Shown: piece after piece, positions 1-64,000 of the stretch
How the letters are laid out: each line of letters starts with the position of its first letter
Position numbering within the stretch: the stretch's first letter is position 1
Assembly: GCF_030811475.1 (NCBI RefSeq)
Contig: NZ_JAUSQV010000001.1
Span: 3,297,001-3,361,000 of the forward strand
Direction of reading: 5' to 3'
Length of the DNA stretch: 64,000 nt
From: Nakamurella flavida
GTDB taxonomy: Bacteria > Actinomycetota > Actinomycetes > Mycobacteriales > Nakamurellaceae
Position numbers and translations under genes: made by a program
The notes under the pieces: generated by a model
Databases searched by the model: none
Told to the model about the DNA's origin: nothing
What the model saw: only the letters and a program-made list of their open reading frames with translations

Positions 1-52
1 TCGACGTCCGCTGACCAGGCCTGATGCGCTCCGGAACGGATCGGTCCCGGGG

Positions 53-841
53 TCAGCCGGCGTTCACCGCGTCCCGCCAGGTGAGCCAGTCGCGCACGCC
101 GGCCAGGTCGTAGTCCGGTCCGCCGACGCCCACGGTGAACAGGGTGAACCCGGCGTCCAGCAGGGCGTTCGCGGTGGTCTCGTCGGATCGGCTCACCTCG
201 GTGGAGTGCTCGATGTCCGCGGGGTTCCGGCCGACGGCGGCGCAGTGCTCGGCGAGGATGCCGCTCTTGCGGACCATGGTCTCCACGTCGCCGAAGGCGT
301 GCCAGATGCTGGCGTGCTCGGCGACCATCCGCAGGGTCTTCTTCTCGCCGCCCCCGCCGATGAGCACCGGGACGTCCCCGAGCGGGGCCGGGTTGAGCTT
401 CTTCAGCCGGGCGTCGATCCGCGGGAGGTAGTCCTTGAGCAGCGCCAGGCGACTGCCCGGGGTGCCGAACTCGTAGCCGTACTCGTCGTAGTCCTTCTCG
501 AACCAGCCGGCGCCGATGCCGAGGATCAGCCGGCCGCCGGAGATGTGGTCCACCGTGCGGGCCATGTCGGCCAGCAGGTCGGGGTTGCGGTACCCGCCGC
601 CGGTGACCAGCGCGCCGATCTGCACCCGCTCGGTCTGCTCGGCCCAGGCCGCGAGCATCGTCCAGCACTCGAAGTGCTTCCCGTCGGGCTCGCCGTACAG
701 CGGGTAGAAGTGGTCCCAGTTGAAGACCACGTCGACGCCGGCGTCCTCGGCGCGCAGGACCGCGTCCCGGATCTGCGCGTAGTCGGCGTGCTGCGGCTGG
801 AGCTGGACGGCGATGCGCACGGGCCGGTCGGGGGTCGTCAT
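53..841 (-). CDS. LLM class F420-dependent oxidoreductase
   Basis: A 262-residue luciferase-like monooxygenase-fold protein. These enzymes use reduced F420 or FMN as hydride donor; the substrate cannot be told from sequence. Family hallmarks seen: the N-terminal strand IAVQLQPQHADY, the substrate-pocket segment VVFNWDHFYPLYG, the VQIGALVTGGGYRNPDLLADM helix, GGRLILGIGAGWFEKDYDEYG and the C-terminal PVLIGGGGEKKTLRMVAEHA. The frame stays open far upstream, but similarity to the family begins at MTTPDRPVRIAVQ, so the ATG at 841 is chosen. Divergent from the ABC exporter; no gene follows it inside the window. Family confident, specificity unknown. Confidence 0.9.
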   Translation of the reverse strand: MTTPDRPVRIAVQLQPQHADYAQIRDAVLRAEDAGVDVVFNWDHFYPLYGEPDGKHFECWTMLAAWAEQTERVQIGALVTGGGYRNPDLLADMARTVDHISGGRLILGIGAGWFEKDYDEYGYEFGTPGSRLALLKDYLPRIDARLKKLNPAPLGDVPVLIGGGGEKKTLRMVAEHASIWHAFGDVETMVRKSGILAEHCAAVGRNPADIEHSTEVSRSDETTANALLDAGFTLFTVGVGGPDYDLAGVRDWLTWRDAVNAG

Positions 842-1016
842 GCGGACATCATGCGCCCGGTGCGGTTCGCGGGGAACGGCCGAGGACGGGCGCGCGCGGG
901 CCAAGGCGCAGCCCGGCGGACCAGCGGGCCGGGCGGGAGCCGACACCCTGCGACCGGGAGAACGCTGTGGGCGGAATGCCGTTGACCCCGGTGCGCCCGA
1001 CACGCACGGTGGAGAC

Positions 1017-2825
1017 GTGGACAGCACGGGCAGTGAGAGCGGCGGCCGAGGCACCGGGACGACCGGGCGGGGTGGCCGACCCCCCGCGGGGGAGCGCGCC
1101 AGGATGGCCGAGCTCTGGCCGTACCTGCGCCCGCACCGCCGCATCCTGCTGATCGTCGCGGGCATCTCGATCGTCGGCGCCGCCCTTGCCGTGGCCCAGC
1201 CGGCCACCGTCTCGGTGGTCATCGACGCCGTGCAGAACGGCCGGTCGATGGGCCCGGTGATCGCGTTGCTCGTCGGTTTGCTGCTCGGCGGGGCGATCGT
1301 CAACGGCGTCCAGCAGTTCCTGCTCCAGCGCACGGCCGAGGCCGTGGTGCTGCGGACCCGGCGGGATCTGGTGCAGCGCATGCTGTCCCTGCCCATCGCC
1401 GAGTACGACACCCGCCGGACCGGTGACCTGGTCTCCCGGGTCGGCTCGGACACCACCCTGCTGCGCACCGTCGTCACCTCCGGGCTGGTCGACGCGGTGG
1501 CCGGTTCCCTGGTCTTCCTCGGCTCGGCGATCGCCATGGCGTTGATCGACCCGCTGCTGCTGGGGGTGACCCTGGCCGTGGTGCTGCTGGCCACGCTGAT
1601 GGTGGTGTTCCTGGGCCGGCGGATCCAGAAGCTGACCCTGCTGGCGCAGACTCAGGTCGGCCTGCTCGGCGCCGCGGTGGCCCGGGCCATCCCCGGGGTC
1701 CGCACCATCCGCGCCGCCGGTGCGACAGCCCGGGAGACCGCGGCGGTGGACGGGATCGCCACGGAGGCGTACGGGACCGGCGTGCGGCTCGCCAAGATCG
1801 CCGCGCTCATCCAGCCGGTGGTCGGCATCGCCCTGCAGGGCGCGTTCATCGCCGTGCTGGGACTGGGTGGCTACCGCGTCGCGACCGGCTCGATGCAGGT
1901 GTCCGAGCTGGTGGCGTTCATCCTCTACCTGTTCATGATGATCATGCCGCTGGGCCGGGTCTTCCAGGCGTACACGGCGATCCAGAACGCGCTCGGGGCG
2001 GTCATCCGGATCCGGGAGATCACCGCGTTGGACCCCGAGTCCGAGTCCGAGCCGGAGTCGGCGAGCACGGATGCCGGCCCGGTCCCGGTGGATCCGGCCT
2101 CCCCGGCGTTGGAGTTCCGCGGCGTCAGCTTCGACTACGACGGCGTCCCGGTGCTGCGGGGGGTCAGCTTCCGGGTGGAGCGCGGCACCCGCACCGCGAT
2201 CGTCGGGCCGTCCGGCGCCGGCAAGTCCACCATCCTCGCGCTCATCGAGCGGTTCTACGACCCGGCCGCGGGCACGATCGAGCTGGACGGGCGGGACGTG
2301 CGGCGCAGCTCCCGCGCCGCCACCCGGGCCCGGATGGGGTACGTCGAGCAGGACTCCCCGGTGCTGGCCGGCACCCTGGCCGACAACCTGCGGCTGGGCT
2401 CCCCGGAGGCGACCGACGAGGAATGCGTGGCGGTGCTCGCCGCGGTCAACCTGACCGGGGTGCTCGAACGCGATCCGCGGGGGCTGGCCGCCCAGGTCGG
2501 CGAGGACGGCATCCTGCTGTCCGGTGGCGAGCGGCAGCGCCTGGCCATCGCCCGGTCCCTGCTGGCCGCCCCCGATCTGCTGCTGCTGGACGAGCCGACG
2601 GCCAGCCTGGACTCGCGCAACGAGGTCGCCCTGCGGGAGGCGATCGACGCGGTCGCCCAGCGCCGGACGCTGGTCGTCGTCGCGCACCGGCTCGCCACGG
2701 TGGCCGACGCCGACCAGATCGTGGTGCTGGACGGCGGCCGGGTCCGCGCGGTGGGCACGCACGACGAGCTGCTCGGCGCCGACGCGCTCTACCGGGAGCT
2801 CGCCGAGCACCAGCTCCTGGTCTGA
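1017..2825 (+). CDS. ABC exporter: fused permease and ATPase
   Basis: A half-size ABC exporter of about 602 residues with a six-helix transmembrane domain (about residues 35-310) followed by a nucleotide-binding domain. Seen in order: Walker A GPSGAGKST near 397, Q-loop YVEQDSPVLAGTLADN, signature LSGGERQRLAIARSLL near 501, Walker B LLLLDEPTASLD near 525 and the H-loop VVAHRLATV. Such proteins work as homo- or heterodimers exporting lipids, peptides or drugs; no partner is adjacent, so a homodimer is likely. The GTG at 1017 is chosen because coding-like third-position GC begins there. The ATG at 1104, with GGGGGAG nine bases upstream, is a good alternative start. A Glu/Ser-rich linker separates the two domains. 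Substrate unknown. Confidence 0.9.
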   Translation: MDSTGSESGGRGTGTTGRGGRPPAGERARMAELWPYLRPHRRILLIVAGISIVGAALAVAQPATVSVVIDAVQNGRSMGPVIALLVGLLLGGAIVNGVQQFLLQRTAEAVVLRTRRDLVQRMLSLPIAEYDTRRTGDLVSRVGSDTTLLRTVVTSGLVDAVAGSLVFLGSAIAMALIDPLLLGVTLAVVLLATLMVVFLGRRIQKLTLLAQTQVGLLGAAVARAIPGVRTIRAAGATARETAAVDGIATEAYGTGVRLAKIAALIQPVVGIALQGAFIAVLGLGGYRVATGSMQVSELVAFILYLFMMIMPLGRVFQAYTAIQNALGAVIRIREITALDPESESEPESASTDAGPVPVDPASPALEFRGVSFDYDGVPVLRGVSFRVERGTRTAIVGPSGAGKSTILALIERFYDPAAGTIELDGRDVRRSSRAATRARMGYVEQDSPVLAGTLADNLRLGSPEATDEECVAVLAAVNLTGVLERDPRGLAAQVGEDGILLSGGERQRLAIARSLLAAPDLLLLDEPTASLDSRNEVALREAIDAVAQRRTLVVVAHRLATVADADQIVVLDGGRVRAVGTHDELLGADALYRELAEHQLLV

Positions 2826-2839
2826 GCCGGGCCGACCGG

Positions 2840-4498
2840 TCAGGTGGCCGCCGCTGCCGCCCGCCCCGCGATCCGGCCGGAGAACAGGCAGCCGCCGAGG
2901 AACGTGCCCTCCAGCGCCCGGTACCCGTGCATGCCGCCGCCGCCGAATCCGGCGGCCTCACCGGCCGCGTAGACGCCGGGCAGGTGCTCGCCGCCGGGCC
3001 GGAGCACCCGGCCGTCCAGATCGGTCTCCAGCCCGCCGAGGGTCTTGCGGGTCAGCACGTGCAGCCGGACGGCGATGAGCGGCCCGGCGGCCGGGTCCAG
3101 CATCTCGTGCGGCGCGACGGTGCGCATGCGGCGGTCGCCGACGTACCGACGGGCCGCGATGGTGGCGGTGAGCTGGCCGTCCTTGCCCATGCCGCAGGCC
3201 AGTTCGGTGCGGACCTGCGCGTCGCGGGCCCGGACCACCCGCTCGACCTCGGCCCCGTCCACCAGGTCCGTCCCGGTCAGCGCGTTCATCCCGGTGACCA
3301 GCTCTGGCAGGGTGCCGGCGGTCACCACGTCCACCCCGGCGTCGACGAACGCCTGCACGGTGGGCTGCGCCCCCGCGCCTCGGGCCCGGGCGATGAGCCC
3401 GCGCACCGACTTGCCGGTGAAGTCCGGGTTCTGCTCGGACCCGGACAGCGAGAACTCCTTGGCGATGGTCGGGGCGTCGAGCAGGAACCAGGAATGGCTG
3501 TGACCGGTCGCGGTGATGTGCCGCAGCGCCGCACCGGTGTCGAACCCCGGGTAGAGCGGGGCCGGCAACCGGTGGCCGGTCGCGTCCAACCACAGGGGGC
3601 TCGGCCCGGACAGCACCCGGATGCCGTGCCCGCTCCACACGGGGGTGTGGTTGCGCAGGCCCTCCGGGTAGTGCCACATCCGGTCGCGGTTGATGACGTT
3701 GCCCCCGGCGTGCCCGGTGACCTGCAGCATCAGCCCGTCGGTGGACGCCGGCACACCGGAGATCAGCTCGGCCGGCGCGGCGTCCGGCCCGCCCGGCCAG
3801 TTCTCCCGGACCAGGTCGTGGTTGCCGCCGATGCCGCCGGTCGTCACGATCACCGCGCCGGCCTCGAGCGCGAAGTCGCCGACCACGCCGCGGCCGGAGT
3901 CCTCGCCGCGGGCGGCCGTGCTGGGTTCGAGGATGTCGCCGGCCACCCGCGCCGGTCCGCCGGGCCTCAGCTCGGTCACCCGGTGCCGGAAGCGCAGGGT
4001 CACTCGGCCGGTGCGCACGTGCACCATCACCCGGCGCAGGAAAGGCACGAGGACGGCCGGGCCGGTGCCCCAGGCGAGGTGGAAGCGGGGGACGGAGTTG
4101 CCCGGGTCGGTGGCCAGGGCGCCGCCGCGCTCGGCCCACATGACCAGCGGGAACAGCCCGATCCGCTGGCTGCGCAGCCACGCCCGCTGCTCCCCGGCGG
4201 CGAAGTCGACGAACGCCTCCGCCCAGCGCCTCGGCCAGTGGTCCTCCGGTCGGTCGAATCCGGCCGTGTTCATCCAGTCCGACCGGGCGAGCTCGGCGGA
4301 GTCCCGGATGCCGAGCCGGCGCTGCTCGGGACTGTCGACCAGGAACAGCCCGCCCAGGGCCCACCAGGCCTGCCCACCGATCGACGCGGGCGGCTCCTGG
4401 TCCAGGATGATCACCGACCGCCCGGCGTCGGCGGCCTCGGCGGCGGCGACCAGACCGGCCAGGCCCGCCCCCACGACGATCACGTCGGCATCGGCCAT
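2840..4498 (-). CDS. FAD-binding dehydrogenase, KstD/fumarate-reductase fold
   Basis: A 552-residue flavoprotein. The N-terminus carries the dinucleotide-binding fingerprint VIVVGAGLAGLVAAAEAADA followed by the Glu/Asp strand IILDQEPP. The C-terminus has the second FAD contact GVYAAGEAAGFGGGGMHGYR and LEGTFLGGCLFSGR. Length and layout match the FAD-dependent dehydrogenases related to 3-ketosteroid 1-dehydrogenase and flavocytochrome c, which oxidise or reduce a C-C bond next to a carbonyl. No signal peptide is seen, so it is probably cytoplasmic. It is convergent with the ABC exporter across 14 bases and divergent from the diguanylate cyclase pair. Substrate unknown; a steroid-like substrate is only one possibility. 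Confidence 0.85.
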   Translation of the reverse strand: MADADVIVVGAGLAGLVAAAEAADAGRSVIILDQEPPASIGGQAWWALGGLFLVDSPEQRRLGIRDSAELARSDWMNTAGFDRPEDHWPRRWAEAFVDFAAGEQRAWLRSQRIGLFPLVMWAERGGALATDPGNSVPRFHLAWGTGPAVLVPFLRRVMVHVRTGRVTLRFRHRVTELRPGGPARVAGDILEPSTAARGEDSGRGVVGDFALEAGAVIVTTGGIGGNHDLVRENWPGGPDAAPAELISGVPASTDGLMLQVTGHAGGNVINRDRMWHYPEGLRNHTPVWSGHGIRVLSGPSPLWLDATGHRLPAPLYPGFDTGAALRHITATGHSHSWFLLDAPTIAKEFSLSGSEQNPDFTGKSVRGLIARARGAGAQPTVQAFVDAGVDVVTAGTLPELVTGMNALTGTDLVDGAEVERVVRARDAQVRTELACGMGKDGQLTATIAARRYVGDRRMRTVAPHEMLDPAAGPLIAVRLHVLTRKTLGGLETDLDGRVLRPGGEHLPGVYAAGEAAGFGGGGMHGYRALEGTFLGGCLFSGRIAGRAAAAAT

Positions 4499-4819
4499 CA
4501 GCCGCCCCGTCCACCCCGGGGACCCCGGCCGGCCGCCGCGGGTCCTGCAACCGACAGCATGCCCGCGCGGGCCGCGGGCCGCCCTGTGGCGGTCCGGCTT
4601 CGGTCGGAGTCGAGGGGGCGGGCCGCACGCGGCGGTCCGGGCCGCGGGTCACCCCTTCGGGTGATTCGGCGCGGATGCGCTCGGTGACCAGCGGGGGGGA
4701 TGCATCAACCAGATGGATTGACCGGGTCCGGACACCGCCCTGACTACCGTCAGTGCGGTTACTGTTACCGGTCAGCACGTGCGGGCGGTCATTTCCGGAA
4801 GGGCGACGGGGGGTGGGTG
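4499..4819. other. Divergent intergenic region, 321 bp
   Basis: Separates the FAD dehydrogenase (minus) from the first diguanylate cyclase (plus). It becomes less GC-rich around 4700-4800 and contains a short direct repeat, GTTAC-TGTTAC, near 4757-4769. The promoters of both flanking genes must lie here, but I could not assign a convincing -35/-10 pair. A frame is open across part of it, without family similarity. Confidence 0.4.
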
Positions 4820-6223
4820 GTGGACCATCGGTCCGATCCCCTCGGTGCTCCCCTGCGCGAAACACCGCCGGCGTTCCGCCTGCTGCTCGCGGTGGGCGCG
4901 GTCGGCCTCGTCGTCGGCGCCACCCTGCTCGTCATCCTGGGTGAGCCGCCCACGGTGCCCCAGTTGTTCGGCAAGCCGGGGTTCCTCGCGCTCGCCGTCC
5001 TCATCGTGGTCGCCGACCTCTATCCGCTGGTGCCTTGGATGCGGGACGTCCGGGCCAACGTCACCTTCGCGTGGTCGGTGGCGTCCTCCCTGGGTGCCGT
5101 CATCGCCTTCGGGGCCCAGGCCGCCCTGTTCATCCCGCTGAGCGGCCTGGCCGTCGAGTTCGCCCGTCGCTCCGGTCCGTGGTGGCGGCCGTGGGTCTCG
5201 ATGCTGGTCTTCGGCTGGATCGGGCTGACCGTGGCCGGGGTCGCCGAGTGGCTGCTCGCCGGGCCCATCACCCTCCCCGTCCCGGACGCCCCCGGCCTGC
5301 TGGTGGCCGGACTGGTGCTGACCGCGGTGGTGCTGATCACCCACGCCGTCCTGCAGGGCCTGGTGCTCGTCGCCCTGGGCGTCAGCACCTGGCGGCACCA
5401 GGTCCACCAGCTCGGGCGCACCGCCCGCGTCTGGGGCACCGGGCTCGCTCTCTCCCCGCTGATCGGCGTGCTGGCCGTCCTCCACCCCCCGGTGGTGCTG
5501 CTCGTCGTGGTCATCGTCGTCGCGGTCAACCACCTCAGCAGCACCCTGCTGCGGTCCACCGCGCAGGCCCGCACCGATCCGCTCACCCAGCTCGCCAACC
5601 GGCTCACCCTGACCCGCCGGCTCGCCCTGCGGCTGGCCCAGCTGAGCCGCCGTGACCCGGTGGTCGGTCTGCTGCTCATCGACCTGGACCGGTTCAAGGC
5701 GGTGAACGACACCTACGGGCACCTGGTCGGCGACGAGGTGCTCGTCGGCATCGGGCGCCGGCTGCTCGCCGCCGCCGGCCCGCGCGACCTGGTCGCCCGG
5801 ATCGGCGGGGACGAGTTCGCCGTGCTCACCGGGCCCGGCACCCCCGCCGCCGCGCTGCCCGAGGTGGCCGGCCGCATCCGGGCGGCCCTGGCCGAACCGC
5901 AGATCATCCGGGACCACGTCATCGACGCAGGCGGCTCGGTGGGGTGGGCCGTGGGCAGCGACCACCGCACCCGCCCGGCCGACCTGCTCGAGCTCGCCGA
6001 CCGCCACATGTACCGGGAGAAGCGCGCCGCCCGCCCCGCCGTCGTCGTCCAGCCGCTGTGGACCGTCACCGGGCAGGGTGGGCAGGCGTGGCCCGTGGCG
6101 TCGTGGACGGCACTGACCGACGGCGACATGGACTCCCTGCTGTCGGCCCGCACCGTGCGACACCCCGGCCTGCGGGGGTCCCTCGTGGTGGACCCGGACC
6201 CCCTGCCCGCTCAGGAGGCCTGA
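4820..6223 (+). CDS. Membrane-bound diguanylate cyclase (first of a pair)
   Basis: About 467 residues: an N-terminal membrane sensor with roughly six or seven hydrophobic segments (residues about 15-250) and a C-terminal GGDEF domain that makes cyclic di-GMP from two GTP. The active loop IGGDEFAVL is intact (GGDEF about 329-333), as is the DLDRFKAVNDTYGHLVGDE strand. The canonical product-inhibition site RxxD is not seen: the equivalent stretch reads GPRD. The upstream frame is open to 4700, but GTG at 4820 with a G-rich site six bases upstream gives a protein starting just before the first membrane segment; GTG 4817 is also possible. It overlaps the next gene by one base and was probably co-duplicated with it. 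Confidence 0.87.
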   Translation: MDHRSDPLGAPLRETPPAFRLLLAVGAVGLVVGATLLVILGEPPTVPQLFGKPGFLALAVLIVVADLYPLVPWMRDVRANVTFAWSVASSLGAVIAFGAQAALFIPLSGLAVEFARRSGPWWRPWVSMLVFGWIGLTVAGVAEWLLAGPITLPVPDAPGLLVAGLVLTAVVLITHAVLQGLVLVALGVSTWRHQVHQLGRTARVWGTGLALSPLIGVLAVLHPPVVLLVVVIVVAVNHLSSTLLRSTAQARTDPLTQLANRLTLTRRLALRLAQLSRRDPVVGLLLIDLDRFKAVNDTYGHLVGDEVLVGIGRRLLAAAGPRDLVARIGGDEFAVLTGPGTPAAALPEVAGRIRAALAEPQIIRDHVIDAGGSVGWAVGSDHRTRPADLLELADRHMYREKRAARPAVVVQPLWTVTGQGGQAWPVASWTALTDGDMDSLLSARTVRHPGLRGSLVVDPDPLPAQEA

Positions 6224-7635
6224 TGTCCACCGGCTCCTCGCCGATGGTGTCGGCGATGGTGCACGCGACGACGCCGGGTCCGTTGCAGCTCCCGCTGCAC
6301 CGGACGCCTCGGCCGTTCCGCTGGTTCCTGCTGATCACCATCGTGCTCGCCTGCGTCGGCTCGGTCTGGGCCGCATCCGGGGCTCCCGGCCCGTCCCTGG
6401 ACGAGGTCTGGACCGAACCCGGATTCATCGGGCTCCTGCTGCTCATCGTGCTGGCCGATCTCTACCCGTGGTTGTCCCGCATGCAGGGGGTGCCCGGGGT
6501 GGAGAGCGTCGTCGTCTCCGCCCCGCTGTCCATCGCCGCCCTGATGGCCTACGGGCCGCCCGCCGCCGTCCTGTTCCTGTTGAGCGGTCTGCTGTGCGGC
6601 CTGCGCCGGCGGTGGTGGCGTGTGGTGCTCAACGGGTTCATGTGGGGCCTGCAGGGCGTCGTCGCGGCGCTCGTCCTCGTCGCCCTGGGGAGTCCGCAGC
6701 TGGGCGGGTGGACGCAACCGGCCGATCCGGGGGTCTGGACGCTGATCGCCGCCGGGGTGCTGCTGCTGGTCGTCGTGGAGGCGGTCAACATCCTGTTGAT
6801 CGGCTTGGCCTACGTCCTCATCGGGCAGCAGACCATCCGCGAGTACCTCGCCGGCTGCCTGGAGGGCCGGCTGGCCACCATGATCGGGCTGATCGCCCCG
6901 GTCGGAGCGGTCGCCGCCCTGCAGGTGCCGTGGCTGCTGCCGCTCATCGCCGTGGCCACCATCGGGTCCCTCGAGGCGGTGCGGACCGCCTGGGTGCGGA
7001 CCGTCCTGGCCGGGACGGACCCGCTCACCGGGGCGGCCAACCGGGCGGCCCTGATGGCTCGGCTGCGCACCCAGCTCGCCCGGCTGGACCGCACCCATCA
7101 CCGCGTCGCCGTCCTCCTCGTCGACCTCGACGGCTTCAAGGCCGTCAACGACGAGTTCGGCCACGTGGTCGGCGACCAGGTGCTCATCGAGGTGGCGGAC
7201 CGGCTCGGCACCGTCACCCGGGCCGAGCGCGACATGGTCGCCCGGTTCGGCGGCGACGAGTTCGCCGTGCTGCTCGGCGGTGGTCCGCTGCCGTCGGACG
7301 GCCGGGACCCGGCGGACGGCGACGTCGACATGATCACCGAGCGGATCCGCACCGCGATCGCCGCGCCCATGCGGATCGGTCCGCATCGCGTCGTGGTCGG
7401 TGCGTCCGTCGGCCGGGCGGAGGCCACCTCGCCCGCCGACCAGCCCGCCGATCTGTTCGAACGGGCCGACGCCGAGCTGTACGCGACGAAGGCCGCGCGG
7501 GTCTGCCCGAACCGCCTGCGCACGGCCGTCCCGGACGCCGACGACCCCACCGGGTGGTCGGGCCCGCTGTGGACCAGCACCCCGGCCGCCGTGGTCGTCA
7601 CCGCGCCGGCCCTGCCCGCCCAGCGCACGGGTTGA
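6223..7635 (+). CDS. Membrane-bound diguanylate cyclase (second of a pair)
   Basis: A 470-residue paralogue of the preceding gene with the same plan: hydrophobic N-terminal sensor, then GGDEF domain with intact FGGDEFAVL (343-347) and DLDGFKAVNDEFGHVVGD. Matching segments such as ADLYPLVPWM in the first and ADLYPWLSRM in the second show that the membrane sensors are related too. The inhibitory-site position reads AERD rather than RxxD. The start is fixed by the TGATG overlap with the upstream stop and a strong AGGAGG five bases before the ATG, so the two cyclases should be translated together. Inferred role: cyclic di-GMP output in response to an unknown membrane signal; exopolysaccharide synthesis is a common target of that messenger. 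Confidence 0.88.
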   Translation: MSTGSSPMVSAMVHATTPGPLQLPLHRTPRPFRWFLLITIVLACVGSVWAASGAPGPSLDEVWTEPGFIGLLLLIVLADLYPWLSRMQGVPGVESVVVSAPLSIAALMAYGPPAAVLFLLSGLLCGLRRRWWRVVLNGFMWGLQGVVAALVLVALGSPQLGGWTQPADPGVWTLIAAGVLLLVVVEAVNILLIGLAYVLIGQQTIREYLAGCLEGRLATMIGLIAPVGAVAALQVPWLLPLIAVATIGSLEAVRTAWVRTVLAGTDPLTGAANRAALMARLRTQLARLDRTHHRVAVLLVDLDGFKAVNDEFGHVVGDQVLIEVADRLGTVTRAERDMVARFGGDEFAVLLGGGPLPSDGRDPADGDVDMITERIRTAIAAPMRIGPHRVVVGASVGRAEATSPADQPADLFERADAELYATKAARVCPNRLRTAVPDADDPTGWSGPLWTSTPAAVVVTAPALPAQRTG

Positions 7636-7664
7636 CGGCCGGCTCGACCGGGGACCGCCCGCCC

Positions 7665-8753
7665 GTGGTGGACGTCCTCGTCGTCGGCGGCGGCCAGGGC
7701 GGTCTGGCCGCCGCGCACCACCTGGCCCGGACCGGGACCGACTTCCTGGTGCTGGACGCGGAGACCGGCCCCGGTGGCGCGTGGCGGCACCGCTGGCCCA
7801 CCCTGACCATGGCCACCGTCAACGGCATCCGCGAGCTGCCCGGGCTGCCGGTACCGCCCGGCCCGCCGGAGCGACCGGCCCGCGAGGCGGTGCCGGAGTA
7901 CTTCGCCGAGTACGAGCGGCGCTTCGACCTGCGGGTCCGGCGGCCGGTGCAGGTGCGGGACGTGCGCTCGGTCGACAGGCTGCTGCGGGCCCGGACGACC
8001 GACGGTGCGGAGTTCACCGCCCGCACGCTGATCAACGCCACCGGCACCTGGACCCGACCGTTCTGGCCGACCGTGCCCGGTCGGCAGGTGTTCGCCGGGC
8101 GCCAGCTGCACACCCACGACTACCGCGGCCCGGGCCCGTTCACCGGTCGGCGGGTCGTCGTGGTCGGCGGCGGCATCTCCGCCGTCCAGCTGATCCTGGA
8201 GATCGAACCGGTGGCCGCGGCCGTCACCTGGGTGACCCGCCGCGAACCGGTGTGGGTGGACCGCGAGTTCACCACCGAGCTGGGCCGGGCGGCCGTCGCC
8301 ATGGTCACCGAGCGCGTCGAGCGGGGGCTGCCACCCCGGTCGGTGGTGTCGGTGACGGGGCTGCCGCTGACGCCGGCCACCCGGGGGGCGCGGGAGTCGG
8401 GCGTGCTGCGGCGGCAGCCCATGTTCGCCGAGCTCGTCCCGCACGGGGTGCGCTGGGCGGACGGCCGGGAGGAGCAGGCCGACGTGGTGCTGTGGTGCAC
8501 CGGCTTCCGGCCCGCCCTGGCCCACCTGGCCCCGCTGCGGCTGCGCTCACCGGCCGGCGGGGTGCAGCTGGTCGGCACCCGGGCCGCGCGGGACGCCCGG
8601 GTGCATCTGATCGGTTACGGCCCTTCCGCGTCCACGGTGGGCGCGAGCCGCGCGGGCCGGGCCGCCGTCACCGAACTGCGGGCCCTGCTCGCCGCCGGTT
8701 CCCCGGCCGGCCCCGACGGCGCGGACACCGGTGCGCGCGGGGGCCGACGGTAG
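7665..8753 (+). CDS. Flavin-containing monooxygenase-like oxidoreductase
   Basis: About 362 residues with two Rossmann nucleotide-binding motifs: VLVVGGGQGGLAAAHHL at the N-terminus for FAD and VVVVGGGISAVQLILE in the middle for NAD(P)H. Between them, NATGTWTRPFWP matches the family's ATG motif. Such proteins are small flavin monooxygenases, putative Baeyer-Villiger enzymes or reductases; nothing here fixes the substrate. The GTG at 7665 sits about ten bases after GGGGA and directly before the Rossmann strand. A TTG at 7632 overlapping the upstream stop is a possible longer start that would couple it to the cyclase pair. It ends about 50 bases before CysS on the same strand. Confidence 0.82.
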   Translation: MVDVLVVGGGQGGLAAAHHLARTGTDFLVLDAETGPGGAWRHRWPTLTMATVNGIRELPGLPVPPGPPERPAREAVPEYFAEYERRFDLRVRRPVQVRDVRSVDRLLRARTTDGAEFTARTLINATGTWTRPFWPTVPGRQVFAGRQLHTHDYRGPGPFTGRRVVVVGGGISAVQLILEIEPVAAAVTWVTRREPVWVDREFTTELGRAAVAMVTERVERGLPPRSVVSVTGLPLTPATRGARESGVLRRQPMFAELVPHGVRWADGREEQADVVLWCTGFRPALAHLAPLRLRSPAGGVQLVGTRAARDARVHLIGYGPSASTVGASRAGRAAVTELRALLAAGSPAGPDGADTGARGGRR

Positions 8754-8805
8754 GGTTCCACCGGTCGAGCGGCGGGGCCGCCGACAGGGAGCGGGGGAGG
8801 GCGTC

Positions 8806-10272
8806 GTGGGTCTGCAGCTGTTCAACTCGCTCACGTCCCGGGCGGAGGCGTTCGTCCCGCTGACGTCGGGACCGGTCCGGATGTACTCGTGCGGGCCCAC
8901 CGTGTACTCCCAGGCGCACCTGGGCAATCTGCGGGCCTACCTGTTCAGCGACGTCCTGCGTCGCACGCTGCAGTGGTCGGGGTACGCCGTCGAGTCGGTC
9001 GTCAACATCACCGATGTCGGCCACACGGTGGGGGAGTCCGACCTCGGCGAGGACAAGATCGAGGCGGCCGCTCGGCGCGAGCTGCGCTCGGTGCGCGAGC
9101 TGACCGACCACTACACCGAGCTCTTCCGCCAGGACCTGGCCACCCTGAACGTGCTGCCGGCGACCCACCAGCCGCGGGCCTCGGACTACGTGCCGCAGAT
9201 GGTGGAGTTCGCCCGGGTGCTCGACGAGCGCGGCTACACCTACCGTCTGCCCAGCGGTCTGTACTTCGACACCTCCCTCGACCCGGACTACGGCCTGCTG
9301 GCGAAGGCCAAGGCCGGCCTGGTCGAGCAGCGCGACCTGGGCGAGGAGGGCAAGCGCCACCCGGCGGACTTCGCGGTGTGGCGCTCGGACACCCCCGACG
9401 AGCGCCGCGTCATGCGCTGGGACTCCCCGTGGGGCCCGGGCGTGCCCGGTTGGCACCTGGAGTGCTCGGTGATGAGCCTGGCCCTGCTCGGCTCGCCGTT
9501 CGACCTGCACACCGGCGGGGTGGACCACCGCGAGATCCACCACGTCAACGAGATGGCGCAGAGCGCGGCCTATCTCGGCATCCCCGCGGCGGACTGGGTG
9601 CGGACCTGGATGCACAACGAGTTCCTGCTCTCCGGCGGGCAGAAGATCTCCAAGTCCGCGGGCCGGATGCCGCTGCTCTCCGACGTGGCCGCCGCCGGAC
9701 TGGACCCGATGGCGTTCCGGTACCTGGTGCTCACCGCCCACTACCGCCGCCAGCTGAACTTCACCGAGGCCGGGCTGCGGGGTGCGGCCACCGCCCTCGG
9801 CCGACTGCGCACCCGTGTCCCCGCCGGTGCACCCCTGGTCGGGACGACGTTCGACGAGATCGCCGGGACGCTGTCCCCGGCCGGCCGGGAGTGGCTGACC
9901 CGCATCGACACCGCGCTCACCGACGACCTGAACACTCCGCGCGCCCTGGCCGAGGTCACCACGATGCTGCGCAGCGACCTGGACCCGGCCGAGCAGCGCA
10001 CCGTCGCGCTGGCCGCGGACACCGTGCTCGGTCTCGGCCTGGCCGGACCGGCCGACGCCGTGGTCGCCGGGGACGCGGGCCCGACCGTCCCGGACGGGAT
10101 GCTCGAGCAGGACGTGGCCGCCATCGAGGAACTGGTCGCCCGCCGCCAGGAAGCCCGTGCGGCCAGGGACTTCGCCGAGGCCGACCGGGTGCGCGACGAG
10201 CTGCACGAGCTGGGCGTCGAGGTCACCGACACCCCCGACGGGCCCCGCTGGACGGTCACCGGCGGGTCCTGA
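8806..10272 (+). CDS. cysS: Cysteinyl-tRNA synthetase, non-canonical type for actinobacteria
   Basis: A 488-residue class I synthetase that charges tRNA-Cys. Seen: zinc ligand Cys29 in YSCGPTVY, a HIGH-box variant HLGN (38-41), the zinc-binding stretch WHLECSVMSLALLG and GGVDHREIHHVNEMAQS, and KISKS near 280 for ATP. The C-terminal helical region is present, so the protein looks full length. From memory, typical actinobacterial CysS has HIGH and a different Cys-region; the HLGN and DHREIHHVNE forms here look like the type found in other phyla, so lateral transfer or a second copy is suspected. GTG 8806 follows GGGGGAGG by five bases. It is convergent with the amino-acid ABC operon across 12 bases. 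Confidence 0.93.
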   Translation: MGLQLFNSLTSRAEAFVPLTSGPVRMYSCGPTVYSQAHLGNLRAYLFSDVLRRTLQWSGYAVESVVNITDVGHTVGESDLGEDKIEAAARRELRSVRELTDHYTELFRQDLATLNVLPATHQPRASDYVPQMVEFARVLDERGYTYRLPSGLYFDTSLDPDYGLLAKAKAGLVEQRDLGEEGKRHPADFAVWRSDTPDERRVMRWDSPWGPGVPGWHLECSVMSLALLGSPFDLHTGGVDHREIHHVNEMAQSAAYLGIPAADWVRTWMHNEFLLSGGQKISKSAGRMPLLSDVAAAGLDPMAFRYLVLTAHYRRQLNFTEAGLRGAATALGRLRTRVPAGAPLVGTTFDEIAGTLSPAGREWLTRIDTALTDDLNTPRALAEVTTMLRSDLDPAEQRTVALAADTVLGLGLAGPADAVVAGDAGPTVPDGMLEQDVAAIEELVARRQEARAARDFAEADRVRDELHELGVEVTDTPDGPRWTVTGGS

Positions 10273-10284
10273 GGGCCGCGCCCG

Positions 10285-11043
10285 TCAGCTCAGATCGGGC
10301 AGCACCCGCCGCAGGAACCGTCGGGTGCGCGGGTCGGTCGGATCGCCGAGCACCTGCGCGGGCGGCCCCGCCTCGGCGATGCCCTGGTCGGCCAGGAAGA
10401 CCACCTGGTCGGCGACCTCCCGGGCGAAGGCCATCTCGTGGGTGGCCACCAGCATGGTCATCCCGTCCCGGCGCAGTTCGGCGAGCAGGGTGAGCACCTC
10501 GCCGACCAGCTCCGGGTCCAGGGCGCTGGTCACCTCGTCGAACAGCATCAGCCGCGGCCGGTTGACCAGCGCCCGGGCGATGGCCACCCGCTGCTGCTGC
10601 CCGCCGGAGAGTTGGTCGGGCCGGGCGCTGGCCCGGTCGGCCAGGCCGACCCGGTCGAGCATCTCCTTGGCCGACTGCTCCGCCTCCCGGCGGGCGATCC
10701 CGTGCACCCGGCGCGGGGCCAGGGTCAGGTTGTCCAGCACGGACAGGTGCGGGAACAGGTTGAACGACTGGAACACCATGCCGATCCGCCCACGCACCTC
10801 GTCGGCGTCGACCCGGGGATCGGTGATGTCCTGCCCGTCCAGTTCGATGACGCCGTCGTCGACGACCTCGAGCAGGTTGACGCACCGCAGCAGCGTCGAC
10901 TTGCCCGAACCGGACGCCCCGATCAGCGCCACGCACTGGTGGGCCTGCACGGCCAGGTCCAGGTCGTTCAGGATCACCGCGTCGCCGTAGGCCTTGCGCA
11001 ACCCGGTGATCCGCAGCAGCGGCTGGTCCGCGGGCCCCGTCAC
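10285..11043 (-). CDS. Polar amino-acid ABC transporter, ATP-binding protein
   Basis: A 252-residue GlnQ-type ATPase that powers uptake of a polar amino acid. Seen: Walker A GASGSGKST (42-50), the Q-loop MVFQSFNLFPHLSVLDN typical of the amino-acid uptake class, signature LSGGQQQRVAIARAL, Walker B LMLFDEVTSALD and the H-loop VATHEMAFA. GTG 11043 overlaps the permease stop in a GTGA, so translation is coupled. Third gene of the minus-strand operon binding protein - permease - ATPase. The substrate is unknown; being next to CysS does not by itself point to cysteine. Confidence 0.93.
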   Translation of the reverse strand: MTGPADQPLLRITGLRKAYGDAVILNDLDLAVQAHQCVALIGASGSGKSTLLRCVNLLEVVDDGVIELDGQDITDPRVDADEVRGRIGMVFQSFNLFPHLSVLDNLTLAPRRVHGIARREAEQSAKEMLDRVGLADRASARPDQLSGGQQQRVAIARALVNRPRLMLFDEVTSALDPELVGEVLTLLAELRRDGMTMLVATHEMAFAREVADQVVFLADQGIAEAGPPAQVLGDPTDPRTRRFLRRVLPDLS

Positions 11044-11924
11044 ACCGTTCCCCCGGCGGTGCCCGACCAGCCCTGCCGCCGCGCCACCCAGTCGGTGAGC
11101 CGGGTCAGCGGGATGGTCAGCAGGACGAACAGCAGACCGGCCACCACGTACGGCGTGTAGTTGTACGTCGTCGCGGTGGCGATCCGGGCCTGCAGCACCG
11201 CGTCGTAGATGACGCCGAGCACGGAGATCAGCCCGGTGTCCTTCTGCAGGGCGACCAGATCGTTGAGCAGCGGCGGCATGACCCGGCGCACCGCCTGCGG
11301 CACGACCACGAACCGCATGGTCTTCGCGTGGGACAGGCCCAGCGAGCGGGCCGCGGCGCGCTGGCTGGGGTGCACCGACTCGATGCCGGCGCGGAACACC
11401 TCGCTGACGTATGCGCCGTAGGTCAGCACCAGCGCCGCGCACCCCCAGAACAACGCCGAAGACGGCAGCCAGGAGATCCGCAGCGACGGCATGCCGAAGC
11501 CCAGCAGCAGCAGCACCAGGATCAGCGGCAGGCCGCGGAAGAGGTCGGTGTAGACGGTGGCGGCGGCGCGCAGCGGGAAGAACACCGGGCCGCGCAGGGT
11601 GCGGAGCAGGGCCACCGACAACGCCACGATCAGGATGGCGATCTCGCAGACCACCATCAGCCGGACGTTGAGCCACAACCCCTCGGCGATCTTCGGCAGC
11701 ACCTCCCAGCCGTAGGAGAAGTCGAAGAACGTCCGGGTGAACCGGGGCCAGCCGGGGGTGTTGACCAGCCCGACGCCCACGACGAGCAGCACCGCGACCG
11801 TCGACACGGCGGCGATGGTGACCGACCGGCGGGTCCGGCGGCGCCGGTAGGCCAGCCGTTCCTGCTGCACGGCGGACGGTGCCCAGGCCGCCCGCCCGGT
11901 CGGCGCCGACATCCGGTCGGTCAC
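11040..11924 (-). CDS. Polar amino-acid ABC transporter, permease
   Basis: A 294-residue inner-membrane permease of the HisM/GlnP type. A short cytoplasmic N-terminus with many Arg residues is followed by five or six membrane spans. The ATPase-contacting EAA loop is visible as RAAARSLGLSHAKTMRFVVV, and FRGLPLILVLLLLGFG matches the conserved first part of the domain. Only one permease gene is present, so a homodimer is expected. Start at ATG 11924; ATG 11912 is also possible. It lies seven bases after the binding-protein stop and overlaps the ATPase by four bases. Confidence 0.92.
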   Translation of the reverse strand: MTDRMSAPTGRAAWAPSAVQQERLAYRRRRTRRSVTIAAVSTVAVLLVVGVGLVNTPGWPRFTRTFFDFSYGWEVLPKIAEGLWLNVRLMVVCEIAILIVALSVALLRTLRGPVFFPLRAAATVYTDLFRGLPLILVLLLLGFGMPSLRISWLPSSALFWGCAALVLTYGAYVSEVFRAGIESVHPSQRAAARSLGLSHAKTMRFVVVPQAVRRVMPPLLNDLVALQKDTGLISVLGVIYDAVLQARIATATTYNYTPYVVAGLLFVLLTIPLTRLTDWVARRQGWSGTAGGTV

Positions 11925-11931
11925 CGGCGGA

Positions 11932-12933
11932 TCAGCTCAGCTCGGTGACGGTGCGGGTGGGCAGCCACTCGTCGGCCAGCGCGTCCAGCGTGCCCTCGGA
12001 CCGGAGCGCGTCCACGGCGGCGCTGACGCAGGTGGTCAGCGGGGAGTCCTTGGCCAGCAGCATGCCGAGCTGCTCGGGCTGGGCGGCCGGGGGCAGCTGG
12101 CCGACGATCTGGCCGTCGGTGAGCTGCGCCGCGGTCAGGTAGAACGCCGTCGGCGGGTCGACGACGAGCCCGTCGATCTGACCGTTCTGCAGGGCCTGGG
12201 CGGCGAGCTCGTTGGTGTCGAACACGGCCGGCGCCTCGGTGGGGACGATCTGCTCGTTGATCGCGGTCAGACTGGTGGTGCCGATCTGACCGCCCAGCCG
12301 GGCGCCCTTGAGGGCGTCGATGGTGGTGGCGCCGCTGATCGGCGAGCCGGCCACGGTGATCACCGTCTGGGTCAGGTCGTAGTAGCCGCTGGAGAAGTCG
12401 ACCACCTGGGCCCGCTCGGGGGTGATGGTGAACTGGTTGACGTCGGCGTCGAACGACTCGCCGGTGCCGGCCAGGGCCTGGTTGAACGCCACCCGCGTCC
12501 ACGCCACCTGGTCCCGGGTGTAGCCGAGCTTCTCCGCCGCCGCGTACGCGACCGCGGACTCGAAGCCGTCACCGCTCGCCGGGTCGTTGTTCACCACCCA
12601 CGGCTCGTACGCCGGTTCGTCGGTGGCGAAGGTGAACGTGCCCGGCACCCGGGTGGCGAGCTGGTCGGGGGTGCAGTCGGCAGGCAGGGCGACCGCCGCG
12701 CCCGTGGCCGCCGACGAACCGCCGGACATCGTCCCGGTCTCGGTGGCCGAGCCCGCCGCCGAGGAGGAGGTGCTCGCGGACGCCCCCGAGGTCGGGGTGC
12801 TCGCGGTGGTGGACACGGCCGCGCCGGAGGTCGCCGGGGAGGAGACGGTGGTGGTGCCGGACGTGCCGCCGCAGGCGGCGACGGTCAGCAGACCGGCACC
12901 CACCAGGGCAGGGAGCAGTCGACGCACGTGCAT
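11932..12933 (-). CDS. Amino-acid ABC transporter, substrate-binding lipoprotein
   Basis: A 333-residue periplasmic-type binding protein anchored as a lipoprotein: signal peptide with lipobox VAAC (Cys21), then a Ser/Thr/Ala-rich linker to about residue 85, then a family 3 solute-binding domain. The stretch FATDEPAYEPWVV, the FNQALAGTGESFDADVNQFT region and TPERAQVVDFSSGYYD correspond to the ligand-pocket segments of this family. Longer frames upstream are not supported; ATG 12933 begins directly at the Arg-containing signal peptide. First gene of the importer operon; the divergent upstream region holds several inverted repeats that may regulate it. Confidence 0.92.
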   Translation of the reverse strand: MHVRRLLPALVGAGLLTVAACGGTSGTTTVSSPATSGAAVSTTASTPTSGASASTSSSAAGSATETGTMSGGSSAATGAAVALPADCTPDQLATRVPGTFTFATDEPAYEPWVVNNDPASGDGFESAVAYAAAEKLGYTRDQVAWTRVAFNQALAGTGESFDADVNQFTITPERAQVVDFSSGYYDLTQTVITVAGSPISGATTIDALKGARLGGQIGTTSLTAINEQIVPTEAPAVFDTNELAAQALQNGQIDGLVVDPPTAFYLTAAQLTDGQIVGQLPPAAQPEQLGMLLAKDSPLTTCVSAAVDALRSEGTLDALADEWLPTRTVTELS

Positions 12934-13017
12934 GGGGTCTCCTCGAGATCGAGCTGCCGGCCGGGCCGGGCGGGGTGCCGGGCGGGGATCCGCGGTCCGG
13001 GCGCGGTCATCAGCATA

Positions 13018-13048
13018 CGAAGTGGGGACGACAACGCCGTCCACTTCG
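13018..13048. promoter_or_regulatory. Inverted repeat upstream of the amino-acid importer
   Basis: Perfect 8-bp arms, CGAAGTGG (13018-13025) and CCACTTCG (13041-13048), 15 bases apart, about 85 bases upstream of the binding-protein start. The 12934-13271 divergent region also holds GACGCC-cacc-GGCGTC (about 13059-13074), CCCGAT-CA-ATCGGG (13217-13230) and a direct repeat of CGGCCGCAG just before the GNAT gene. I see no gene there. An operator or leader hairpin is inferred, not shown. Confidence 0.35.
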
Positions 13049-13271
13049 GTGGGAGACGACGCCCACCGGCGTCGACGGGCATGCTGGAGGGGCAGACCAC
13101 GCCGGTCCACCCGCCCGGGCGCCCGCCGACGCGCATCCGGGCCGGTCCGGGCGGGCTGCCAGGGAGTCGTGAGTCACCGTGCCCTCGTGGGAGTGGGTCC
13201 GGTGTGCCACGATCTTCCCGATCAATCGGGCGGCCGCAGCTCAGTGGCGGCCGCAGAGGAAGGAATCGGCG

Positions 13272-13622
13272 ATGACCGAACAAGCTCCGCAGAGTGACAT
13301 CACCCGGGGTGAGCCGCTGGGCTCGGGTCCGACGCGCACCCGTTCCTTCGAGCACCTGGCCGACTCCGGACGGTTCCGCATGCTGGTCGACGGCAACGAG
13401 GTCGCCGTCATCGACTACCGCCGCCTGCCCGGGAAGTGGAACGTGGTGCACACCTTCACCGATCCCGCCGTGCGCGGATTCGGGGTTGCCTCCGACCTGG
13501 TCCAGTTCGCCATGGACGCCGCCCGCGAGCAGCAGGTGAAGATCGTCCCGACCTGTCCGTACGTGCAGTGGTGGCTGACCGAGCGCCACCCCGAGTACGG
13601 CGACCTCATCGCGGCGGCGTGA
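13272..13622 (+). CDS. GNAT-family N-acetyltransferase, YjdJ-like
   Basis: A 116-residue small acetyltransferase-fold protein. It fits the compact YjdJ/Acetyltransf_CG type: VVHTFTDPAVRGFGVASDLV contains the acetyl-CoA pyrophosphate loop, followed by VKIVPTCPYVQWWLTERHPE, the family's conserved end. The acetyl acceptor is unknown. ATG 13272 follows AGGAAGGA. The stop overlaps the next gene's GTG in a GTGA, so the acetyltransferase, the AI-2E-type permease and the SDR form one coupled operon of otherwise unrelated activities. Confidence 0.85.
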   Translation: MTEQAPQSDITRGEPLGSGPTRTRSFEHLADSGRFRMLVDGNEVAVIDYRRLPGKWNVVHTFTDPAVRGFGVASDLVQFAMDAAREQQVKIVPTCPYVQWWLTERHPEYGDLIAAA

Positions 13623-15076
13623 CCACGAGCGGGCCCGTCCCGGCCGAGAGTTTTCCCGGTGCCGTCACCACCCCGGCCCCGAACCCGCCGAGCGCGTCCG
13701 CTCCGCTTCCCCCGACCCCGAACGTCCCGGCCGCCGTCCGCGACGCCCCGGCTGCCGCACCCACCCCCGGCGCTGCCGTCCCCCCGGCCGCCGACACCGC
13801 CGGTTTCCAGGACGAGCTGACCACCGCGTTGAACGAGGCGCTGGACCGGATCGAGCAGTCCGAGCAGTCCGGGGCCCCGGGCGGGCCCGACGGCGCCGAC
13901 GCCGACACGCGGGGGCGCCGCCGGGCCGGCCTGCGCGCGGCCGTGTCCACGGTGACCACCCGGGTGATGGCCGAGCGCACCCTGCGCGCGGAGGCGGCGG
14001 CCGCGGCCGCCGCCGATCCCTCGGTGCCCGACGCGCCACGGAACCGCGAGCGGACGACGTTCTCGCCGTTCCGGTGGGGCTTCCTGGGCGGGCTGGGCGT
14101 GCTGCTGGCCTTCGTGACCTACCAGTCGCTGGACACCATCCGCGGCACCCTGATCGTCATCGCCGTCGCCTCGTTGCTGGCCATCGGTCTCGATCCGCCC
14201 GTCGGCTGGCTCGTGCGCCGGGGCTGGAAGCGCGGCCTCGCCGTCATGCTGATCTTCCTGATCCTGCTGGGCGTCCTGGCCGGCGCCGCGTATGCGATCG
14301 TGCCGCCGGTGGTCAACGAGGTCGCCTCGTTCGTCACCTCGGTGCCCACCCTGATCACCGATCTGCAGAACCAGCAGTGGATCCAGGAGCTGGACGCGAA
14401 GTACGGCCTGCTGCAGCAGATCCAGAGCTCCAGCTTCGTGCAGAGCCTGGTCAGCGGGGCGTCCACCAGCCTGCTCACCGCCGGTGTGACCGTCGCCGGC
14501 ATCCTGGTCGACCTGCTGATCGTGCTCATCCTGACCCTGTACTTCCTGGCCGGGTTCCCGAAGATCAAGGCCGCGGCCTGGCGGCTGGCGCCCGCGTCCC
14601 GGCGTCCCCGGGTCTCCTACCTGGGCGACAAGGTCCTCAAGCAGATGGGTGGCTACCTGGGCGGGGCGACCATCATCGCCATCCAGGCGGGCATCGTGGC
14701 GGGGGTCTTCGCCGCCGTCGTCGGCCTGCCCTACCCGTGGGCGATCGCCCTCGGCGCGGCCGTCCTGGACTTCGTGCCGGTGGTCGGGCCGATCGTCATC
14801 GGCGTCTCGATGACCCTGCTGGGCTTCACCATCTCGCTGCCGGTGGGCATCGGGGCGGGCGTGTTCTACCTGTGCCAGCACCTGTTCGAGGCGTACTGGC
14901 TGTACCCGAGGGTGATGCGTCGGACGGTGGACATCTCCACCGGAGCCGTGGTGGTGGCCATCCTGGTCGGCGGCTCGCTGCTCGGCGTCACCGGCGCCAT
15001 CCTGGCCGTGCCGGTCGCCGCCGCGTGCATCCTCATCGTCCGCGAGGTCATCATGCCGATGCAGGAGCGTTCGTGA
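13619..15076 (+). CDS. AI-2E family (PerM-like) membrane transporter
   Basis: About 485 residues. The first ~145 are Pro/Ala-rich and cytoplasmic, apparently disordered. They are followed by about eight membrane helices of the AI-2E/PerM transporter family, including LDFVPVVGPIVIGVSMTLLG and the late stretch [20 protein letters not shown]. Members export autoinducer-2 or Na+/H+ in some bacteria, but the name is not proof of function here. GTG 13619 overlaps the upstream stop (GTGA), and its own stop overlaps the next gene's GTG the same way. The long N-terminal extension differs from shorter relatives. Confidence 0.85.
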   Translation: MTTSGPVPAESFPGAVTTPAPNPPSASAPLPPTPNVPAAVRDAPAAAPTPGAAVPPAADTAGFQDELTTALNEALDRIEQSEQSGAPGGPDGADADTRGRRRAGLRAAVSTVTTRVMAERTLRAEAAAAAAADPSVPDAPRNRERTTFSPFRWGFLGGLGVLLAFVTYQSLDTIRGTLIVIAVASLLAIGLDPPVGWLVRRGWKRGLAVMLIFLILLGVLAGAAYAIVPPVVNEVASFVTSVPTLITDLQNQQWIQELDAKYGLLQQIQSSSFVQSLVSGASTSLLTAGVTVAGILVDLLIVLILTLYFLAGFPKIKAAAWRLAPASRRPRVSYLGDKVLKQMGGYLGGATIIAIQAGIVAGVFAAVVGLPYPWAIALGAAVLDFVPVVGPIVIGVSMTLLGFTISLPVGIGAGVFYLCQHLFEAYWLYPRVMRRTVDISTGAVVVAILVGGSLLGVTGAILAVPVAAACILIVREVIMPMQERS

Positions 15077-15978
15077 GCGATCGTCGGTTGCCGTCCCAGG
15101 CCGGACGGCGCGCGCTGATCACCGGGGCCAACACCGGCCTGGGGTTGGCCAGCGCGTCGGCCCTGGCCGCGGCCGGTGCCCAGGTGGTGCTGGCCGTCCG
15201 CGATCTGGGCAAGGGTCGCGCCGCGGTCGAGCGGATCGGCTCGCAGGTGCCCGGCGCCCGGGTCGAGCTGGTCCGGCTCGACCTGGCCGATCTGGCCAGC
15301 GTGGCGGAGGCGGCGACGCACCTGCGCGAGCACGAGCCGCTGGACGTCCTGATGAACAACGCGGGCGTGATGATGGTGCCGCAGCCGGAGACCACGGCCG
15401 ACGGGTTCGAACGTCAGATGGGCACCAATCACCTGGGCCACTTCGCCCTCACCGCGCAGCTGTGGCCGGTGCTCGCGCCGGCGGCGCGGGTGATCCAGCT
15501 CAGCTCGATCGCCCACTACGGCGCGGGCCGACTGCACCAGATGCTCGGCACCGCCCCCGGGTACACCCCGATGGGTGCCTACGGGCAGTCCAAGTTGGCC
15601 ACCGCCCTGTTCGGGGTCGAGCTGGCCCGCCGCGTGCAGGAAGCCGGCTCGTCGGTGGTCTCGGCGGTCGCCCACCCCGGATGGTCGGCGACGGAACTGT
15701 TCAGCCGGGACGACGGCGCCGGGTGGAGCGTCAAGCTGGCCCGGAAGGCGACCGCGCTGGCCGGCTCCTCCCCGCAGGAGGGGGCCCGCGCGCAGCTCTT
15801 CGCGGCCACCGACCCGAGCGTGCGCAACGGCGACTTCATCGGCCCGGCCCTGCTCGCCCGGGGTGCCCCGAAGCGGGCCAAGCTGTCCGCCGGCGCCCGC
15901 AACGAGGGTGACGCGGCCTGGCTGTGGGACGAATCGGCTCGGTTGACGCAGCTCGACCCGGACTTCGTCCGCGCCTGA
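15073..15978 (+). CDS. Short-chain dehydrogenase/reductase, retinol-dehydrogenase-like
   Basis: A 301-residue SDR. The nucleotide-binding motif is TGANTGLG near residues 17-24, then DLADLASV, the NNAGVM motif, catalytic Ser in QLSSIAHYG and the YGQSKLA motif giving Tyr and Lys. The pattern matches SDRs that act on lipophilic alcohols or ketones with NAD(P)(H); the substrate cannot be told. GTG 15073 overlaps the transporter stop, which fixes the start. Third and last gene of the GNAT / AI-2E / SDR operon. Confidence 0.88.
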   Translation: MSDRRLPSQAGRRALITGANTGLGLASASALAAAGAQVVLAVRDLGKGRAAVERIGSQVPGARVELVRLDLADLASVAEAATHLREHEPLDVLMNNAGVMMVPQPETTADGFERQMGTNHLGHFALTAQLWPVLAPAARVIQLSSIAHYGAGRLHQMLGTAPGYTPMGAYGQSKLATALFGVELARRVQEAGSSVVSAVAHPGWSATELFSRDDGAGWSVKLARKATALAGSSPQEGARAQLFAATDPSVRNGDFIGPALLARGAPKRAKLSAGARNEGDAAWLWDESARLTQLDPDFVRA

Positions 15979-16099
15979 CGCCCCGGTCCCGACCCTGGCC
16001 GGTCAACGGCGCGTGTCATCGGCCGGTGTTCACCTGCCGGTCACTCCGGGTCGGGTTGGTCGTGGGGCGGCGCTCATGCCCCCGGGGTGGAGTGTGGGC

Positions 16100-16333
16100 A
16101 TGCACCGATCCCCAACCCGACGCCTGCTGGGCGCCGTCTGCGGCCTCATCGCCGTGGCGTCCATCGCCATGGTCGTCCCGGCCGCCGTGGCCGAACCCGG
16201 GTGGACCACGTCCCCGACGGCCTCCTCCTCGACGTGGCGCGACGCGGCTCCGGCGAACCCCGTCGCACCTGCGGTCAGCGCGGTGCCGGCCGGGTCCGGT
16301 CGGCCCCTGACGGCTCTGCTGCAGGCCGTCTGA
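16100..16333 (+). CDS. Small putative exported protein
   Basis: A 77-residue unrecognised protein. After an Arg-containing start (MHRSPTRRLLG) there is one hydrophobic segment ending in VVPAAVAEP, a plausible signal-peptidase site near residues 31-33. That leaves a mature peptide of about 45 residues rich in Ser, Thr, Pro and Ala and without Cys. ATG 16100 has GGTGGAG seven bases upstream; ATG 16076 and 16013 in the same frame are alternatives. It lies alone between an SDR and the AGE-family gene on the other strand. It could be a real secreted peptide or a chance frame. Confidence 0.4.
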   Translation: MHRSPTRRLLGAVCGLIAVASIAMVVPAAVAEPGWTTSPTASSSTWRDAAPANPVAPAVSAVPAGSGRPLTALLQAV

Positions 16334-16373
16334 CCGGTTCCACCGGGTCCCGCCGGACCCCACAGACCCTCCG

Positions 16374-17594
16374 TCACCGGCCGGTGGCGGCCGCGATCAA
16401 GCTGGTCGCCGCCGGTCCCTCGGAGAGCAGGACCGCCTGGTAGGCGTGGTAGATGTCCGGCTTGCCCTGCCAGGTCCGGGAGCTGGGTCGGTTCTGCTCG
16501 TCCAGCTCGTGGTGCCAGCTCCCGAGCTCCCGGTCGAGCAGATGGTCCTGGGCGTACCGCCAGAACGTGTCCAGCCAGGTCGCGTACAGCTCGTCCCCGG
16601 TGATCTGCCCGAGCACGGCGGCGACGCCGATGCCCTCGGCCAGCACCCAGTGCATGCGGGTACCGACGACCGGGACGCCGGCGAAGTCGACGGTGTAGAC
16701 GAACCCGTCGGCCCCGTCCACCGCCCAGCCGTCGGCGATCGACGCGTCGAACAACGAGCGGGCGTCGGCGAGCAGCCAGGCCGGCGGGTCCTGAAGGCCC
16801 AGGTGCAGGTGTCCCAGCAGGCGGGCCCACTCCAGCCAGTGGCCGACCGTCGCGCCGTAGGGACGGAACGGGTGTGCCGGCTCGTCCCGGTTGTAGTCCA
16901 GCAGCACGTTCCACTGCGGGTCGTAGTGCTCGGGCAGCCGCCACTGATGGGCGCGGGCATGCCCGTGGATGAGGCTCTCCGCGATGCGCAGCGCCCGGTG
17001 CCGCCACACGTCGTTCCCGGTGACGTCGGCCGCGGCCAGGCACGCCTCGACCAGGTGCATGTTGGCGTTCGCGCCGCGGTAGGCCTCGAGCTCCTGCCAC
17101 GGGCGGTCCCACACCTCGACGGCCAGGCCGTCGTCCTCCCGCCAGAAGTGCCCCTCGATGACGGCGATCGCCTGGTCGAGCAGCTCCGCCGCGCCCGGTC
17201 GCCCGGCCGCGGTCGCCGCCGAGGCCGCGAGCAGCACGAACGCCGTCTCGTACGCGCGCTTGTCCCGCGCCCCGTCACCGGTGGTGTCGGTGGTGTCGGG
17301 GCCGGGGTCGGCCGCGTACCAGCCGCCGAAGCGCCCGTCGGCCAGCAGACCGGTGAGCGCGGCGACCCCGTGGTCGGCCAGCGCGGCGGCATCCGGTCGG
17401 CCCCGGAGATGGGCGAGGGAGTACACGTACGTCATCCGGGCGGTGATCCAGGTCTGCACCGGGTGGCCGTCGTCGACGCCGCCACGCTCGTCCAGCCAGC
17501 CGAACCCTCCGGAGGGCAACCGGGCGGCGACGCCGAAGTCGAGCAGACGGTCGTCCTCGCCGCTCGGACGGGCGGGGGATGCGGGGCTGACCAT
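16374..17594 (-). CDS. AGE-family epimerase/isomerase (N-acylglucosamine 2-epimerase-like)
   Basis: A 406-residue alpha/alpha-barrel protein of the N-acylglucosamine 2-epimerase superfamily, which includes mannose/glucose isomerases and YihS-type sulfoquinovose isomerases. Typical segments seen: YRGANANMHLVEACLAA, PYGATVGHWLEWARLL and TRMHWVLAEGIGVAAVLG, which carry the conserved barrel His residues, and GSWHHELDE near the end. These enzymes interconvert C2 epimers or aldose and ketose. The start is the ATG at 17594; the frame is open further but without similarity. Divergent from the sigma factor. The sugar substrate is not determinable. Confidence 0.85.
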   Translation of the reverse strand: MVSPASPARPSGEDDRLLDFGVAARLPSGGFGWLDERGGVDDGHPVQTWITARMTYVYSLAHLRGRPDAAALADHGVAALTGLLADGRFGGWYAADPGPDTTDTTGDGARDKRAYETAFVLLAASAATAAGRPGAAELLDQAIAVIEGHFWREDDGLAVEVWDRPWQELEAYRGANANMHLVEACLAAADVTGNDVWRHRALRIAESLIHGHARAHQWRLPEHYDPQWNVLLDYNRDEPAHPFRPYGATVGHWLEWARLLGHLHLGLQDPPAWLLADARSLFDASIADGWAVDGADGFVYTVDFAGVPVVGTRMHWVLAEGIGVAAVLGQITGDELYATWLDTFWRYAQDHLLDRELGSWHHELDEQNRPSSRTWQGKPDIYHAYQAVLLSEGPAATSLIAAATGR

Positions 17595-17799
17595 GGGAAC
17601 TCCCTGGGCGAGGGGACGGGACGGACACGGGGACGGGGCGGAGCGCGGGTCCGCCTGCCGTCCCCGGCGGGCAGGATGGCCCGGTGATTGTCCGTCATCG
17701 ACCTCGGGCGTGGGACGCGACGTCCGGTGCCCGGACGGACCGAGGGGCCGATCCTGACGCGCGACCTCACGTTCCGCGCCCCCGGGCCGTCTACCCGTC

Positions 17800-18291
17800 A
17801 TGAGCCTGCCGCCGTTCCAGACCGTCGTGGACGTCCATGGGGCGACCGTGCTGCGCGTCTGCCGGGCGCTGCTCGGCCCGGTGGACGCCCAGGACGCGTG
17901 GTCGGAGACGTTCCTGTCCGCGCTCACCGCCTATCCGGCCCTGCCGGCCGACGCCAACGTGCAGGCCTGGCTGGTGACCATCGCGCATCGCAAGGCCGTG
18001 GACGCGCTGCGGGCCCGGTCCCGGGCGCCCGTCCCGCTCGCCCACCTGCCCGATCGCCCACCGCCGCCCGTGCCGACCCCGGACGACGACCTGTGGGCCG
18101 CGGTGGCCGCCCTGCCCGACCGGCAGCGGCAGGCGGTGGCCTACCACCACGTCCTCGGGTTGCCGTTCCGCGAGGTCGCCGAGCTGACCGGCGGCACCGT
18201 CGCCGCGGCCCGCCGCGCCTCCGCCGACGGCATCGCCGCGCTGCGGCGCTCCCGCATCCGCTCCTCGTCCACCCTCCAGGAGACCCCATGA
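17800..18291 (+). CDS. ECF-like RNA polymerase sigma factor
   Basis: A 163-residue sigma-70 family protein. Region 2 covers about residues 8-75, including DAQDAWSETFLSAL and AWLVTIAHRKAVDALRARSR, the core-binding and -10 recognition part. Region 4 covers about 98-155, with LPDRQRQAVAYHHVLGLPF followed by REVAELTGGTVAAARRA as the -35 recognition helix-turn-helix. No anti-sigma factor is adjacent. Instead the stop overlaps the ATG of ogt (ATGA), so the two are translationally coupled. Inferred: the sigma factor may control the alkylation-repair gene or both may answer alkylating damage; an autoregulated promoter should lie in 17595-17799. Confidence 0.88.
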   Translation: MSLPPFQTVVDVHGATVLRVCRALLGPVDAQDAWSETFLSALTAYPALPADANVQAWLVTIAHRKAVDALRARSRAPVPLAHLPDRPPPPVPTPDDDLWAAVAALPDRQRQAVAYHHVLGLPFREVAELTGGTVAAARRASADGIAALRRSRIRSSSTLQETP

Positions 18292-18896
18292 CCAGCGCCG
18301 ACACCCGCACCGATCTGCACACCGCGCTCGACCGCGGCCTGGCCGACGATCTGGCCGGGCTCCGGGCCGCCCTCGCTGCGGACGCCGAACGGTCGGGTCT
18401 GCTGGACGTCGGCTACGACATCGTGGACACCCCGATCGGCGCGCTGCTGGTGGCGGCGACCGGGCAGGGCGTCGTCCGGGTGGCGTTCGCGCGGGAGGAC
18501 CACGACCAGGTGCTGGCCGAGCTGGCTGCCACGATCGGGCCACGCATCCTACGAGCGCCGGCCGCGGTGGCCGTCGCGGCCGGGCAGCTCGACGAGTACC
18601 TGCGCGGCCGACGTCATGGCTTCGATCTCCCGTTGGACCTGCGGGTGTCCGGCTTCCGGCAGCAGGTGCTGACCGCGTTGCGCGGCATCGGATACGGCGC
18701 CACGCGCAGCTACGCCGAGATCGCGGCGGTCACCGGGAGCCCCCGGGCCGTCCGGGCCGTGGGCACCGCCTGTGCGCGGAACCCGTTGCCCCTGCTCATC
18801 CCGTGCCACCGGGTGGTCCGGGCCGACGGATCACCGGGCAGCTATCTGGGTGGGGCGGAGGTCAAGCGCGCGCTGCTGGCCCTGGAGGCGGCCTGA
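18288..18896 (+). CDS. ogt: Methylated-DNA--protein-cysteine S-methyltransferase
   Basis: A 202-residue suicide repair protein that removes methyl groups from O6-methylguanine in DNA. The active-site motif PCHR is present (Cys173), preceded by SYAEIAAVTGSPRAVRAVGT with the DNA-binding helix and followed by the GSYLGGAEVKRALLALE end. The catalytic domain begins near residue 38 with GYDIVDTPIGALLVAA; the first ~37 residues form an extra acidic/Ala-rich helix-like extension with no Cys. It is translated from ATG 18288 overlapping the sigma factor stop, with GGAGA upstream. No AlkA or Ada-type regulator is in the window. Confidence 0.92.
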   Translation: MTSADTRTDLHTALDRGLADDLAGLRAALAADAERSGLLDVGYDIVDTPIGALLVAATGQGVVRVAFAREDHDQVLAELAATIGPRILRAPAAVAVAAGQLDEYLRGRRHGFDLPLDLRVSGFRQQVLTALRGIGYGATRSYAEIAAVTGSPRAVRAVGTACARNPLPLLIPCHRVVRADGSPGSYLGGAEVKRALLALEAA

Positions 18897-18915
18897 CCCT
18901 CACCGGGGACACGAA

Positions 18916-18956
18916 CGGCCCCGCCCGCTGATCGTGGAGATCATCAGACGGGGCCG
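18916..18956. terminator. Bidirectional terminator hairpin
   Basis: An inverted repeat with outer arms CGGCCCCG (18916-18923) and CGGGGCCG (18949-18956), plus an inner CTGAT/ATCAG pairing. It lies between the convergent ogt and copC-like genes. There is no U-run, as is common in high-GC actinobacteria. Confidence 0.7.
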
Positions 18957-18979
18957 GACGGGCCGATCGACGGGCGGGG

Positions 18980-19756
18980 TCAGGACCGCCGGGGTCGGCG
19001 GGCGATGAGCACGACCGCGGTGACGACCAGCAGCGCCGCCACGACCAGGGCCGCCCAGATCCACCCGGACAACCCACCGCTGCTCGCCGCGGGGGTGACC
19101 GCCGTGGAACCGGTGGTCTGCCCCGTCGACGGGGCGGCCGAGGTCGACGCAGCCGCCGATGAGGCTGACGACGACGAGGTGGCCGACGACGAGGCTGTCG
19201 ACGACGACGAGGTGGCCGACGACGAGGCTGTCGACGACGACGTGGCCGCCGACGACGTGGCCGGTGACGGCGCACTCGAGGACGGGGTCGACGAGGACGC
19301 CGTGTTGCTCTCCGGCGTGGGGGCGACCGACGGTCCGGTGGTGACGGCCGCCGCGGACAGCTCGAAGGCGAGCTGGCCCTGCACGGGGTGCCCGTCGGTG
19401 GAGACGATGCGGTAGGCGACCGCGTACGCCCCGGCGACGGGCAGCGTGCCCACCGACATCTCCACGGACGTCCCGAGCACGGTGGGGGTACCCGTCTGGT
19501 ACTCGGTCCCGTCCGGTCCGGTCACCACCACGACCGGTTCGAAGTTCTGCACCGGCTGGTCGAAGGTGAGCGTGACGGTCTGCGGGGCGGCGTCCAGCAC
19601 CGACCCGTCGGTGGGGTTGCTGCTGGTCAGCACGTTGTGCGCGGCGGCCGGGCCGGCCAGGCCCAGCGCGGCCAGCACGACGACGGCCAGCACCGCACCG
19701 AGTCGGGCCAGCACGCGGGGAGCGGCGGACGGCCGTGCGGTCGGGGGTCGGGTCAC
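18980..19756 (-). CDS. CopC-domain copper-binding exported protein
   Basis: A 258-residue exported protein. Signal peptide to AAA-39, then the CopC domain beginning AHNVLTSSNPTDGS, so the mature N-terminal residue is predicted to be His40, the copper(II) ligand of this family; the conserved late His lies in IVSTDGHPVQG. After the domain comes a long Ser/Thr/Ala-only stretch (about residues 135-220), a membrane helix (SGWIWAALVVAALLVV) and a short Arg-rich tail. So it is a membrane-anchored CopC on a stalk, facing outside. GTG 19756 overlaps the YcnI stop. Role: binding or delivering extracytoplasmic copper, with the YcnI and Met-rich proteins. Confidence 0.9.
   Translation of the reverse strand: MTRPPTARPSAAPRVLARLGAVLAVVVLAALGLAGPAAAHNVLTSSNPTDGSVLDAAPQTVTLTFDQPVQNFEPVVVVTGPDGTEYQTGTPTVLGTSVEMSVGTLPVAGAYAVAYRIVSTDGHPVQGQLAFELSAAAVTTGPSVAPTPESNTASSSTPSSSAPSPATSSAATSSSTASSSATSSSSTASSSATSSSSASSAAASTSAAPSTGQTTGSTAVTPAASSGGLSGWIWAALVVAALLVVTAVVLIARRPRRS
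19167..19232. repeat. 33-bp tandem repeat in the copC stalk
   Basis: Two perfect copies of a 33-base unit (19167-19199, 19200-19232) with degenerate copies on both sides, built from GAC/GAG and GTC/GGC triplets. On the minus strand it encodes the Ser/Thr/Ala stalk between the CopC domain and the membrane helix. Copy number probably varies between strains. Confidence 0.75.
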
Positions 19757-20565
19757 GAGGGGTCCTTCTTCAGGTGGGGGCGCCGCAGACCGATGGCCGC
19801 GGTGAGCAGCGCGACGGCCGCGACGACGATGCCGACGATACCGAGCGTGCGGGCCGGTGAATCGGTGTCGTCGGCGGTGGCGGCGGCCGTGGTGGCCGTG
19901 TCGGTGACGGCGGGGACCTCGGTGGTGCCGGTCGCTGGGGCACTGCCGGTGGCGCCGCCATGGTGGTCTGCGTCCGCGCCGGTGGCGGCGGGGGTGATGG
20001 TGAACGAGGGCGCCGGGTGCTCGGCCTCGCTGCCGTCGGCGTTCTCCGGGTCGGCCCAGCGGACGACGCTGCCGTCGCTGTACGTCTGGTCGGCGGGGAA
20101 CGTCAGGGCGTCGATGTCGGGCAGCGGGCCGACGGACAGGGCGAACCGCGCGAACTGGCCGGGCTCGATGCTGGTGCCGGCATCGGCGGTCCAGGTGACC
20201 GAGGAGACGGCCTCGGTCAGCGTCAGGTCGCCCTGGACGACCGGGCTGGGCAGGGTGTCCTTCTGGACGGTGGTCGTCCAGCCGGGCACGGCCTCGTAGG
20301 AGACCGAGGCCAGCGGGTGGTCGGCGGGGATCTCCACCTTGACCGCGACGGTCCCGGCGGTGGCCGATTCGTTGGGCACCCGGAAGGTGAGCAGCGAATA
20401 GCTGCCGGCCTCGGTGGAGGACGCGGCGACGGAGACGTGGGCGGCGGCGACCCCGGCGCCGGCGAACAGGCCGACGGCGGTGAGGGCGGCCAGACCACCG
20501 AGGCGGTGCAGCAGCCGGCGGGCGGGGCGAGGGGTCGGTGCGGCGGGCAGGGTCGGTGCAGACAC
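19753..20565 (-). CDS. YcnI-like DUF1775 exported copper-binding protein
   Basis: A 270-residue membrane-anchored protein. The signal peptide ends AGVAAA, then His43 opens the mature domain (AHVSVAASSTEAGSYS). In the YcnI family this N-terminal His, an acidic residue and a Trp form a mono-histidine brace for Cu(II); Trp96 in VPGWTTTV is the likely Trp. A linker holding DADHHGGATG precedes a C-terminal membrane helix and a Lys-rich tail. GTG 20565 has AGAAGGA six bases upstream. It is coupled by GTGA overlap to the CopC gene and follows the Met-rich membrane protein. Confidence 0.9.
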   Translation of the reverse strand: MSAPTLPAAPTPRPARRLLHRLGGLAALTAVGLFAGAGVAAAHVSVAASSTEAGSYSLLTFRVPNESATAGTVAVKVEIPADHPLASVSYEAVPGWTTTVQKDTLPSPVVQGDLTLTEAVSSVTWTADAGTSIEPGQFARFALSVGPLPDIDALTFPADQTYSDGSVVRWADPENADGSEAEHPAPSFTITPAATGADADHHGGATGSAPATGTTEVPAVTDTATTAAATADDTDSPARTLGIVGIVVAAVALLTAAIGLRRPHLKKDPS

Positions 20566-20670
20566 GGGAGTCCTTCTCGGAACGGAGGATGCGGGGTCGG
20601 CAGGGCCGGCACACCCGCGGGGGACCGGACCCGCGGACACGCGGGTCGATCGGGGACGGAGCGGCGGCGC

Positions 20671-21345
20671 TCAACGCGCCGGGACGACTCCGGGGGGTCC
20701 GCGCACCACGCGCACGGCGGCCAGTCGGGCGCCGATCAGGACGGCCACGTCGCGGGCGGGAGCGGGACTCCAGCGCAGCGGGACACGGACGGCGGGCCGG
20801 CCGACGGCGCGCAGCACGGTGCGCCGCCAGGCGGCGAACAGCCGGAACAGCGCGGTCTCGCCACGGGCCAGGAGCAGCGCGGTCGCCGCCGCGGCCAGCA
20901 CGTGGAAGGCCACCATCGGGGCCGACGAGGCGGCTCCGGACATCGTGCCGGCTGTCATCGAGTCGGCGGACATCGACTCGGCGGACATCGCGCCGGCCAT
21001 CCGGCTCGTCCCGGCCGGGTGCGCTCCGAGCATGAACAGGACGTGGAAGAGCAGCTGGGCGACGGTGGTGGCCGCGAGCAGGACGGGCAGGCCGAGCCGC
21101 CGGCGGGTCAGCGGGTGCAGCCCGATCGCCGCGGCCGCGACGGCGAGCAGGAGCAGGGCACGGTCGGGAGCAGGGCCGCCGCCCGCGAGGTGACCGAGGG
21201 CGGCCAGCTGGGCCGCGGTGACCGCGAAGATCCCGGTGCGGACGATCCGCCAGCCGCGGGAGGCGGGAACGGCGGTCGACGCGACCGACCGGGGGGTCCG
21301 TGCGGACGTCCGGTGGGGCCGTGGGTCGAGCGTCGGGCGGGGCAC
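20671..21345 (-). CDS. Membrane protein with Met-rich loop, probable copper handling
   Basis: A 224-residue membrane protein with about four hydrophobic segments; the family is not recognised with certainty. Between segments two or three and the next there is a Met-rich loop: Met116, 120, 125, 130, 135 and 144, spaced four or five residues apart, flanked by His101, Met105 and His109. Such Met/His clusters bind Cu(I) in copper proteins. The GTG at 21345 is two bases after the DUF6474-like stop, and YcnI follows 105 bases on. Context and motif together suggest a copper-sensing, storage or transport role; this is inference. Confidence 0.65.
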   Translation of the reverse strand: MPRPTLDPRPHRTSARTPRSVASTAVPASRGWRIVRTGIFAVTAAQLAALGHLAGGGPAPDRALLLLAVAAAAIGLHPLTRRRLGLPVLLAATTVAQLLFHVLFMLGAHPAGTSRMAGAMSAESMSADSMTAGTMSGAASSAPMVAFHVLAAAATALLLARGETALFRLFAAWRRTVLRAVGRPAVRVPLRWSPAPARDVAVLIGARLAAVRVVRGPPGVVPAR

Positions 21346-21347
21346 GG

Positions 21348-21926
21348 TCAGGGGGCGGGCCGCGCCACCAGGAACGTCATCAGATCGGCGTCGATCTGGT
21401 TCAGGTCACCGGTGACGGCGTTGATCGTGGCCTTGCGGCGGCCGGTGGGCATGGACGCGGCCGCGTCGATCGCCGTGGACAGGTCATCCAGCCGGCGGTG
21501 GGCGGCGTCGCAGAAGCGGACCACGGGCGGTTCGCCGCTGCGCCGGCTGAGCAGGTTCTCCACCGAGGCGGTGAGTCCGTCGATGCGGGCGGCCACGGTG
21601 CCCGTCGGCCCGCGGTAGGTGCCGATGCGGGTGGGGTCGATGCCGAGCTGCCGGGCCCGCCGGTCGTCCAGCAGGCCGCGGATGCCCACGGACGCGCTCA
21701 TCGCGAGCGGGGTGACGGTGGGGCCGACGAGCTTGACGATCGTGAGGCCGCGGCGGGCCGTCTTGGGATCGAGCAGGGTGTTGACCAGGTTGGCGGGTCG
21801 GGTGGACACCGCCTTCTGCACCTTCTTCAGGTCCTTCTTCTTGACCTTGCCGGTGGTGGTGACGGTCGGCGTGGCCGAGCGGGATGCGGACTTCGCGGAC
21901 TTCGTGCGCCGCTTGAACAGTGCCAC
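21348..21926 (-). CDS. DUF6474-like hypothetical protein
   Basis: A 192-residue protein of unknown function, resembling the actinobacterial DUF6474 group by memory. The first ~50 residues are Lys/Arg/Ser/Thr-rich (KSAKSASRSATP, KVKKKDLKKVQKA). A hydrophobic patch (VKLVGPTVTPLAMSASVG) follows, then a mostly helical C-terminal half with ATINAVTGDLNQIDADLMTF. No signal peptide or metal motif is seen. GTG 21926 follows GGGGAG. First gene of the four-gene minus-strand operon that ends with copC, though nothing in it suggests copper binding. Confidence 0.65.
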   Translation of the reverse strand: MALFKRRTKSAKSASRSATPTVTTTGKVKKKDLKKVQKAVSTRPANLVNTLLDPKTARRGLTIVKLVGPTVTPLAMSASVGIRGLLDDRRARQLGIDPTRIGTYRGPTGTVAARIDGLTASVENLLSRRSGEPPVVRFCDAAHRRLDDLSTAIDAAASMPTGRRKATINAVTGDLNQIDADLMTFLVARPAP

Positions 21927-22067
21927 GCTGCTCCCCTCGGGTCGATCGGGCCGGACCCGGTGGACGGATCCGCTGCTGTGGTCAGCCTAGGCGTAGGTCG
22001 ATCGGTCGTGCGCCGCGCCCGTCCGCTGTCGGTGGTGACCGTCGGTTGCCCACCTACGCTGACCCCG

Positions 22068-23777
22068 GTGACCTCACCGACCCCGGGCCCGCGCCCCGAC
22101 CCGGGCGGCGGCACCGTCCGGCTGGGTGCGACGGCCGCGGACCGCTGCCGGCGTCGGGTGCATCTGGACGCCGACCCGGCCGCCCGCCTCCCGGCGGTCA
22201 GCGCTGCCGGGGAACAGCGCCGCGAGGACGCCCGCGTCCACCGGCTCGCCGTCCTGGAGCACCTCGCCCCGTCCCTCCCGTCGGGCACCGCCGCAGACCG
22301 CTTTCCGGACCTCGCGCCGGACCGTCCACCGGCGCCGTTCCCCCCGGTGGGCGACGAGCGCCCCGCGGTCGTCCTCGGTGCCCAGCTGCACAGCGCCACC
22401 CGGGTCGGTCGGCCCGATCTGCTCATCTGGGACGGGCGGGGTTATCTGCCGGTGCTGATCCGGGCCCACCGCACCCTGGACCGCGGCGGCGGCGCCCCCA
22501 CCTCCCCGGTGTCCGACCCGTTGGCCGTCCGGGCGGATCCGCTGCGCAAGGCCCGCCGGCACCGCGACGACGCGCTGGCCCTGGCCCACCACGTGCGGCT
22601 GCTGCAGGATCTCGGCTGGGCCTCGCCCGATCTGCGGGGCGGGGTGATCGGTCACGGGGCCGCCGACGGGTTGCCGCCGGACGACGAGACCATCCTCTGG
22701 CACGACCTGGACCCGGCGCCGGTGCCCCGGGCGGGCGGGACGGGTGGCGGAGTCGCACCCCGCATCTCCACCCCGTTGGCCGACTACGACCGGCGGTTCG
22801 CCGACCGCCTCGCGGTGGCCCGGGCCGCGGGCGCGGGCGGGGTGCTGGCCCTGCCGTCGCGGGTGTCGGAATGCCGTCGATGCCCCTGGTGGCCACGGTG
22901 CGAACCCGAGCTGGAGGCGGCGGGGGACGTGTCGTTGCTGGTGGGCAGCGCGGAGGTGGCCGCGTTGCACGCGGTCGGGGTGCGGACGGTCGACCAGCTC
23001 GCCGGGCTGGACCCGGCCACCGTGGCCGCACTGGAACTGGGCGGTGTCTCCGCCGGCCGGGACCGGGTGCGGGCGCGCGCCCGGCAACAGGGGTTCCCCC
23101 TCGTCCGCCGGGCCGCGGTGCCGGGCGTCCTGCGGGCGGACGTCGAGCTGGACGTGGACTCCGAGTCCTACCTCGAGGACGGGGCCTACCTCTGGGGGAC
23201 GTTCCTGTCCGGGGTTCCCATCGGCGTGCCCGAAGGGTTCACCGGTTTCGCCACCTGGGCGCGGCTGCCCGGCCGGGCAGCCGGTGAGGTGTTCGCCGCG
23301 TTCTGGGCGCACCTGACCGACCTGCGCGGACGGGCCGCCGCGGCGGGTCTGACCTTCGCCGCCTACTGCTGGTCGGCCTCGGCGGAGGAACGCTGGATGC
23401 GGTCGGCGCCCCGGCAGTACCCGGACGTGCCGGGCATGCCCTCGGCGGCCGAGGTGGACGCGTTCTGCCGGTCGGCGCAGTGGGTCGACCTCTACGCCGA
23501 GGTCAGGCGGGACTTCCTGGCCGTGGGCTCGCTGCGGCTCAAGGCGGTCGCGCCGATCGCCGGATTCGCCTACCGGGACGAGGATCCCAGCGGGGAGAAC
23601 TCGCTGTCCTGGTACCGCGCCGCGGCCGGAATGGACGGACCGCCCGACCCGGTCACCGCCCGTCGGCTGCTGGAGTACAACGAGGACGACGTGCGCGCCA
23701 CGCTGGCCGTCCGCCGGTGGGTGACCGAACGGTCCGGTGACGTGCCCACGGTCGACGAACTGTCGCAGGACTCCTGA
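22068..23777 (+). CDS. TM0106-type RecB-like putative nuclease
   Basis: A 569-residue protein of the TM0106/RecB-like family. The N-terminal half is the RecB-like part ([16 protein letters not shown], then [21 protein letters not shown]) and includes a cysteine cluster [18 protein letters not shown] helix-hairpin-helix-like stretch, [15 protein letters not shown], comes next. The C-terminal part has an RNase H-like fold: [19 protein letters not shown] with acidic residues, and [16 protein letters not shown] at the end. Function in DNA metabolism is inferred; substrates are unknown. GTG 22068 is the likely start, although the frame is open upstream. Confidence 0.8.
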
Positions 23778-23854
23778 CGATCCGCGGAGTGGGCACCGAT
23801 GAGTGGGCCGGGCCGCCGCGGTCCACCGTCCACAGCCCAGGACCGGAGGCCCCC

Positions 23855-24172
23855 ATGACCGAAACCCCGCACGCACCCGCCGACGGCACCCGGGTGGGCG
23901 CGCTCGACCGCACGTTCGTCGCGACGCTGGAGTGCAGCCCCGCCCGCGGCGGCTGGACCTACGTCGTGCTGCCCGACTCGGTCACCTGGTTCGGCACCCG
24001 CGGCCTGGTCAAGGTGCGCGCCACCGTCGACGGGGTGCCGTTCACCAGCTCGTTCATGGCCCTGGGCGACGGGCGGCACAAGCTGCCGATCGCCGGCCCG
24101 CTGCGGGCCGTGATCGGCAAGGGGGCCGGCGACGAGGTGAGCGTCCGGCTGCTCGAACGGCTGCCCCGTTGA
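23855..24172 (+). CDS. DUF1905 domain protein
   Basis: A 105-residue protein matching DUF1905: [20 protein letters not shown], the [15 protein letters not shown] strand and the ending [20 protein letters not shown]. The family is a small beta-barrel of unknown biochemical role, often attached to YdeI-type proteins. ATG 23855 lies 78 bases after the nuclease stop. It is convergent with the following SDR across seven bases. Confidence 0.85.
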
Positions 24173-24179
24173 CCGGCAC

Positions 24180-24944
24180 TCAGCGCGGCGCCATCCGCAG
24201 GGCGCCGTCCAGCCGGATCGTCTCGCCGTTCAGGTAGTCCTGCGCGGCGAGCGACAGCACCAGCGCCGCGTACTCCTCGGGCAGGCCGAGTCGCGGCGGG
24301 AACGGGACGGTCGCCGCGAGGGACTCGCGGAACTCCGGGGTCACCGTGGCCATCATCGGGGTGTCCAGCACGCCGGGGGCGATCGTCATCACCCGGATCC
24401 CGGACGAGGCCAGGTCCCGCGCGGCGGGCAGGGTCATCGCGGCCACCCCGCCCTTGGACGCGGCGTAGGCGATCTGGCCGATCTGCCCGTCGAAGGCGGC
24501 CACCGAGGCCGTGTCGACGATCAGTCCCCGCTGGCCGGCCGCGTCCACCGGTGCGGTCGTCGCCATCGCCTCGGCGGCCAGACGCAGCACGTTGAACGTG
24601 CCGATCAGGTTGACCGAGACGACCCGGGCGAACATGTCGAGATCGTGCACGCCCCGGCGGGACAGCACCCGGCCCGCGGTGGCGATCCCGGCGCAGTTCA
24701 CCGCCAGCCGGAGCGGGGCCGCGGCCTCCCCGGCGGCCCGGTCCACCGCGGCCCGCACGTCGGCCGCGGCGGTGACATCGCCGTCCGCACACAGGATGTC
24801 GTCGGGTCGACCGCCGCGGTCCCACCCGTCGGCGAGGTCGAGTCCGACCACCCGCACCCCGGCGTGCGTCAGGGCCCGGGCGGTGGCCGCTCCCAACCCG
24901 GAGGCGGCCCCGGTGACCAGGGCGGACGTGTCGGTGAGCTGCAT
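24180..24944 (-). CDS. Short-chain dehydrogenase, 3-hydroxyacyl-CoA dehydrogenase type 2-like
   Basis: A 254-residue SDR resembling the HSD17B10/3-hydroxyacyl-CoA dehydrogenase type 2 group. Seen: [15 protein letters not shown] for NAD, CAGIA, the catalytic Ser in [32 protein letters not shown] giving Tyr and Lys, and PGVLDTPMM. The C-terminus [19 protein letters not shown] is a family hallmark. Likely role: oxidation of 3-hydroxyacyl-CoA in fatty-acid or branched-chain breakdown. ATG 24944 with GGAGG six bases upstream fixes the start. Divergent from the S9 peptidase. Confidence 0.9.
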
Positions 24945-25053
24945 CGCTGACCTCCGGAGCATCGGGGGACACCGGCGCGGCGAACGGCTGAACGGGCCCG
25001 CCGGCGGACTGTCGGCCACCCTACGACCGCGCCGCCGGTGGTAGGACTCGGGG

Positions 25054-27195
25054 ATGACAGCACAGCCCGAGACGGCCGATCCCGCCGTCGAGTCCCCGCC
25101 CGCGACGCCGTTCCACGACCTGGACGCCTACCTGGCGCTGCCCCGCGTCGGTGGGCTCGCCCTCTCCCCGGACGGCACCCGGTTGATCACCACGGTGTCC
25201 ACCCTGGATCCGGCCCGCACCGCGTACGCCGGTGCGGTCTGGGAGATCGACGCGGCCGGTGAGGCCCCTGCCCGCCGGCTGACCCGCGGCGCGAAGGGCG
25301 AGTCGGCGGCGGGTTTCTCCGCGGCCGGCGATGTGCTGTTCACCTCGGCCCGCCCCGATCCGGACGCCGCCGCTGACGGTGGCGACCCGGTGCCCACGTC
25401 GCTGTGGCTGCTCCCGCGGGACGGCGGCGAGGGCCGGCAGGTGCTCTCCCGTCCGGGTGGGCTCGGGCGGGTGCATGCCGCCCGCGACGCCGACGTGCTC
25501 GCGTTCTGCGGGGACGTGCTGCCCAACGCGACGCCCGAGGGTGCCGGCGGGGAGGACGACAGCACCACCGATGCCGCCCTGCGCAAGGAGCGGGCCAAGC
25601 TGAAGGTGTCCGCGGTGCTGCACACCGGCTATCCGGTGCGGTTCTGGGACGCCGATCTCGGTCCCGGCGCGCCGCACCTGTTCACCGCGGCCCTGCCCGC
25701 GGACGGTGCCCCCGCGGAGCCGATCACCGACCTCACGCCCACCCCCGGTCAGGCGCTCCGCGAGGCCGATCTCGACCTGACCGCGGACGGCTCCCGCATC
25801 GTGCTGACCTGGCGCCGGCCGGAGGCCCGCGGTTCGCTCCGCAGCGAGCTCCACCTGATCGACCGGGCCACCGGGGAGGTCCGGGTGCTGCTCGCCGACC
25901 CCGGCGCCGATCTCGGCACCCCCCGGTTCAGCCCGGACGGCAGCCGGGTGGCTCTGCTGCGGGAGAGCGACTCCACCCCGCACCTGGCTCCGCGCACCAC
26001 CCTGCAGATCGTCGATCTGGCCGACGGGGCCGTGCAGGATCTGGCCGGCGACTGGGACCGCTGGCCGTCCTCGATCAGCTGGCTTCCGGACTCCTCCGCC
26101 CTGGTGGTCACCGCCGACGACCGGGGCCGCGGCCCGGTGTTCCTCGTCCACCTGACCGAACCCGGCCGCGGGGTGGAGCAGCTGACGCACGAGGACGCGG
26201 TGTTCACCGACGTCCGCGTCGCGCCGGACGGCAGTGCGCTCTTCGCTCTACGCACCTCCTATCTGGCCCCGGCCCATCCGGTGCGGATCGAGCTGACCAC
26301 CGGTCAGCGCGGCCGGGTCACCGCGCTGCCCGCCCCGGCCGCATCTCCAGCCCTGCCTGGCAGGCTCACCGAGATCAGCACCGGGGCCGACGGCGACACC
26401 CCGCCGACCCGCGCGTGGTTGGCCCTGCCCGAGGGCGCCGGCCCGGAGAGCCCGGCGCCGCTGCTGCTGTGGGTGCACGGCGGTCCGCTCGGCTCGTGGA
26501 ACGCCTGGTCGTGGCGGTGGAACCCGTGGCTGCTGGTCGCCCAGGGGTACGCGGTGCTGCTGCCCGACCCGGCGCTGTCCACCGGATACGGGCAGGAGTT
26601 CGTGCAGCGTGGTTGGGGTGCCTGGGGTGCCGCCCCGTACACCGATCTGATGGCCGTCACCGACGTGGCCGAGGCGCGCCCGGACATCGACGCGTCGCGG
26701 ACGGCGGCGATGGGCGGTTCGTTCGGCGGGTACATGGCCAACTGGATCGCCGGGCACACCGACCGGTTCCGGGCGATCGTGACCCACGCCAGCCTGTGGG
26801 CCCTGGACCAGTTCGGCCCGACCACCGACGCCGCGTACTACTGGCAGCGGGAGATGACCCCGCAGATGGCCGCGGAGAACTCCCCGCACCGGTTCGTCAC
26901 CGACATCGTCAGCCCGATGCTGGTCATCCACGGCGACAAGGACTACCGCGTCCCGATCGGCGAGGGCCTGCGGCTCTGGTACGAGCTGCTGGCCGACTCG
27001 GGCCGCCCGGCCGCCGACGACGGCACCACCGATCACCGGTTCCTGTACTTCCCGGACGAGAACCACTGGGTGCTCAGCCCGCAGAACTCGAAGGTCTGGT
27101 ACCAGGTGGTGTCCGATTTCCTGGACCGACACGTCCTCGGCGGCACCGGCACCGAACTACCTCCTGTCCTGGGAGCGGCTCCGCGCACCCGGTGA
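25054..27195 (+). CDS. S9 family prolyl-oligopeptidase-like serine peptidase
   Basis: A 713-residue S9 peptidase: an N-terminal beta-propeller (about residues 20-420) built of repeated [18 protein letters not shown] and [11 protein letters not shown]-like blades, then an alpha/beta-hydrolase domain. Catalytic triad seen: Ser556 in [11 protein letters not shown], Asp630 in HGDKDYRVP and His671 in DENHWVLSP. The family cleaves short peptides, often after a specific residue or removing acyl-amino acids. No signal peptide, so cytoplasmic. ATG 25054 is 109 bases from the divergent SDR start. Confidence 0.92.
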
Positions 27196-27212
27196 GGTGA
27201 ACGGGGGTCCGG

Positions 27213-27869
27213 GTGAGCAGTCACCTGCTGTCGGCACGGCACGCGCCGACGCGTGTGCGCGTGGGTGACGCCACCTGGATCGCACCGGTGGGCGGTCCCG
27301 TGCCGACCCCGCCGGTACCGCGCTCGGCGGTCGCGCCGGCCGGGCTGCCGCCGCTCACCGGCATCACCCTGGAGCTGCTGCGCCTGCGCCGCACCGTCCG
27401 GCTCCAGCAGGCGCTCGGTCCGCTGCTGCTCGTGCTCATCGGGCTGCTGCAGCCCGTGACGGTGATCGACGTGCCGGGCGGACTGCCGCTGAGCCGGACC
27501 CTCTGGGTGACCGTCCGCTACTTCACCCGGGACGGGGATGCCATCGGGCCGGTCAGCGGATCCGTCGCCTGGGGGACGGGCCTGGCCACGGCCGGGTCGA
27601 TCGCCGTGCTGGCCGCCGCGGTGATCGTGCTGTGCACGTGGTGGAACGAGCTCCGGGCGGCGCCGGGCCGGATGCTCACCCTCTTCGTGCGGGCGGCCGC
27701 GGTGGCCATGGCCGCCGGGGCCGCGGCGTTGATCGTCGGGCAGGGGTTGCTCGGCCGGGACGGCATGCCCGGCAGTGCGTGGCAAGTGGGCACCCTGCTC
27801 TTCGCCGCCGCCGGCATCTGGCTGGTCCTCGGCGCCACCGCGGGGCCCGGCCTGCGGCTGCTGCGCTGA
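27213..27869 (+). CDS. Hypothetical four-helix membrane protein
   Basis: A 218-residue protein of no recognised family. A Pro/Arg-containing N-terminal tail of about 70 residues is followed by four hydrophobic segments (near LGPLLLVLIGLLQP, GLATAGSIAVLAAAVIVL, VRAAAVAMAAGAAALIVG and VGTLLFAAAGIWLVLGA), separated by short loops. No catalytic or metal motif is seen. GTG 27213 lies 17 bases after the peptidase stop, so it is probably cotranscribed with it. Convergent with the TetR gene across 12 bases. Confidence 0.7.
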   Translation: MSSHLLSARHAPTRVRVGDATWIAPVGGPVPTPPVPRSAVAPAGLPPLTGITLELLRLRRTVRLQQALGPLLLVLIGLLQPVTVIDVPGGLPLSRTLWVTVRYFTRDGDAIGPVSGSVAWGTGLATAGSIAVLAAAVIVLCTWWNELRAAPGRMLTLFVRAAAVAMAAGAAALIVGQGLLGRDGMPGSAWQVGTLLFAAAGIWLVLGATAGPGLRLLR

Positions 27870-27881
27870 GCCGACCGCGGG

Positions 27882-28526
27882 TCAGCCGTCCATCGCGGTG
27901 AGGAACGACCGCAGGATGGTGCGCCCCCGCGCCGGGGTGAGCGGGCCGCCGGGCAGGTAGCACTGGACGACCAGGCCGTCGAGCAGGGCCACGAACTCCA
28001 CCGCCCGGTCGGCGTTCCGCCCGCCCTGCCCGGGCAGACAGGCGCGGACGAGGGCGTGCAGATCCCGATAGACCTCGGCCTGCCACGCCGCGTAGACGGG
28101 GGACCGGGCGGCCAGCGCCCAGAAGTCGAGCCAGAGCATCCAGTGGTCGTGGGTCGCGGTGTCCGAGGCCAGGAGCCCATCGATGACGAGGTCCAATCCG
28201 GCTCGGCCACCCGTCTGCGCCGCACGGGCCAGGATGGGCGCGGAGAATTCCGCCATCTCGGTGCGCAGCACCTCGGCGAGGACGTCGGCCATCCCCTGGA
28301 AGTGGTACGTCACCGTGCCCACGGCCACCCCGCCCGCGGCGGCGACGTCCCGCAGGGTCACCGCATGCAGGCCCCGCTCGGCGATCACGCCGCGGGCGGC
28401 CTCGGTGAGCATGCGGCGCCGCACCTCCGGGGCCTGCCGGCGGCGGGCCGGCGGCGGCTGTGTCGTCGGAGCCGTCGGAGCCGGCGCCGACGGCGTGGGT
28501 GTCGGGGGAGCGGCGTGCTGGGTCAT
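27882..28526 (-). CDS. TetR-family transcriptional regulator of proline catabolism (inferred)
   Basis: A 214-residue TetR-type repressor. After a Pro/Thr-rich N-terminal tail of about 28 residues comes the DNA-binding domain (RRRMLTEAARGVIAERG, then LRDVAAAGGVAVGTVTYHFQ as the helix-turn-helix), and a C-terminal ligand domain with a BetI-like feel. Divergent from proline dehydrogenase, with a 24-bp near-palindrome between them at 28588-28611, the natural operator candidate. Inferred role: repressing proline oxidation genes and itself until an unknown ligand binds. No proline-binding motif can be read from sequence. Confidence 0.9.
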   Translation of the reverse strand: MTQHAAPPTPTPSAPAPTAPTTQPPPARRRQAPEVRRRMLTEAARGVIAERGLHAVTLRDVAAAGGVAVGTVTYHFQGMADVLAEVLRTEMAEFSAPILARAAQTGGRAGLDLVIDGLLASDTATHDHWMLWLDFWALAARSPVYAAWQAEVYRDLHALVRACLPGQGGRNADRAVEFVALLDGLVVQCYLPGGPLTPARGRTILRSFLTAMDG

Positions 28527-28587
28527 CAGGGCTCCCTCGTCCGGTCCTGTTCCGTGTGGCGTCGAGCTGCTACGGTCAGCGTATCGC

Positions 28588-28611
28588 CTAATCGGTCAGT
28601 TGAACGATTAG
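28588..28611. promoter_or_regulatory. Palindromic operator candidate, TetR / proline dehydrogenase
   Basis: A 24-bp near-palindrome, left arm CTAATCG (28588-28594), right arm CGATTAG (28605-28611), with central TCA and TGA also matching; 20 of 24 positions pair. It is AT-rich against its surroundings and lies 62 bases from the TetR start and 59 bases from the proline dehydrogenase start, where a divergent operator should be. Confidence 0.7.
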
Positions 28612-28669
28612 CCGGCGGTCCCGGGCGGCAGTGCCGCCGTCCGGTTCCCGGCCCCGAGGAGGTCCCGTC

Positions 28670-29620
28670 GTGTATCTGCTCCGCACCCCCATCCTGGTCG
28701 CGTCCCGCAGTGCGCAGGTCCGCACCGCCGTCACCCACGCCCCGGTGACCCGGTCGGTGGTCCGGCGGTTCGTGGCCGGCGAGGCCACCACAGATGCGCT
28801 GGCCGCTGTGGCCCGACTGCAGGCGGACGGCCTCCGGGTCACCCTGGACCACCTCGGAGAGGACACGCTGGACGCGGCGGCCGCCGGTCGCACCGTGCAG
28901 GGGTACCTGACCCTGCTCACCGCCCTCGACGACGCAGGCCTCGCGCGCGGCGCCGAGGTGTCGGTGAAGCTCTCCGCGGTCGGCCAGGCCGTGCCGCCGT
29001 CCGGCACCTCCCCGCACGGGCCCGCGCTGGCGCTGGACGGGGTGCGCCGCATCGCCGAGGCCGCGTACGGCTGCGGCGCTCGGGTCAACCTGGACGTGGA
29101 GGACCACACCACCATCGACGGCATGCTCGCCGTGCTGCGCGACCTGCGCGCCGACTTCCCGGATGTCGGGGTGGCCATGCAGGCCATGCTCCGGCGCACC
29201 CCCGGTGACCTCGCCGACCTCACCGGGCCCGGATCGCGCGTGCGGCTGGTCAAGGGTGCCTACGCCGAGCCGGACTCGGTCTCCGTCGGGGACGCCGCGG
29301 CCGTCGACCTGGCCTACGTGCGCTGCATGCGCCTGCTGCTCGCCGGGCAGGGCTACCCGATGCTCGGCACCCACGACCCCCGCATGATCGAGATCGCCGG
29401 GTCTCTGGTGGAGGAGTTCGGTCGCACCCCGGACTCCTTCGAACACCAGATGCTGTACGGCATCCGGCCGGACGAGCAGCTGCGGCTGCGCGCCGAGGGA
29501 CGCCAGGTGCGGGTGTACGTGCCCTACGGCACCGACTGGTACGGCTACCTCACCCGTCGGCTGGCCGAGCGCCCGGCCAACCTGCTGTTCTTCCTGCGCT
29601 CGCTGATCTCGCGCAACTGA
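28670..29620 (+). CDS. Proline dehydrogenase
   Basis: A 316-residue monofunctional proline dehydrogenase (FAD-linked, proline to pyrroline-5-carboxylate). Seen in order: SVKLSAVG, NLDVEDHTTIDG, AMQAMLRRTPGDL, RLVKGAYAEPD, a TH in LGTHDPRM and the hallmark YVPYGTDWYGYLTRRLAERP. GTG 28670 is chosen because GAGGAGGT lies six bases upstream. With PruA 31 bases downstream it forms the two-step proline-to-glutamate pathway as separate enzymes rather than a fused PutA, as is usual in actinobacteria. It is probably controlled by the divergent TetR gene. Confidence 0.94.
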   Translation: MYLLRTPILVASRSAQVRTAVTHAPVTRSVVRRFVAGEATTDALAAVARLQADGLRVTLDHLGEDTLDAAAAGRTVQGYLTLLTALDDAGLARGAEVSVKLSAVGQAVPPSGTSPHGPALALDGVRRIAEAAYGCGARVNLDVEDHTTIDGMLAVLRDLRADFPDVGVAMQAMLRRTPGDLADLTGPGSRVRLVKGAYAEPDSVSVGDAAAVDLAYVRCMRLLLAGQGYPMLGTHDPRMIEIAGSLVEEFGRTPDSFEHQMLYGIRPDEQLRLRAEGRQVRVYVPYGTDWYGYLTRRLAERPANLLFFLRSLISRN

Positions 29621-29651
29621 CCTGCACACCCCCGAACACGAGGAGAACGTC

Positions 29652-31277
29652 GTGGACGCAGTCACCACCCCGCCGCCGCCGGTCAACGAGCCCATCGGCG
29701 AGTACGCCCCCGGCAGTCCCGAGCGCGCGGAGATCCTGGCGGCGCTGCAGGGTTTCGCCGATCCAATGGAGCTGCCCGCGGTGATCGCGGGGGAGTCGCG
29801 GATGCCGGCCGGTGAGCCGTTCGAGGTCCGCGCCCCGCACGACCACGCCCGGGTGCTGGGGATCAGCGCGCACTCCACGGGTGAGGACGCCCGGTACGCG
29901 GTCACCGCGGCGCTGGCCGCGGCCAGGGCGTGGCGGGAGACTCCGTTCGACGAACGGGCCGCCGTCCTGCTGCGCGCGGCCGATCTGCTGGCCGGTCCGT
30001 GGCGGGCCCGGCTGAACGCGGCGACCATGCTGGGTCAGGCCAAGACGGTGTACCAGGCCGAGATCGACGCGGCCTGCGAACTCATCGACTTCTGGCGCTA
30101 CAACGTGCATTTCGCCCGGCAGATCCTGGCCGAGCAGCCGGTGGCGCAGGCCCGCGGCACGTGGAACCGCACCGACCACCGCCCGCTGGAGGGGTTCGTC
30201 TACGCGGTCACCCCGTTCAACTTCACCGCCATCGCCGGCAACCTGCCGACCGCGCCCGCGCTGATGGGCAACGTGGTGATCTGGAAGCCGTCGCCGACCC
30301 AGCAGCTGGCGGCGAGCCTGACCCTGCAGATCCTGCGGGAGGCCGGGCTGCCCGACGGCGTCATCACCCTGCTGCCGGGTCAGGGCCCGGACATCTCGGA
30401 CGTGCTGCTGGCCGACCCGAACCTGGCCGGCATCCACTTCACCGGTTCCACCGCGGTGTTCCAGCAGATGTGGCGCACGGTGGGGGAGAACATCGCCGGC
30501 TACCGCTCCTACCCGCGGCTGGTCGGGGAGACCGGTGGCAAGGACTTCGTGGTCGCCCATGCCTCGGCCGACGTCGACGCGGTGCGCACGGCATTGATCC
30601 GCGGGGCGTTCGAGTACTCGGGGCAGAAGTGTTCGGCGGCCTCGCGCGCGTTCGTCCCGGAGTCGATGTGGCCGGCCCTGCGGGACGACCTGATCGGGCA
30701 GACCGAGGCGCTGGCCGTCGGCGACGTCGAGGACCTGGGCAACTTCACCTCGGCGGTCATCGACGGGCGGTCCTTCCGGCGGCTGGCCGCGGCGATCGAC
30801 CGGGCGCACGCCACGGACTCGCTGGAGGTGCTGGCCGGCGGCACGTACGACGACAGCGTGGGCTGGTTCGTCCGGCCGACCCTGCTGCTGGGCAGCGACG
30901 TCCGCGACGAGGCGTTCTGCGCGGAGTACTTCGGGCCGATCCTGTCGCTGTCGGTCTACCCGGACGACGCGTTCGACGCCGTGCTGCGGGAAGTGGACTC
31001 GGCGACCCCCTACGCACTGACCGGGTCGATCCTGGCCCGGGACCGCGCCGCCGTGCAGACCGCCGGCGCCGCCCTGCGTTTCGCGGCGGGGAACTTCTAC
31101 GTGAACGACAAGCCGACCGGCGCGGTGGTCGGCCAGCAGCCGTTCGGCGGCGGTCGGGCCTCCGGGACGAACGACAAGGCCGGGTCGGCGGCCAACCTGT
31201 TGCGGTGGACCTCGCCGCGGTCGATCAAGGAGACCTTCGTCCCGCCGACCGCGGTCGGTCACCCGCACCAGCGGTAG
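29652..31277 (+). CDS. pruA: L-glutamate gamma-semialdehyde dehydrogenase
   Basis: A 541-residue aldehyde dehydrogenase oxidising glutamate semialdehyde to glutamate with NAD+. Family features: VTPFNFTAIAGNLPTAPALM and VIWKPSPTQQL for NAD, VGETGGKDFVVAHASADVD with the catalytic Glu, the nucleophile Cys in YSGQKCSAASRAF, the AEYFGPILSLSVYPD strand and the FGGGRASGTNDKAG ending typical of the P5C group. GTG 29652 follows AGGAGAACGTC. Second gene of the proline catabolic operon; it ends one base from the convergent LuxR-type gene, so the two mRNAs must overlap or terminate inside a coding sequence. Confidence 0.95.
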   Translation: MDAVTTPPPPVNEPIGEYAPGSPERAEILAALQGFADPMELPAVIAGESRMPAGEPFEVRAPHDHARVLGISAHSTGEDARYAVTAALAAARAWRETPFDERAAVLLRAADLLAGPWRARLNAATMLGQAKTVYQAEIDAACELIDFWRYNVHFARQILAEQPVAQARGTWNRTDHRPLEGFVYAVTPFNFTAIAGNLPTAPALMGNVVIWKPSPTQQLAASLTLQILREAGLPDGVITLLPGQGPDISDVLLADPNLAGIHFTGSTAVFQQMWRTVGENIAGYRSYPRLVGETGGKDFVVAHASADVDAVRTALIRGAFEYSGQKCSAASRAFVPESMWPALRDDLIGQTEALAVGDVEDLGNFTSAVIDGRSFRRLAAAIDRAHATDSLEVLAGGTYDDSVGWFVRPTLLLGSDVRDEAFCAEYFGPILSLSVYPDDAFDAVLREVDSATPYALTGSILARDRAAVQTAGAALRFAAGNFYVNDKPTGAVVGQQPFGGGRASGTNDKAGSAANLLRWTSPRSIKETFVPPTAVGHPHQR

Positions 31278-31278
31278 G

Positions 31279-31929
31279 TCAGGCGACGAGCCCACCGCGG
31301 AAGCCGAGAGCGACCGCGTGGGCGCGGTCGTTGGCGCCCAGCTTCTTGAACAGCCGGCGGGCGTGGGTCTTGACGGTGTCCTCGGACAGGAACAGGTCCT
31401 TGCCGATCTCCCCGTTGGAGCGTCCCTGGCTCATGCCCTGCAGCACCTGGAGCTCGCGCTCGGTGGGCGTGCGGGCGCGGTTGCGCGGCCCGTTGAGCGG
31501 CGACAGGTCGCTGCCGTCACTGCCGACCGCGGACAGCGGGGAGGACGAGAACCCCGGTGTGGACAGGCGTTCCTCGTCGGTGGACAGCAGTAGACCGCGG
31601 GCGCCGGCGGAGACCGCGGCGGTGAGTTCCCGGGTGTCCTCCACGGAGCCGAAGGCGATGATCATGGCCGCCGGGAAGATCCGCAGCAGCTGGCTGATCG
31701 GCTCGGTACCGGCCGGCTGGCCGCGGTGCACACCGACCAGCACGAGGTCCCCGGGGTGCTGCGAGTACTGCTCGATGAGGTCGGCGATCGTTGTCACGCA
31801 ACGGGTCTCGCGACCCGGGGCGGCGGACGCGAGCCGCTTGGTGAGGATCACCCGGGTGGTCGGCCGCTCGGCGAAGATCAGGACGTGGGTCGCGGTGGAC
31901 AGGGCGCGCTCGGCGAGCAGAACGGACAT
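31279..31929 (-). CDS. Atypical response regulator, LuxR-type DNA-binding domain
   Basis: A 216-residue regulator with an N-terminal receiver-like domain (about 1-125) and a C-terminal LuxR/FixJ helix-turn-helix (about 150-212: RTPTERELQVLQGMSQGRSN, then EIGKDLFLSEDTVKTHARRL). The usual receiver phospho-acceptor Asp is missing: the strand reads DLVLVGVHRG, where Gly sits at the expected place. So phosphorylation-independent control is likely, as in other atypical actinobacterial regulators. No histidine kinase is adjacent. ATG 31929 has GAGAGG upstream. The targets are unknown. Confidence 0.85.
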   Translation of the reverse strand: MSVLLAERALSTATHVLIFAERPTTRVILTKRLASAAPGRETRCVTTIADLIEQYSQHPGDLVLVGVHRGQPAGTEPISQLLRIFPAAMIIAFGSVEDTRELTAAVSAGARGLLLSTDEERLSTPGFSSSPLSAVGSDGSDLSPLNGPRNRARTPTERELQVLQGMSQGRSNGEIGKDLFLSEDTVKTHARRLFKKLGANDRAHAVALGFRGGLVA

Positions 31930-32400
31930 CGGTATCGCCTCTCGATTGCTGATCAGGACTATCGGTGATCGCGGACGAGCCGCGGGGATTCGGCGGTGCA
32001 GGTGCGGGTGCGGGGTGCAGGTGCGGCGGGAGCGGACAGGGTGCGGCGCGGGGTGTTCCGGGGGGCGGACGGCCGTGCCCGGACGTCGGGCCCGGGATAC
32101 GCCCGAGCGTCGGCGAGAGAGAGCGACCGGTTCCTGCGTCCCGGACCCGGACGAGCGGGACGGGCGGGTCACCGGTGTGTCGCCACGGTCTGAGCCGCGT
32201 CGGCGATCGGGTGTGCGCGATCCCCGGCGCCACCCGGCGGCCGGCCGGGGTGGCTCTCCGCACGGGGTCGGCGGGTGTCTCCTGTGCTTCTCTGCCCCCT
32301 CAGCCAACGCCATGGCGCGAGGCGAGTCAAGGGTGAATCTGACTCAGGGTGATGAAATCAGCGCACGCTGTTGCTGACTGTGAGTGCACCCCGCGATTCG
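31930..32400. other. Intergenic region, 471 bp
   Basis: Lies upstream of the LuxR-type regulator and downstream of the aldo/keto reductase, both on the minus strand. It includes a run of GCAGGTGCGG-type repeats near 31997-32030, several G-rich tracts and a less GC-rich patch at 32320-32390. I found no gene and no promoter I would defend. A large leader for the regulator is possible. Confidence 0.4.
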
Positions 32401-33372
32401 TTACACCCCGGGTGGGGGGAAGATGCCGTCGATCTCCACCAGGTCGTCCGCGGTGGGGACGTAACGGGTAGCGGCCGCATTCACCCGGATCTGCTCGGGG
32501 CTGGTGGCCCCGGCGATGACGCTGCACACCTGCGGCCGGGCCAGCAACCAGCCGAAGGCCACGTCCACCATGGTCAGGTCGCGGGCGTCGGCGAACGCCT
32601 GCAGGGCGTCGAGTGCGGCCCAGGGTGCGGTGTCCAACAGGTGCGGCTTCGCCTCGCGCAGCCGGCTGCCCGCGGGTGCGCTGTCCCGCCGGTACTTGCC
32701 GGTGAGCAGCCCGTTGGCCAGTGGGAAGTACGGCAGGATGCCGACCCCGAAGGCGCGGGCCGCCGGGACGAGCTCGCGTTCGACATCCCGGTTCAGCAAC
32801 GAGTACTCGTTCTGCGCGGAGACGAACCGGGTGCGGTGGGCGCGTCGGGCGAGGTGGTCGGCATCGGCGAGTTGCCACCCGGCGAAGTTCGAGTGACCGA
32901 AGTAGCGCACGGTCCCGGCGCGGACGAGATCGTCCAGGGCGTCGAGGGTCTCGTCGAGCGGGGTGGCCGGATCGGGTTCGTGCAGCTGGTAGAGGTCGAT
33001 CCAGTCGGTACCCAGCCGCCGGAGCGAGGCGTGCACGGCGGCCCGGATGTACCGGCGGGAGCCGCGGGCTCCGTCGTCGGGCCCGTTGGCACCCCGGGCG
33101 TCCATGCCGAACTTGGTGGCCACCACCACCTCGGCGCGGTGGGCGCCGAGCGAGCGGCCGAGGAGTTCCTCGCTGCGCCCGGCGTCCCGGCCGTACATGT
33201 CGGCGGTGTCGAACAGGGTGATACCGGCGTCCAGCGCGGCGTTCACCAGGGCCTGCGCACCGGCCGGCTCGAATGTCGCCGTGTGGGCCCGGCCGAGGTT
33301 GTTGCAGCCCAGGCCGATGGCGGAGACGGCCAGTCCGGAGTCGCCGACACGGCGCAGGACGCGTTCGCTCAT
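32401..33372 (-). CDS. Aldo/keto reductase
   Basis: A 323-residue (alpha/beta)8 NADPH-dependent reductase, voltage-channel beta-subunit-like subgroup. The catalytic tetrad is visible as Asp55 and Tyr60 in LFDTADMYG, Lys87 in VATKFGMD and His131 in LYQLHEPDP. The cofactor end ARPQVCSVIAGATSPEQIR is intact. ATG 33372 begins just before the conserved GLAVSAIGLGCNNLG; the longer open frame is not supported. It lies between a single-pass protein gene and the LuxR regulator without tight coupling. Substrate unknown. Confidence 0.92.
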   Translation of the reverse strand: MSERVLRRVGDSGLAVSAIGLGCNNLGRAHTATFEPAGAQALVNAALDAGITLFDTADMYGRDAGRSEELLGRSLGAHRAEVVVATKFGMDARGANGPDDGARGSRRYIRAAVHASLRRLGTDWIDLYQLHEPDPATPLDETLDALDDLVRAGTVRYFGHSNFAGWQLADADHLARRAHRTRFVSAQNEYSLLNRDVERELVPAARAFGVGILPYFPLANGLLTGKYRRDSAPAGSRLREAKPHLLDTAPWAALDALQAFADARDLTMVDVAFGWLLARPQVCSVIAGATSPEQIRVNAAATRYVPTADDLVEIDGIFPPPGV

Positions 33373-33437
33373 CGCCCCAGGGTAGGCAGTGGGCGGCGGC
33401 CGGGCGGATCCGGTCGGGGCAGCCACGCCGCCGCGGG

Positions 33438-33465
33438 GTCCGGACCCACCCCTCCGGGTCCGGAC
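33438..33465. terminator. Perfect 10-bp inverted repeat
   Basis: Arms GTCCGGACCC (33438-33447) and GGGTCCGGAC (33456-33465) with an eight-base loop, about 70 bases past the stop of the single-pass protein gene and 66 bases before the aldo/keto reductase start. A U-poor terminator is likeliest; an operator for the reductase is possible. Confidence 0.5.
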
Positions 33466-33534
33466 GATCCGGCGGCGACGCAGCGGGTCGGGGGTGCCGG
33501 GGCCCGGGATCACCGGGCGACCGGCGGGCTCAGG

Positions 33535-34809
33535 TCAGCCGGTCGCGGGATCCGTGGTGGGCCAGCCGAACCCGGCCTCACCGGGAGCCAGTGAACTGAC
33601 CACGGCCGAACCGGTGTCCGCCGGGCGGGTCGGCGCGTCGGTCGGGATGATCACCGGCACTTGGGCGGTGGGGGTGGCCGGGGCGGTCGTCGCGGCGGCG
33701 GTGGTCCCCGCCGGGTCGGTGGTGGCGGGCGCGCTCGCCTCCGGGCTGAACGACGCGGTGTCCAGGACGCGGACCACGGGCGTCTCAGCGGCCGGCGTGG
33801 CGTCCGTGGACCCGATCAGGGTGCTGGCGGCCACACCGATCCCGGCGGTGAGTGCGACGGCGACCGCGGCGGCCAGTACCAACGGTCGACGACGGTGCCG
33901 GGGCGCACTGCTGGCGTGGTCCCGGGCGTAAGCCGGTCCGGTGGCGGGAGCGGATGCGGCGCTGCCGGCGTCCGGGTGGTGCAGGGCGGCGGCCAACGGC
34001 CGGGGAGTGGCGATGCTGCCCCGGGCGGGCGGGCCGTCCGCAGCGGACCGGCCCGGGAGGGCCGATCCATCGGTGGTCGGGCCGTGGTCGTGGGCCACGG
34101 AGGGCTCCGTCTCGTCGGTGGTGATCTTCGTGGTGATGGGTGGGGTGGTGATGGCTGTGGGCGTGGCTTCCGCGGTCGTCCCGGCGGCGGCTGCGGCCGC
34201 GATGGAGCCGGCAGTCTCGGCCGACAGGCTCTCGGTCGGTCGCCCGGAGCCGGCCGTGAGCGGTCCGGCGGCGGGGCCGTACTCGTCCAGCAGTTGTTGC
34301 AGGGCCAGGGAACGGCCGGCGACCACGGCGGTGTCGGCGTCCGTGCGGCCGCCCTCCGGGAGGTCCCCGTCCCGATCGGTCGGCTGGGTGGGCAGGGCGG
34401 GGGCCGGGTCGGCCGGGGCGTCGGCCGGGGTGGCGGACCGTCGTCGCCAGGCCAGGGCCGCGCCGTCGGTCACCCGGCGGGCCAGTCGACCGGCCGTACT
34501 GCCGGCGACGTCCGGTTCGACCGGGAGCGCGGGGGAGTCGTGCGGCGAGCGGTCACGCGGCGGCTGCGGAGCGGACACGGTGTCTCCCGGGCTGGACGAG
34601 GACGGCGGGGTGGTCGACGGGTGGACCGGAGGGGCGAGCACGGAGTGCGCGCCGTGCCCGGCAGGGCGCGGGCCCAGGGGCGGGCGGCGGCTCCACGGGG
34701 CCGCGGGCGCGGCGTCACCGATCCGGGTGGGAACGGTCGACGGGCGGGGACGGCGGAGGCGGCGCAGGAAGGGATCCGCGCTCAGCCAACCCTGTGACGT
34801 CGTTCCCAT
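33535..34809 (-). CDS. Single-pass membrane protein with long low-complexity arms
   Basis: A 424-residue protein of no recognised family. The first ~300 residues are Pro/Ala/Thr/Ser-rich with repeated Arg/Pro stretches and few hydrophobic residues, so probably disordered; one ordered patch contains SLALQQLLDEYGPA. Then RHRRRP and one membrane helix (about 307-330: LVLAAAVAVALTAGIGVAAS), and an outer tail of about 95 residues rich in Thr, Pro and Ala. The topology is cytoplasmic N-terminus, outside C-terminus. ATG 34809 is fixed by GGAGAGGAG just upstream. Anti-sigma or cell-envelope scaffold roles would fit but are not shown. Confidence 0.7.
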   Translation of the reverse strand: MGTTSQGWLSADPFLRRLRRPRPSTVPTRIGDAAPAAPWSRRPPLGPRPAGHGAHSVLAPPVHPSTTPPSSSSPGDTVSAPQPPRDRSPHDSPALPVEPDVAGSTAGRLARRVTDGAALAWRRRSATPADAPADPAPALPTQPTDRDGDLPEGGRTDADTAVVAGRSLALQQLLDEYGPAAGPLTAGSGRPTESLSAETAGSIAAAAAAGTTAEATPTAITTPPITTKITTDETEPSVAHDHGPTTDGSALPGRSAADGPPARGSIATPRPLAAALHHPDAGSAASAPATGPAYARDHASSAPRHRRRPLVLAAAVAVALTAGIGVAASTLIGSTDATPAAETPVVRVLDTASFSPEASAPATTDPAGTTAAATTAPATPTAQVPVIIPTDAPTRPADTGSAVVSSLAPGEAGFGWPTTDPATG

Positions 34810-34979
34810 GAGCTCCTCTCCCACTGCCGACCATCGCTGATGTCCGCGGTCGCGGATGTGCCAGGGATTCGGGGCGGGGTCACGGAGCGGATGGGGCAGG
34901 GCCGGGTCGGGATGGGTATTCACCCGTTCGGCGTACCAGTGTCGACGTCGGGTGACCCGGGGGAGTGATTAGACGGCAT

Positions 34980-35006
34980 CTCCGGGTGGGTCGGACCCAC
35001 CCGGAG
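34980..35006 (-). terminator. Terminator hairpin of the methyltransferase gene
   Basis: A perfect hairpin: 12-base arms CTCCGGGTGGGT (34980-34991) and ACCCACCCGGAG (34995-35006) with a three-base loop, starting eight bases after the stop of the cyclopropane-synthase-like gene on the minus strand. No U-run follows, as is common in this kind of genome. Confidence 0.75.
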
Positions 35007-35014
35007 GCGTGTGG

Positions 35015-36340
35015 TCAGGGCCGGGCCATCCCCAGCTGCCAGTCGTCGAGGTACCCCGCGGCGAAGCCGGCCTCGGAGTAGGCGAGGTAGAAGTTCCACA
35101 TCCGGATGAAGGTCTCGTCGAAGCCGAGATCACGGACGGCGGGCAGATCGGCGTTGAAGCGGTGACGCCACTCCCGCAGGGTCGGCACGTAGGACGGGCC
35201 GAGCCGCCGGGTCTCCTGGACCTGCAGGCTGGTGTGCCCGGCGAGCACGTCGTCGATGGCGGTCAACGAGGGCAGCAGCCCGCCCGGGAACACGTACTTG
35301 TGCACCCAGGTGTATCCGTTGCGGGTCTCCAGCAGGCGGTCGTGCGCGATGGTGATGCTCTGCAGGCCCAGGCGTCCGCCGTCGGCCAGCATGCGGTCGA
35401 TGCTGTGGAAGTAGTCCGGCCAGTACCGCTCGCCGACGGCCTCGACCATCTCCACGCTGACCACCGCGTCGTAGGCCCCCGAGTGGCCGGCGGCGTGCAC
35501 CCGGTAGTCCTCGAGTCGCACCTCGATCCGGTCGGCCAGGCCCGCCTCGGCGATCCGGCGTTCGGCCAGCGCCTTCTGTTCCTCGGACAGGGTCAGGGTG
35601 GTGACCCGGCAGCCGCGCTCCCGCACGGCGCGCATGGCCAGCGCACCCCAGCCCGAGCCGATCTCCAGGATCCGCATCTCCGGGCCGACCCGGGCCAGGT
35701 CGAGCACCCCGTCGATCTTGCGCAGCTGGGCGCGCTCGAGGTCGTCGCCGGGCTCGTACCAGCCGGCGGAGTACGTCATCGTCGGGTCCAGGAACGTCTC
35801 GAAGAGCTCGTTCGACAGGTCGTAGTGCCGGTGGATGTTCTCCTGCGCGCCGGTGGGGGTGTTCTCCTCCGAACGCGGCGGGCGGCTCTGCCAGGCGCGC
35901 CGCAGCTTCTGCACCGGCGCGGGGATGAGCACCGACATCCGCCGGGCCAGGACGGTGAGGGCGTCGGCGAGCTCGTCGGTGGCCGCGTTCAGACCGGCGG
36001 CGGGCGGCTCGGCGGACCGGCGGCCGGGTGTCGGGGCGTGCCAGCCGCCGGTGGTGAGGTCGCCGGTCATCCAGGCCTCGCCGAAGCCGATCAGCCCGTC
36101 CCGGCCGACCCGGGCGAAGAACGCCTCGGGTCGCACGACCTCCAGGCGCGGCCCGCCGGTGCCCCAGGTGGAGCCGTCGGGGAAGGCGAGAGTGATCGGC
36201 AGGTTCCGGACGGCGGTGCGCACCAGTCCCCGGGCGATGGTGGCGTGGGCCCGTGCGGCCGGCACGTCGAACAGGCCCGGCCACACTCCCTGGGCGGGAC
36301 GCGGGATGGCTCGCGTGTGGTGGGGACTCAACAGGGCCAC
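35015..36340 (-). CDS. Cyclopropane-fatty-acyl-phospholipid synthase-like methyltransferase
   Basis: A 441-residue SAM-dependent enzyme of the CFA/mycolic-acid methyltransferase family. Motif I is ILEIGSGWGALAMRA; the hallmark IHRHYDLSNELFETFLDPTM and MTYSAGWYEPGDDLERAQ precede it, and VVSVEMVEAVGERYWPDYF follows. It adds a methylene or methyl group to unsaturated fatty-acyl chains, changing membrane properties. The extra ~140-residue N-terminal domain is present, so it looks like a complete bacterial CFA-type protein. GTG 36340 has TGGAGG six bases upstream. A GGGTAT hexamer on the minus strand at 36379-36384 resembles SigB/SigF-type -10 sites, without a matching -35. Confidence 0.92.
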   Translation of the reverse strand: MALLSPHHTRAIPRPAQGVWPGLFDVPAARAHATIARGLVRTAVRNLPITLAFPDGSTWGTGGPRLEVVRPEAFFARVGRDGLIGFGEAWMTGDLTTGGWHAPTPGRRSAEPPAAGLNAATDELADALTVLARRMSVLIPAPVQKLRRAWQSRPPRSEENTPTGAQENIHRHYDLSNELFETFLDPTMTYSAGWYEPGDDLERAQLRKIDGVLDLARVGPEMRILEIGSGWGALAMRAVRERGCRVTTLTLSEEQKALAERRIAEAGLADRIEVRLEDYRVHAAGHSGAYDAVVSVEMVEAVGERYWPDYFHSIDRMLADGGRLGLQSITIAHDRLLETRNGYTWVHKYVFPGGLLPSLTAIDDVLAGHTSLQVQETRRLGPSYVPTLREWRHRFNADLPAVRDLGFDETFIRMWNFYLAYSEAGFAAGYLDDWQLGMARP

Positions 36341-36571
36341 GACCGACCTCCAGATGATGCAGTGACTGTGCGTACTTCATACCCGCGGAGAGTGATATCC
36401 CTGTGGAGGGACGATCGGTCTTCGGAGCAGCGGGCGCACCGGAGTGCCCGGTCGGGCCGGGAGTTGGCGGCGGCCGGGTTGAGCCGGCCGACTGCGGGGA
36501 AGGCCCGGGGGCCCCGGGCGCGAATCGACGGTGGATCGACCCGAGCGCGAACCGTCGTGCGGTGCGGTCGG

Positions 36572-37573
36572 TCAGCCGATCAGCAGGGCGGCCAGCACAG
36601 CGGTGCCGTTGAAGACGACGTGGGTGACGATCGCCGGTCCGAGCCGGCCGGTCCGCAGGGTCAACGCCGCCAGCACGAGCCCGGCCAGCACGAGGGTGGG
36701 GAACAGGACGGCGAGGGACACCCCGTCGGCCACCTCGGACAGGTGCAGGACGGCGAACAGCACCGCGGTCACCAGGGCGGCGCCCGTGCGCCGGTCGCGG
36801 CCGGGCGTGCCGGCCCGGGCGTCCCGGCGACCCCAGCTGGCCAGGGTGGCACGGAGTCCGAGGCCGCGGAAGAAGAGCTCCTCGACGACGGGGGCGATGA
36901 GCACGGTGGCCACGGCGACCACCACCACCGCCCCGGTGCCGGACCCGGCGAGCGGCAGTGGGGAGTTCCCCGTCGCCGGGCTGCCGGCGATCGCCGTGAC
37001 GACCACGGCGACGACCACCGAGGCGATCCGCAGGGCGAGACCCGCCGCGAGCCCGATGGCCAGGTCGATCCAGCGGAAGTGCAGTCCGAGATCGGACGCG
37101 AGGTGACCGGAGCCGTGGGCACGCGAGGCCCACAGGACGGCCACCGTGAGCCCGCCCCAGATGGGCAGCAGACCGGCGACCACCAGTGCGGTGATCCCGG
37201 TGCGCCCGCCGTCCAGGGTGAACGGCACGGCCAGCACGATGCTGAGCAGCAGGGCGACACCCAGTCCGGCCAGGACGTCCGTGACGGTCCACGGGGTTCT
37301 GGGCCGGTGCGCGCGCTCCGACGCACCCGAGCGGGCCGGCGCCGACCGGTCCGACCACGGGTCCGGTGCCGCCGAGATGGCCGGCGTGGCGGCCCGGTCG
37401 CCGACGACGGGCAGCGGACCGGTCGGCAGGTCACCGGCCGGGTCGCGGCGGTCGCCGGTGCTCCGTGCCCAGGGGTCCGGGGTCACCGGGTCCGACGTCG
37501 TCGGGTGGGACCCCACCGGGTGGGAGCCGGACGGGTGGGGGACGGACGGGTGGGGGATCGACGGGTCCGGCAT
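36572..37573 (-). CDS. CPBP family intramembrane glutamic endopeptidase
   Basis: A 333-residue membrane protease of the CPBP/Abi family. About 95 N-terminal residues are Pro/His/Ser-rich, starting with short PHPS/SHP repeats, then about eight membrane helices. Catalytic motifs seen: [17 protein letters not shown] (motif 1, EExxxR), [12 protein letters not shown] (motif 2) and THVVFNG (motif 3, HxxxN). Members cleave prenylated or membrane peptides; some give bacteriocin self-immunity. ATG 37573 is chosen; GTG 37612 would add 13 residues. It is divergent from msrA, with a G-rich repeat over its start region. Confidence 0.87.
37503..37556 (+). repeat. G-rich tandem repeat with G-quadruplex pattern
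   Basis: On the plus strand, GGGTGGG-type units recur from 37503. Two exact GGGTGGGGG copies at 37533-37541 and 37548-37556, separated by ACGGAC, give four G-tracts of three or more with loops of 1, 6 and 1, a standard quadruplex pattern. It encodes the PHPS/SHP repeats near the N-terminus of the CPBP gene on the minus strand, so it lies in its template strand. Confidence 0.7.
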
Positions 37574-37703
37574 CGTCAGGGTGGCCTCTCGGTCGTCCGG
37601 GTCACCCGGCACTGCTCGTCCACGGACCGGTCACCGGCCGTCCCGCGAGGGTAGGTGGATCGCCCGCCGGGCCGGGTTGCAGCACGCTCGTACGCTGGAG
37701 GAC

Positions 37704-38369
37704 ATGAGTCTCTTCGGCCGCAAGCCCGACATGCCCACCCCCGACACCGCACTCCCCGGCCGGGACCAGGCCGTCCCGGTGCGCGGCCGGCACACCGTCC
37801 TGGACACCCCCACCATCGGCCCCTGGCCGGCCGGGTACGCCACCGCCGTCTTCGGCATGGGCTGCTTCTGGGGGATCGAGCGGTTGTTCTGGCAGCTGCC
37901 CGGCGTGTACAGCACGGCCGCCGGGTATGCCGGTGGGTTCACCGAGAACCCGTCCTACGAGGAGGTGTGCTCCGGGCGGACCGGGCACACCGAGGTGGTC
38001 CAGGTCGTCTACGACCCGGCCCGGATCAGCTACGGCGACCTGCTCGTCGCGTTCTGGGAGAACCACGACCCGACCCAGTTGAACCGGCAGCACAACGACG
38101 TCGGCACCCAGTACCGCTCGGCGATCTACACGACGACGCCGGAGCAGGCGACCCAGGCCCAGGCCAGCCGCGACGCCTACGAGGTGCAGCTGCGCACGGC
38201 CGGGCTCGGCGCGGTGACCACCGAGATCGCCCCGCTCACCGCGTTCTACTACGCGGAGGACTACCACCAGCAGTACCTGCAGAAGGTGCCCTACGGCTAC
38301 TGCAGCATGGCCGGCACGGGCGTCGCCTGTTCGGTGGGCACCGGCGTCAGCGCGCCGGCCGCCCACTGA
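37704..38369 (+). CDS. msrA: Peptide-methionine (S)-S-oxide reductase
   Basis: A 221-residue MsrA, repairing (S)-methionine sulfoxide in proteins and small molecules. The catalytic motif GCFWG is present (Cys54), followed by [20 protein letters not shown] and [36 protein letters not shown] and [12 protein letters not shown]-terminal cysteines in [16 protein letters not shown] are candidates for the resolving cysteines that thioredoxin reduces. ATG 37704 with GGAGG upstream is clear. The end overlaps the convergent OpgC-like gene by 23 bases. Confidence 0.96.
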
Positions 38370-39513
38370 CGGCAGCGGTACCGGGCCGGGCGCGCGAGCG
38401 CCCGGCCCACCGGTCGCGCAGCAGCGACCACATCCAGCAGACCAGCAGCACCTCCAGGACGAGCAGGTCGCCCGTCGGGGAGCTCGGGTCCGCGCGGAAC
38501 AGGCTGGGCGTGACGAGGACGACGGTGCTCAGGATCAGATAGCAGTCCAGCGAGTGCCGACCGATGCGGGCCAGCGGAGACATGACCGCGGGGGCGACGC
38601 GGGTGGCCCAGCGGGCCGCCGGCAGCAGCGCCAGGAACGCGAGGACGGCCATGGCGATGGTGCCCGGTCCCAGCGTGCCCTCCCCGAACACCAGCCGAAC
38701 AGCCGCCGGCGGGGTTCGCTGCGTCAGTTCGATCCACCAGGCCGCCACGGCCAGCAGGACGACCAGGCCCGCCGCGGCGAGGCCGATGTCCGGTCGGCCC
38801 ACCCAGGCCCGCACTCGCGGGCTGCGCCACGCCCAGCCCAGGCACAGGGCGAGGGCGAACAGCAACTGCCAGGCCGCCGCGTTCACCGCGCCGGGCACCC
38901 CCGGACGGGGGGTGAAGGTGAACGGCGTGGGCCAGATCAACCCGACGGCGTACAGCACGGCGGACAGCCCGAGCACCACCGGCCAGAGGCCGCGGCGGAG
39001 CAGGGCGGTGCCCAGCAGGGCCCCCAGCAGCAGCACCACGTAGAGCGACAGGATCGACGCGTACGCCGGGTTGATCCGCAGGGTCAGCGTGGAGAGCAGG
39101 GCCGGGCCGGTGCCACCGGCCAGCTCCACCGATCCCAGCCGCGCGGAGCGGGCCGGATCGAGGGCGACCACCGCGAACGCGAGCAGGCACAGCGCCACGT
39201 GCCCGGCGTAGACCACCCCGGTCCGGCGAAGCACGGCCCGCGAGGCCGCGGCGGGCCCCCGGCGGTCGACCCGCCCGCGCTGCACCATCCCCAGCACCAG
39301 CCCGGACAGGAAGACGAAGCCGACCGCGCCGTCGATCCACACCGCGGCGTGCAGCAGCTGCCAGCTCACGCTGCCGGCGGCGAGGTGGGCCGTGGCCATG
39401 CTGACGATGCACAGTCCCCGGAGCACGTCGAGTTCGGTCAGCCGGCCGTCCCGCGGGGCGGCTCCGACGTCCGCGGCGGGTCGGCCGTCCCCGGCGGGGC
39501 GTTGCACGTCCAT
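38347..39513 (-). CDS. OpgC-like multi-pass membrane protein (acyltransferase 3-related)
   Basis: A 388-residue integral membrane protein with about ten helices. The start [21 protein letters not shown] matches the OpgC/DUF1624-type family, members of which transfer acyl or succinyl groups to periplasmic glucans or other glycans. The catalytic His is probably in [10 protein letters not shown] Pro/Gly-rich N-terminal tail of about 25 residues precedes it. Divergent from the Fpg-type gene, with 125 bases between; its end overlaps msrA tail-to-tail. The substrate glycan is unknown; decorating an exopolysaccharide is possible. Confidence 0.82.
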
Positions 39514-39638
39514 GGGGCCTCCGGCACGTCCCGCGGCGGCCGTGATCGGCCCGTCGGTCCGATGCTAGGTCGGCCCGGGTCGGCCGGGTGTGCACCGGGC
39601 CCTGGCGGGACGGGCGCGGGCGACGGCAGGATGGCGCC

Positions 39639-40535
39639 ATGCCGGAGCTGCCCGAGGTCACCGCGTTGGCGTCGTTCCTGACCGAGCACGCGGGCGGTCA
39701 TCGCATCGGTTCGGTGATGGTCACCGCCCTGAACGTGCTCACCACCTACGACCCGCCGGTGTCGGCCCTGGTCGGCCGGACGGTCGCGCATGCCACCCGG
39801 CACGGGAAGTACGTCGACCTGGTGACCGTGCCGTCCGTACCGGCCGCCGTCGACACCGCCGGCGCGGCGGAGCCCGAACTGCACGTCCTGATCCACCTGG
39901 CCCGGGCCGGTTGGCTGCGCTGGTCGGACCAGCTCGGGGCGGTACCGCCGAAGATGGGCGGGCCGATCGCGCTGCGCCTACGGCTGGAGAACGGCGCCGG
40001 CTTCGACATCACCGAGGCCGGCACGCGCAAGTCGGTGTCCGTCGCCGTGGTCCGCACACCCACCGATGTGCCGCGGGTGGCCGCGCTCGGGCCGGACGCG
40101 TTGTCGCTCGACCGGGACGGCCTGGCCGCCGTGCTCCGCGGGCGACCGGGTCGGCTCAAGACGGTGCTGACCGATCAGGCGGTGCTCTCCGGGGTGGGGA
40201 ACGCCTACTCCGACGAGATCCTGCACGTGGCCCGGCTGTCCCCGTTCGCGACGGCCAAGAGCCTCACCGAGGAGGAGGTGGCGGGACTGTCCGCGGCGAT
40301 GCACGCCGTGCTGACCGATGCGATCGACCGGACCCAGGGGATGGAGGCGGCCCGGCTCAAGGGGGAGAAGCGCACGGGTCTGCGGGTGCACGCCCGCACC
40401 GGCCTGCCCTGCCCGGTGTGCGGCGACACGGTCGCCGAGGTGTCGTTCACCGACCGGTCCTTCCAGTACTGCCCGACCTGTCAGACCGGCGGTCGACTGC
40501 TGGCCGATCGACGCCGGTCCCGCTTGGACAAGTGA
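39639..40535 (+). CDS. Fpg/Nei family DNA glycosylase
   Basis: A 298-residue base-excision repair enzyme. The mature N-terminus after Met is PELPEVT, with Pro2 as Schiff-base nucleophile and Glu3 as acid, both catalytic in this family. The helix-two-turn-helix stretch LSGVGNAYSDEILH is intact, and the C-terminal zinc finger has Cys258, Cys261, Cys278 and Cys281. It removes oxidised bases and nicks the strand by beta/delta elimination. Whether it prefers 8-oxoguanine (Fpg) or pyrimidines (Nei) is unclear; sequence features look closer to actinobacterial Nei-type. The second codon fixes the ATG at 39639. Confidence 0.9.
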   Translation: MPELPEVTALASFLTEHAGGHRIGSVMVTALNVLTTYDPPVSALVGRTVAHATRHGKYVDLVTVPSVPAAVDTAGAAEPELHVLIHLARAGWLRWSDQLGAVPPKMGGPIALRLRLENGAGFDITEAGTRKSVSVAVVRTPTDVPRVAALGPDALSLDRDGLAAVLRGRPGRLKTVLTDQAVLSGVGNAYSDEILHVARLSPFATAKSLTEEEVAGLSAAMHAVLTDAIDRTQGMEAARLKGEKRTGLRVHARTGLPCPVCGDTVAEVSFTDRSFQYCPTCQTGGRLLADRRRSRLDK

Positions 40536-40709
40536 CCGCCCGGAGCGGCCGTGGCCACCGGCGCGTGTCACCACGGCGGGTGACGACCAACCACCCGGCG
40601 GGGTGACAACAGGACGTTCGTCCCACGGCTCATGACCGCGCGTGACCCTTCTGTGTCCCTCCGCCGGTAGCGTCCGTCCCGGTCGGGTGTCGAGGGACGG
40701 GGGAGACCG

Positions 40710-42815
40710 ATGCCGCAGGAGCATGCGCCGGTCGACGTGCACGGTCGGCACCGCGACGGCGTGCCGCCGGGGACGGTGGACGGGTCGCCTCGTCCCGGCG
40801 TCCCCGCCGGTGCCGACGAGCGGTTGCCGGGACAGCGGCGACCGCCGGACGGCTCGGTACCGCCGCCCCGCGGTCCCGGTGCCGACCGGTTCGCCGTCAC
40901 CAGCTACGTCCCGCCGGTCGCCGGGGTCACCTTCGCGGGCAAGCGCGCGCCCGACCCGTCCGCGGCGGCGCCGGTCACCCCCACCCCCGCCCTCGACGTG
41001 TCCGAGTCGCGTCCGTCGCGCCGCCGGATCGTCCTGCTGTCCGCGCTCGGTCTGCTGGTCGTACTGGTCGCCGTCGGCGGGTGGGTCGGCTGGCGCACCT
41101 GGCAGGCGTACACCCATCTGACGGCCGCGGCCCAGGAGGTCAGCCGGGCGCAGGACCTGCTGACCGACATCTCGTCCGTCGATCCGGTGGCCACCGCCTC
41201 GGTGGTCCGGGCAGTGCAGGTGGAGGCGGCGGCGGCGCGGGCTGCGGTGGACGATCCGCTCTTCCGCCTCGTCACCCTGGTGCCGGTGGTCGGCGACAAC
41301 CTGGACGCGATCCGAGAGATCACCCTCACCGTGGACGGTCTGTCCACCGGGGTCATGCCCTCCCTGGTGCAGGTGGCGGGGGCGCTGTCCCCGGCTGATC
41401 TGGCCCCCCGCGACGGCCGGATCGAACTGGCCCCGCTGGAGCAACTGGCTCCCGTCCTGCAGCAGGCCGATGTGGCCGTGCAGGCCTCCCGGGCCCGGGT
41501 CGGGGCGATCGACCGGGGGTGGCTGGTCGGCTCGGTGGACCAGGCGGTCACCGATCTCGGCGGCCGGCTCGACGACGCCGCCGAGGTGACGGTCACCGCG
41601 GCGCGGGCCTCGCGCCTGCTGCCGCCGATGCTGGGGGCGTCCGGGCCCCGGACCTACCTGGTGGCGTTCCAGAACCCGGCCCAGCCGCGGGCCACCGGCG
41701 GGGTGTTCGGGTCCTACGCGGTGGTCCGGGTCGATGGCGGGGAGATGACCATCGTCGGTCAGGGTGCGCCCAGCACGACGCTCGGCTTCTTCGACCGCCC
41801 GGTCGTCCCGGTGAGCGCGGACCAGCAGGGCCTGTTCACCGATGCCCTGGCCCAGGACCCGCGGGACGCGAACACCACGGCCGACTTCCCCACCGCGGCA
41901 GCGCTCTTCGCCACCATGTACACCCAGCGCACCGGCACCACGGTGGACGGGGTGCTGGCCACCGATCCGGTCGCGCTCTCGTACATGCTCGCCGGCACCG
42001 GGCCGGTGGACGTGGGCGACGGGGTGGTGCTCACGGCCGACAACGCGGTGCCGCTGCTGCTGTCCGAACCGGGCGCGGCGCAGGGCCGGCCCACCGTGTC
42101 CGCGGCCGAGCGGGACGACTTCCTGGCCCGGGCGACGGGCCGGGCGTTCAGCGCGGTCACCGAGGGCACGGGTGACGCCGACCTGATCATGGCCGGTCTG
42201 GCGCGGGCGGCGGCCGAACGCCGGGTGCTGGTGTGGAGCGCCGCGACGGGGGAGCAGGAGGACTTGGCCGCGACGAGCGTGGCCGGTTCGCTGGGCGGGA
42301 CGGGCGGGGTGGGCGCCCCCGCGGCCGCGCTGGCCCCGTCGCTCGGGGTCTTCCTCAACGAGACGACCGGCAGCAAGCTCGGGTTCTACCTCGACAACCA
42401 GGCCTCCCTGGTGCCGGGGGAGTGCCGCACCGACGGACGACGTTCGTGGGACGTCGCCGTCACGGTGAACGACGGCTCGCCCCCCGCCGGTCTGCCCGCC
42501 TCCGTGCTGGGTACGGGCGCCCAGCCCTACCGGGTCGGGCTGCAGCTGCTGCTGTACGCCCCGACCGGGTCGAGCGTGCAGGACGCGACCGTGGACAGCG
42601 TCGCCGTGGCCGTCGCCGCGGGCACGGATTCCGGACGCCCGGTGACGCCGGTGGCGTTCGACGTCGGGCCGGGGGAGAGCCGGACGGTGGTGTTCCGGGT
42701 GGTGACCGCGGCGGACGGGTCGACCGGGCCGCCCGCACTCGTGCTGTCCCCCGGGGTGAATCCGTGGGTGACCACGGTGGACGGGCGCGACCCCTGCGCC
42801 GTACCGGCCGGGTGA
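40710..42815 (+). CDS. DUF4012 membrane protein (first paralogue)
   Basis: A 701-residue protein with a Pro/Gly/Arg-rich cytoplasmic tail of about 100 residues, one membrane helix (about 105-130: IVLLSALGLLVVLVAVGGWV) and a large extracytoplasmic domain of the DUF4012 type. The domain starts with helical WRTWQAYTHLTAAAQEVS and contains LLPPMLGASGPRTYLVAFQN, ATGGVFGSYAVVRVDGG and NETTGSKLGFYLDNQ. DUF4012 genes often sit beside polysaccharide clusters in actinobacteria; no reaction is established. ATG 40710 has GGGGGAG six bases upstream. It is followed 67 bases on by a paralogue with the same plan. Confidence 0.85.
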   Translation: MPQEHAPVDVHGRHRDGVPPGTVDGSPRPGVPAGADERLPGQRRPPDGSVPPPRGPGADRFAVTSYVPPVAGVTFAGKRAPDPSAAAPVTPTPALDVSESRPSRRRIVLLSALGLLVVLVAVGGWVGWRTWQAYTHLTAAAQEVSRAQDLLTDISSVDPVATASVVRAVQVEAAAARAAVDDPLFRLVTLVPVVGDNLDAIREITLTVDGLSTGVMPSLVQVAGALSPADLAPRDGRIELAPLEQLAPVLQQADVAVQASRARVGAIDRGWLVGSVDQAVTDLGGRLDDAAEVTVTAARASRLLPPMLGASGPRTYLVAFQNPAQPRATGGVFGSYAVVRVDGGEMTIVGQGAPSTTLGFFDRPVVPVSADQQGLFTDALAQDPRDANTTADFPTAAALFATMYTQRTGTTVDGVLATDPVALSYMLAGTGPVDVGDGVVLTADNAVPLLLSEPGAAQGRPTVSAAERDDFLARATGRAFSAVTEGTGDADLIMAGLARAAAERRVLVWSAATGEQEDLAATSVAGSLGGTGGVGAPAAALAPSLGVFLNETTGSKLGFYLDNQASLVPGECRTDGRRSWDVAVTVNDGSPPAGLPASVLGTGAQPYRVGLQLLLYAPTGSSVQDATVDSVAVAVAAGTDSGRPVTPVAFDVGPGESRTVVFRVVTAADGSTGPPALVLSPGVNPWVTTVDGRDPCAVPAG

Positions 42816-42882
42816 AGCGCATCGATCACCTACCGGTCATTTAACGGTCGGTCTCCCTAGAGTCACCGATCGTGATGAATCG

Positions 42883-44808
42883 ATGACGGGCACGACGGGG
42901 CAGCCGGATCCGGTCGACGGTGGTGCGGGTGTGGACGGGTCCGTGGGACACGGTCTCGACACCGACGGTGGCGCCGACTCCCCGACGGACTCCCCGGTCG
43001 CGCCCGCCGCTCCCACGGGTGGGCGGCGGCGCGTCATCGGCTTCGTCATGCTGGGTGCCGGGGTCGCGGTGCTCGCAGCCATGGGGTGGGTGGGCTGGCG
43101 GGCCTACCAGGCCTACACCCACCTGCAGGCGGCGGCCGCCGAGGTGAGCACCCTGCAGGATCAACTCCAGGACATCACCGCCCTGGACGGCGACGCCACC
43201 GCCCGCACCGTGGCGAGCCTCCAGCAGGAGGCGGCCGCCGCTCGGTCGGCGACCCAGGACCCGGTCTACCGTCTGGCCGGCTCGGTTCCGTTGATCGGAG
43301 CGAACCTGCGGGCCATCGGCGAGGTCGCCACCGTGGTGGACGGCCTGTCCACCACCGTCATGCCGTCACTGGTGCAGATCGCGACCACGCTGGACCCGGC
43401 TGCGCTGTCCCCCCGGGACGGCGCGATCGACCTGGCCCCGCTGCAGACGGTGGCACCGCTGCTGCAGGCGGCCGATGCCGAGGTCGTCGCGTCCCGGACG
43501 CGGTTGGCCGCGATCGACCGGTCCGATCTGGTCGGCCAGGTGGACTCCGCGGTCGTCACCCTGGCCGGCAAGCTCGACGACGCAGCCGCCGTCACGGCCA
43601 CCGGAGCGCGGGCGGCCCGGTTGCTGCCGCCCATGCTGGGCGCCGACGGTCCGCGCACCTATCTCGTCGTGTTCCAGAACCTGGCCGAACCGCGGGCCAC
43701 CGGCGGGATCTTCGGCTCGTTCGCCCTGGTGCGGGCGGACGGCGGCCGGATCGACATCCTGGATCAGGGTGCGCCGAGCCGGGTGCTCAAGGAGTTCCGC
43801 CCGCCGCTGGTGGAGCTGCCGGAGAACGAGAAGCAGCTGTACACCACCGGGATGGCCATCTATCCGCAGGACGTGAACTTCACCCCGGACTTCCCGACGG
43901 CGGCCTCGATCTTCGCCACCATGTACACGACGCGGACCGGGACGGCGGTGGACGGCGTGCTGGCCGTCGATCCGGTCGCCCTGTCCTATCTGATGAAGGG
44001 CATCCCGGCCATCGACGTCGGCCAGGGGGTGGCGATCACCAGCGAGAACGTGGCCGAGGTCTTGCTCAAGCAGGCCTACGACCTGTTCCCGGAGGAGGAC
44101 CAGTCGGCCCGGGACGATTTCCTCGCCGGGGCCACCGGTCGGGCCTTCGACGCGGTCACCTCCGGTGCGGGCAGTGCGCGGACCGTCCTGGACGGCCTGC
44201 GTCGGGCGGTCCAGGAACGCCGGCTGATGGTGTGGAGCGCGACGGCCGACGAACAGGACGATCTGGCCGCGACGAGCCTGTCCGGTTCGCTCCCGACCGA
44301 CCCTGCGCACCCGAGCATCGGGGTGTTCCTGAACGACGGCACCGGGGCGAAGTTGGGCTATTACCTGCACAACTCGGTGTCGGTCACCCCCGGGGAATGC
44401 GGCACCGACGGCCGCCGCGCCCTGGACGTCGCGGTCACGCTGGATTACCGCGCTCCGTCGTCCGGCCTGCCCCCGTACGTGTTGGGGCTGGAGCTGGGCG
44501 GGGCGCCTTACGCATTGCGCACCAATCTGCTGGTTTTCGCCCCGGTCGGTGGGGGAATCGTCATGGCCTCGCAGGAAGGCGCCCCGACCACGATGCGCCG
44601 CGGGGAGGACGAGGGACGCGAGGTCGGGACGACCACGCTGACGATGATGCCCGGGGAATCGCGGACGGTGACCGTCCGCGTGCTGGGCCCCGCACCCTCG
44701 CTGACCGGCACCGACGAACTGTCGACTCAATTGGTCGTCACGCCGGGGGTGCGGCCCTGGGAGCTGACGCCGACGTCCTTCCCGGTCTGCCCGGCTCCGA
44801 CCTCCTGA
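42883..44808 (+). CDS. DUF4012 membrane protein (second paralogue)
   Basis: A 641-residue paralogue of the preceding gene with a shorter N-terminal tail (about 45 residues), one membrane helix (about 47-75) and the same domain: WRAYQAYTHLQAAAAEVS, LLPPMLGADGPRTYLVVFQN, ATGGIFGSFALVRADGGR and NDGTGAKLGYYLHN. The shared order and identical short motifs show tandem duplication and divergence. No clear ribosome-binding site precedes ATG 42883; a TAGAGT hexamer at 42858-42863 could be a -10 for a short leader, but without a good -35. Inferred role: envelope or exopolysaccharide-associated function, by family and place. Confidence 0.85.
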   Translation: MTGTTGQPDPVDGGAGVDGSVGHGLDTDGGADSPTDSPVAPAAPTGGRRRVIGFVMLGAGVAVLAAMGWVGWRAYQAYTHLQAAAAEVSTLQDQLQDITALDGDATARTVASLQQEAAAARSATQDPVYRLAGSVPLIGANLRAIGEVATVVDGLSTTVMPSLVQIATTLDPAALSPRDGAIDLAPLQTVAPLLQAADAEVVASRTRLAAIDRSDLVGQVDSAVVTLAGKLDDAAAVTATGARAARLLPPMLGADGPRTYLVVFQNLAEPRATGGIFGSFALVRADGGRIDILDQGAPSRVLKEFRPPLVELPENEKQLYTTGMAIYPQDVNFTPDFPTAASIFATMYTTRTGTAVDGVLAVDPVALSYLMKGIPAIDVGQGVAITSENVAEVLLKQAYDLFPEEDQSARDDFLAGATGRAFDAVTSGAGSARTVLDGLRRAVQERRLMVWSATADEQDDLAATSLSGSLPTDPAHPSIGVFLNDGTGAKLGYYLHNSVSVTPGECGTDGRRALDVAVTLDYRAPSSGLPPYVLGLELGGAPYALRTNLLVFAPVGGGIVMASQEGAPTTMRRGEDEGREVGTTTLTMMPGESRTVTVRVLGPAPSLTGTDELSTQLVVTPGVRPWELTPTSFPVCPAPTS

Positions 44809-45168
44809 CCTCGACACCGCCGTCTGCCTCCGGTCCACGCCGCGTGGCCCCCGTGCGCTGTGTAAGCGTCCTGTGGGGTGCCTATCACGGAGCGCAACTT
44901 CTTGTGACGCACGCCACAGGTGCCGGGAGGGTGGCTCTCAGGCCCTTCACATGTCCTTCACGCTACTCACCGTGATGGCCGGACCGGTGCCGAACTTCCC
45001 GCCTTCAGTCGCGTCACCTGTCGGGATGACGGGAGGGGGAAAGCCGGTGACGGGGGCGGGCGCTGGCCCGGAAACGGCCCGGATCGGGGCCATATGCTCT
45101 GCCCTGTCGGATTCCCCCGCCGGCATCGCCATGGGGGGTCACATTTCTTCCAGGGGCGGGAAAAACCA
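44809..45168 (+). promoter_or_regulatory. Long leader region upstream of the LAxTG protein
   Basis: 360 bases without a credible gene. Around 44990-45110 it has paired GC-rich stretches, including GGcCCG-GAAA-CGGcCC near 45067-45085, a possible GAAA-capped hairpin, and a GGGAAAGCCGGTGACGG stretch at about 45039-45055 that recalls parts of known riboswitches. The other conserved boxes of cobalamin or cyclic di-AMP riboswitches were not found. It should contain the promoter. Confidence 0.35.
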
Positions 45169-46071
45169 ATGCTGCGTAAAGCTGTCGTGTCACTGTTCAT
45201 CGCGATCATCGGATTGTTCGCATTCTCCGGAATGGCGTCCGCCGATCCCACCAACTACCCGGGCCAGGGCGATCCGGGGGACCCGCAGATCTCCGCGCCG
45301 GCCTCCGCGCCGGCCGGTGGGGTCGCCACCGTCGCCGGGACGGGCTTCGACGCCGGCGAGGTCGTCTACGTCGTCATCACCGCACCGGACGGCACCACCT
45401 TCGCCGCGCTGGTCACCGCGAACGACGACGGCACCCTGAGCGTCCCGGTGCCGCTGGTCCTCTCCGGTTCCTACTCCGTGTCCGCGAGCGGCATGCGCTC
45501 CGGTCTGCTGTCGCAGGTGACCATCCAGTCCACCGGCTCCACCACTCCGGTTTCCAACGGCCCGACCGAGGTCGCCAACGGCAGCGTCATCGTCGGCGTC
45601 AACAACGGCACGATCATCGTGAACAACGGGATCATCTTCTATGGCGAGGGTTTCGTCGCCGGGGAGAACGTCACCATCAACATCGTCTACTACGGCAAGG
45701 ATGCGGTGAAGGCCGACACGATCGTCGTGGTGGCCGACGCCGACGGGAAGATCCGGCACGAGCTCACCCCCAGCCACGCCGGCAAGGTCGTCGTCTCCGC
45801 CGGAGGCGAGACCAGTGGTGGTAGCGGCGAGGTCGTCGTCACCGTCACTGGGACCGACAGCGACAGCGGCTGGGCCGCCGTCGCCACCACCACCGTCGCC
45901 GGTAAGAACGTGATCGCCGTCGCCCCCAACGGCTCCTACCTGGCCAGCACCGGCGCCTCCATCGCCGGCCCGATCGCCATCGGCGGCGCCGCTCTCGTCG
46001 CCGGCTTGGGCCTGCTGTTCTTCGGCACCCGTGGCGCCATCCGTCGTAAGGGTGGGCACGTCCAAAGCTGA
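45169..46071 (+). CDS. LAxTG cell-wall-anchored surface protein
   Basis: A 300-residue secreted protein. Signal peptide 1-26 (MLRKAVVSLFIAIIGLFAF, ending SGMASA), then two beta-rich domains that look Ig-like: one around DPQISAPASAPAGGVATVAG and one around NNGIIFYGEGFVAGENVTIN. The C-terminus is a sorting signal: LASTG (258-262), a hydrophobic helix and the Arg/Lys tail RGAIRRK. LAxTG is the usual motif of class E sortases in high-GC Gram-positives, which attach such proteins to peptidoglycan. No sortase gene is in this window. ATG 45169 is the first codon before the signal peptide. A strong terminator follows. Confidence 0.85.
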   Translation: MLRKAVVSLFIAIIGLFAFSGMASADPTNYPGQGDPGDPQISAPASAPAGGVATVAGTGFDAGEVVYVVITAPDGTTFAALVTANDDGTLSVPVPLVLSGSYSVSASGMRSGLLSQVTIQSTGSTTPVSNGPTEVANGSVIVGVNNGTIIVNNGIIFYGEGFVAGENVTINIVYYGKDAVKADTIVVVADADGKIRHELTPSHAGKVVVSAGGETSGGSGEVVVTVTGTDSDSGWAAVATTTVAGKNVIAVAPNGSYLASTGASIAGPIAIGGAALVAGLGLLFFGTRGAIRRKGGHVQS

Positions 46072-46097
46072 GTCCCCATCAGGCTCCGGCCCGATAC

Positions 46098-46145
46098 GCC
46101 CCGGCCCCGGTCGACACCGCTCTCGCGGTGCCGGCCGGGGCTTTT
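46098..46145 (+). terminator. Intrinsic terminator of the surface protein gene
   Basis: A stem with arms GCCCCGGCC (46098-46106) and GGCCGGGGC (46133-46141), an inner CACCG/CGGTG pairing, and a TTTT run at 46142-46145. The clearest rho-independent terminator in the window; it separates the surface protein gene from the exopolysaccharide cluster. Confidence 0.9.
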
Positions 46146-46304
46146 GCGTGAGCCGGGCGGAGTCTCGGCCGATGGCCCGAAACGGAGACCTCGACCGTAC
46201 GAGGACGATGCAGAGGGCTGACCTGACGCGGAGACCGGCTCGTACCCGCCTCTTACCCGGGCGTGACAGTGCGTGCGCGACTCTCTACAGCGAGGCATCA
46301 CAGG

Positions 46305-46383
46305 GGTCCTCTCCCCGAGGACCGATCCGGCGCGACCGCCAGATCCTTCCGGTGACGGGTGATGCGCGGTCGAGAGGGTCCTC
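46305..46383 (+). promoter_or_regulatory. Leader with two exclusive pairings before the polysaccharide cluster
   Basis: GGTCCTC occurs at 46305-46311 and again at 46377-46383, right at the ATG; one complementary GAGGACC lies at 46317-46323. The middle copy can pair with the first, leaving the start free, or with the last, hiding the ribosome-binding site GAGAGGG. The rest of 46146-46304 shows no gene. Confidence 0.4.
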
Positions 46384-47874
46384 ATGGATGTGCGTGGTTG
46401 GGTCAGAGCGCTCCGCAAGAACTGGTGGATCGTGCTGGTCACCACGGCCGTCGCGCTCGGTATCGGCGTCCTGGTGACGGTCCTGACCCCGAAGCAGTAC
46501 GCCAGTTCGGTGACGTTCTTCGTCCGCACCCCGACCGAACAGATCACCGGCGCCTATCAGGCGGATCAGTTCGCCCAGAAGCGGGTCAACTCCTACGTGC
46601 AGCTCCTGGACAGCCAGTCGTTGGCCGACCTGGTGTTGCAGGAGACTCGTCTCCCGATGACGACAGGACAGGTGCAGAGCGCCATCTCGGCCAAGGGAGA
46701 CCTCAACACCGTCCTGCTGACCGCATCCGTGACGGCAGGTTCGCCCGAGACCGCTTTTCAGATCGCTGATTCCGTGTCGCGACAACTCGTGGATCTCGTG
46801 GCCTCGATCGAGACCTCCCCCGGTTCCCTCGCGCCCGCGGTCAACCTCGTCGTGACGTCGGCACCCACGCTCAACCCCGCCGCGGTCAGGCCGGAGCCGT
46901 TCGTCAACCTCGGGTTGGCGTTGATCGCCGGGCTGCTGGCCGGTGTCGGCATCGCCGCTCTCCGTGAGATCCTCGACACCTCGGTGCGGTCCGTCGACAC
47001 CGTGAAGGCCACGAGTGGCGGCGCAGTCCTGGGGGTGGTCCCGTTCGACGGGACGGCCAAGGCCTCTCCCTTGCTCACCGACGATCGGTCCCACTCGATC
47101 CGCGCGGAGGCGTTCCGTCAGCTTCGGACCAACCTGCAGTTCGTCGATGTGGAGAACCCGGTCAAGGTCCTGGTGGTGACTTCGTCGGTGGCGGAGGAGG
47201 GGAAGTCGAACACAGCCGCCAACCTGGCGCTCACGTTCGCCGAAGCAGGTCAGCGCGTGCTGCTCATCGAAGCCGACCTCCGTCGGCCGAGGGTCGCGGA
47301 CTACCTGGGGATCGAGGGTGCGGTCGGGTTGACCAACGTGCTCGCCGGTCAGGTGAGCATCGACGAGGTCCTCCAGCCATGGGGACGGGCGAGCCTCACC
47401 GTCCTGCCCAGCGGAAGTATCCCGCCCAATCCGTCCGAACTGCTCGGCGGTCGACGGATGCACGAGGTGCTCGACCACATGAAACAGCGGTTCGACGTCA
47501 TCGTCATCGACACCCCGCCCCTGCTGCCCGTCACCGACGGGGCGATCGCAGCGGCGGCCGCCGACGGCGCCATCCTGGTCGTCCGGCATGGCAGGACCAG
47601 GCGCGCGCAGGTGGAAGCGGCCGTCGCTGCGCTGACGGCGGTCGACGCCCGCCTGCTCGGATCGATCTTGAACATGGTTCCGGCCAAGGGTGTGGATTCC
47701 TACGCCCACTACGGCTACGGGTACTACGTCGCTGATTCCGAGCACAGCGCCAGAGGATTCCTCCAGGTGTCGAAGGACGACCCGTCCGCATGGGTGCCTG
47801 CCGTGGAGCGCGACGTGCCGGCGGGCACTGCGGGCGGCAGGCACATGACGCTCGAGCCCGAGCACACCCGCTGA
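46384..47874 (+). CDS. Polysaccharide co-polymerase / tyrosine autokinase (Wzz-CpsD type)
   Basis: A 496-residue fusion of chain-length determinant and BY-kinase. Wzz part: helix near 14-34, outer region, and a second helix near 178-198 (LALIAGLLAGVGIAALREI). Kinase part: Walker A variant VAEEGKSNTAANLAL near 268-282 (GKS followed by Asn), Walker A' LLIEADLRRPRV and Walker B VIVIDTPPLLPVTD. The C-terminus has a tyrosine cluster, Tyr440, 443, 445, 447 and 448, the usual autophosphorylation tail. It controls length and export of the polysaccharide. ATG 46384 follows GAGAGGG; the leader upstream has a possible RNA switch. First gene of the cluster. Confidence 0.92.
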   Translation: MDVRGWVRALRKNWWIVLVTTAVALGIGVLVTVLTPKQYASSVTFFVRTPTEQITGAYQADQFAQKRVNSYVQLLDSQSLADLVLQETRLPMTTGQVQSAISAKGDLNTVLLTASVTAGSPETAFQIADSVSRQLVDLVASIETSPGSLAPAVNLVVTSAPTLNPAAVRPEPFVNLGLALIAGLLAGVGIAALREILDTSVRSVDTVKATSGGAVLGVVPFDGTAKASPLLTDDRSHSIRAEAFRQLRTNLQFVDVENPVKVLVVTSSVAEEGKSNTAANLALTFAEAGQRVLLIEADLRRPRVADYLGIEGAVGLTNVLAGQVSIDEVLQPWGRASLTVLPSGSIPPNPSELLGGRRMHEVLDHMKQRFDVIVIDTPPLLPVTDGAIAAAAADGAILVVRHGRTRRAQVEAAVAALTAVDARLLGSILNMVPAKGVDSYAHYGYGYYVADSEHSARGFLQVSKDDPSAWVPAVERDVPAGTAGGRHMTLEPEHTR

Positions 47875-47882
47875 TCGACCAC

Positions 47883-48803
47883 ATGAGCCGATCTGGATCT
47901 GAGGTAGTTCCCACCCCCTCACGGCACGTCGTCGCGGTGACCGTCGCGACCTACCGCCGTCCGGGTCTGCTCCGAGAGTTGTTGCAGACAGTCGTGCCGC
48001 AGACCGAGCCCGGGCGGCACGTGGTCGTGGTCGTCGACAACGACCCCCTGGGTTCGGCACGGGTCGTGGCCGGGGAGTTCCCGTCCGTTCGTTACTTGCT
48101 CGAGGAGAATCCGGGGATCGCCGCTGCGCGCAACCGCGCGGTCGGCATGGTGATCGACGACGTCACCGCGGTGGCCTTCGTGGATGATGACGAGACGGTC
48201 GGTGCGGGATGGCTCGAATCGATGATCAGCGCCCTGGACGGACTCGACGCCGATGTGATCGTGGGGCCCGTCATTCCCATCCTGCCGGAATCTGCTTCTC
48301 CGCTGATCGTTCGACTGAGGTTCTTCCAACGCCCGCGCGCACGCACGGGGGACGACGTCCGGTGGCCGGCGACGAACAACTCGATCGTCACCGTGGAGGC
48401 GTTGAGACGCCTGGAGGGCGACCACTTCAGGGAGAGCTTCTCCCGGACCGGTGGAAGTGACGCCGAGCTCTTCTGGCGTCTCCGCAGGCTCGGGATTCGG
48501 ATGCGGTGGCTCGACGAAGCTGTTGTGTACGAACGTGTTCCACCGGAGCGGGCGACATGGCGATGGTTGTGGCGCCGCGGGGTCCGGCTCGGCAACGTCA
48601 GCGGACGCCTGCTGTCCCGCGAGCGGCCCCGTTCCTACGTCGCCGGGGTCGCCGCTGCGCGTCTGCTCGTCGGGCTCGTTCTGGGGCCCGTCTTCGCCGT
48701 CGTCGCACCCCGCCGGGCGGCACTGACCCTGATGCATGTTCCGAAGGCCGTCGGAATGGTCCGCAGCATGACTGGGAACTATGTGCAGGAGTACGCCCGA
48801 TGA
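47883..48803 (+). CDS. Glycosyltransferase family 2
   Basis: A 306-residue GT-A fold transferase. The N-terminus holds the nucleotide-sugar domain (VVAVTVATYRRPGLLRELL and VVVVDNDPLGSARVVA), a donor/metal motif DDD at 101-103 (AFVDDDETVG) and an acceptor region with DAELFWRLRRLGIRMRWL. One or two C-terminal hydrophobic segments suggest membrane association. It adds one sugar to the lipid-linked repeat unit; donor and linkage unknown. ATG 47883 lies eight bases after the kinase stop, and its stop overlaps the next ATG (ATGA). Confidence 0.9.
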   Translation: MSRSGSEVVPTPSRHVVAVTVATYRRPGLLRELLQTVVPQTEPGRHVVVVVDNDPLGSARVVAGEFPSVRYLLEENPGIAAARNRAVGMVIDDVTAVAFVDDDETVGAGWLESMISALDGLDADVIVGPVIPILPESASPLIVRLRFFQRPRARTGDDVRWPATNNSIVTVEALRRLEGDHFRESFSRTGGSDAELFWRLRRLGIRMRWLDEAVVYERVPPERATWRWLWRRGVRLGNVSGRLLSRERPRSYVAGVAAARLLVGLVLGPVFAVVAPRRAALTLMHVPKAVGMVRSMTGNYVQEYAR

Positions 48804-49777
48804 CCGTGGGGACCCGGCCAGCTGTCTCCGTCGTCATCCCGACGGTCCTGCGGGACCAGCTCGAGCGTGCCGTCCGCTCGGTCCGATCCCAGTCGTACGA
48901 CGGACGGGTCGAGGTGGTCGTCGTGATCGACCGCCCGAAGACTCCCGAGTCGGAGGCGAGGGCCGAGCGCCTGACCGCCGACGGCGTCGACCGGATCGTC
49001 TGGACGGGAGGCGGGCGGGGCGGGGGGCATGCCAGGAACCTCGGGATCTCGTCGGCGACCGGAGTCCTGCTCGGCCTGTTGGACGACGACGACGAATGGC
49101 TGCCCCACAAACTCGACGAACAGGTCGAGCGCATGCATGCCGGCGCCGACGAGCTTGTGCTGAGCTGCCGGATAGTCCAGGTCGACCCGTCGACCGGCCG
49201 GAGTTCTGTGCCGGTCCCGCGGACGCTGGCTTCCCCCCCACAGCGCATCGAGGAGTATCTCTTCCGGCGGCGCCGACCATCCATCGATCGGGCGGCCTTC
49301 TACACATCGACCCTCCTGTTGACCAGAGAGTTGGCTCGGCGGATTCCCTGGGACGAGGACCTGCCCCGCCACCAGGACTGGGATTGGCTTCTCCGGCTGC
49401 AACGCGATGCAGATGCGCATTTCGCTCACATACCTTCCGTCGGGGTCCGCATTCATGCGAACAGCGATGGGTCGATTTCCGCCAGTTCGGACTGGGAGTC
49501 CTCGCTACGGTGGATACAGGCGTGGGATCGTGACATCTCCGGGGCCACGGCTGTGGACTTCGTGACCGCTCAGACCCTCCGGTACGCGCTGGATGGCAGG
49601 TCCGTGGTCGGGGTCAGGGGCGCGGTCAGCGCTGTCTGGAGGCACCGGCGGCTACCCGCGCCGGGCCCGACCGTCATCGCGCTGTCCGGGCTGATCCCGA
49701 GGCGGCACCTCGCGCGTGCGCTGATGCGCACGGTCGACCCGGCAGCCGTGGCACGCTCCGCCGGGGGCGTGCGATGA
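48800..49777 (+). CDS. Glycosyltransferase family 2
   Basis: A 325-residue GT2 enzyme. The N-terminus PAVSVVIPTVLRDQLERAV is the classic start, then EVVVVIDRP, GGHARNLGISSATG and the metal motif LLDDDDEWLPHK (Asp95-98). An acceptor-binding segment LPRHQDWDWLLRLQ with the ED/QD element follows. It probably adds a second sugar in the repeat unit. ATGA overlaps on both sides (48800 and 49774) place it in tight translational order between the first GT2 and the fucosyltransferase. Codon use is less GC-biased than in housekeeping genes of the window. Confidence 0.9.
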   Translation: MTVGTRPAVSVVIPTVLRDQLERAVRSVRSQSYDGRVEVVVVIDRPKTPESEARAERLTADGVDRIVWTGGGRGGGHARNLGISSATGVLLGLLDDDDEWLPHKLDEQVERMHAGADELVLSCRIVQVDPSTGRSSVPVPRTLASPPQRIEEYLFRRRRPSIDRAAFYTSTLLLTRELARRIPWDEDLPRHQDWDWLLRLQRDADAHFAHIPSVGVRIHANSDGSISASSDWESSLRWIQAWDRDISGATAVDFVTAQTLRYALDGRSVVGVRGAVSAVWRHRRLPAPGPTVIALSGLIPRRHLARALMRTVDPAAVARSAGGVR

Positions 49778-50646
49778 GCAGGCGACATGTCGAGGTGGAA
49801 CTCTCCGGAGGTCTGGCCAACCAGCTCTTCCAGTGGAGCGCGGGACGGGTGCTCGCCGATGAACACGGTGTTCCTCTGATCCTGGACGCATCGCTGGTCT
49901 GTCGACCGGATGGTCGGGGACTCCAGGTGGACCGGTTGTCCGATCACGAGCGGCTCGTCGAGCCCGGAGAGCTCACGCGCAGGCTCTGGTCGTCTGCGCA
50001 TCGATGGTTGCCTCGGGTGCCACTGGGCCTGGTCAAGCGAATCGCGCTGCGGAGGCCGAGGGCCACCCGCCGATGCGGGGACCTCAGGGCTGCTCGTGTC
50101 GTCCTGGGGTCCGGCCGGTCACCGCGCCTGGCCGGCTTGTTCCAGGAGCCCGATCTCCTGTTCGCGCAGCGGGAGAACATCAGGGAGCGCGTCCGGACCC
50201 GGCTCCCGGCGGGCGGTGCGGTCGCGTCCCTGCCCGAGAACTATGCCGCTGTTCACATTCGGCGGGGCGACTACGTCTCGAACGAGAAATATCGGCGACT
50301 GTTCGGCGTCTGCAGCGAGCAGTACTTCCGCAGGGCCATCCGCCGACTCGATCCGTCCCTGCCGATCGCCTTCGTCAGCGACGATCCCGCGTGGTGTCGA
50401 TCGTTCGCCACCTCGCTCGGTTTTCCCGCGCACCGCATCCTGCCCCCGTCCGGCAACGACCACTTCGATGACCTGGCCACGATCGCCCGCGCGAAGGAGG
50501 TGGTGCTGTCGAACAGCACGTTCTCCTGGTGGGGCGTCTACCTGGGTGAGCCGGTCACGGTCATCTGTCCGGAACCATGGTTCACCGAGCGTTCCCGCGA
50601 CCGCGGTCTCGTACTGCCGGGGTGGATCAGAGTGCCTCGTGACTGA
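49774..50646 (+). CDS. GT11 alpha-1,2-fucosyltransferase-like
   Basis: A 290-residue transferase of the GT11 family, which moves L-fucose from GDP-fucose to a hydroxyl, usually alpha-1,2. Family motifs: N-terminal VELSGGLANQLFQWSAGR, motif I HIRRGDY (161-167), motif II region PIAFVSDDPAWCRSF and motif III SNSTFSWWG (246-254). The GDP-fucose supply genes fcl and gmd lie 2.5 kb downstream, which supports the assignment strongly. ATG 49774 overlaps the previous stop. The next gene's GTG overlaps its end by eight bases. Confidence 0.92.
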   Translation: MSRRHVEVELSGGLANQLFQWSAGRVLADEHGVPLILDASLVCRPDGRGLQVDRLSDHERLVEPGELTRRLWSSAHRWLPRVPLGLVKRIALRRPRATRRCGDLRAARVVLGSGRSPRLAGLFQEPDLLFAQRENIRERVRTRLPAGGAVASLPENYAAVHIRRGDYVSNEKYRRLFGVCSEQYFRRAIRRLDPSLPIAFVSDDPAWCRSFATSLGFPAHRILPPSGNDHFDDLATIARAKEVVLSNSTFSWWGVYLGEPVTVICPEPWFTERSRDRGLVLPGWIRVPRD

Positions 50647-51880
50647 CATCGAAGGGCGCCACCGCACGGTCGCTGTCCGTACTTCATGGCGTGACAAGTG
50701 GCGCCGTGTCCAGGAACTCGGACTCTACGGGGCAGGCCCACTCGCGATCTTCATCACGGCTCCGGTCCTGGCGCAGGGTCTGGGACCTGACGCCCGCGGT
50801 GACTTCGGGGTGGCCCAGGCGGTCGTCTCCTTCGCGGCTGCCGTGGGTGCGTGCGGCCAGGCCGAGGTGTATCTCGCCGATCGTAGGGAGGGGTCAGGTA
50901 ATTATCGGGCGGCCGCGAGGGTCGCTCTGCTGGGCGCGGTGGTCACCTCGCTGCTGGCGGTGGCGGTCATGCTCGCACTCCGGCTGGACTTCGCGTTGTC
51001 GCTCGCAGCCGCGGTGCTGGTGCCCGTCATCACCCAATCGCAGCTGTGGCGGTCCGCAGCCGTCAGCCTGGGACGCATCGCCCTCCCCGCGTACTCCAGT
51101 GCGATGGCCGCCGCACTGCGCGTCCTGGCGCTGTCGGCCTTGTGGTGGGCGGCCGTCCTGAATGCGACGAGCGCCATGGCAGCCGTGCAGATGACGACTG
51201 CACTCGCCGGGGCGATCGTGCTCGGTCGAATGGTGCGCAGGCCCGGCTCTGTGGTCTCCGTCCCGTCGAGCCGGGGGCAGTATCAGGTACTGCTCCGCCG
51301 CGGAGCGCCCCTGCTGTTGTTCTCCGTGCTCACCAGCATCACCTTGCGCAGCGACATCCTCGCAGTGCAGATGTTCGCGAGTTCCGAGCAGGTCGGTGTC
51401 TATGCCGCGGCTTCGTCCCTGAGCATCTCCGTGCTGGCGATCTCGGGCGCGTTCAAGTCGCGTGTCCAGGCTGCGCTCTTCGGCGATGACGCGCGCGCCG
51501 GGCTCAGGCTGGAGATGCGGATCATCGCGTTCCTGGTGGTTCCCGCGGGCGTGCTCGCGTCCGTCGGCAGTCCGTGGATTGTGCAGATCCTCTTCGGGCC
51601 GGGTTATGGCGATGCAGTGTCCGTCCTTCGCATCCTGAGCTTCGCCGCTGTCGCTCTCGTCTTCCTGGATGTGGCGCATGCGGCAGTCGTCGTTCTCGGC
51701 CTGCGCAGACAACTCATCGGTGTGGCCGCGGTGGGCGCGGGTGTGTCCGTCGTCGCGTTGGTCGCGTTGGTACCCGCATTCGGTGCTGACGGCGCCGCGC
51801 TGGCAAGCCTGTTGGGGTACTCCGCCGGAGCCGTCACCGGCTGGCTCTGCGTCCGGAAGGCACTGGCCGATGACCGTTGA
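50639..51880 (+). CDS. Wzx-like oligosaccharide flippase
   Basis: A 413-residue integral membrane protein with about twelve helices, matching the polysaccharide flippase (MATE/MOP superfamily) type. Typical features: APVLAQGLGPDARGDFGVAQ with the early helix pair, RSDILAVQMFASSEQVGVYA and ILFGPGYGDAVSVLRIL. It should move the lipid-linked repeat unit across the membrane. GTG 50639 is chosen; it overlaps the fucosyltransferase end by eight bases, and its own end overlaps the polymerase by eleven. It was placed by family, not by a catalytic motif, as this group has none. Confidence 0.85.
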   Translation: MTDIEGRHRTVAVRTSWRDKWRRVQELGLYGAGPLAIFITAPVLAQGLGPDARGDFGVAQAVVSFAAAVGACGQAEVYLADRREGSGNYRAAARVALLGAVVTSLLAVAVMLALRLDFALSLAAAVLVPVITQSQLWRSAAVSLGRIALPAYSSAMAAALRVLALSALWWAAVLNATSAMAAVQMTTALAGAIVLGRMVRRPGSVVSVPSSRGQYQVLLRRGAPLLLFSVLTSITLRSDILAVQMFASSEQVGVYAAASSLSISVLAISGAFKSRVQAALFGDDARAGLRLEMRIIAFLVVPAGVLASVGSPWIVQILFGPGYGDAVSVLRILSFAAVALVFLDVAHAAVVVLGLRRQLIGVAAVGAGVSVVALVALVPAFGADGAALASLLGYSAGAVTGWLCVRKALADDR

Positions 51881-53117
51881 ACTCTCGAGACCTCCGTCCG
51901 GATCCCCCGGTCCACGACACGGCCGTCCCACCAGGGACCTCGCCGCGCGCCGCGTCGCCGAGGTGATGACCGTCGCGGTCATCCTGATGTACCCGCGACC
52001 GCAGGGACTGAGCGGCACGGTGATCGCGCTGGTCGGGATCGTCCTGCTCGTCGTCGGTCTGCTGGTCGGAATCAGACCGACCGCCCCACCCGTGCCCACT
52101 GTCGTCTTCGTGATGTGCGCGCTTGCATCCGCTGTCGTCAACGCCGCCGGGAGGGAGAGCTCCGGTCTGGCTGAGATCGCGGCCATGCTGATCCCGCTCG
52201 GGATGGCCGGATCCATCGTCACCGTCCTGTCGTTCGAGCGCTTCATCCAGCTCGCGGACAGGGCATTGAAAGCCGTGGTGTGTCTGAGTCTCGTCGTGGC
52301 GTTCCTGATCCCGTCGATCGGGGTGACCCAGCGCGACGTCAACGCTGGAGCCATCCGCGGGATCTACGAACATCGCAACGGCTTTGCCTACGTCATCGCT
52401 CTGGCACTGGTCACTCACCTGGCCGCCTGTGCCATCCGTGGTGGGTATCGGTCGAGTCTGTGGTGGGTCCCCATCTTCGGGTTCGGCATGCTGGGTGCGA
52501 GTTCGGTGAGCGCGCTGGCGCTCGTGGCAGTGTCCGTCGCTCTGTATCTCTGGGTCAGATTGCTGCGCGGTCTCAGCCCCGAGGTTCGCTCGATGGTGAC
52601 CCTCGCCGCTTCGAGCGCTGCCCTGCTGATCGCCTTGGCCGCGACACTGTCCTGGTCACGTCTGCTGGACGCCTTCGACCGCGAGGACACTTTCCTCAGC
52701 AGGACCGAGATCTGGCAGGGGGCGGTCACGGCATGGCGGGAACGCCCCCTCCTCGGTTTCGGATGGGGCAATGTCCTGGGAGCGGACGACTCGCCGGCAG
52801 CAGTCATCGCGGCGTTCTCGGGATACGACGTTCGCAGCACGCACAACGGTTATCTGGCAGTGGCACTCCAGTTGGGGGTCGTCGGTCTCGTCGTCGCCCT
52901 CGGTTACCTGGCGGGCCTCGTGGTCCTGGTTCTGCGGCGTGCGGCTTCGGACCCGAGCGGACCGGCGGCCTGGGCGCTCCAGATCGTCGTCATCCTCGTG
53001 CTGGGCGACCTCGTCGAGACCCGGGCCTTCGTGAACATCGGATGGTTCCTTCTCGCCGTCATCTGGCTCTACGTCAAAGGGGCGAACCGTTCCTGCTCCT
53101 CGGCGAGCATCGATTGA
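51870..53117 (+). CDS. Wzy-like polysaccharide polymerase / O-antigen ligase family
   Basis: A 415-residue membrane protein with about eleven helices and one longer outer loop. The stretch EIWQGAVTAWRERPLLGFGW followed by THNGYLAVALQLGVVG is the Wzy/O-antigen ligase hallmark (Arg and His-Asn region). It should polymerise flipped repeat units. ATG 51870 overlaps the flippase end. It is the last gene of the plus-strand run; the gene after it, fcl, points back at it with 11 bases between. Confidence 0.85.
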   Translation: MTVELSRPPSGSPGPRHGRPTRDLAARRVAEVMTVAVILMYPRPQGLSGTVIALVGIVLLVVGLLVGIRPTAPPVPTVVFVMCALASAVVNAAGRESSGLAEIAAMLIPLGMAGSIVTVLSFERFIQLADRALKAVVCLSLVVAFLIPSIGVTQRDVNAGAIRGIYEHRNGFAYVIALALVTHLAACAIRGGYRSSLWWVPIFGFGMLGASSVSALALVAVSVALYLWVRLLRGLSPEVRSMVTLAASSAALLIALAATLSWSRLLDAFDREDTFLSRTEIWQGAVTAWRERPLLGFGWGNVLGADDSPAAVIAAFSGYDVRSTHNGYLAVALQLGVVGLVVALGYLAGLVVLVLRRAASDPSGPAAWALQIVVILVLGDLVETRAFVNIGWFLLAVIWLYVKGANRSCSSASID

Positions 53118-53128
53118 TGCCCGCGACG

Positions 53129-54109
53129 TCAGGAACGAGGCCGGCCATCGGCTGAGGCCTCACGATGGTCCTGGTACCAGCGGTATGTCTGCGTGAGCCC
53201 GGTGGGTAGGTCCACCGACGAGGTCCACCCGGTGCCGTGCAGCCGGGAGACGTCCAGCAGCTTCTGCGGGGTCCCGTCCGGTTTGCCGGTGTCCCACTCG
53301 ATCGTCCCGCCGAACCCGACGGTGTCGGCGACCATGCCGGCGATCTCGGCGATGGTGTGGTCGACCCCGGTCCCCACGTTGATCGGTGCGGGGTCGTCGT
53401 AGAACTCGAGCAGATGGAGGCAGGCGTCGGCGAGGTCGTCCGCGTGGAGGAACTCCCGTCGCGGTGTGCCGCTGCCCCAGCAGGTGACCGTCGGGTCGCC
53501 CCGCCGGGCGGCCTCGTCGAATCGCCGGATCAACGCCGGCAGCACGTGGCTCTGGGTGGGGTGGAAGTTGTCACCGGGCCCGTAGAGATTGGTGGGCATC
53601 GCGGAGATGTAGGGCAGGCCGTCCTGGCGGCGGATCGCCTGGATCTGCAGGATGCCGGCGATCTTGGCGATGGCGTACGCGTCGTTGGTGGGTTCCAAGG
53701 GTCCGGTGAGGAGGGAGTCCTCACGGATCGGCTGTTCGGCGAACTTCGGGTAGATGCAGCTCGATCCCAGGAAGAGGAAGCGCGGGACGCCGACGGCGCG
53801 GGCCGCGTCCAGCAGGTTGACCTGGATGCGGAGGTTCTCGGACAGGAAGTCGGCCGGGTAGGTGCTGTTGGCCAGGATGCCCCCGACCCTGGCCGCCGCG
53901 TCGATGATCACGTCCGGCCGTGCCTCGGCCACGAAGGCCATGGTGGCGTCACGGTCGCGCAGGTCGAGCTCAGCGCTGGTCCTGCCGGTGAGGGTGCCGA
54001 CCCCGCGCCGTTCCAGCGCCCGCCACAGAGCGGAGCCGGCCAGTCCACGATGGCCGGCCACGTACACCCGGGTCCCGGGGAGGAGGGGGAAACGCTGCGT
54101 GTCGGTCAC
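53129..54109 (-). CDS. fcl: GDP-L-fucose synthase
   Basis: A 326-residue extended SDR, making GDP-L-fucose from GDP-4-keto-6-deoxymannose with NADPH (epimerisation and reduction). Seen: VYVAGHRGLAGSALW for the cofactor (GxxGxxG), FLFLGSSCIYPKFAEQPIRE with the catalytic Ser/Cys region (Ser117, Cys118), and AYAIAKIAG with Tyr145 and Lys149. MPTNLYGPGDNFHP and GSGTPRREFLHADDLADACL are also typical. With gmd on the other strand it supplies GDP-fucose for the GT11 enzyme. Its promoter is shared with gmd across 114 bases. Confidence 0.96.
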   Translation of the reverse strand: MTDTQRFPLLPGTRVYVAGHRGLAGSALWRALERRGVGTLTGRTSAELDLRDRDATMAFVAEARPDVIIDAAARVGGILANSTYPADFLSENLRIQVNLLDAARAVGVPRFLFLGSSCIYPKFAEQPIREDSLLTGPLEPTNDAYAIAKIAGILQIQAIRRQDGLPYISAMPTNLYGPGDNFHPTQSHVLPALIRRFDEAARRGDPTVTCWGSGTPRREFLHADDLADACLHLLEFYDDPAPINVGTGVDHTIAEIAGMVADTVGFGGTIEWDTGKPDGTPQKLLDVSRLHGTGWTSSVDLPTGLTQTYRWYQDHREASADGRPRS

Positions 54110-54223
54110 GGCGGGGATGGTCTCAGATTGATGGTTCTGCCGCTGTGTAGCCGAGTAATTACGCCGGGCACACCCTCTCGCTCCTAGTGTTCCGCACAGT
54201 TAGTAAGCGAAGAGGAGCTCAGG
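54110..54223. promoter_or_regulatory. Divergent promoter region, fcl / gmd
   Basis: 114 bases, less GC-rich than the surroundings, with a perfect 8-bp palindrome GTAATTAC at 54155-54162 and TAGTGT at 54185-54190 as a possible -10 for gmd. A good GAGGAG lies nine bases before the gmd GTG. A shared divergent control point for GDP-fucose supply is expected. Confidence 0.45.
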
Positions 54224-55222
54224 GTGACGCACGGAACGGAACGGCCGGCGAGGACCGCGCTCATCACCGGGATCACCGGCCAGGACGGCTCGTACCTGGC
54301 GGAATTGCTGCTGGAGAAGGGCTACACGGTCCACGGGCTGATCCGTCGGTCGTCCACGTTCAACACCGCGCGGATCGACCACCTGTACCAGGACCCGCAC
54401 GACCCGGCGGCGCGGCTCTTCCTGCACCACGGCGACCTGACCGACGGATCCCGGCTGGTCACCCTCATCGAGCGGATCCAGCCGACCGAGGTCTACAACC
54501 TGGCGGCGCAGTCGCACGTGCGCGTGTCGTTCGACGAGCCGGAGTTCACCGGCATGACGACCGGCCTCGGCACGACCCGGCTCCTCGAGGCCATCCGGGC
54601 CAGTGGTGTGCCCGCCCGCTTCTACCAGGCCAGCAGCTCCGAGATGTTCGGCGCGACACCGCCTCCGCAGAACGAGGACACCCCGTTCTGGCCGCGGTCG
54701 CCCTATGGTGCGGCAAAGGTCTACTCGTACTGGATCACCCGGAACTACCGCGAGGCCTACGACCTGTTCGCCGTCAACGGCATCCTGTTCAACCACGAGT
54801 CACCCCGCCGGGGCGAGACCTTCGTGACCCGGAAGATCGCCATGGCGGCAGCGGCGATCGCCGCGGGCAAGCAGGAGACCCTCTTCATGGGCAATCTCGA
54901 TGCGGTCCGCGACTGGGGCTACGCCAAGGAGTACGTCGAGGGCATGTGGCGCATGCTGCAGGCGGACACTCCGCGCGACTACGTCCTGGCCACCGGGACC
55001 TCATACACCGTGCGCGATTTCCTCGAGTTCTGCTTCTCGGCGGTCGACCTCGAATGGCAGAACCACGTCAGCTTCGATCCCCGGTACCTGCGGCCCAGCG
55101 AGGTCGACTCCCTGGTCGGCGACGCCTCCCGCGCCCACGCCGATCTGGGCTGGAAGGCCGAGGTGCTGCCGCCCCAGCTCGCTCGCATCATGACGCAGGC
55201 CGAGGTCCAGGCGCAGATCTGA
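54224..55222 (+). CDS. gmd: GDP-mannose 4,6-dehydratase
   Basis: A 332-residue extended SDR, converting GDP-mannose to GDP-4-keto-6-deoxymannose, the first step to GDP-fucose. Hallmarks: [19 protein letters not shown] (GxxGxxG), [19 protein letters not shown], the SSSEMFG motif (catalytic Ser/Glu region 138-140) and [10 protein letters not shown] with Tyr161 and Lys165, then [16 protein letters not shown]. Length is close to the usual size. GTG 54224 follows GAGGAG. Divergent from fcl, so the two biosynthetic genes share a control region. Confidence 0.97.
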
Positions 55223-55341
55223 CGCCTGCCGACCCGGGTGGGGGCCCGGGTCCCCGCCGCCGGTCCATGCACCGCGCGGACAGTAGATCGCGGCCGAGAA
55301 CAGCGCCGCAGGACATCGAGACACGGACGGGGGTCGAGGGG

Positions 55342-56982
55342 ATGCGTGCGGACCACGAGGCTCAGCCGGCCTCCGACCGGGTTACCCCGACCACCGCTGC
55401 CGACCACTGGCGATCCTACGAACCGGTCATCACCGTCACCTCGGCACTGCCCGTGACCCGGGAACATCCGTTCCAGGTTCCCGGAGCACCACAGCCACCT
55501 GAGCCCGTGTCCGCCACCCACCGGCCGGATCCCGAACCCCTGCCCCGCCCACGCGGTCGCTGGGTCACCTCCTACGCCCGGCACCTCTTCCTGACCGATC
55601 TCGTGGTGGTCACCGCGATGGTGCTGTTGGCGCAGGGCATCCGGTTCGAGTCGGTCTTCGACGTGACCATTGCCGGCATGTCGGACCTGAACTACTGGGC
55701 CGTCTCGGGCGTTCTCGTCGTGCTGTGGATGCTGGCGCTCGCGGTGAACGGCGGGTACGACCGCAAGATCCTGGGCTCCGGTCCCCGGGAGTACCACCGG
55801 GTGGTGAACGCCTCCCTGTACCTGTTCGGGTTCATCGCGATCGTGTCGTACCTGGGCCGTCTCGACATCGCCCGCGGTTACCTCGTTCTCGCCCTCCCGC
55901 TGGGTCTGGTCGGAATCCTGGCCGGTCGCTGGGTGTGGCGGCTGCTGCTCCGCGAGCACCGCCGGACCGGGACCCACCTGCACAACGTGCTCGTCGTCGG
56001 CAGTCGGCGCAGCGCGCTCGACCTGGCCACCCGACTGCGCTCGGCCCCGGACTTCGGCTATCGGGTGTCGGCGCTGTGCCTGCCCACGACGGGGATCGGC
56101 CCAGTCGGGCCCACCGGCGATGTCGGCGGCTTCCCGGTGATCGGCGATCTCGGCGACGTCCTGGCCGCCATCCGCTCCTCCGGCGTCGACACAGTCGCGG
56201 TGTCCTCCTCCGAGCAGTTCGGGTCCGAGGAGGTGCGCCGGCTCGGCTGGCAGCTGGAGGGCAGCGGCATCCGGCTGTGCCTGGCGCCCTCGCTCACCGA
56301 TGTCGCCGGCCCTCGCATCCACATCAAGCCGGTGGCCGGTCTCCCGCTGATGCACGTCGAGGAGCCACGCTTCCGGGGTCCCAAGCTGGTCCTCAAGACG
56401 GCCCTGGACCTGTCCGTCGCCGGGGTCGGGCTGCTGGTCCTCTCGCCGGTGATGCTCGCTGTCGCCCTGGCCATCGCGGTCAAGGACCCGGGGCCGATCT
56501 TCTTCCGGCAGGAGCGGGTGGGTCGGGCGGGGGAGCGGTTCCGGGTGTGGAAGTTCCGGTCCATGACCGTCGGCGCCGACCGGGTGGTCGACCAGGCCCG
56601 CAGCACCGCCGGTCAGCAGCACGAGGTGTTCTACAAGTCCGCGTCCGACGCCCGGGTCACCCCGCTCGGGGCCTTCCTGCGGAGGACCAGCCTGGACGAG
56701 TTGCCGCAGCTGTTCAACGTCGTCACCGGCCAGATGAGCATCGTCGGGCCACGCCCCCTCGTTCCGGGGGAGGGCGCCGAGATCGGGCACTTCCTGGAGC
56801 GCCGCATGCTGGTCAAGCCGGGCATCACCGGCCTCTGGCAGGTCTCCGGCCGCTCCGACGTCAGTGCCACCGAACGCATCCGGCTCGACTTCTACTACGT
56901 CGAGAACTGGTCCGTGGCGGGCGACCTCACCATCATGGTGAAGACGGTGAAGGCGGTGGTCGCCGGGCGCGGCGCGTACTGA
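55342..56982 (+). CDS. Undecaprenyl-phosphate sugar-1-phosphate transferase (initiating)
   Basis: A 546-residue polyprenyl glycosylphosphotransferase. N-terminal tail of about 75 Pro-rich residues, four or five membrane helices, a CoA-binding-like domain ([17 protein letters not shown]) and then the conserved C-terminal transferase domain: [52 protein letters not shown] and the end [20 protein letters not shown]. It loads the first sugar phosphate on undecaprenyl phosphate, starting each repeat unit. ATG 55342 lies 119 bases after gmd. With WbaP-type architecture, galactose or glucose is a likely first sugar, but this is not determinable. Confidence 0.92.
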
Positions 56983-57018
56983 GCCGACCGGACCGGCCGA
57001 TCCGTCGCGACCACCGGG

Positions 57019-58257
57019 TCACCCGGCGGTCAGCACCGCGGTGAGCGCGTCCACGATCTCGGTGAGTTCGCCGTCGGTGATGACGAACGGCGGCGACACC
57101 TGCACCCCGCCGGCGCCCACCGCCCGGGTGGCGATCCCGCGGCCCCGCAGGGCGGCGGCGGTGGCCATCGCCGTGGGCGGGTCGGCCAGCTGGACCGCGG
57201 CCAGCGCGCCCGTGCCGCTGCGGACCTCGTGCACCCCGGGGATGTCGGCCAGCGGCGCGAGCAGCTCGTGCATCCGCGCGGCCAGGGTGTCGGCGACGGT
57301 GAGCAGGTCCTCCCGCTCGATGATGTCCAGCGTGGCCATGGCCGCGGCGGCTGCACCGGCGTGCCCGCCGTAGGTGTAGCCGTGCCGCCACCAGGTCTGC
57401 CCGCCCGGGGTGAAGAACGGCTCCCACACGGTCGGCGCCACGAACACCGCACCCATCGGCACGTAACCGGAGGTCAGTCCCTTGGCCGTGGTCATGATGT
57501 CCGGCTGCAGGTCGAACTTGCCCGAGGCGAACCAGGAGCCGCCGATCCGGCCGAACCCGGTGATGACCTCGTCGGCGACGAAGAGGATGTCGTGGTCGCG
57601 GCAGATGCGCCGCACCTCGTCGAGGTAGCCCGCCGGCGGCGGGTAGACCCCGCCCGCCCCGATCACCGGCTCGCAGAAGAAGGCGGCGATGCGGTCGGCG
57701 CCCAGCCGCTCGATCGCCTCCAGCAGGTCCTTGCCGCTGTCCCAGCCGACGGTCAGCGCGTCCTGCATGAGCTCGCCGTAGCCCTCGTGGTTGCCCGGGA
57801 TACCGGCGAGAGCCGTTCCGGCGACGTGCATCCCGTGGTAGGCCTTGGTCCGCCCGATGATGATCGTCTTGGTCGGCCGACCCCGCTCCACCCAGTACCG
57901 CCGGGCCAGCTTGGCCGCCGTGTCGATGGAGTCCGAGCCCCCCGAGGTGAAGAAGATCTTGCTGTCCGCCACCGGGGCGATGGTGGCCAGCCGTTCGGCC
58001 AGCTCCCCGGTGGTGTCCACGGAGAAGTCCCCGAAGGTCGAGTAGTGGGCCAGCCGGCCCAACTGCGCGGCGACCGCGTCGGCGATCTCCTGCCGGCCGT
58101 GCCCGACGTTGGCGAACCACAGGCCCGCCGTGGCGTCCAGGTAGCGGCGTCCCTGGGCGTCCCAGATCTGCGCCCCCTCGCCGCGGTGCATGACCAGCTC
58201 ACCGTTCTGCTGGACCGCGGACATGTTGGCGAACCCGTGCCAGAACGCTCCCACCAC
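57019..58257 (-). CDS. Class III PLP-dependent aminotransferase
   Basis: A 412-residue omega-type aminotransferase. Seen: SKIFFTSGGSDSIDTAAKLA with the PLP-phosphate Ser/Gly region, Tyr140 and His141 in KAYHGMHVAG, Asp229 in FVADEVITGFGR and the internal-aldimine Lys259 in TTAKGLTSGYVPMGA. The subgroup resembles enzymes acting on omega-amino acids, beta-alanine or diamines with pyruvate or 2-oxoglutarate; the substrate is not clear. GTG 58257 has GGAGGTG upstream. Convergent with the sugar transferase gene and unlinked to polysaccharide synthesis by motif. Confidence 0.92.
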   Translation of the reverse strand: MVGAFWHGFANMSAVQQNGELVMHRGEGAQIWDAQGRRYLDATAGLWFANVGHGRQEIADAVAAQLGRLAHYSTFGDFSVDTTGELAERLATIAPVADSKIFFTSGGSDSIDTAAKLARRYWVERGRPTKTIIIGRTKAYHGMHVAGTALAGIPGNHEGYGELMQDALTVGWDSGKDLLEAIERLGADRIAAFFCEPVIGAGGVYPPPAGYLDEVRRICRDHDILFVADEVITGFGRIGGSWFASGKFDLQPDIMTTAKGLTSGYVPMGAVFVAPTVWEPFFTPGGQTWWRHGYTYGGHAGAAAAAMATLDIIEREDLLTVADTLAARMHELLAPLADIPGVHEVRSGTGALAAVQLADPPTAMATAAALRGRGIATRAVGAGGVQVSPPFVITDGELTEIVDALTAVLTAG

Positions 58258-58335
58258 GCACCCCTCACCTCCGGGCGGTCCCGCCCGTCGGGAGGCCCGC
58301 CGGTCAACCTAACGCCCCCCGGCCTCCGACGCCGG

Positions 58336-58369
58336 AAACCCCGCCGGTCAGGGGGATGACCGACGGGGT
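58336..58369 (-). terminator. Terminator hairpin of the GH16 repeat gene
   Basis: Arms ACCCCGCCGGTCA (58338-58350) and TGACCGACGGGGT (58357-58369), one mismatch, six-base loop; on the minus strand the stem is followed by a short T run (58336-58338). It lies just past the stop of the GH16 repeat gene and before the aminotransferase. Confidence 0.75.
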
Positions 58370-58411
58370 GTCCGGATCAGGGGGCCGCCTCCCGGGCCCC
58401 GGTCGTGGGGG

Positions 58412-61400
58412 TCAGCCGGTGTACTTCCACACGCTGACCCAGTCGATGAGCACGTGGCCCGAGGTGGCGGCGTCCGGGACCTCACCGTGCGTGCCGGTCT
58501 GCAGCACCCACTGCATGGCCTTGGTCGGCACGCTCTTGGTGACCGTCTGCAGGACGCGGCCGTCGAGGATGTAGACGAGCTTGCCGGGCGTCCACTCGAT
58601 GGTCGCGGTGTGCCACTGGCTGAAGCCGACCCCGGTGTCCAGGTAGGAGCAGTTCACCTGGGGGTTGCCGATGCAGTGCGTGTAGGCCCAGATGTTGCTG
58701 TCCAGCCCGCCCTCGGGGAAGTCGACCTCGCCGTCGGCCCACACCCCGGAGGACGGCCACAGCAGGCCGGCCATGCCGTAGCCGGGCAGGTTGTCGGCGC
58801 GGAAGCGGACGGAGTAGCGGCCGTAGGTCTGGCCGGTCACCTTGCCGCTCTCGTCGATCAGCGGGATCGGTGCGGCGCTCTTGGGTCGGCCGTCGGCACC
58901 GGTGCCCAGGTTCATGTCCAGCACGCCCTCGTGGACGGTGATGATGTCCTGGTCGTAGTCACCGTTCTGCGAGGTGTCGGGGAAGCCGTCGTAGCTCCGC
59001 CACTTGGCGCCGTAGCGGCCCGGGAACTCGCCGGCCGCCTGGTCGGTGCCGAAGTCCTCGGAGAAGATCTGGGCGAAGCCCGGGAGGTCGCCCTTGGGCA
59101 TCTCCTCGCCGCTGGCGGTGGCGTCGACGTGGCTGACGGCGTTCACCGTGAAGCTCTGCACGGCCCCGAAGTCGTACCAGCCGCCGGCCACCTGGGCGCA
59201 GCCCCAGTAGGTGTAGGTGCCGGGGATGAACACCTTGGTCTTGGTGAACGGCATCGCCGTGGGGCTGAGCAGGATGTTCTCGTCCTTCAGGAAGTCCTGG
59301 TTGATGCCCTTGGCGTCCTTGACGCAGATGCCCACCTGGCTGGCGGTGGCCAGTCGGGAAGCGGTGATCGAGGCGGTGGCGGTGACCTTGGCGCCGTCGA
59401 CCGCAGCGGTGAGATTCGTGGCTCCGTAGGTGGTCTGGAAGATCGGGATGATCGGGCCGCTGGGCACGGCCACGGTGAAGGTCTTGCGTTCGCCGACGTC
59501 GTTCCAGCCGCCGTTGACCTTCATGCAGCCCCAGTAGGTGTAGGTACCGGGGTCGAACGACATGGTCGCCGTCTCCACGGTCCCCGCGGTGGGCTTGAGG
59601 AGCATGTCCTTCTCGAGGGGGAAGTTGCGGTTGATCCCGTCGGAGTCCTTGACGCAGATGCCGGCGTCGGAGGCGGTGGCGTAGCGGGTGGTGGTGAGGG
59701 TGGCCTTCGCGGTGACGGACTGGCCGGTGACGGCGGCGGAGAGGTCGGTGGCGCCGTAGGTGGTGTTGAAGATGGGGTAGATCGGGCCGCTGGTCGGCAC
59801 GGCCACGGTGAAGGTCTTGCGTTCGCCGACGTCGTTCCAGCCGCCGCCCACCTTCACGCAGCCCCAGTAGCTGTAGGTCCCGGGATCGAAGGAGGCTGTG
59901 GCGGTCTCGGCGAAGCCGGCACCGGGGGTGAGCAGGATGTCCTTCTCGAGGGGGAAGTTGCGGTTGACGCCGTCGGAGTCCTTGACGCAGATGCCGGCGT
60001 CGGAGGCGGTGGCGTAGCGGGTGGTGGTCAGGTTGGCCTTCGCGGTGACGGACTGGCCGGTGACCACCGCGGACAGGTTGGTGGCGCCGTACGAGGACAG
60101 GAAGATGGGGACGATGGGTCCGCTGGTGGGCACGGCGACGGTGAACGTCCTGCGCTCGCCGACGTCCCGCCAGCCGCCCTGGACCTTGATGCAACCCCAG
60201 TAGCTGTAGGTCCCGGGATCGAAGGAGGCCGTGGCGGTCTCGAGGTAGCCGGCACCCGGGGTGAGCAGGATGTCCTTCTCGAGGGGGAAGTTGCGGTTGA
60301 CGCCGTCCGAGTCCTTGACGCAGATGCCCGCATCGGAGGCCGTGGCGTAGCGCGTCGTGGTCAGCGTGGCCTTGGCGGTCACGGACTGGCCGGTGACCAC
60401 CGCCGAGAGATCCGTGGCACCGTAGGTGGTGGTGAAGATCGGGTAGATCGGTCCGCTGGTGGGCACGGCGACGGTGAAGCTCTGCTTGGTGCCGACGTCG
60501 TACCAGCCACCGCCGATCTTGACGCAGCCCCAGTAGCTGTAGGTGCCGGGGTCGAACGAGGCGGTGGCGGTCTCGGCATATCCGTTGGGGGACAGCAGGA
60601 CGTCCTTCTCCAGCGGGAAGTTGCGGTTGATCCCGTCCGAGTCCTTGACGCAGATGCCCGCGTCGGAGGCGGTCGCGTACTGCGTGGCGGTCAGGGTGGC
60701 CTTGGCGGTGACGGACTGCCCGGTGACCACCGCGGACAGGTCCTTGGCTCCGTAGGTGGTGGGGCCCACCGGGATGATGGGGCCGCTCGTGGGGACGTCC
60801 ACCACGAAGGTCTTCTTCTCCCCGACGTTGTACCAACCCCCGCCGACCTTGATGCAGCCGTAGTAGGTGTAGGTGCCGGGGTCGAAGGCGCGGGTCTTGA
60901 CCTGCAGGTACCCCGACGGGCTCAGGGTGATGTTCTGGTCCTGCGGGAAGTTGCGGTTGGCGCCTGCGGCATTGACCACGCAGATGCCGACGTCGCTGGC
61001 CGTGATGGGCTGCGAGGAGCTGATCCGGACGGAGGCGGTGGCCGAGGTGCCGGTGACCGTCGCGGTGAGACCCGTTGTGCTGTATGTGGTGTGACCGACC
61101 GGAACGATGGGGCCGCTGGGGGTGGAGCTGACGGTGAACGTCTTGCGCTCGCCGATGTTGTACCAGCCGCCGTTGACCTTGGCGCAGCCCCAGTAGGTGT
61201 AGGTGCCCGGGTCGTAGTTCCGGGTCTTGGTGTTGGTGAAACCCGCCGGGGTGATCTGCACGTCCGCGTCCCGGGGGAAGTCGCGGTAGACACCGGCGGA
61301 GTCGATCACGCAGATGCCGGCCAGCTGGGCGGTGGTCGGCTCGGTGGCCCGCAGGGTGACGGTGCCGGTGGCGCCGGTCGTCGTGGTCGTCACCGACAGG

Positions 61401-61555
61401 CCGGACGCCGAGAACGACGGAGGCGCGGACTGCAGAGCGGTTGCGGCGCTGAGGGTCTGGGCCGACGCGGGCAGGGCGGAGGCGAGCAGGAGCAGGGAGG
61501 TCAGTCCGGCCGTGAAGGCCGTACCGGCGGTACGCAGGGTGCGTGAGAGGGCCAT
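58412..61555 (-). CDS. Secreted seven-repeat protein with C-terminal GH16-type glycosidase domain
   Basis: A 1047-residue exported protein. Signal peptide 1-32 (ending ALPASAQ), then seven repeats of about 110 residues (starts near 46, 155, 265, 375, 486, 597, 707), each with one Cys in a GIC(V) motif and one in a Y(W/Y)GC motif: Cys82/124, 192/234, 302/344, 412/455, 523/566, 634/677, 744/786. From about 815 a beta-jelly-roll GH16 domain follows, with the active-site motif GEVDFPEG (Glu943, Asp945, Glu948) matching the ExDxxE of beta-glucanases. Likely a secreted or surface beta-glycan hydrolase whose repeats bind wall or glycan. ATG 61555 has AAGGA seven bases upstream. The repeat family is not one I recognise. 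Confidence 0.88.
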   Translation of the reverse strand: MALSRTLRTAGTAFTAGLTSLLLLASALPASAQTLSAATALQSAPPSFSASGLSVTTTTTGATGTVTLRATEPTTAQLAGICVIDSAGVYRDFPRDADVQITPAGFTNTKTRNYDPGTYTYWGCAKVNGGWYNIGERKTFTVSSTPSGPIVPVGHTTYSTTGLTATVTGTSATASVRISSSQPITASDVGICVVNAAGANRNFPQDQNITLSPSGYLQVKTRAFDPGTYTYYGCIKVGGGWYNVGEKKTFVVDVPTSGPIIPVGPTTYGAKDLSAVVTGQSVTAKATLTATQYATASDAGICVKDSDGINRNFPLEKDVLLSPNGYAETATASFDPGTYSYWGCVKIGGGWYDVGTKQSFTVAVPTSGPIYPIFTTTYGATDLSAVVTGQSVTAKATLTTTRYATASDAGICVKDSDGVNRNFPLEKDILLTPGAGYLETATASFDPGTYSYWGCIKVQGGWRDVGERRTFTVAVPTSGPIVPIFLSSYGATNLSAVVTGQSVTAKANLTTTRYATASDAGICVKDSDGVNRNFPLEKDILLTPGAGFAETATASFDPGTYSYWGCVKVGGGWNDVGERKTFTVAVPTSGPIYPIFNTTYGATDLSAAVTGQSVTAKATLTTTRYATASDAGICVKDSDGINRNFPLEKDMLLKPTAGTVETATMSFDPGTYTYWGCMKVNGGWNDVGERKTFTVAVPSGPIIPIFQTTYGATNLTAAVDGAKVTATASITASRLATASQVGICVKDAKGINQDFLKDENILLSPTAMPFTKTKVFIPGTYTYWGCAQVAGGWYDFGAVQSFTVNAVSHVDATASGEEMPKGDLPGFAQIFSEDFGTDQAAGEFPGRYGAKWRSYDGFPDTSQNGDYDQDIITVHEGVLDMNLGTGADGRPKSAAPIPLIDESGKVTGQTYGRYSVRFRADNLPGYGMAGLLWPSSGVWADGEVDFPEGGLDSNIWAYTHCIGNPQVNCSYLDTGVGFSQWHTATIEWTPGKLVYILDGRVLQTVTKSVPTKAMQWVLQTGTHGEVPDAATSGHVLIDWVSVWKYTG
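59138..61420 (-). repeat. Seven ~330-bp coding repeats
   Basis: Seven in-frame units of about 330 bases within the GH16 gene. Units three to six are close to identical over long stretches, including the segment coding GICVKDSDG(I/V)NRNFPLEKD; units one, two and seven are divergent. The pattern suggests recent internal duplication or gene conversion in the centre of the array. Confidence 0.9.
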
Positions 61556-62037
61556 GACAGTTCCTTTGATCGCGGAGAGGCGAACGAAAACGACACCGGA
61601 GGACGGGTCGGTGAGGGGCCGGCCGGTCGGGTGACGGGGTGACGACGCGGGTACTGCTGGGGAGGTCCTCGCCCGACGGGGCTCGGCCTGGGCGCATGCC
61701 GGAAAACACTGCGACAGAGCAGGATTCCCGCGCATCTGCACGATCTTCGCCGGGGTGGTCGACCCCTGGGAGGGGGCGGGCCGGGCGATCTCCGGGTGCT
61801 GCGCTGGCATGAAGTTAGCAGCCCGATGGGCACGCGGGCGAGAGCTGCGCACGGAGTCCACCCGCACGGGAGTCATCCGAACGGGCAGTCACCACAACGG
61901 GGGCGCGCACCCCCACCGGGCGGTGATCGCCGGCCACCCGGATTCCCTCCCTGGCCCGCCCCGACGCCCACCGGGCGATGGGGTGCTCACGCCCCGGCCC
62001 GCGGCCGGATCGGTGCGTGCGGTGGCAGGATGGGAGG
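61556..62037. other. Divergent intergenic region, 482 bp
   Basis: Upstream of both the GH16 repeat gene (minus) and the rhodanese (plus). It has a less GC-rich patch at about 61695-61745 that could hold the GH16 gene promoter and an untranslated leader of about 150 bases. No gene, known riboswitch or clear palindrome was recognised. Confidence 0.4.
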
Positions 62038-62370
62038 GTGAGCTCAGTGGAGATCCCCGAGGTGATGGTTCCGGACCTGCCCGACGACGCCAGGCTGCTC
62101 GACGTGCGCGAGGACGACGAGTGGGCAGCCGGGCACGCTCCCGGCGCCACGCACATCCCGATGACCGAGTTGGCCGGTCGGCTCGACGAGGTCCCCGAGG
62201 GCGACCCGCTGTACGTGATCTGCCGTTCCGGTGGCCGTTCCGCGCGGGTGACCGCGTACCTGAACGGGCAGGGCTGGGACGCGGTCAACGTGGCCGGCGG
62301 GATGGGCGTGTGGGCGGCGTCCGGTCGACCGCTCGTCGCCGAGGGCGATGCCACCCCCGAAGTGATCTGA
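62038..62370 (+). CDS. Single-domain rhodanese-like sulfurtransferase
   Basis: A 110-residue rhodanese domain protein. The active-site loop is CRSGGRS with Cys62 as the persulfide carrier; LLDVREDDEWAAGHAPGATH and the GWDAVNVAGGMGVWAASG end match the family. It may move sulfane sulfur in thiol metabolism or thiosulfate handling. GTG 62038 has AGGA seven bases upstream; GTG 62047 is possible. It is 11 bases from the following membrane protein gene, so probably cotranscribed with it. Confidence 0.92.
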   Translation: MSSVEIPEVMVPDLPDDARLLDVREDDEWAAGHAPGATHIPMTELAGRLDEVPEGDPLYVICRSGGRSARVTAYLNGQGWDAVNVAGGMGVWAASGRPLVAEGDATPEVI

Positions 62371-62381
62371 CCGGTAGCTCC

Positions 62382-63479
62382 ATGACGTCTCCGCAGGGAC
62401 GCCCGGGCGGCGGTCACCTCGAGCCGGGCCGCTGTCCGCGGTGCGGGTGGGGGCACCCCGCCGGGCCGACGACCTGCCTGAACTGTGGAACACCGCTGCC
62501 CCGGCTCCGCTGGGTCGCCCACCCCCCGCCGCTCCGCGAGTCGGCGCCCCGGCCGGCAGCACGACGACGGCGCTACAGCGGGCCGCCCGGCTACGGTCCC
62601 TACCCACCGCGGTGGGGTTTCCCGGCCGCGGTCTGGGTGCCCGCCCCGGGAGAGGCTGCGCCCGCCGCCCCGTCCGTCCGGCGACTGCGGTTCGCCGCCG
62701 TTATGGCGGTGACCACCGCCGTTCTCGCCGTGATCGCCGCCGGCGCCGAGGCCTGGCGGTTCGCCCTGCTGCTCGCCGGCCGGACCCAGGTGCTGTCCGG
62801 TTCGGTCGTCCGGGTGAACGACGCCCTGGTCACCTCGGCCGGCCTGGTGCTGCTGGTCGCCGCGGTCGCCACCGCCGTGGCCGCCGTCCCCGTCCTGGTC
62901 CGGCTGCACGGCGACGCCGCCCGGCGGTCCGGTCGACTCCCGTCACGACGCCCCGGCGAAGTGGCCGGGTGGCTGTTAGCTCCCGTCGCCAATCTCTACG
63001 GGGCCGGGGTGATCGTCGGCGAGATCGATGCTCGACTCATCGTGCGGGCGGCCGATCCGGAGCCACCCGGCGGTGCCCGCCCGTCCCGCCTGGTGTCGGT
63101 CTGGTGGGCCGCGTGGGTGCTGAACGGCGTTCTCGTCCTCGCCGCGCTCGTCCGTGGCTCCGCGGGCAGCCTCCAGGCCGTCGCCGACACGGTGGAGCTG
63201 CACGTCGCGGTGGACCTGACCGCCGCCCTGGTCGCCGGACTCGGCGCCGCCGTGCTCGGCCGCTTCGCCCGACTGCTCACTCCGGCCGGCCCGCCCCATC
63301 CCGGATGGCGCGTCGCGGATCCGGCGCCGACCCGCGCCGCGGCCGTCACGGCCGGCTCGCCGCGGGTCGCACCTCCAGCGATCGTCCACCCGTCCGTCGA
63401 CCACCCCGTCGGCGAGGGCGGTCCGGCGGGCCCACGGCCCGGACCCGTCCCCGCTGTCGGTGCACCCGGGGCCCCCTGA
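62382..63479 (+). CDS. Zinc-ribbon DUF4328-like membrane protein
   Basis: A 365-residue protein. An N-terminal zinc ribbon has Cys18, Cys21, Cys32 and Cys35 (CPRCGWGHPAGPTTCLNCG); an Arg/Pro/Tyr-rich linker follows, then about five membrane helices of DUF4328 type, with GWLLAPVANLYGAGVIVGEI as the conserved central motif. A Pro/Ala-rich tail ends it. Function unknown. ATG 62382 begins 11 bases after the rhodanese stop. The next gene starts 22 bases beyond its stop. Confidence 0.75.
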   Translation: MTSPQGRPGGGHLEPGRCPRCGWGHPAGPTTCLNCGTPLPRLRWVAHPPPLRESAPRPAARRRRYSGPPGYGPYPPRWGFPAAVWVPAPGEAAPAAPSVRRLRFAAVMAVTTAVLAVIAAGAEAWRFALLLAGRTQVLSGSVVRVNDALVTSAGLVLLVAAVATAVAAVPVLVRLHGDAARRSGRLPSRRPGEVAGWLLAPVANLYGAGVIVGEIDARLIVRAADPEPPGGARPSRLVSVWWAAWVLNGVLVLAALVRGSAGSLQAVADTVELHVAVDLTAALVAGLGAAVLGRFARLLTPAGPPHPGWRVADPAPTRAAAVTAGSPRVAPPAIVHPSVDHPVGEGGPAGPRPGPVPAVGAPGAP

Positions 63480-63501
63480 GCGGTCCGTTACCGTGGGGCA
63501 G

Positions 63502-64000
63502 GTGTCCAAGAAGACTGCGCGCCGTGCGGCCGCCTCCCCGGCGGGTTCCGCCACCCTGACGGCCGAGAGCCCCCGTCGTCCCTGTCCCTGCGGGTCCGGC
63601 CGCCGGTACAAGGCCTGCCACGGCGGGTCCGATCCGGCCGATCTCATCGTGTCCCGTCCGTTCGCCGGCCTGGCCGCCGAGACCGAGCTGATCGCCCTGC
63701 GCGAGTTCGTGCCGTCCGCGACCGCCCCGCTCACCCTGCGGGCCGCCGCGGCGTCGGCTGATGACGCCGCCGCGCCGGACGGTGCCGGCACGCTTCCCAC
63801 GCCGTCGGTCACCCTGGCCACCGTGCTGCCCGGTGCTGCCGCCGCCCTCACCCGCTCGGACGGTTCGGTGCTGCTGGGTCTGCAGGTGCAGACCCACTCC
63901 GGCGACCTGGCCCGTGACCTCGCCACCGCCCTGGAATGGGCGCTGGCCGCCGAGCCGTCGTCCGTCCTGGCCGTGGTCGGCCGGGCCACCCTCGGACCGC
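63502..64000 (+). CDS. DUF5926-like SEC-C motif protein, truncated by window end
   Basis: The first 166 codons of a gene running off the window. A basic start (VSKKTARRAA) is followed by a SEC-C zinc motif CPCGSGRRYKACH (Cys28, Cys30, Cys39, His40), then VSRPFAGLAAETELIALREF, matching the actinobacterial DUF5926 family, whose members are sometimes named SecA-related because of the motif. No SecA motor domain is seen. GTG 63502 has GGGGCAG just upstream. Function unknown; the SEC-C motif binds zinc and can recognise ribosomes or SecB-like partners in other proteins. Confidence 0.8.
   Translation, partial: MSKKTARRAAASPAGSATLTAESPRRPCPCGSGRRYKACHGGSDPADLIVSRPFAGLAAETELIALREFVPSATAPLTLRAAAASADDAAAPDGAGTLPTPSVTLATVLPGAAAALTRSDGSVLLGLQVQTHSGDLARDLATALEWALAAEPSSVLAVVGRATLGP

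Follow-up and report, generated by a model that had tools for sequence, protein, structure and literature searches.

ExoK and ExsH are secreted members of the GH16 family, and exoK lies within the exo cluster; we know of no FnIII-like repeat array in either protein. A part of PMC4916376 describes these two proteins of Sinorhizobium meliloti as glycanases cleaving the producer's own succinoglycan, and a part of PMC5605196 presents RbmA as an FnIII protein which binds an exopolysaccharide. ExoK/ExsH and RbmA are considered here as precedents, neither of which shows that the protein described below does likewise. This protein, encoded in a stretch of 64,000 nucleotides from Nakamurella flavida (the window, that is, the whole stretch analysed), carries a GH16-type domain behind seven cysteine-containing repeats; a moderately probable reading is that it may be a secreted, ExoK/ExsH-like GH16 enzyme acting on an exopolysaccharide made by the cell itself, its repeat modules serving as matrix binders or spacers.

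The gene (58412..61555, minus strand), preceded directly 5' of its ATG by AAAGGAA, translates into a 1047-residue protein composed of a putative signal peptide, seven repeats and a GH16 domain. The N-terminus, as judged by eye, resembles a Sec-type signal peptide (residues about 1-32; 61460..61555, minus strand) ending in ASAQ. The repeats, all on the minus strand, lie at residues 44-148 (R1, C82/C124; 61112..61426), 154-258 (R2, C192/C234; 60782..61096), 264-368 (R3, C302/C344; 60452..60766), 374-479 (R4, C412/C455; 60119..60436), 485-590 (R5, C523/C566; 59786..60103), 596-701 (R6, C634/C677; 59453..59770) and 706-810 (R7, C744/C786; 59126..59440; the repeat used for structure prediction), a domain of ~105 residues plus a short SGPIxP-type linker making up the period of ~110 residues. 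The seven ~110-residue repeats which a first-pass annotation had reported ahead of a GH16-type domain are therefore all located in the translation, and the two cysteines per repeat, given there as about 42 residues apart, are separated by 42 or 43 residues in all seven. Pairwise protein identity among R1-R7 ranges from 37 to 90%, far beyond chance, with R3-R6 sharing 77-90% among themselves, and R1, R2 and R7 sharing 37-56% with the other repeats. The protein contains 16 cysteines, 14 of them paired in the repeats and two, C961 and C969, belonging to the GH16 domain.

The GH16 domain (residues 816-1047; 58415..59110, minus strand), recognised by Pfam PF00722, by its predicted fold and by profile, scores 30.8 bits against PF00722, above the curated cutoff of 22, and its predicted fold is a beta-jelly-roll. 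According to a part of PMC6827312, the GH16 catalytic strand reads ExDxxE (with a beta-bulge) or ExDxE. The active-site motif E943-V-D945-F-P-E948 (58712..58729, minus strand), in the context GEVDFPE, puts E943, D945 and E948 exactly at the positions named in the first-pass annotation, and the E, D and E catalytic positions are kept in 34/34 selected GH16 domains. Structure and profile lists for this domain are headed by laminarinases and licheninases; enzymes of this kind (2VY0, 3ILN, 3ATG, 1MAC) share with it the predicted jelly-roll fold and the ExDxxE strand, whereas identity to solved glucanases is ~20% and the motif of the window group is GE[IV]D[FWY]PE. With a threshold of E 1e-3, a beta-glucanase model matches 25/34 domains of this group and the NCBIfam ExoK model 6/34, which constitutes a likeness to ExoK/ExsH; in contrast, the matches listed at E 1e-3 for the window domain itself do not include the ExoK equivalog. 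Two sets of variants deserve mention: in a paralog of N. leprariae (L048:3364-4053), GEINFPE replaces GEIDFPE, turning the assisting Asp into Asn, a change which may alter activity; and in L041, L042, L043 and L047 a Cys-free repeat precedes a GH16-like domain whose nucleophile Glu is, by eye, apparently replaced (e.g. GTIDVVE), these proteins possibly being inactive relatives.

As to the repeat, the prediction obtained for R7 alone (pLDDT 93.3) is a seven-stranded FnIII/Ig-like sandwich. The first-pass annotation had named a beta-sandwich with an intra-repeat disulfide and without a Pfam hit as support for novelty, and a beta-sandwich is what this single model returns, the fold itself being a common one. 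The cysteines fall on predicted strands 31-42 and 74-84 of the repeat (strands 3 and 6, that is, C and F), at variance with other FnIII/Ig-like sandwiches such as RbmA and the RsgI4 sensor domain. Since strands C and F are adjacent within the FnIII sheet topology, and since in 40 aligned repeats the two cysteines are either both present (33) or both absent (7) and never single, the modelled positions and the both-or-neither pattern are consistent with one disulfide per repeat; from the alternation of hydrophobic residues, both cysteines would face outward. Cys-free versions precede GH16-like domains in other actinobacteria, and the cysteine pair is thus, on comparison of sequences, a lineage trait rather than a definition of the module. 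Two of the seven repeats without the pair at these positions (L045:2061-2375 and L046:2274-2567) have a cysteine pair elsewhere, which suggests that a disulfide may have been gained twice on one scaffold.

The first-pass annotation had not recognised the family of the repeat, and profile searches with single repeats bear this out, giving no convincing Pfam or NCBIfam match: for 19 repeats, the best Pfam row has an E of 0.028 and the best NCBIfam row an E of 0.094, and fn3 is not among the nine Pfam families listed up to E 1. These nine families, at E 0.028-0.31 and each matching 1/19 repeats, are taken as chance, as are the BLF1 (E 0.0049) and Gag_MA (E 0.017) rows of the whole-protein Pfam scan. 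In that scan, the repeats score best against Wzt_C (PF14524; E 1.3e-4), the C-terminal sugar-binding domain of Wzt, which is an intracellular subunit of an ABC transporter; this domain also ranks high in the Foldseek list for the window repeat, whereas its 22.4 bits fall below the Pfam cutoff of 30.4 and in the single-repeat scan it appears for 1/19 repeats (E 0.24), so that it hints, weakly, at a shared fold. A profile search against sequences of solved structures gives no convincing match (best E 0.022); the best row of a viral-structure library (E 6.5e-4, an unnamed protein), followed by several FnIII-type phage proteins, is judged to reflect the common fold only. Phage records encode no relative of R4 at E 1e-5, and the plasmid collection holds relatives of R7-GH16 in 10 records, 0/10 covering 80% of the query. 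A literature search, the scope of which leaves out most subscription journals, returned no publication on this protein by title among the matches listed. The module is, in summary, one of common fold, without a fitting model in the versions of Pfam and NCBIfam searched here, fused to a known enzyme family.

The window genome, a single contig of 4.32 Mb, encodes five close GH16 paralogs, which carry seven (window), three (L002), two (L003), one (L004) and no repeats (L005); a sixth GH16 match is weak (59 bits). The window protein is matched in 13/61 genomes searched overall and in 4/17 genomes of the genus, its own included, and is therefore accessory in Nakamurella. A relative of the R6-R7-GH16 query is present at 79 named loci. 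Fourteen of these encode proteins with one or two Cys-bearing repeats each, from Nakamurella, Microbacteriaceae, Cryobacterium, Nocardioides, Kineococcus and Cellulomonas, and at the remaining 65 no repeat is detected; the seven repeats of the window protein are the largest array among the sequences searched here. Cys-free or differently paired single repeats occur in seven further genomes, six proteins of which were scanned: PF00722 is above cutoff in three (L041, L044, L046) and below it in L042 (by 0.1 bit) and L047, and L045 gives no PF00722 row and has, by eye, a GEVDVFE motif. Two Cys-free repeats in tandem precede the GH16 domain of L137, from a distant genome. Surveys of the class and of the phylum, lower bounds because at most 12 candidates were scored per genome, find the repeat in at least 5/394 and at least 5/396 genomes, respectively, the window genome and one doubtful genome counted in each; a repeat match in G085, which stops inside, and one in G452, by eye a plastocyanin-like protein, were set aside. 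On plasmid pCPAA3 of Curtobacterium pusillum (L093:4713-8684), a GH16 domain of the same group follows, by eye, a different tandem module with two cysteines per copy, apparently a parallel architecture; a sedolisin-like protease region, seen by eye and accompanied by a weak Pro-kuma_activ row, also precedes this domain.

The phylogeny of 44 repeats places R1 beside repeat one of the three-repeat paralog (support 0.94), R7 beside repeat three (0.99), and R3-R6, which form one group (0.89), beside repeat two (0.99); the simplest account would be an ancestor with three repeats, the middle one of which underwent duplication in the window gene. Such freedom in number, from zero to seven among paralogs sharing the same catalytic domain, together with the long Pro/Thr/Ser-rich linker found between two repeats of the three-repeat paralog, is what would be expected if the repeats were inert linkers setting reach and stability, an account which may coexist with the self-made-substrate reading and which we consider rather unlikely. 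Against it stands residue 79 of the repeat, which adjoins the second cysteine and faces outward by strand alternation: it is Trp in 27/33 and aromatic in 31/33 Cys-bearing repeats, versus 0/7 and 3/7 in the Cys-free ones, a weak argument given that the two sets are separate lineages.

Repeat-GH16 genes lie within 10 kb of a GT2 gene in at least 9/14 genomes (at least 11/25 genes), compared to an expectation with an upper bound of 2.8 genomes; the tail probability is 1.6e-4 if the genomes are independent, an assumption which does not hold for the Cryobacterium pair and the Nocardioides pair. The GT2 gene ~9 kb from the window gene is not among the GT2 matches on which these counts are based. 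A further linkage is to A5, a recurring polytopic membrane protein of 727-762 residues and 11-15 hydrophobic segments: the 14 repeat-GH16 genomes hold 15 copies of A5, of which 14 are at most 5 kb from a GH16 of this profile, 12 adjoining a repeat-bearing GH16 and two (G009:C6 and G013:C5) a weaker one (108-113 bits); the contig of the remaining copy (G009:C27) has no GH16. Excluding the five genomes which seeded the A5 alignment, the linkage holds for 9/10 copies, and a PF13440 Wzx gene is found within 5 kb of 8/15 copies, G009:C27 included. In the class sample, A5 is present in 73/394 genomes, the window genome counted; among the other 72, 32 encode a GH16 matching this profile at E 1e-15 and 40 do not, the two genes lying at most 10 kb apart in 13/32, weaker GH16 relatives counted. 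For the subset with a close GH16 (>240 bits), A5 is linked in 7/8, and in the eighth, an assembly of 430 contigs, the two genes are on separate contigs. Of five A5 copies scanned, none matches a Pfam family at E 1e-3 or an NCBIfam family at 0.01; copies lie at G000:C1:1824503-1826533 (L153) in the window genome and elsewhere at L049:12646-14883, L063:5402-7582, L066:10582-12774, L068:11495-13759 and L069:11749-14034. A5, a candidate polymerase or lipid-linked transferase, is a more novel lead than the repeat module.

In the window genome, the home locus at 1.82 Mb combines the two-repeat and the one-repeat GH16 paralogs with a Wzx gene, A5 and GT2 genes; near the three-repeat (L053) and no-repeat (L055) paralogs, no polysaccharide-assembly genes are recognised by eye. 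The four repeat-GH16 genes of N. leprariae (G009) share no contig with A5 or, among the matches listed, with GT2, one of its two A5 copies lying beside a weaker GH16 (112.7 bits); in G013 the repeat-GH16 gene is 74 kb from the nearest GT2 among the matches listed, and A5 lies beside a weaker GH16 (107.8 bits). Wzz was rejected as a marker of the A5 locus: in the 14 genomes there is no Wzz match within 30 kb of any A5 copy, and the locus is therefore not of the Wzz type found beside the window gene. In five genomes, the sugar transferase PF02397 is near a repeat-GH16 gene only in the window genome (<2 kb) and in G011 (~16 kb). A large protein of 1155 residues, with Big_5 and GSDH rows above cutoff, is encoded beside the repeat-GH16 gene in Nocardioides (L066:4440-7904), and has, by eye, a look-alike in N. 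leprariae (L048:10113-13523).

The window gene itself has no A5 copy nearby. At 154 bases downstream of it lies a class-III aminotransferase gene (57019..58257, minus strand; PF00202), which separates it from an exopolysaccharide cluster identified by Pfam scan (46384..56982). This cluster comprises a Wzz/kinase (46384-47874), a GT2 (48506-49777), ~9 kb away from the GH16 gene, a GT11 (49774-50646), a Wzx-like protein (about 50642-51880; 26.5 bits, below the cutoff of 28.2), a Wzy_C protein (about 51900-53117), an epimerase (53129-54109, minus strand), a GDP-mannose dehydratase-like protein named by eye (54224-55222) and a sugar transferase (about 55297-56982); a DUF4012 protein is encoded upstream of it (42883-44808). 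The first-pass annotation had proposed that the enzyme perhaps acts on the polysaccharide made next door: the linkage of the group to A5, GT2 and Wzx genes speaks for a role of this type, whereas the window gene is one of five close paralogs, is convergent to the neighbouring cluster and is outside its operon. Genomic linkage is, in any case, no proof of substrate, and a self-made substrate has against it the position of the window gene, the unlinked or weakly linked copies (L053, L055, G009, G013), the 13/32 and 40/72 counts of the class sample and the accessory distribution within the genus.

The same data bear on whether the protein is instead a foraging enzyme, a secreted beta-1,3/1,4-glucanase which would digest fungal, algal or plant glucans and whose modules would bind the foreign wall. 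The laminarinases and licheninases heading the structure and profile lists, the predominance of the beta-glucanase model within the group, and the copies found outside any recognised polysaccharide-assembly locus (G009, L050, L053) are in its favour; however, the association of the close GH16 group with A5, often with GT2 and Wzx genes as well, and the low identity to solved glucanases make it improbable. Least probable is that the array primarily cross-links exopolysaccharide, as RbmA of Vibrio does, with GH16 mainly a sugar-binding head.

Returning to the reading based on a self-made substrate, the gene product would be a secreted GH16-fold glycan hydrolase or transglycosylase carried by seven FnIII-like modules in tandem, with one cross-strand disulfide probably locking each of them; after export it may cut or trim the cell's own exopolysaccharide and thereby determine its chain length, its release or the porosity of the matrix, while the modules would retain the enzyme within the matrix or hold it at a distance from the cell surface. 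The family seems to be at home in a conserved polysaccharide locus of actinobacteria with A5, GT2 transferases and often a Wzx flippase, and the window copy would be a paralog beside a second, fucose-type Wzx/Wzy cluster, its array enlarged through duplication of the middle repeat. A broader proposal, tentative and given less than an even chance, is that the repeats and the GH16 group are hallmarks of an as yet undescribed system for polysaccharide assembly, conserved in actinobacteria and composed of A5, GT2, often Wzx and a dedicated secreted GH16 whose modules bind the product, the window duplicate having been re-targeted to the fucose-type cluster and its array lengthened from three to seven.

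A GH16 group whose genes neighbour A5, and often a flippase gene, would offer a handle on how some actinobacteria make, cut and release exopolysaccharide, and the five close paralogs with seven, three, two, one and no modules in one genome constitute a natural series for the effect of module number.
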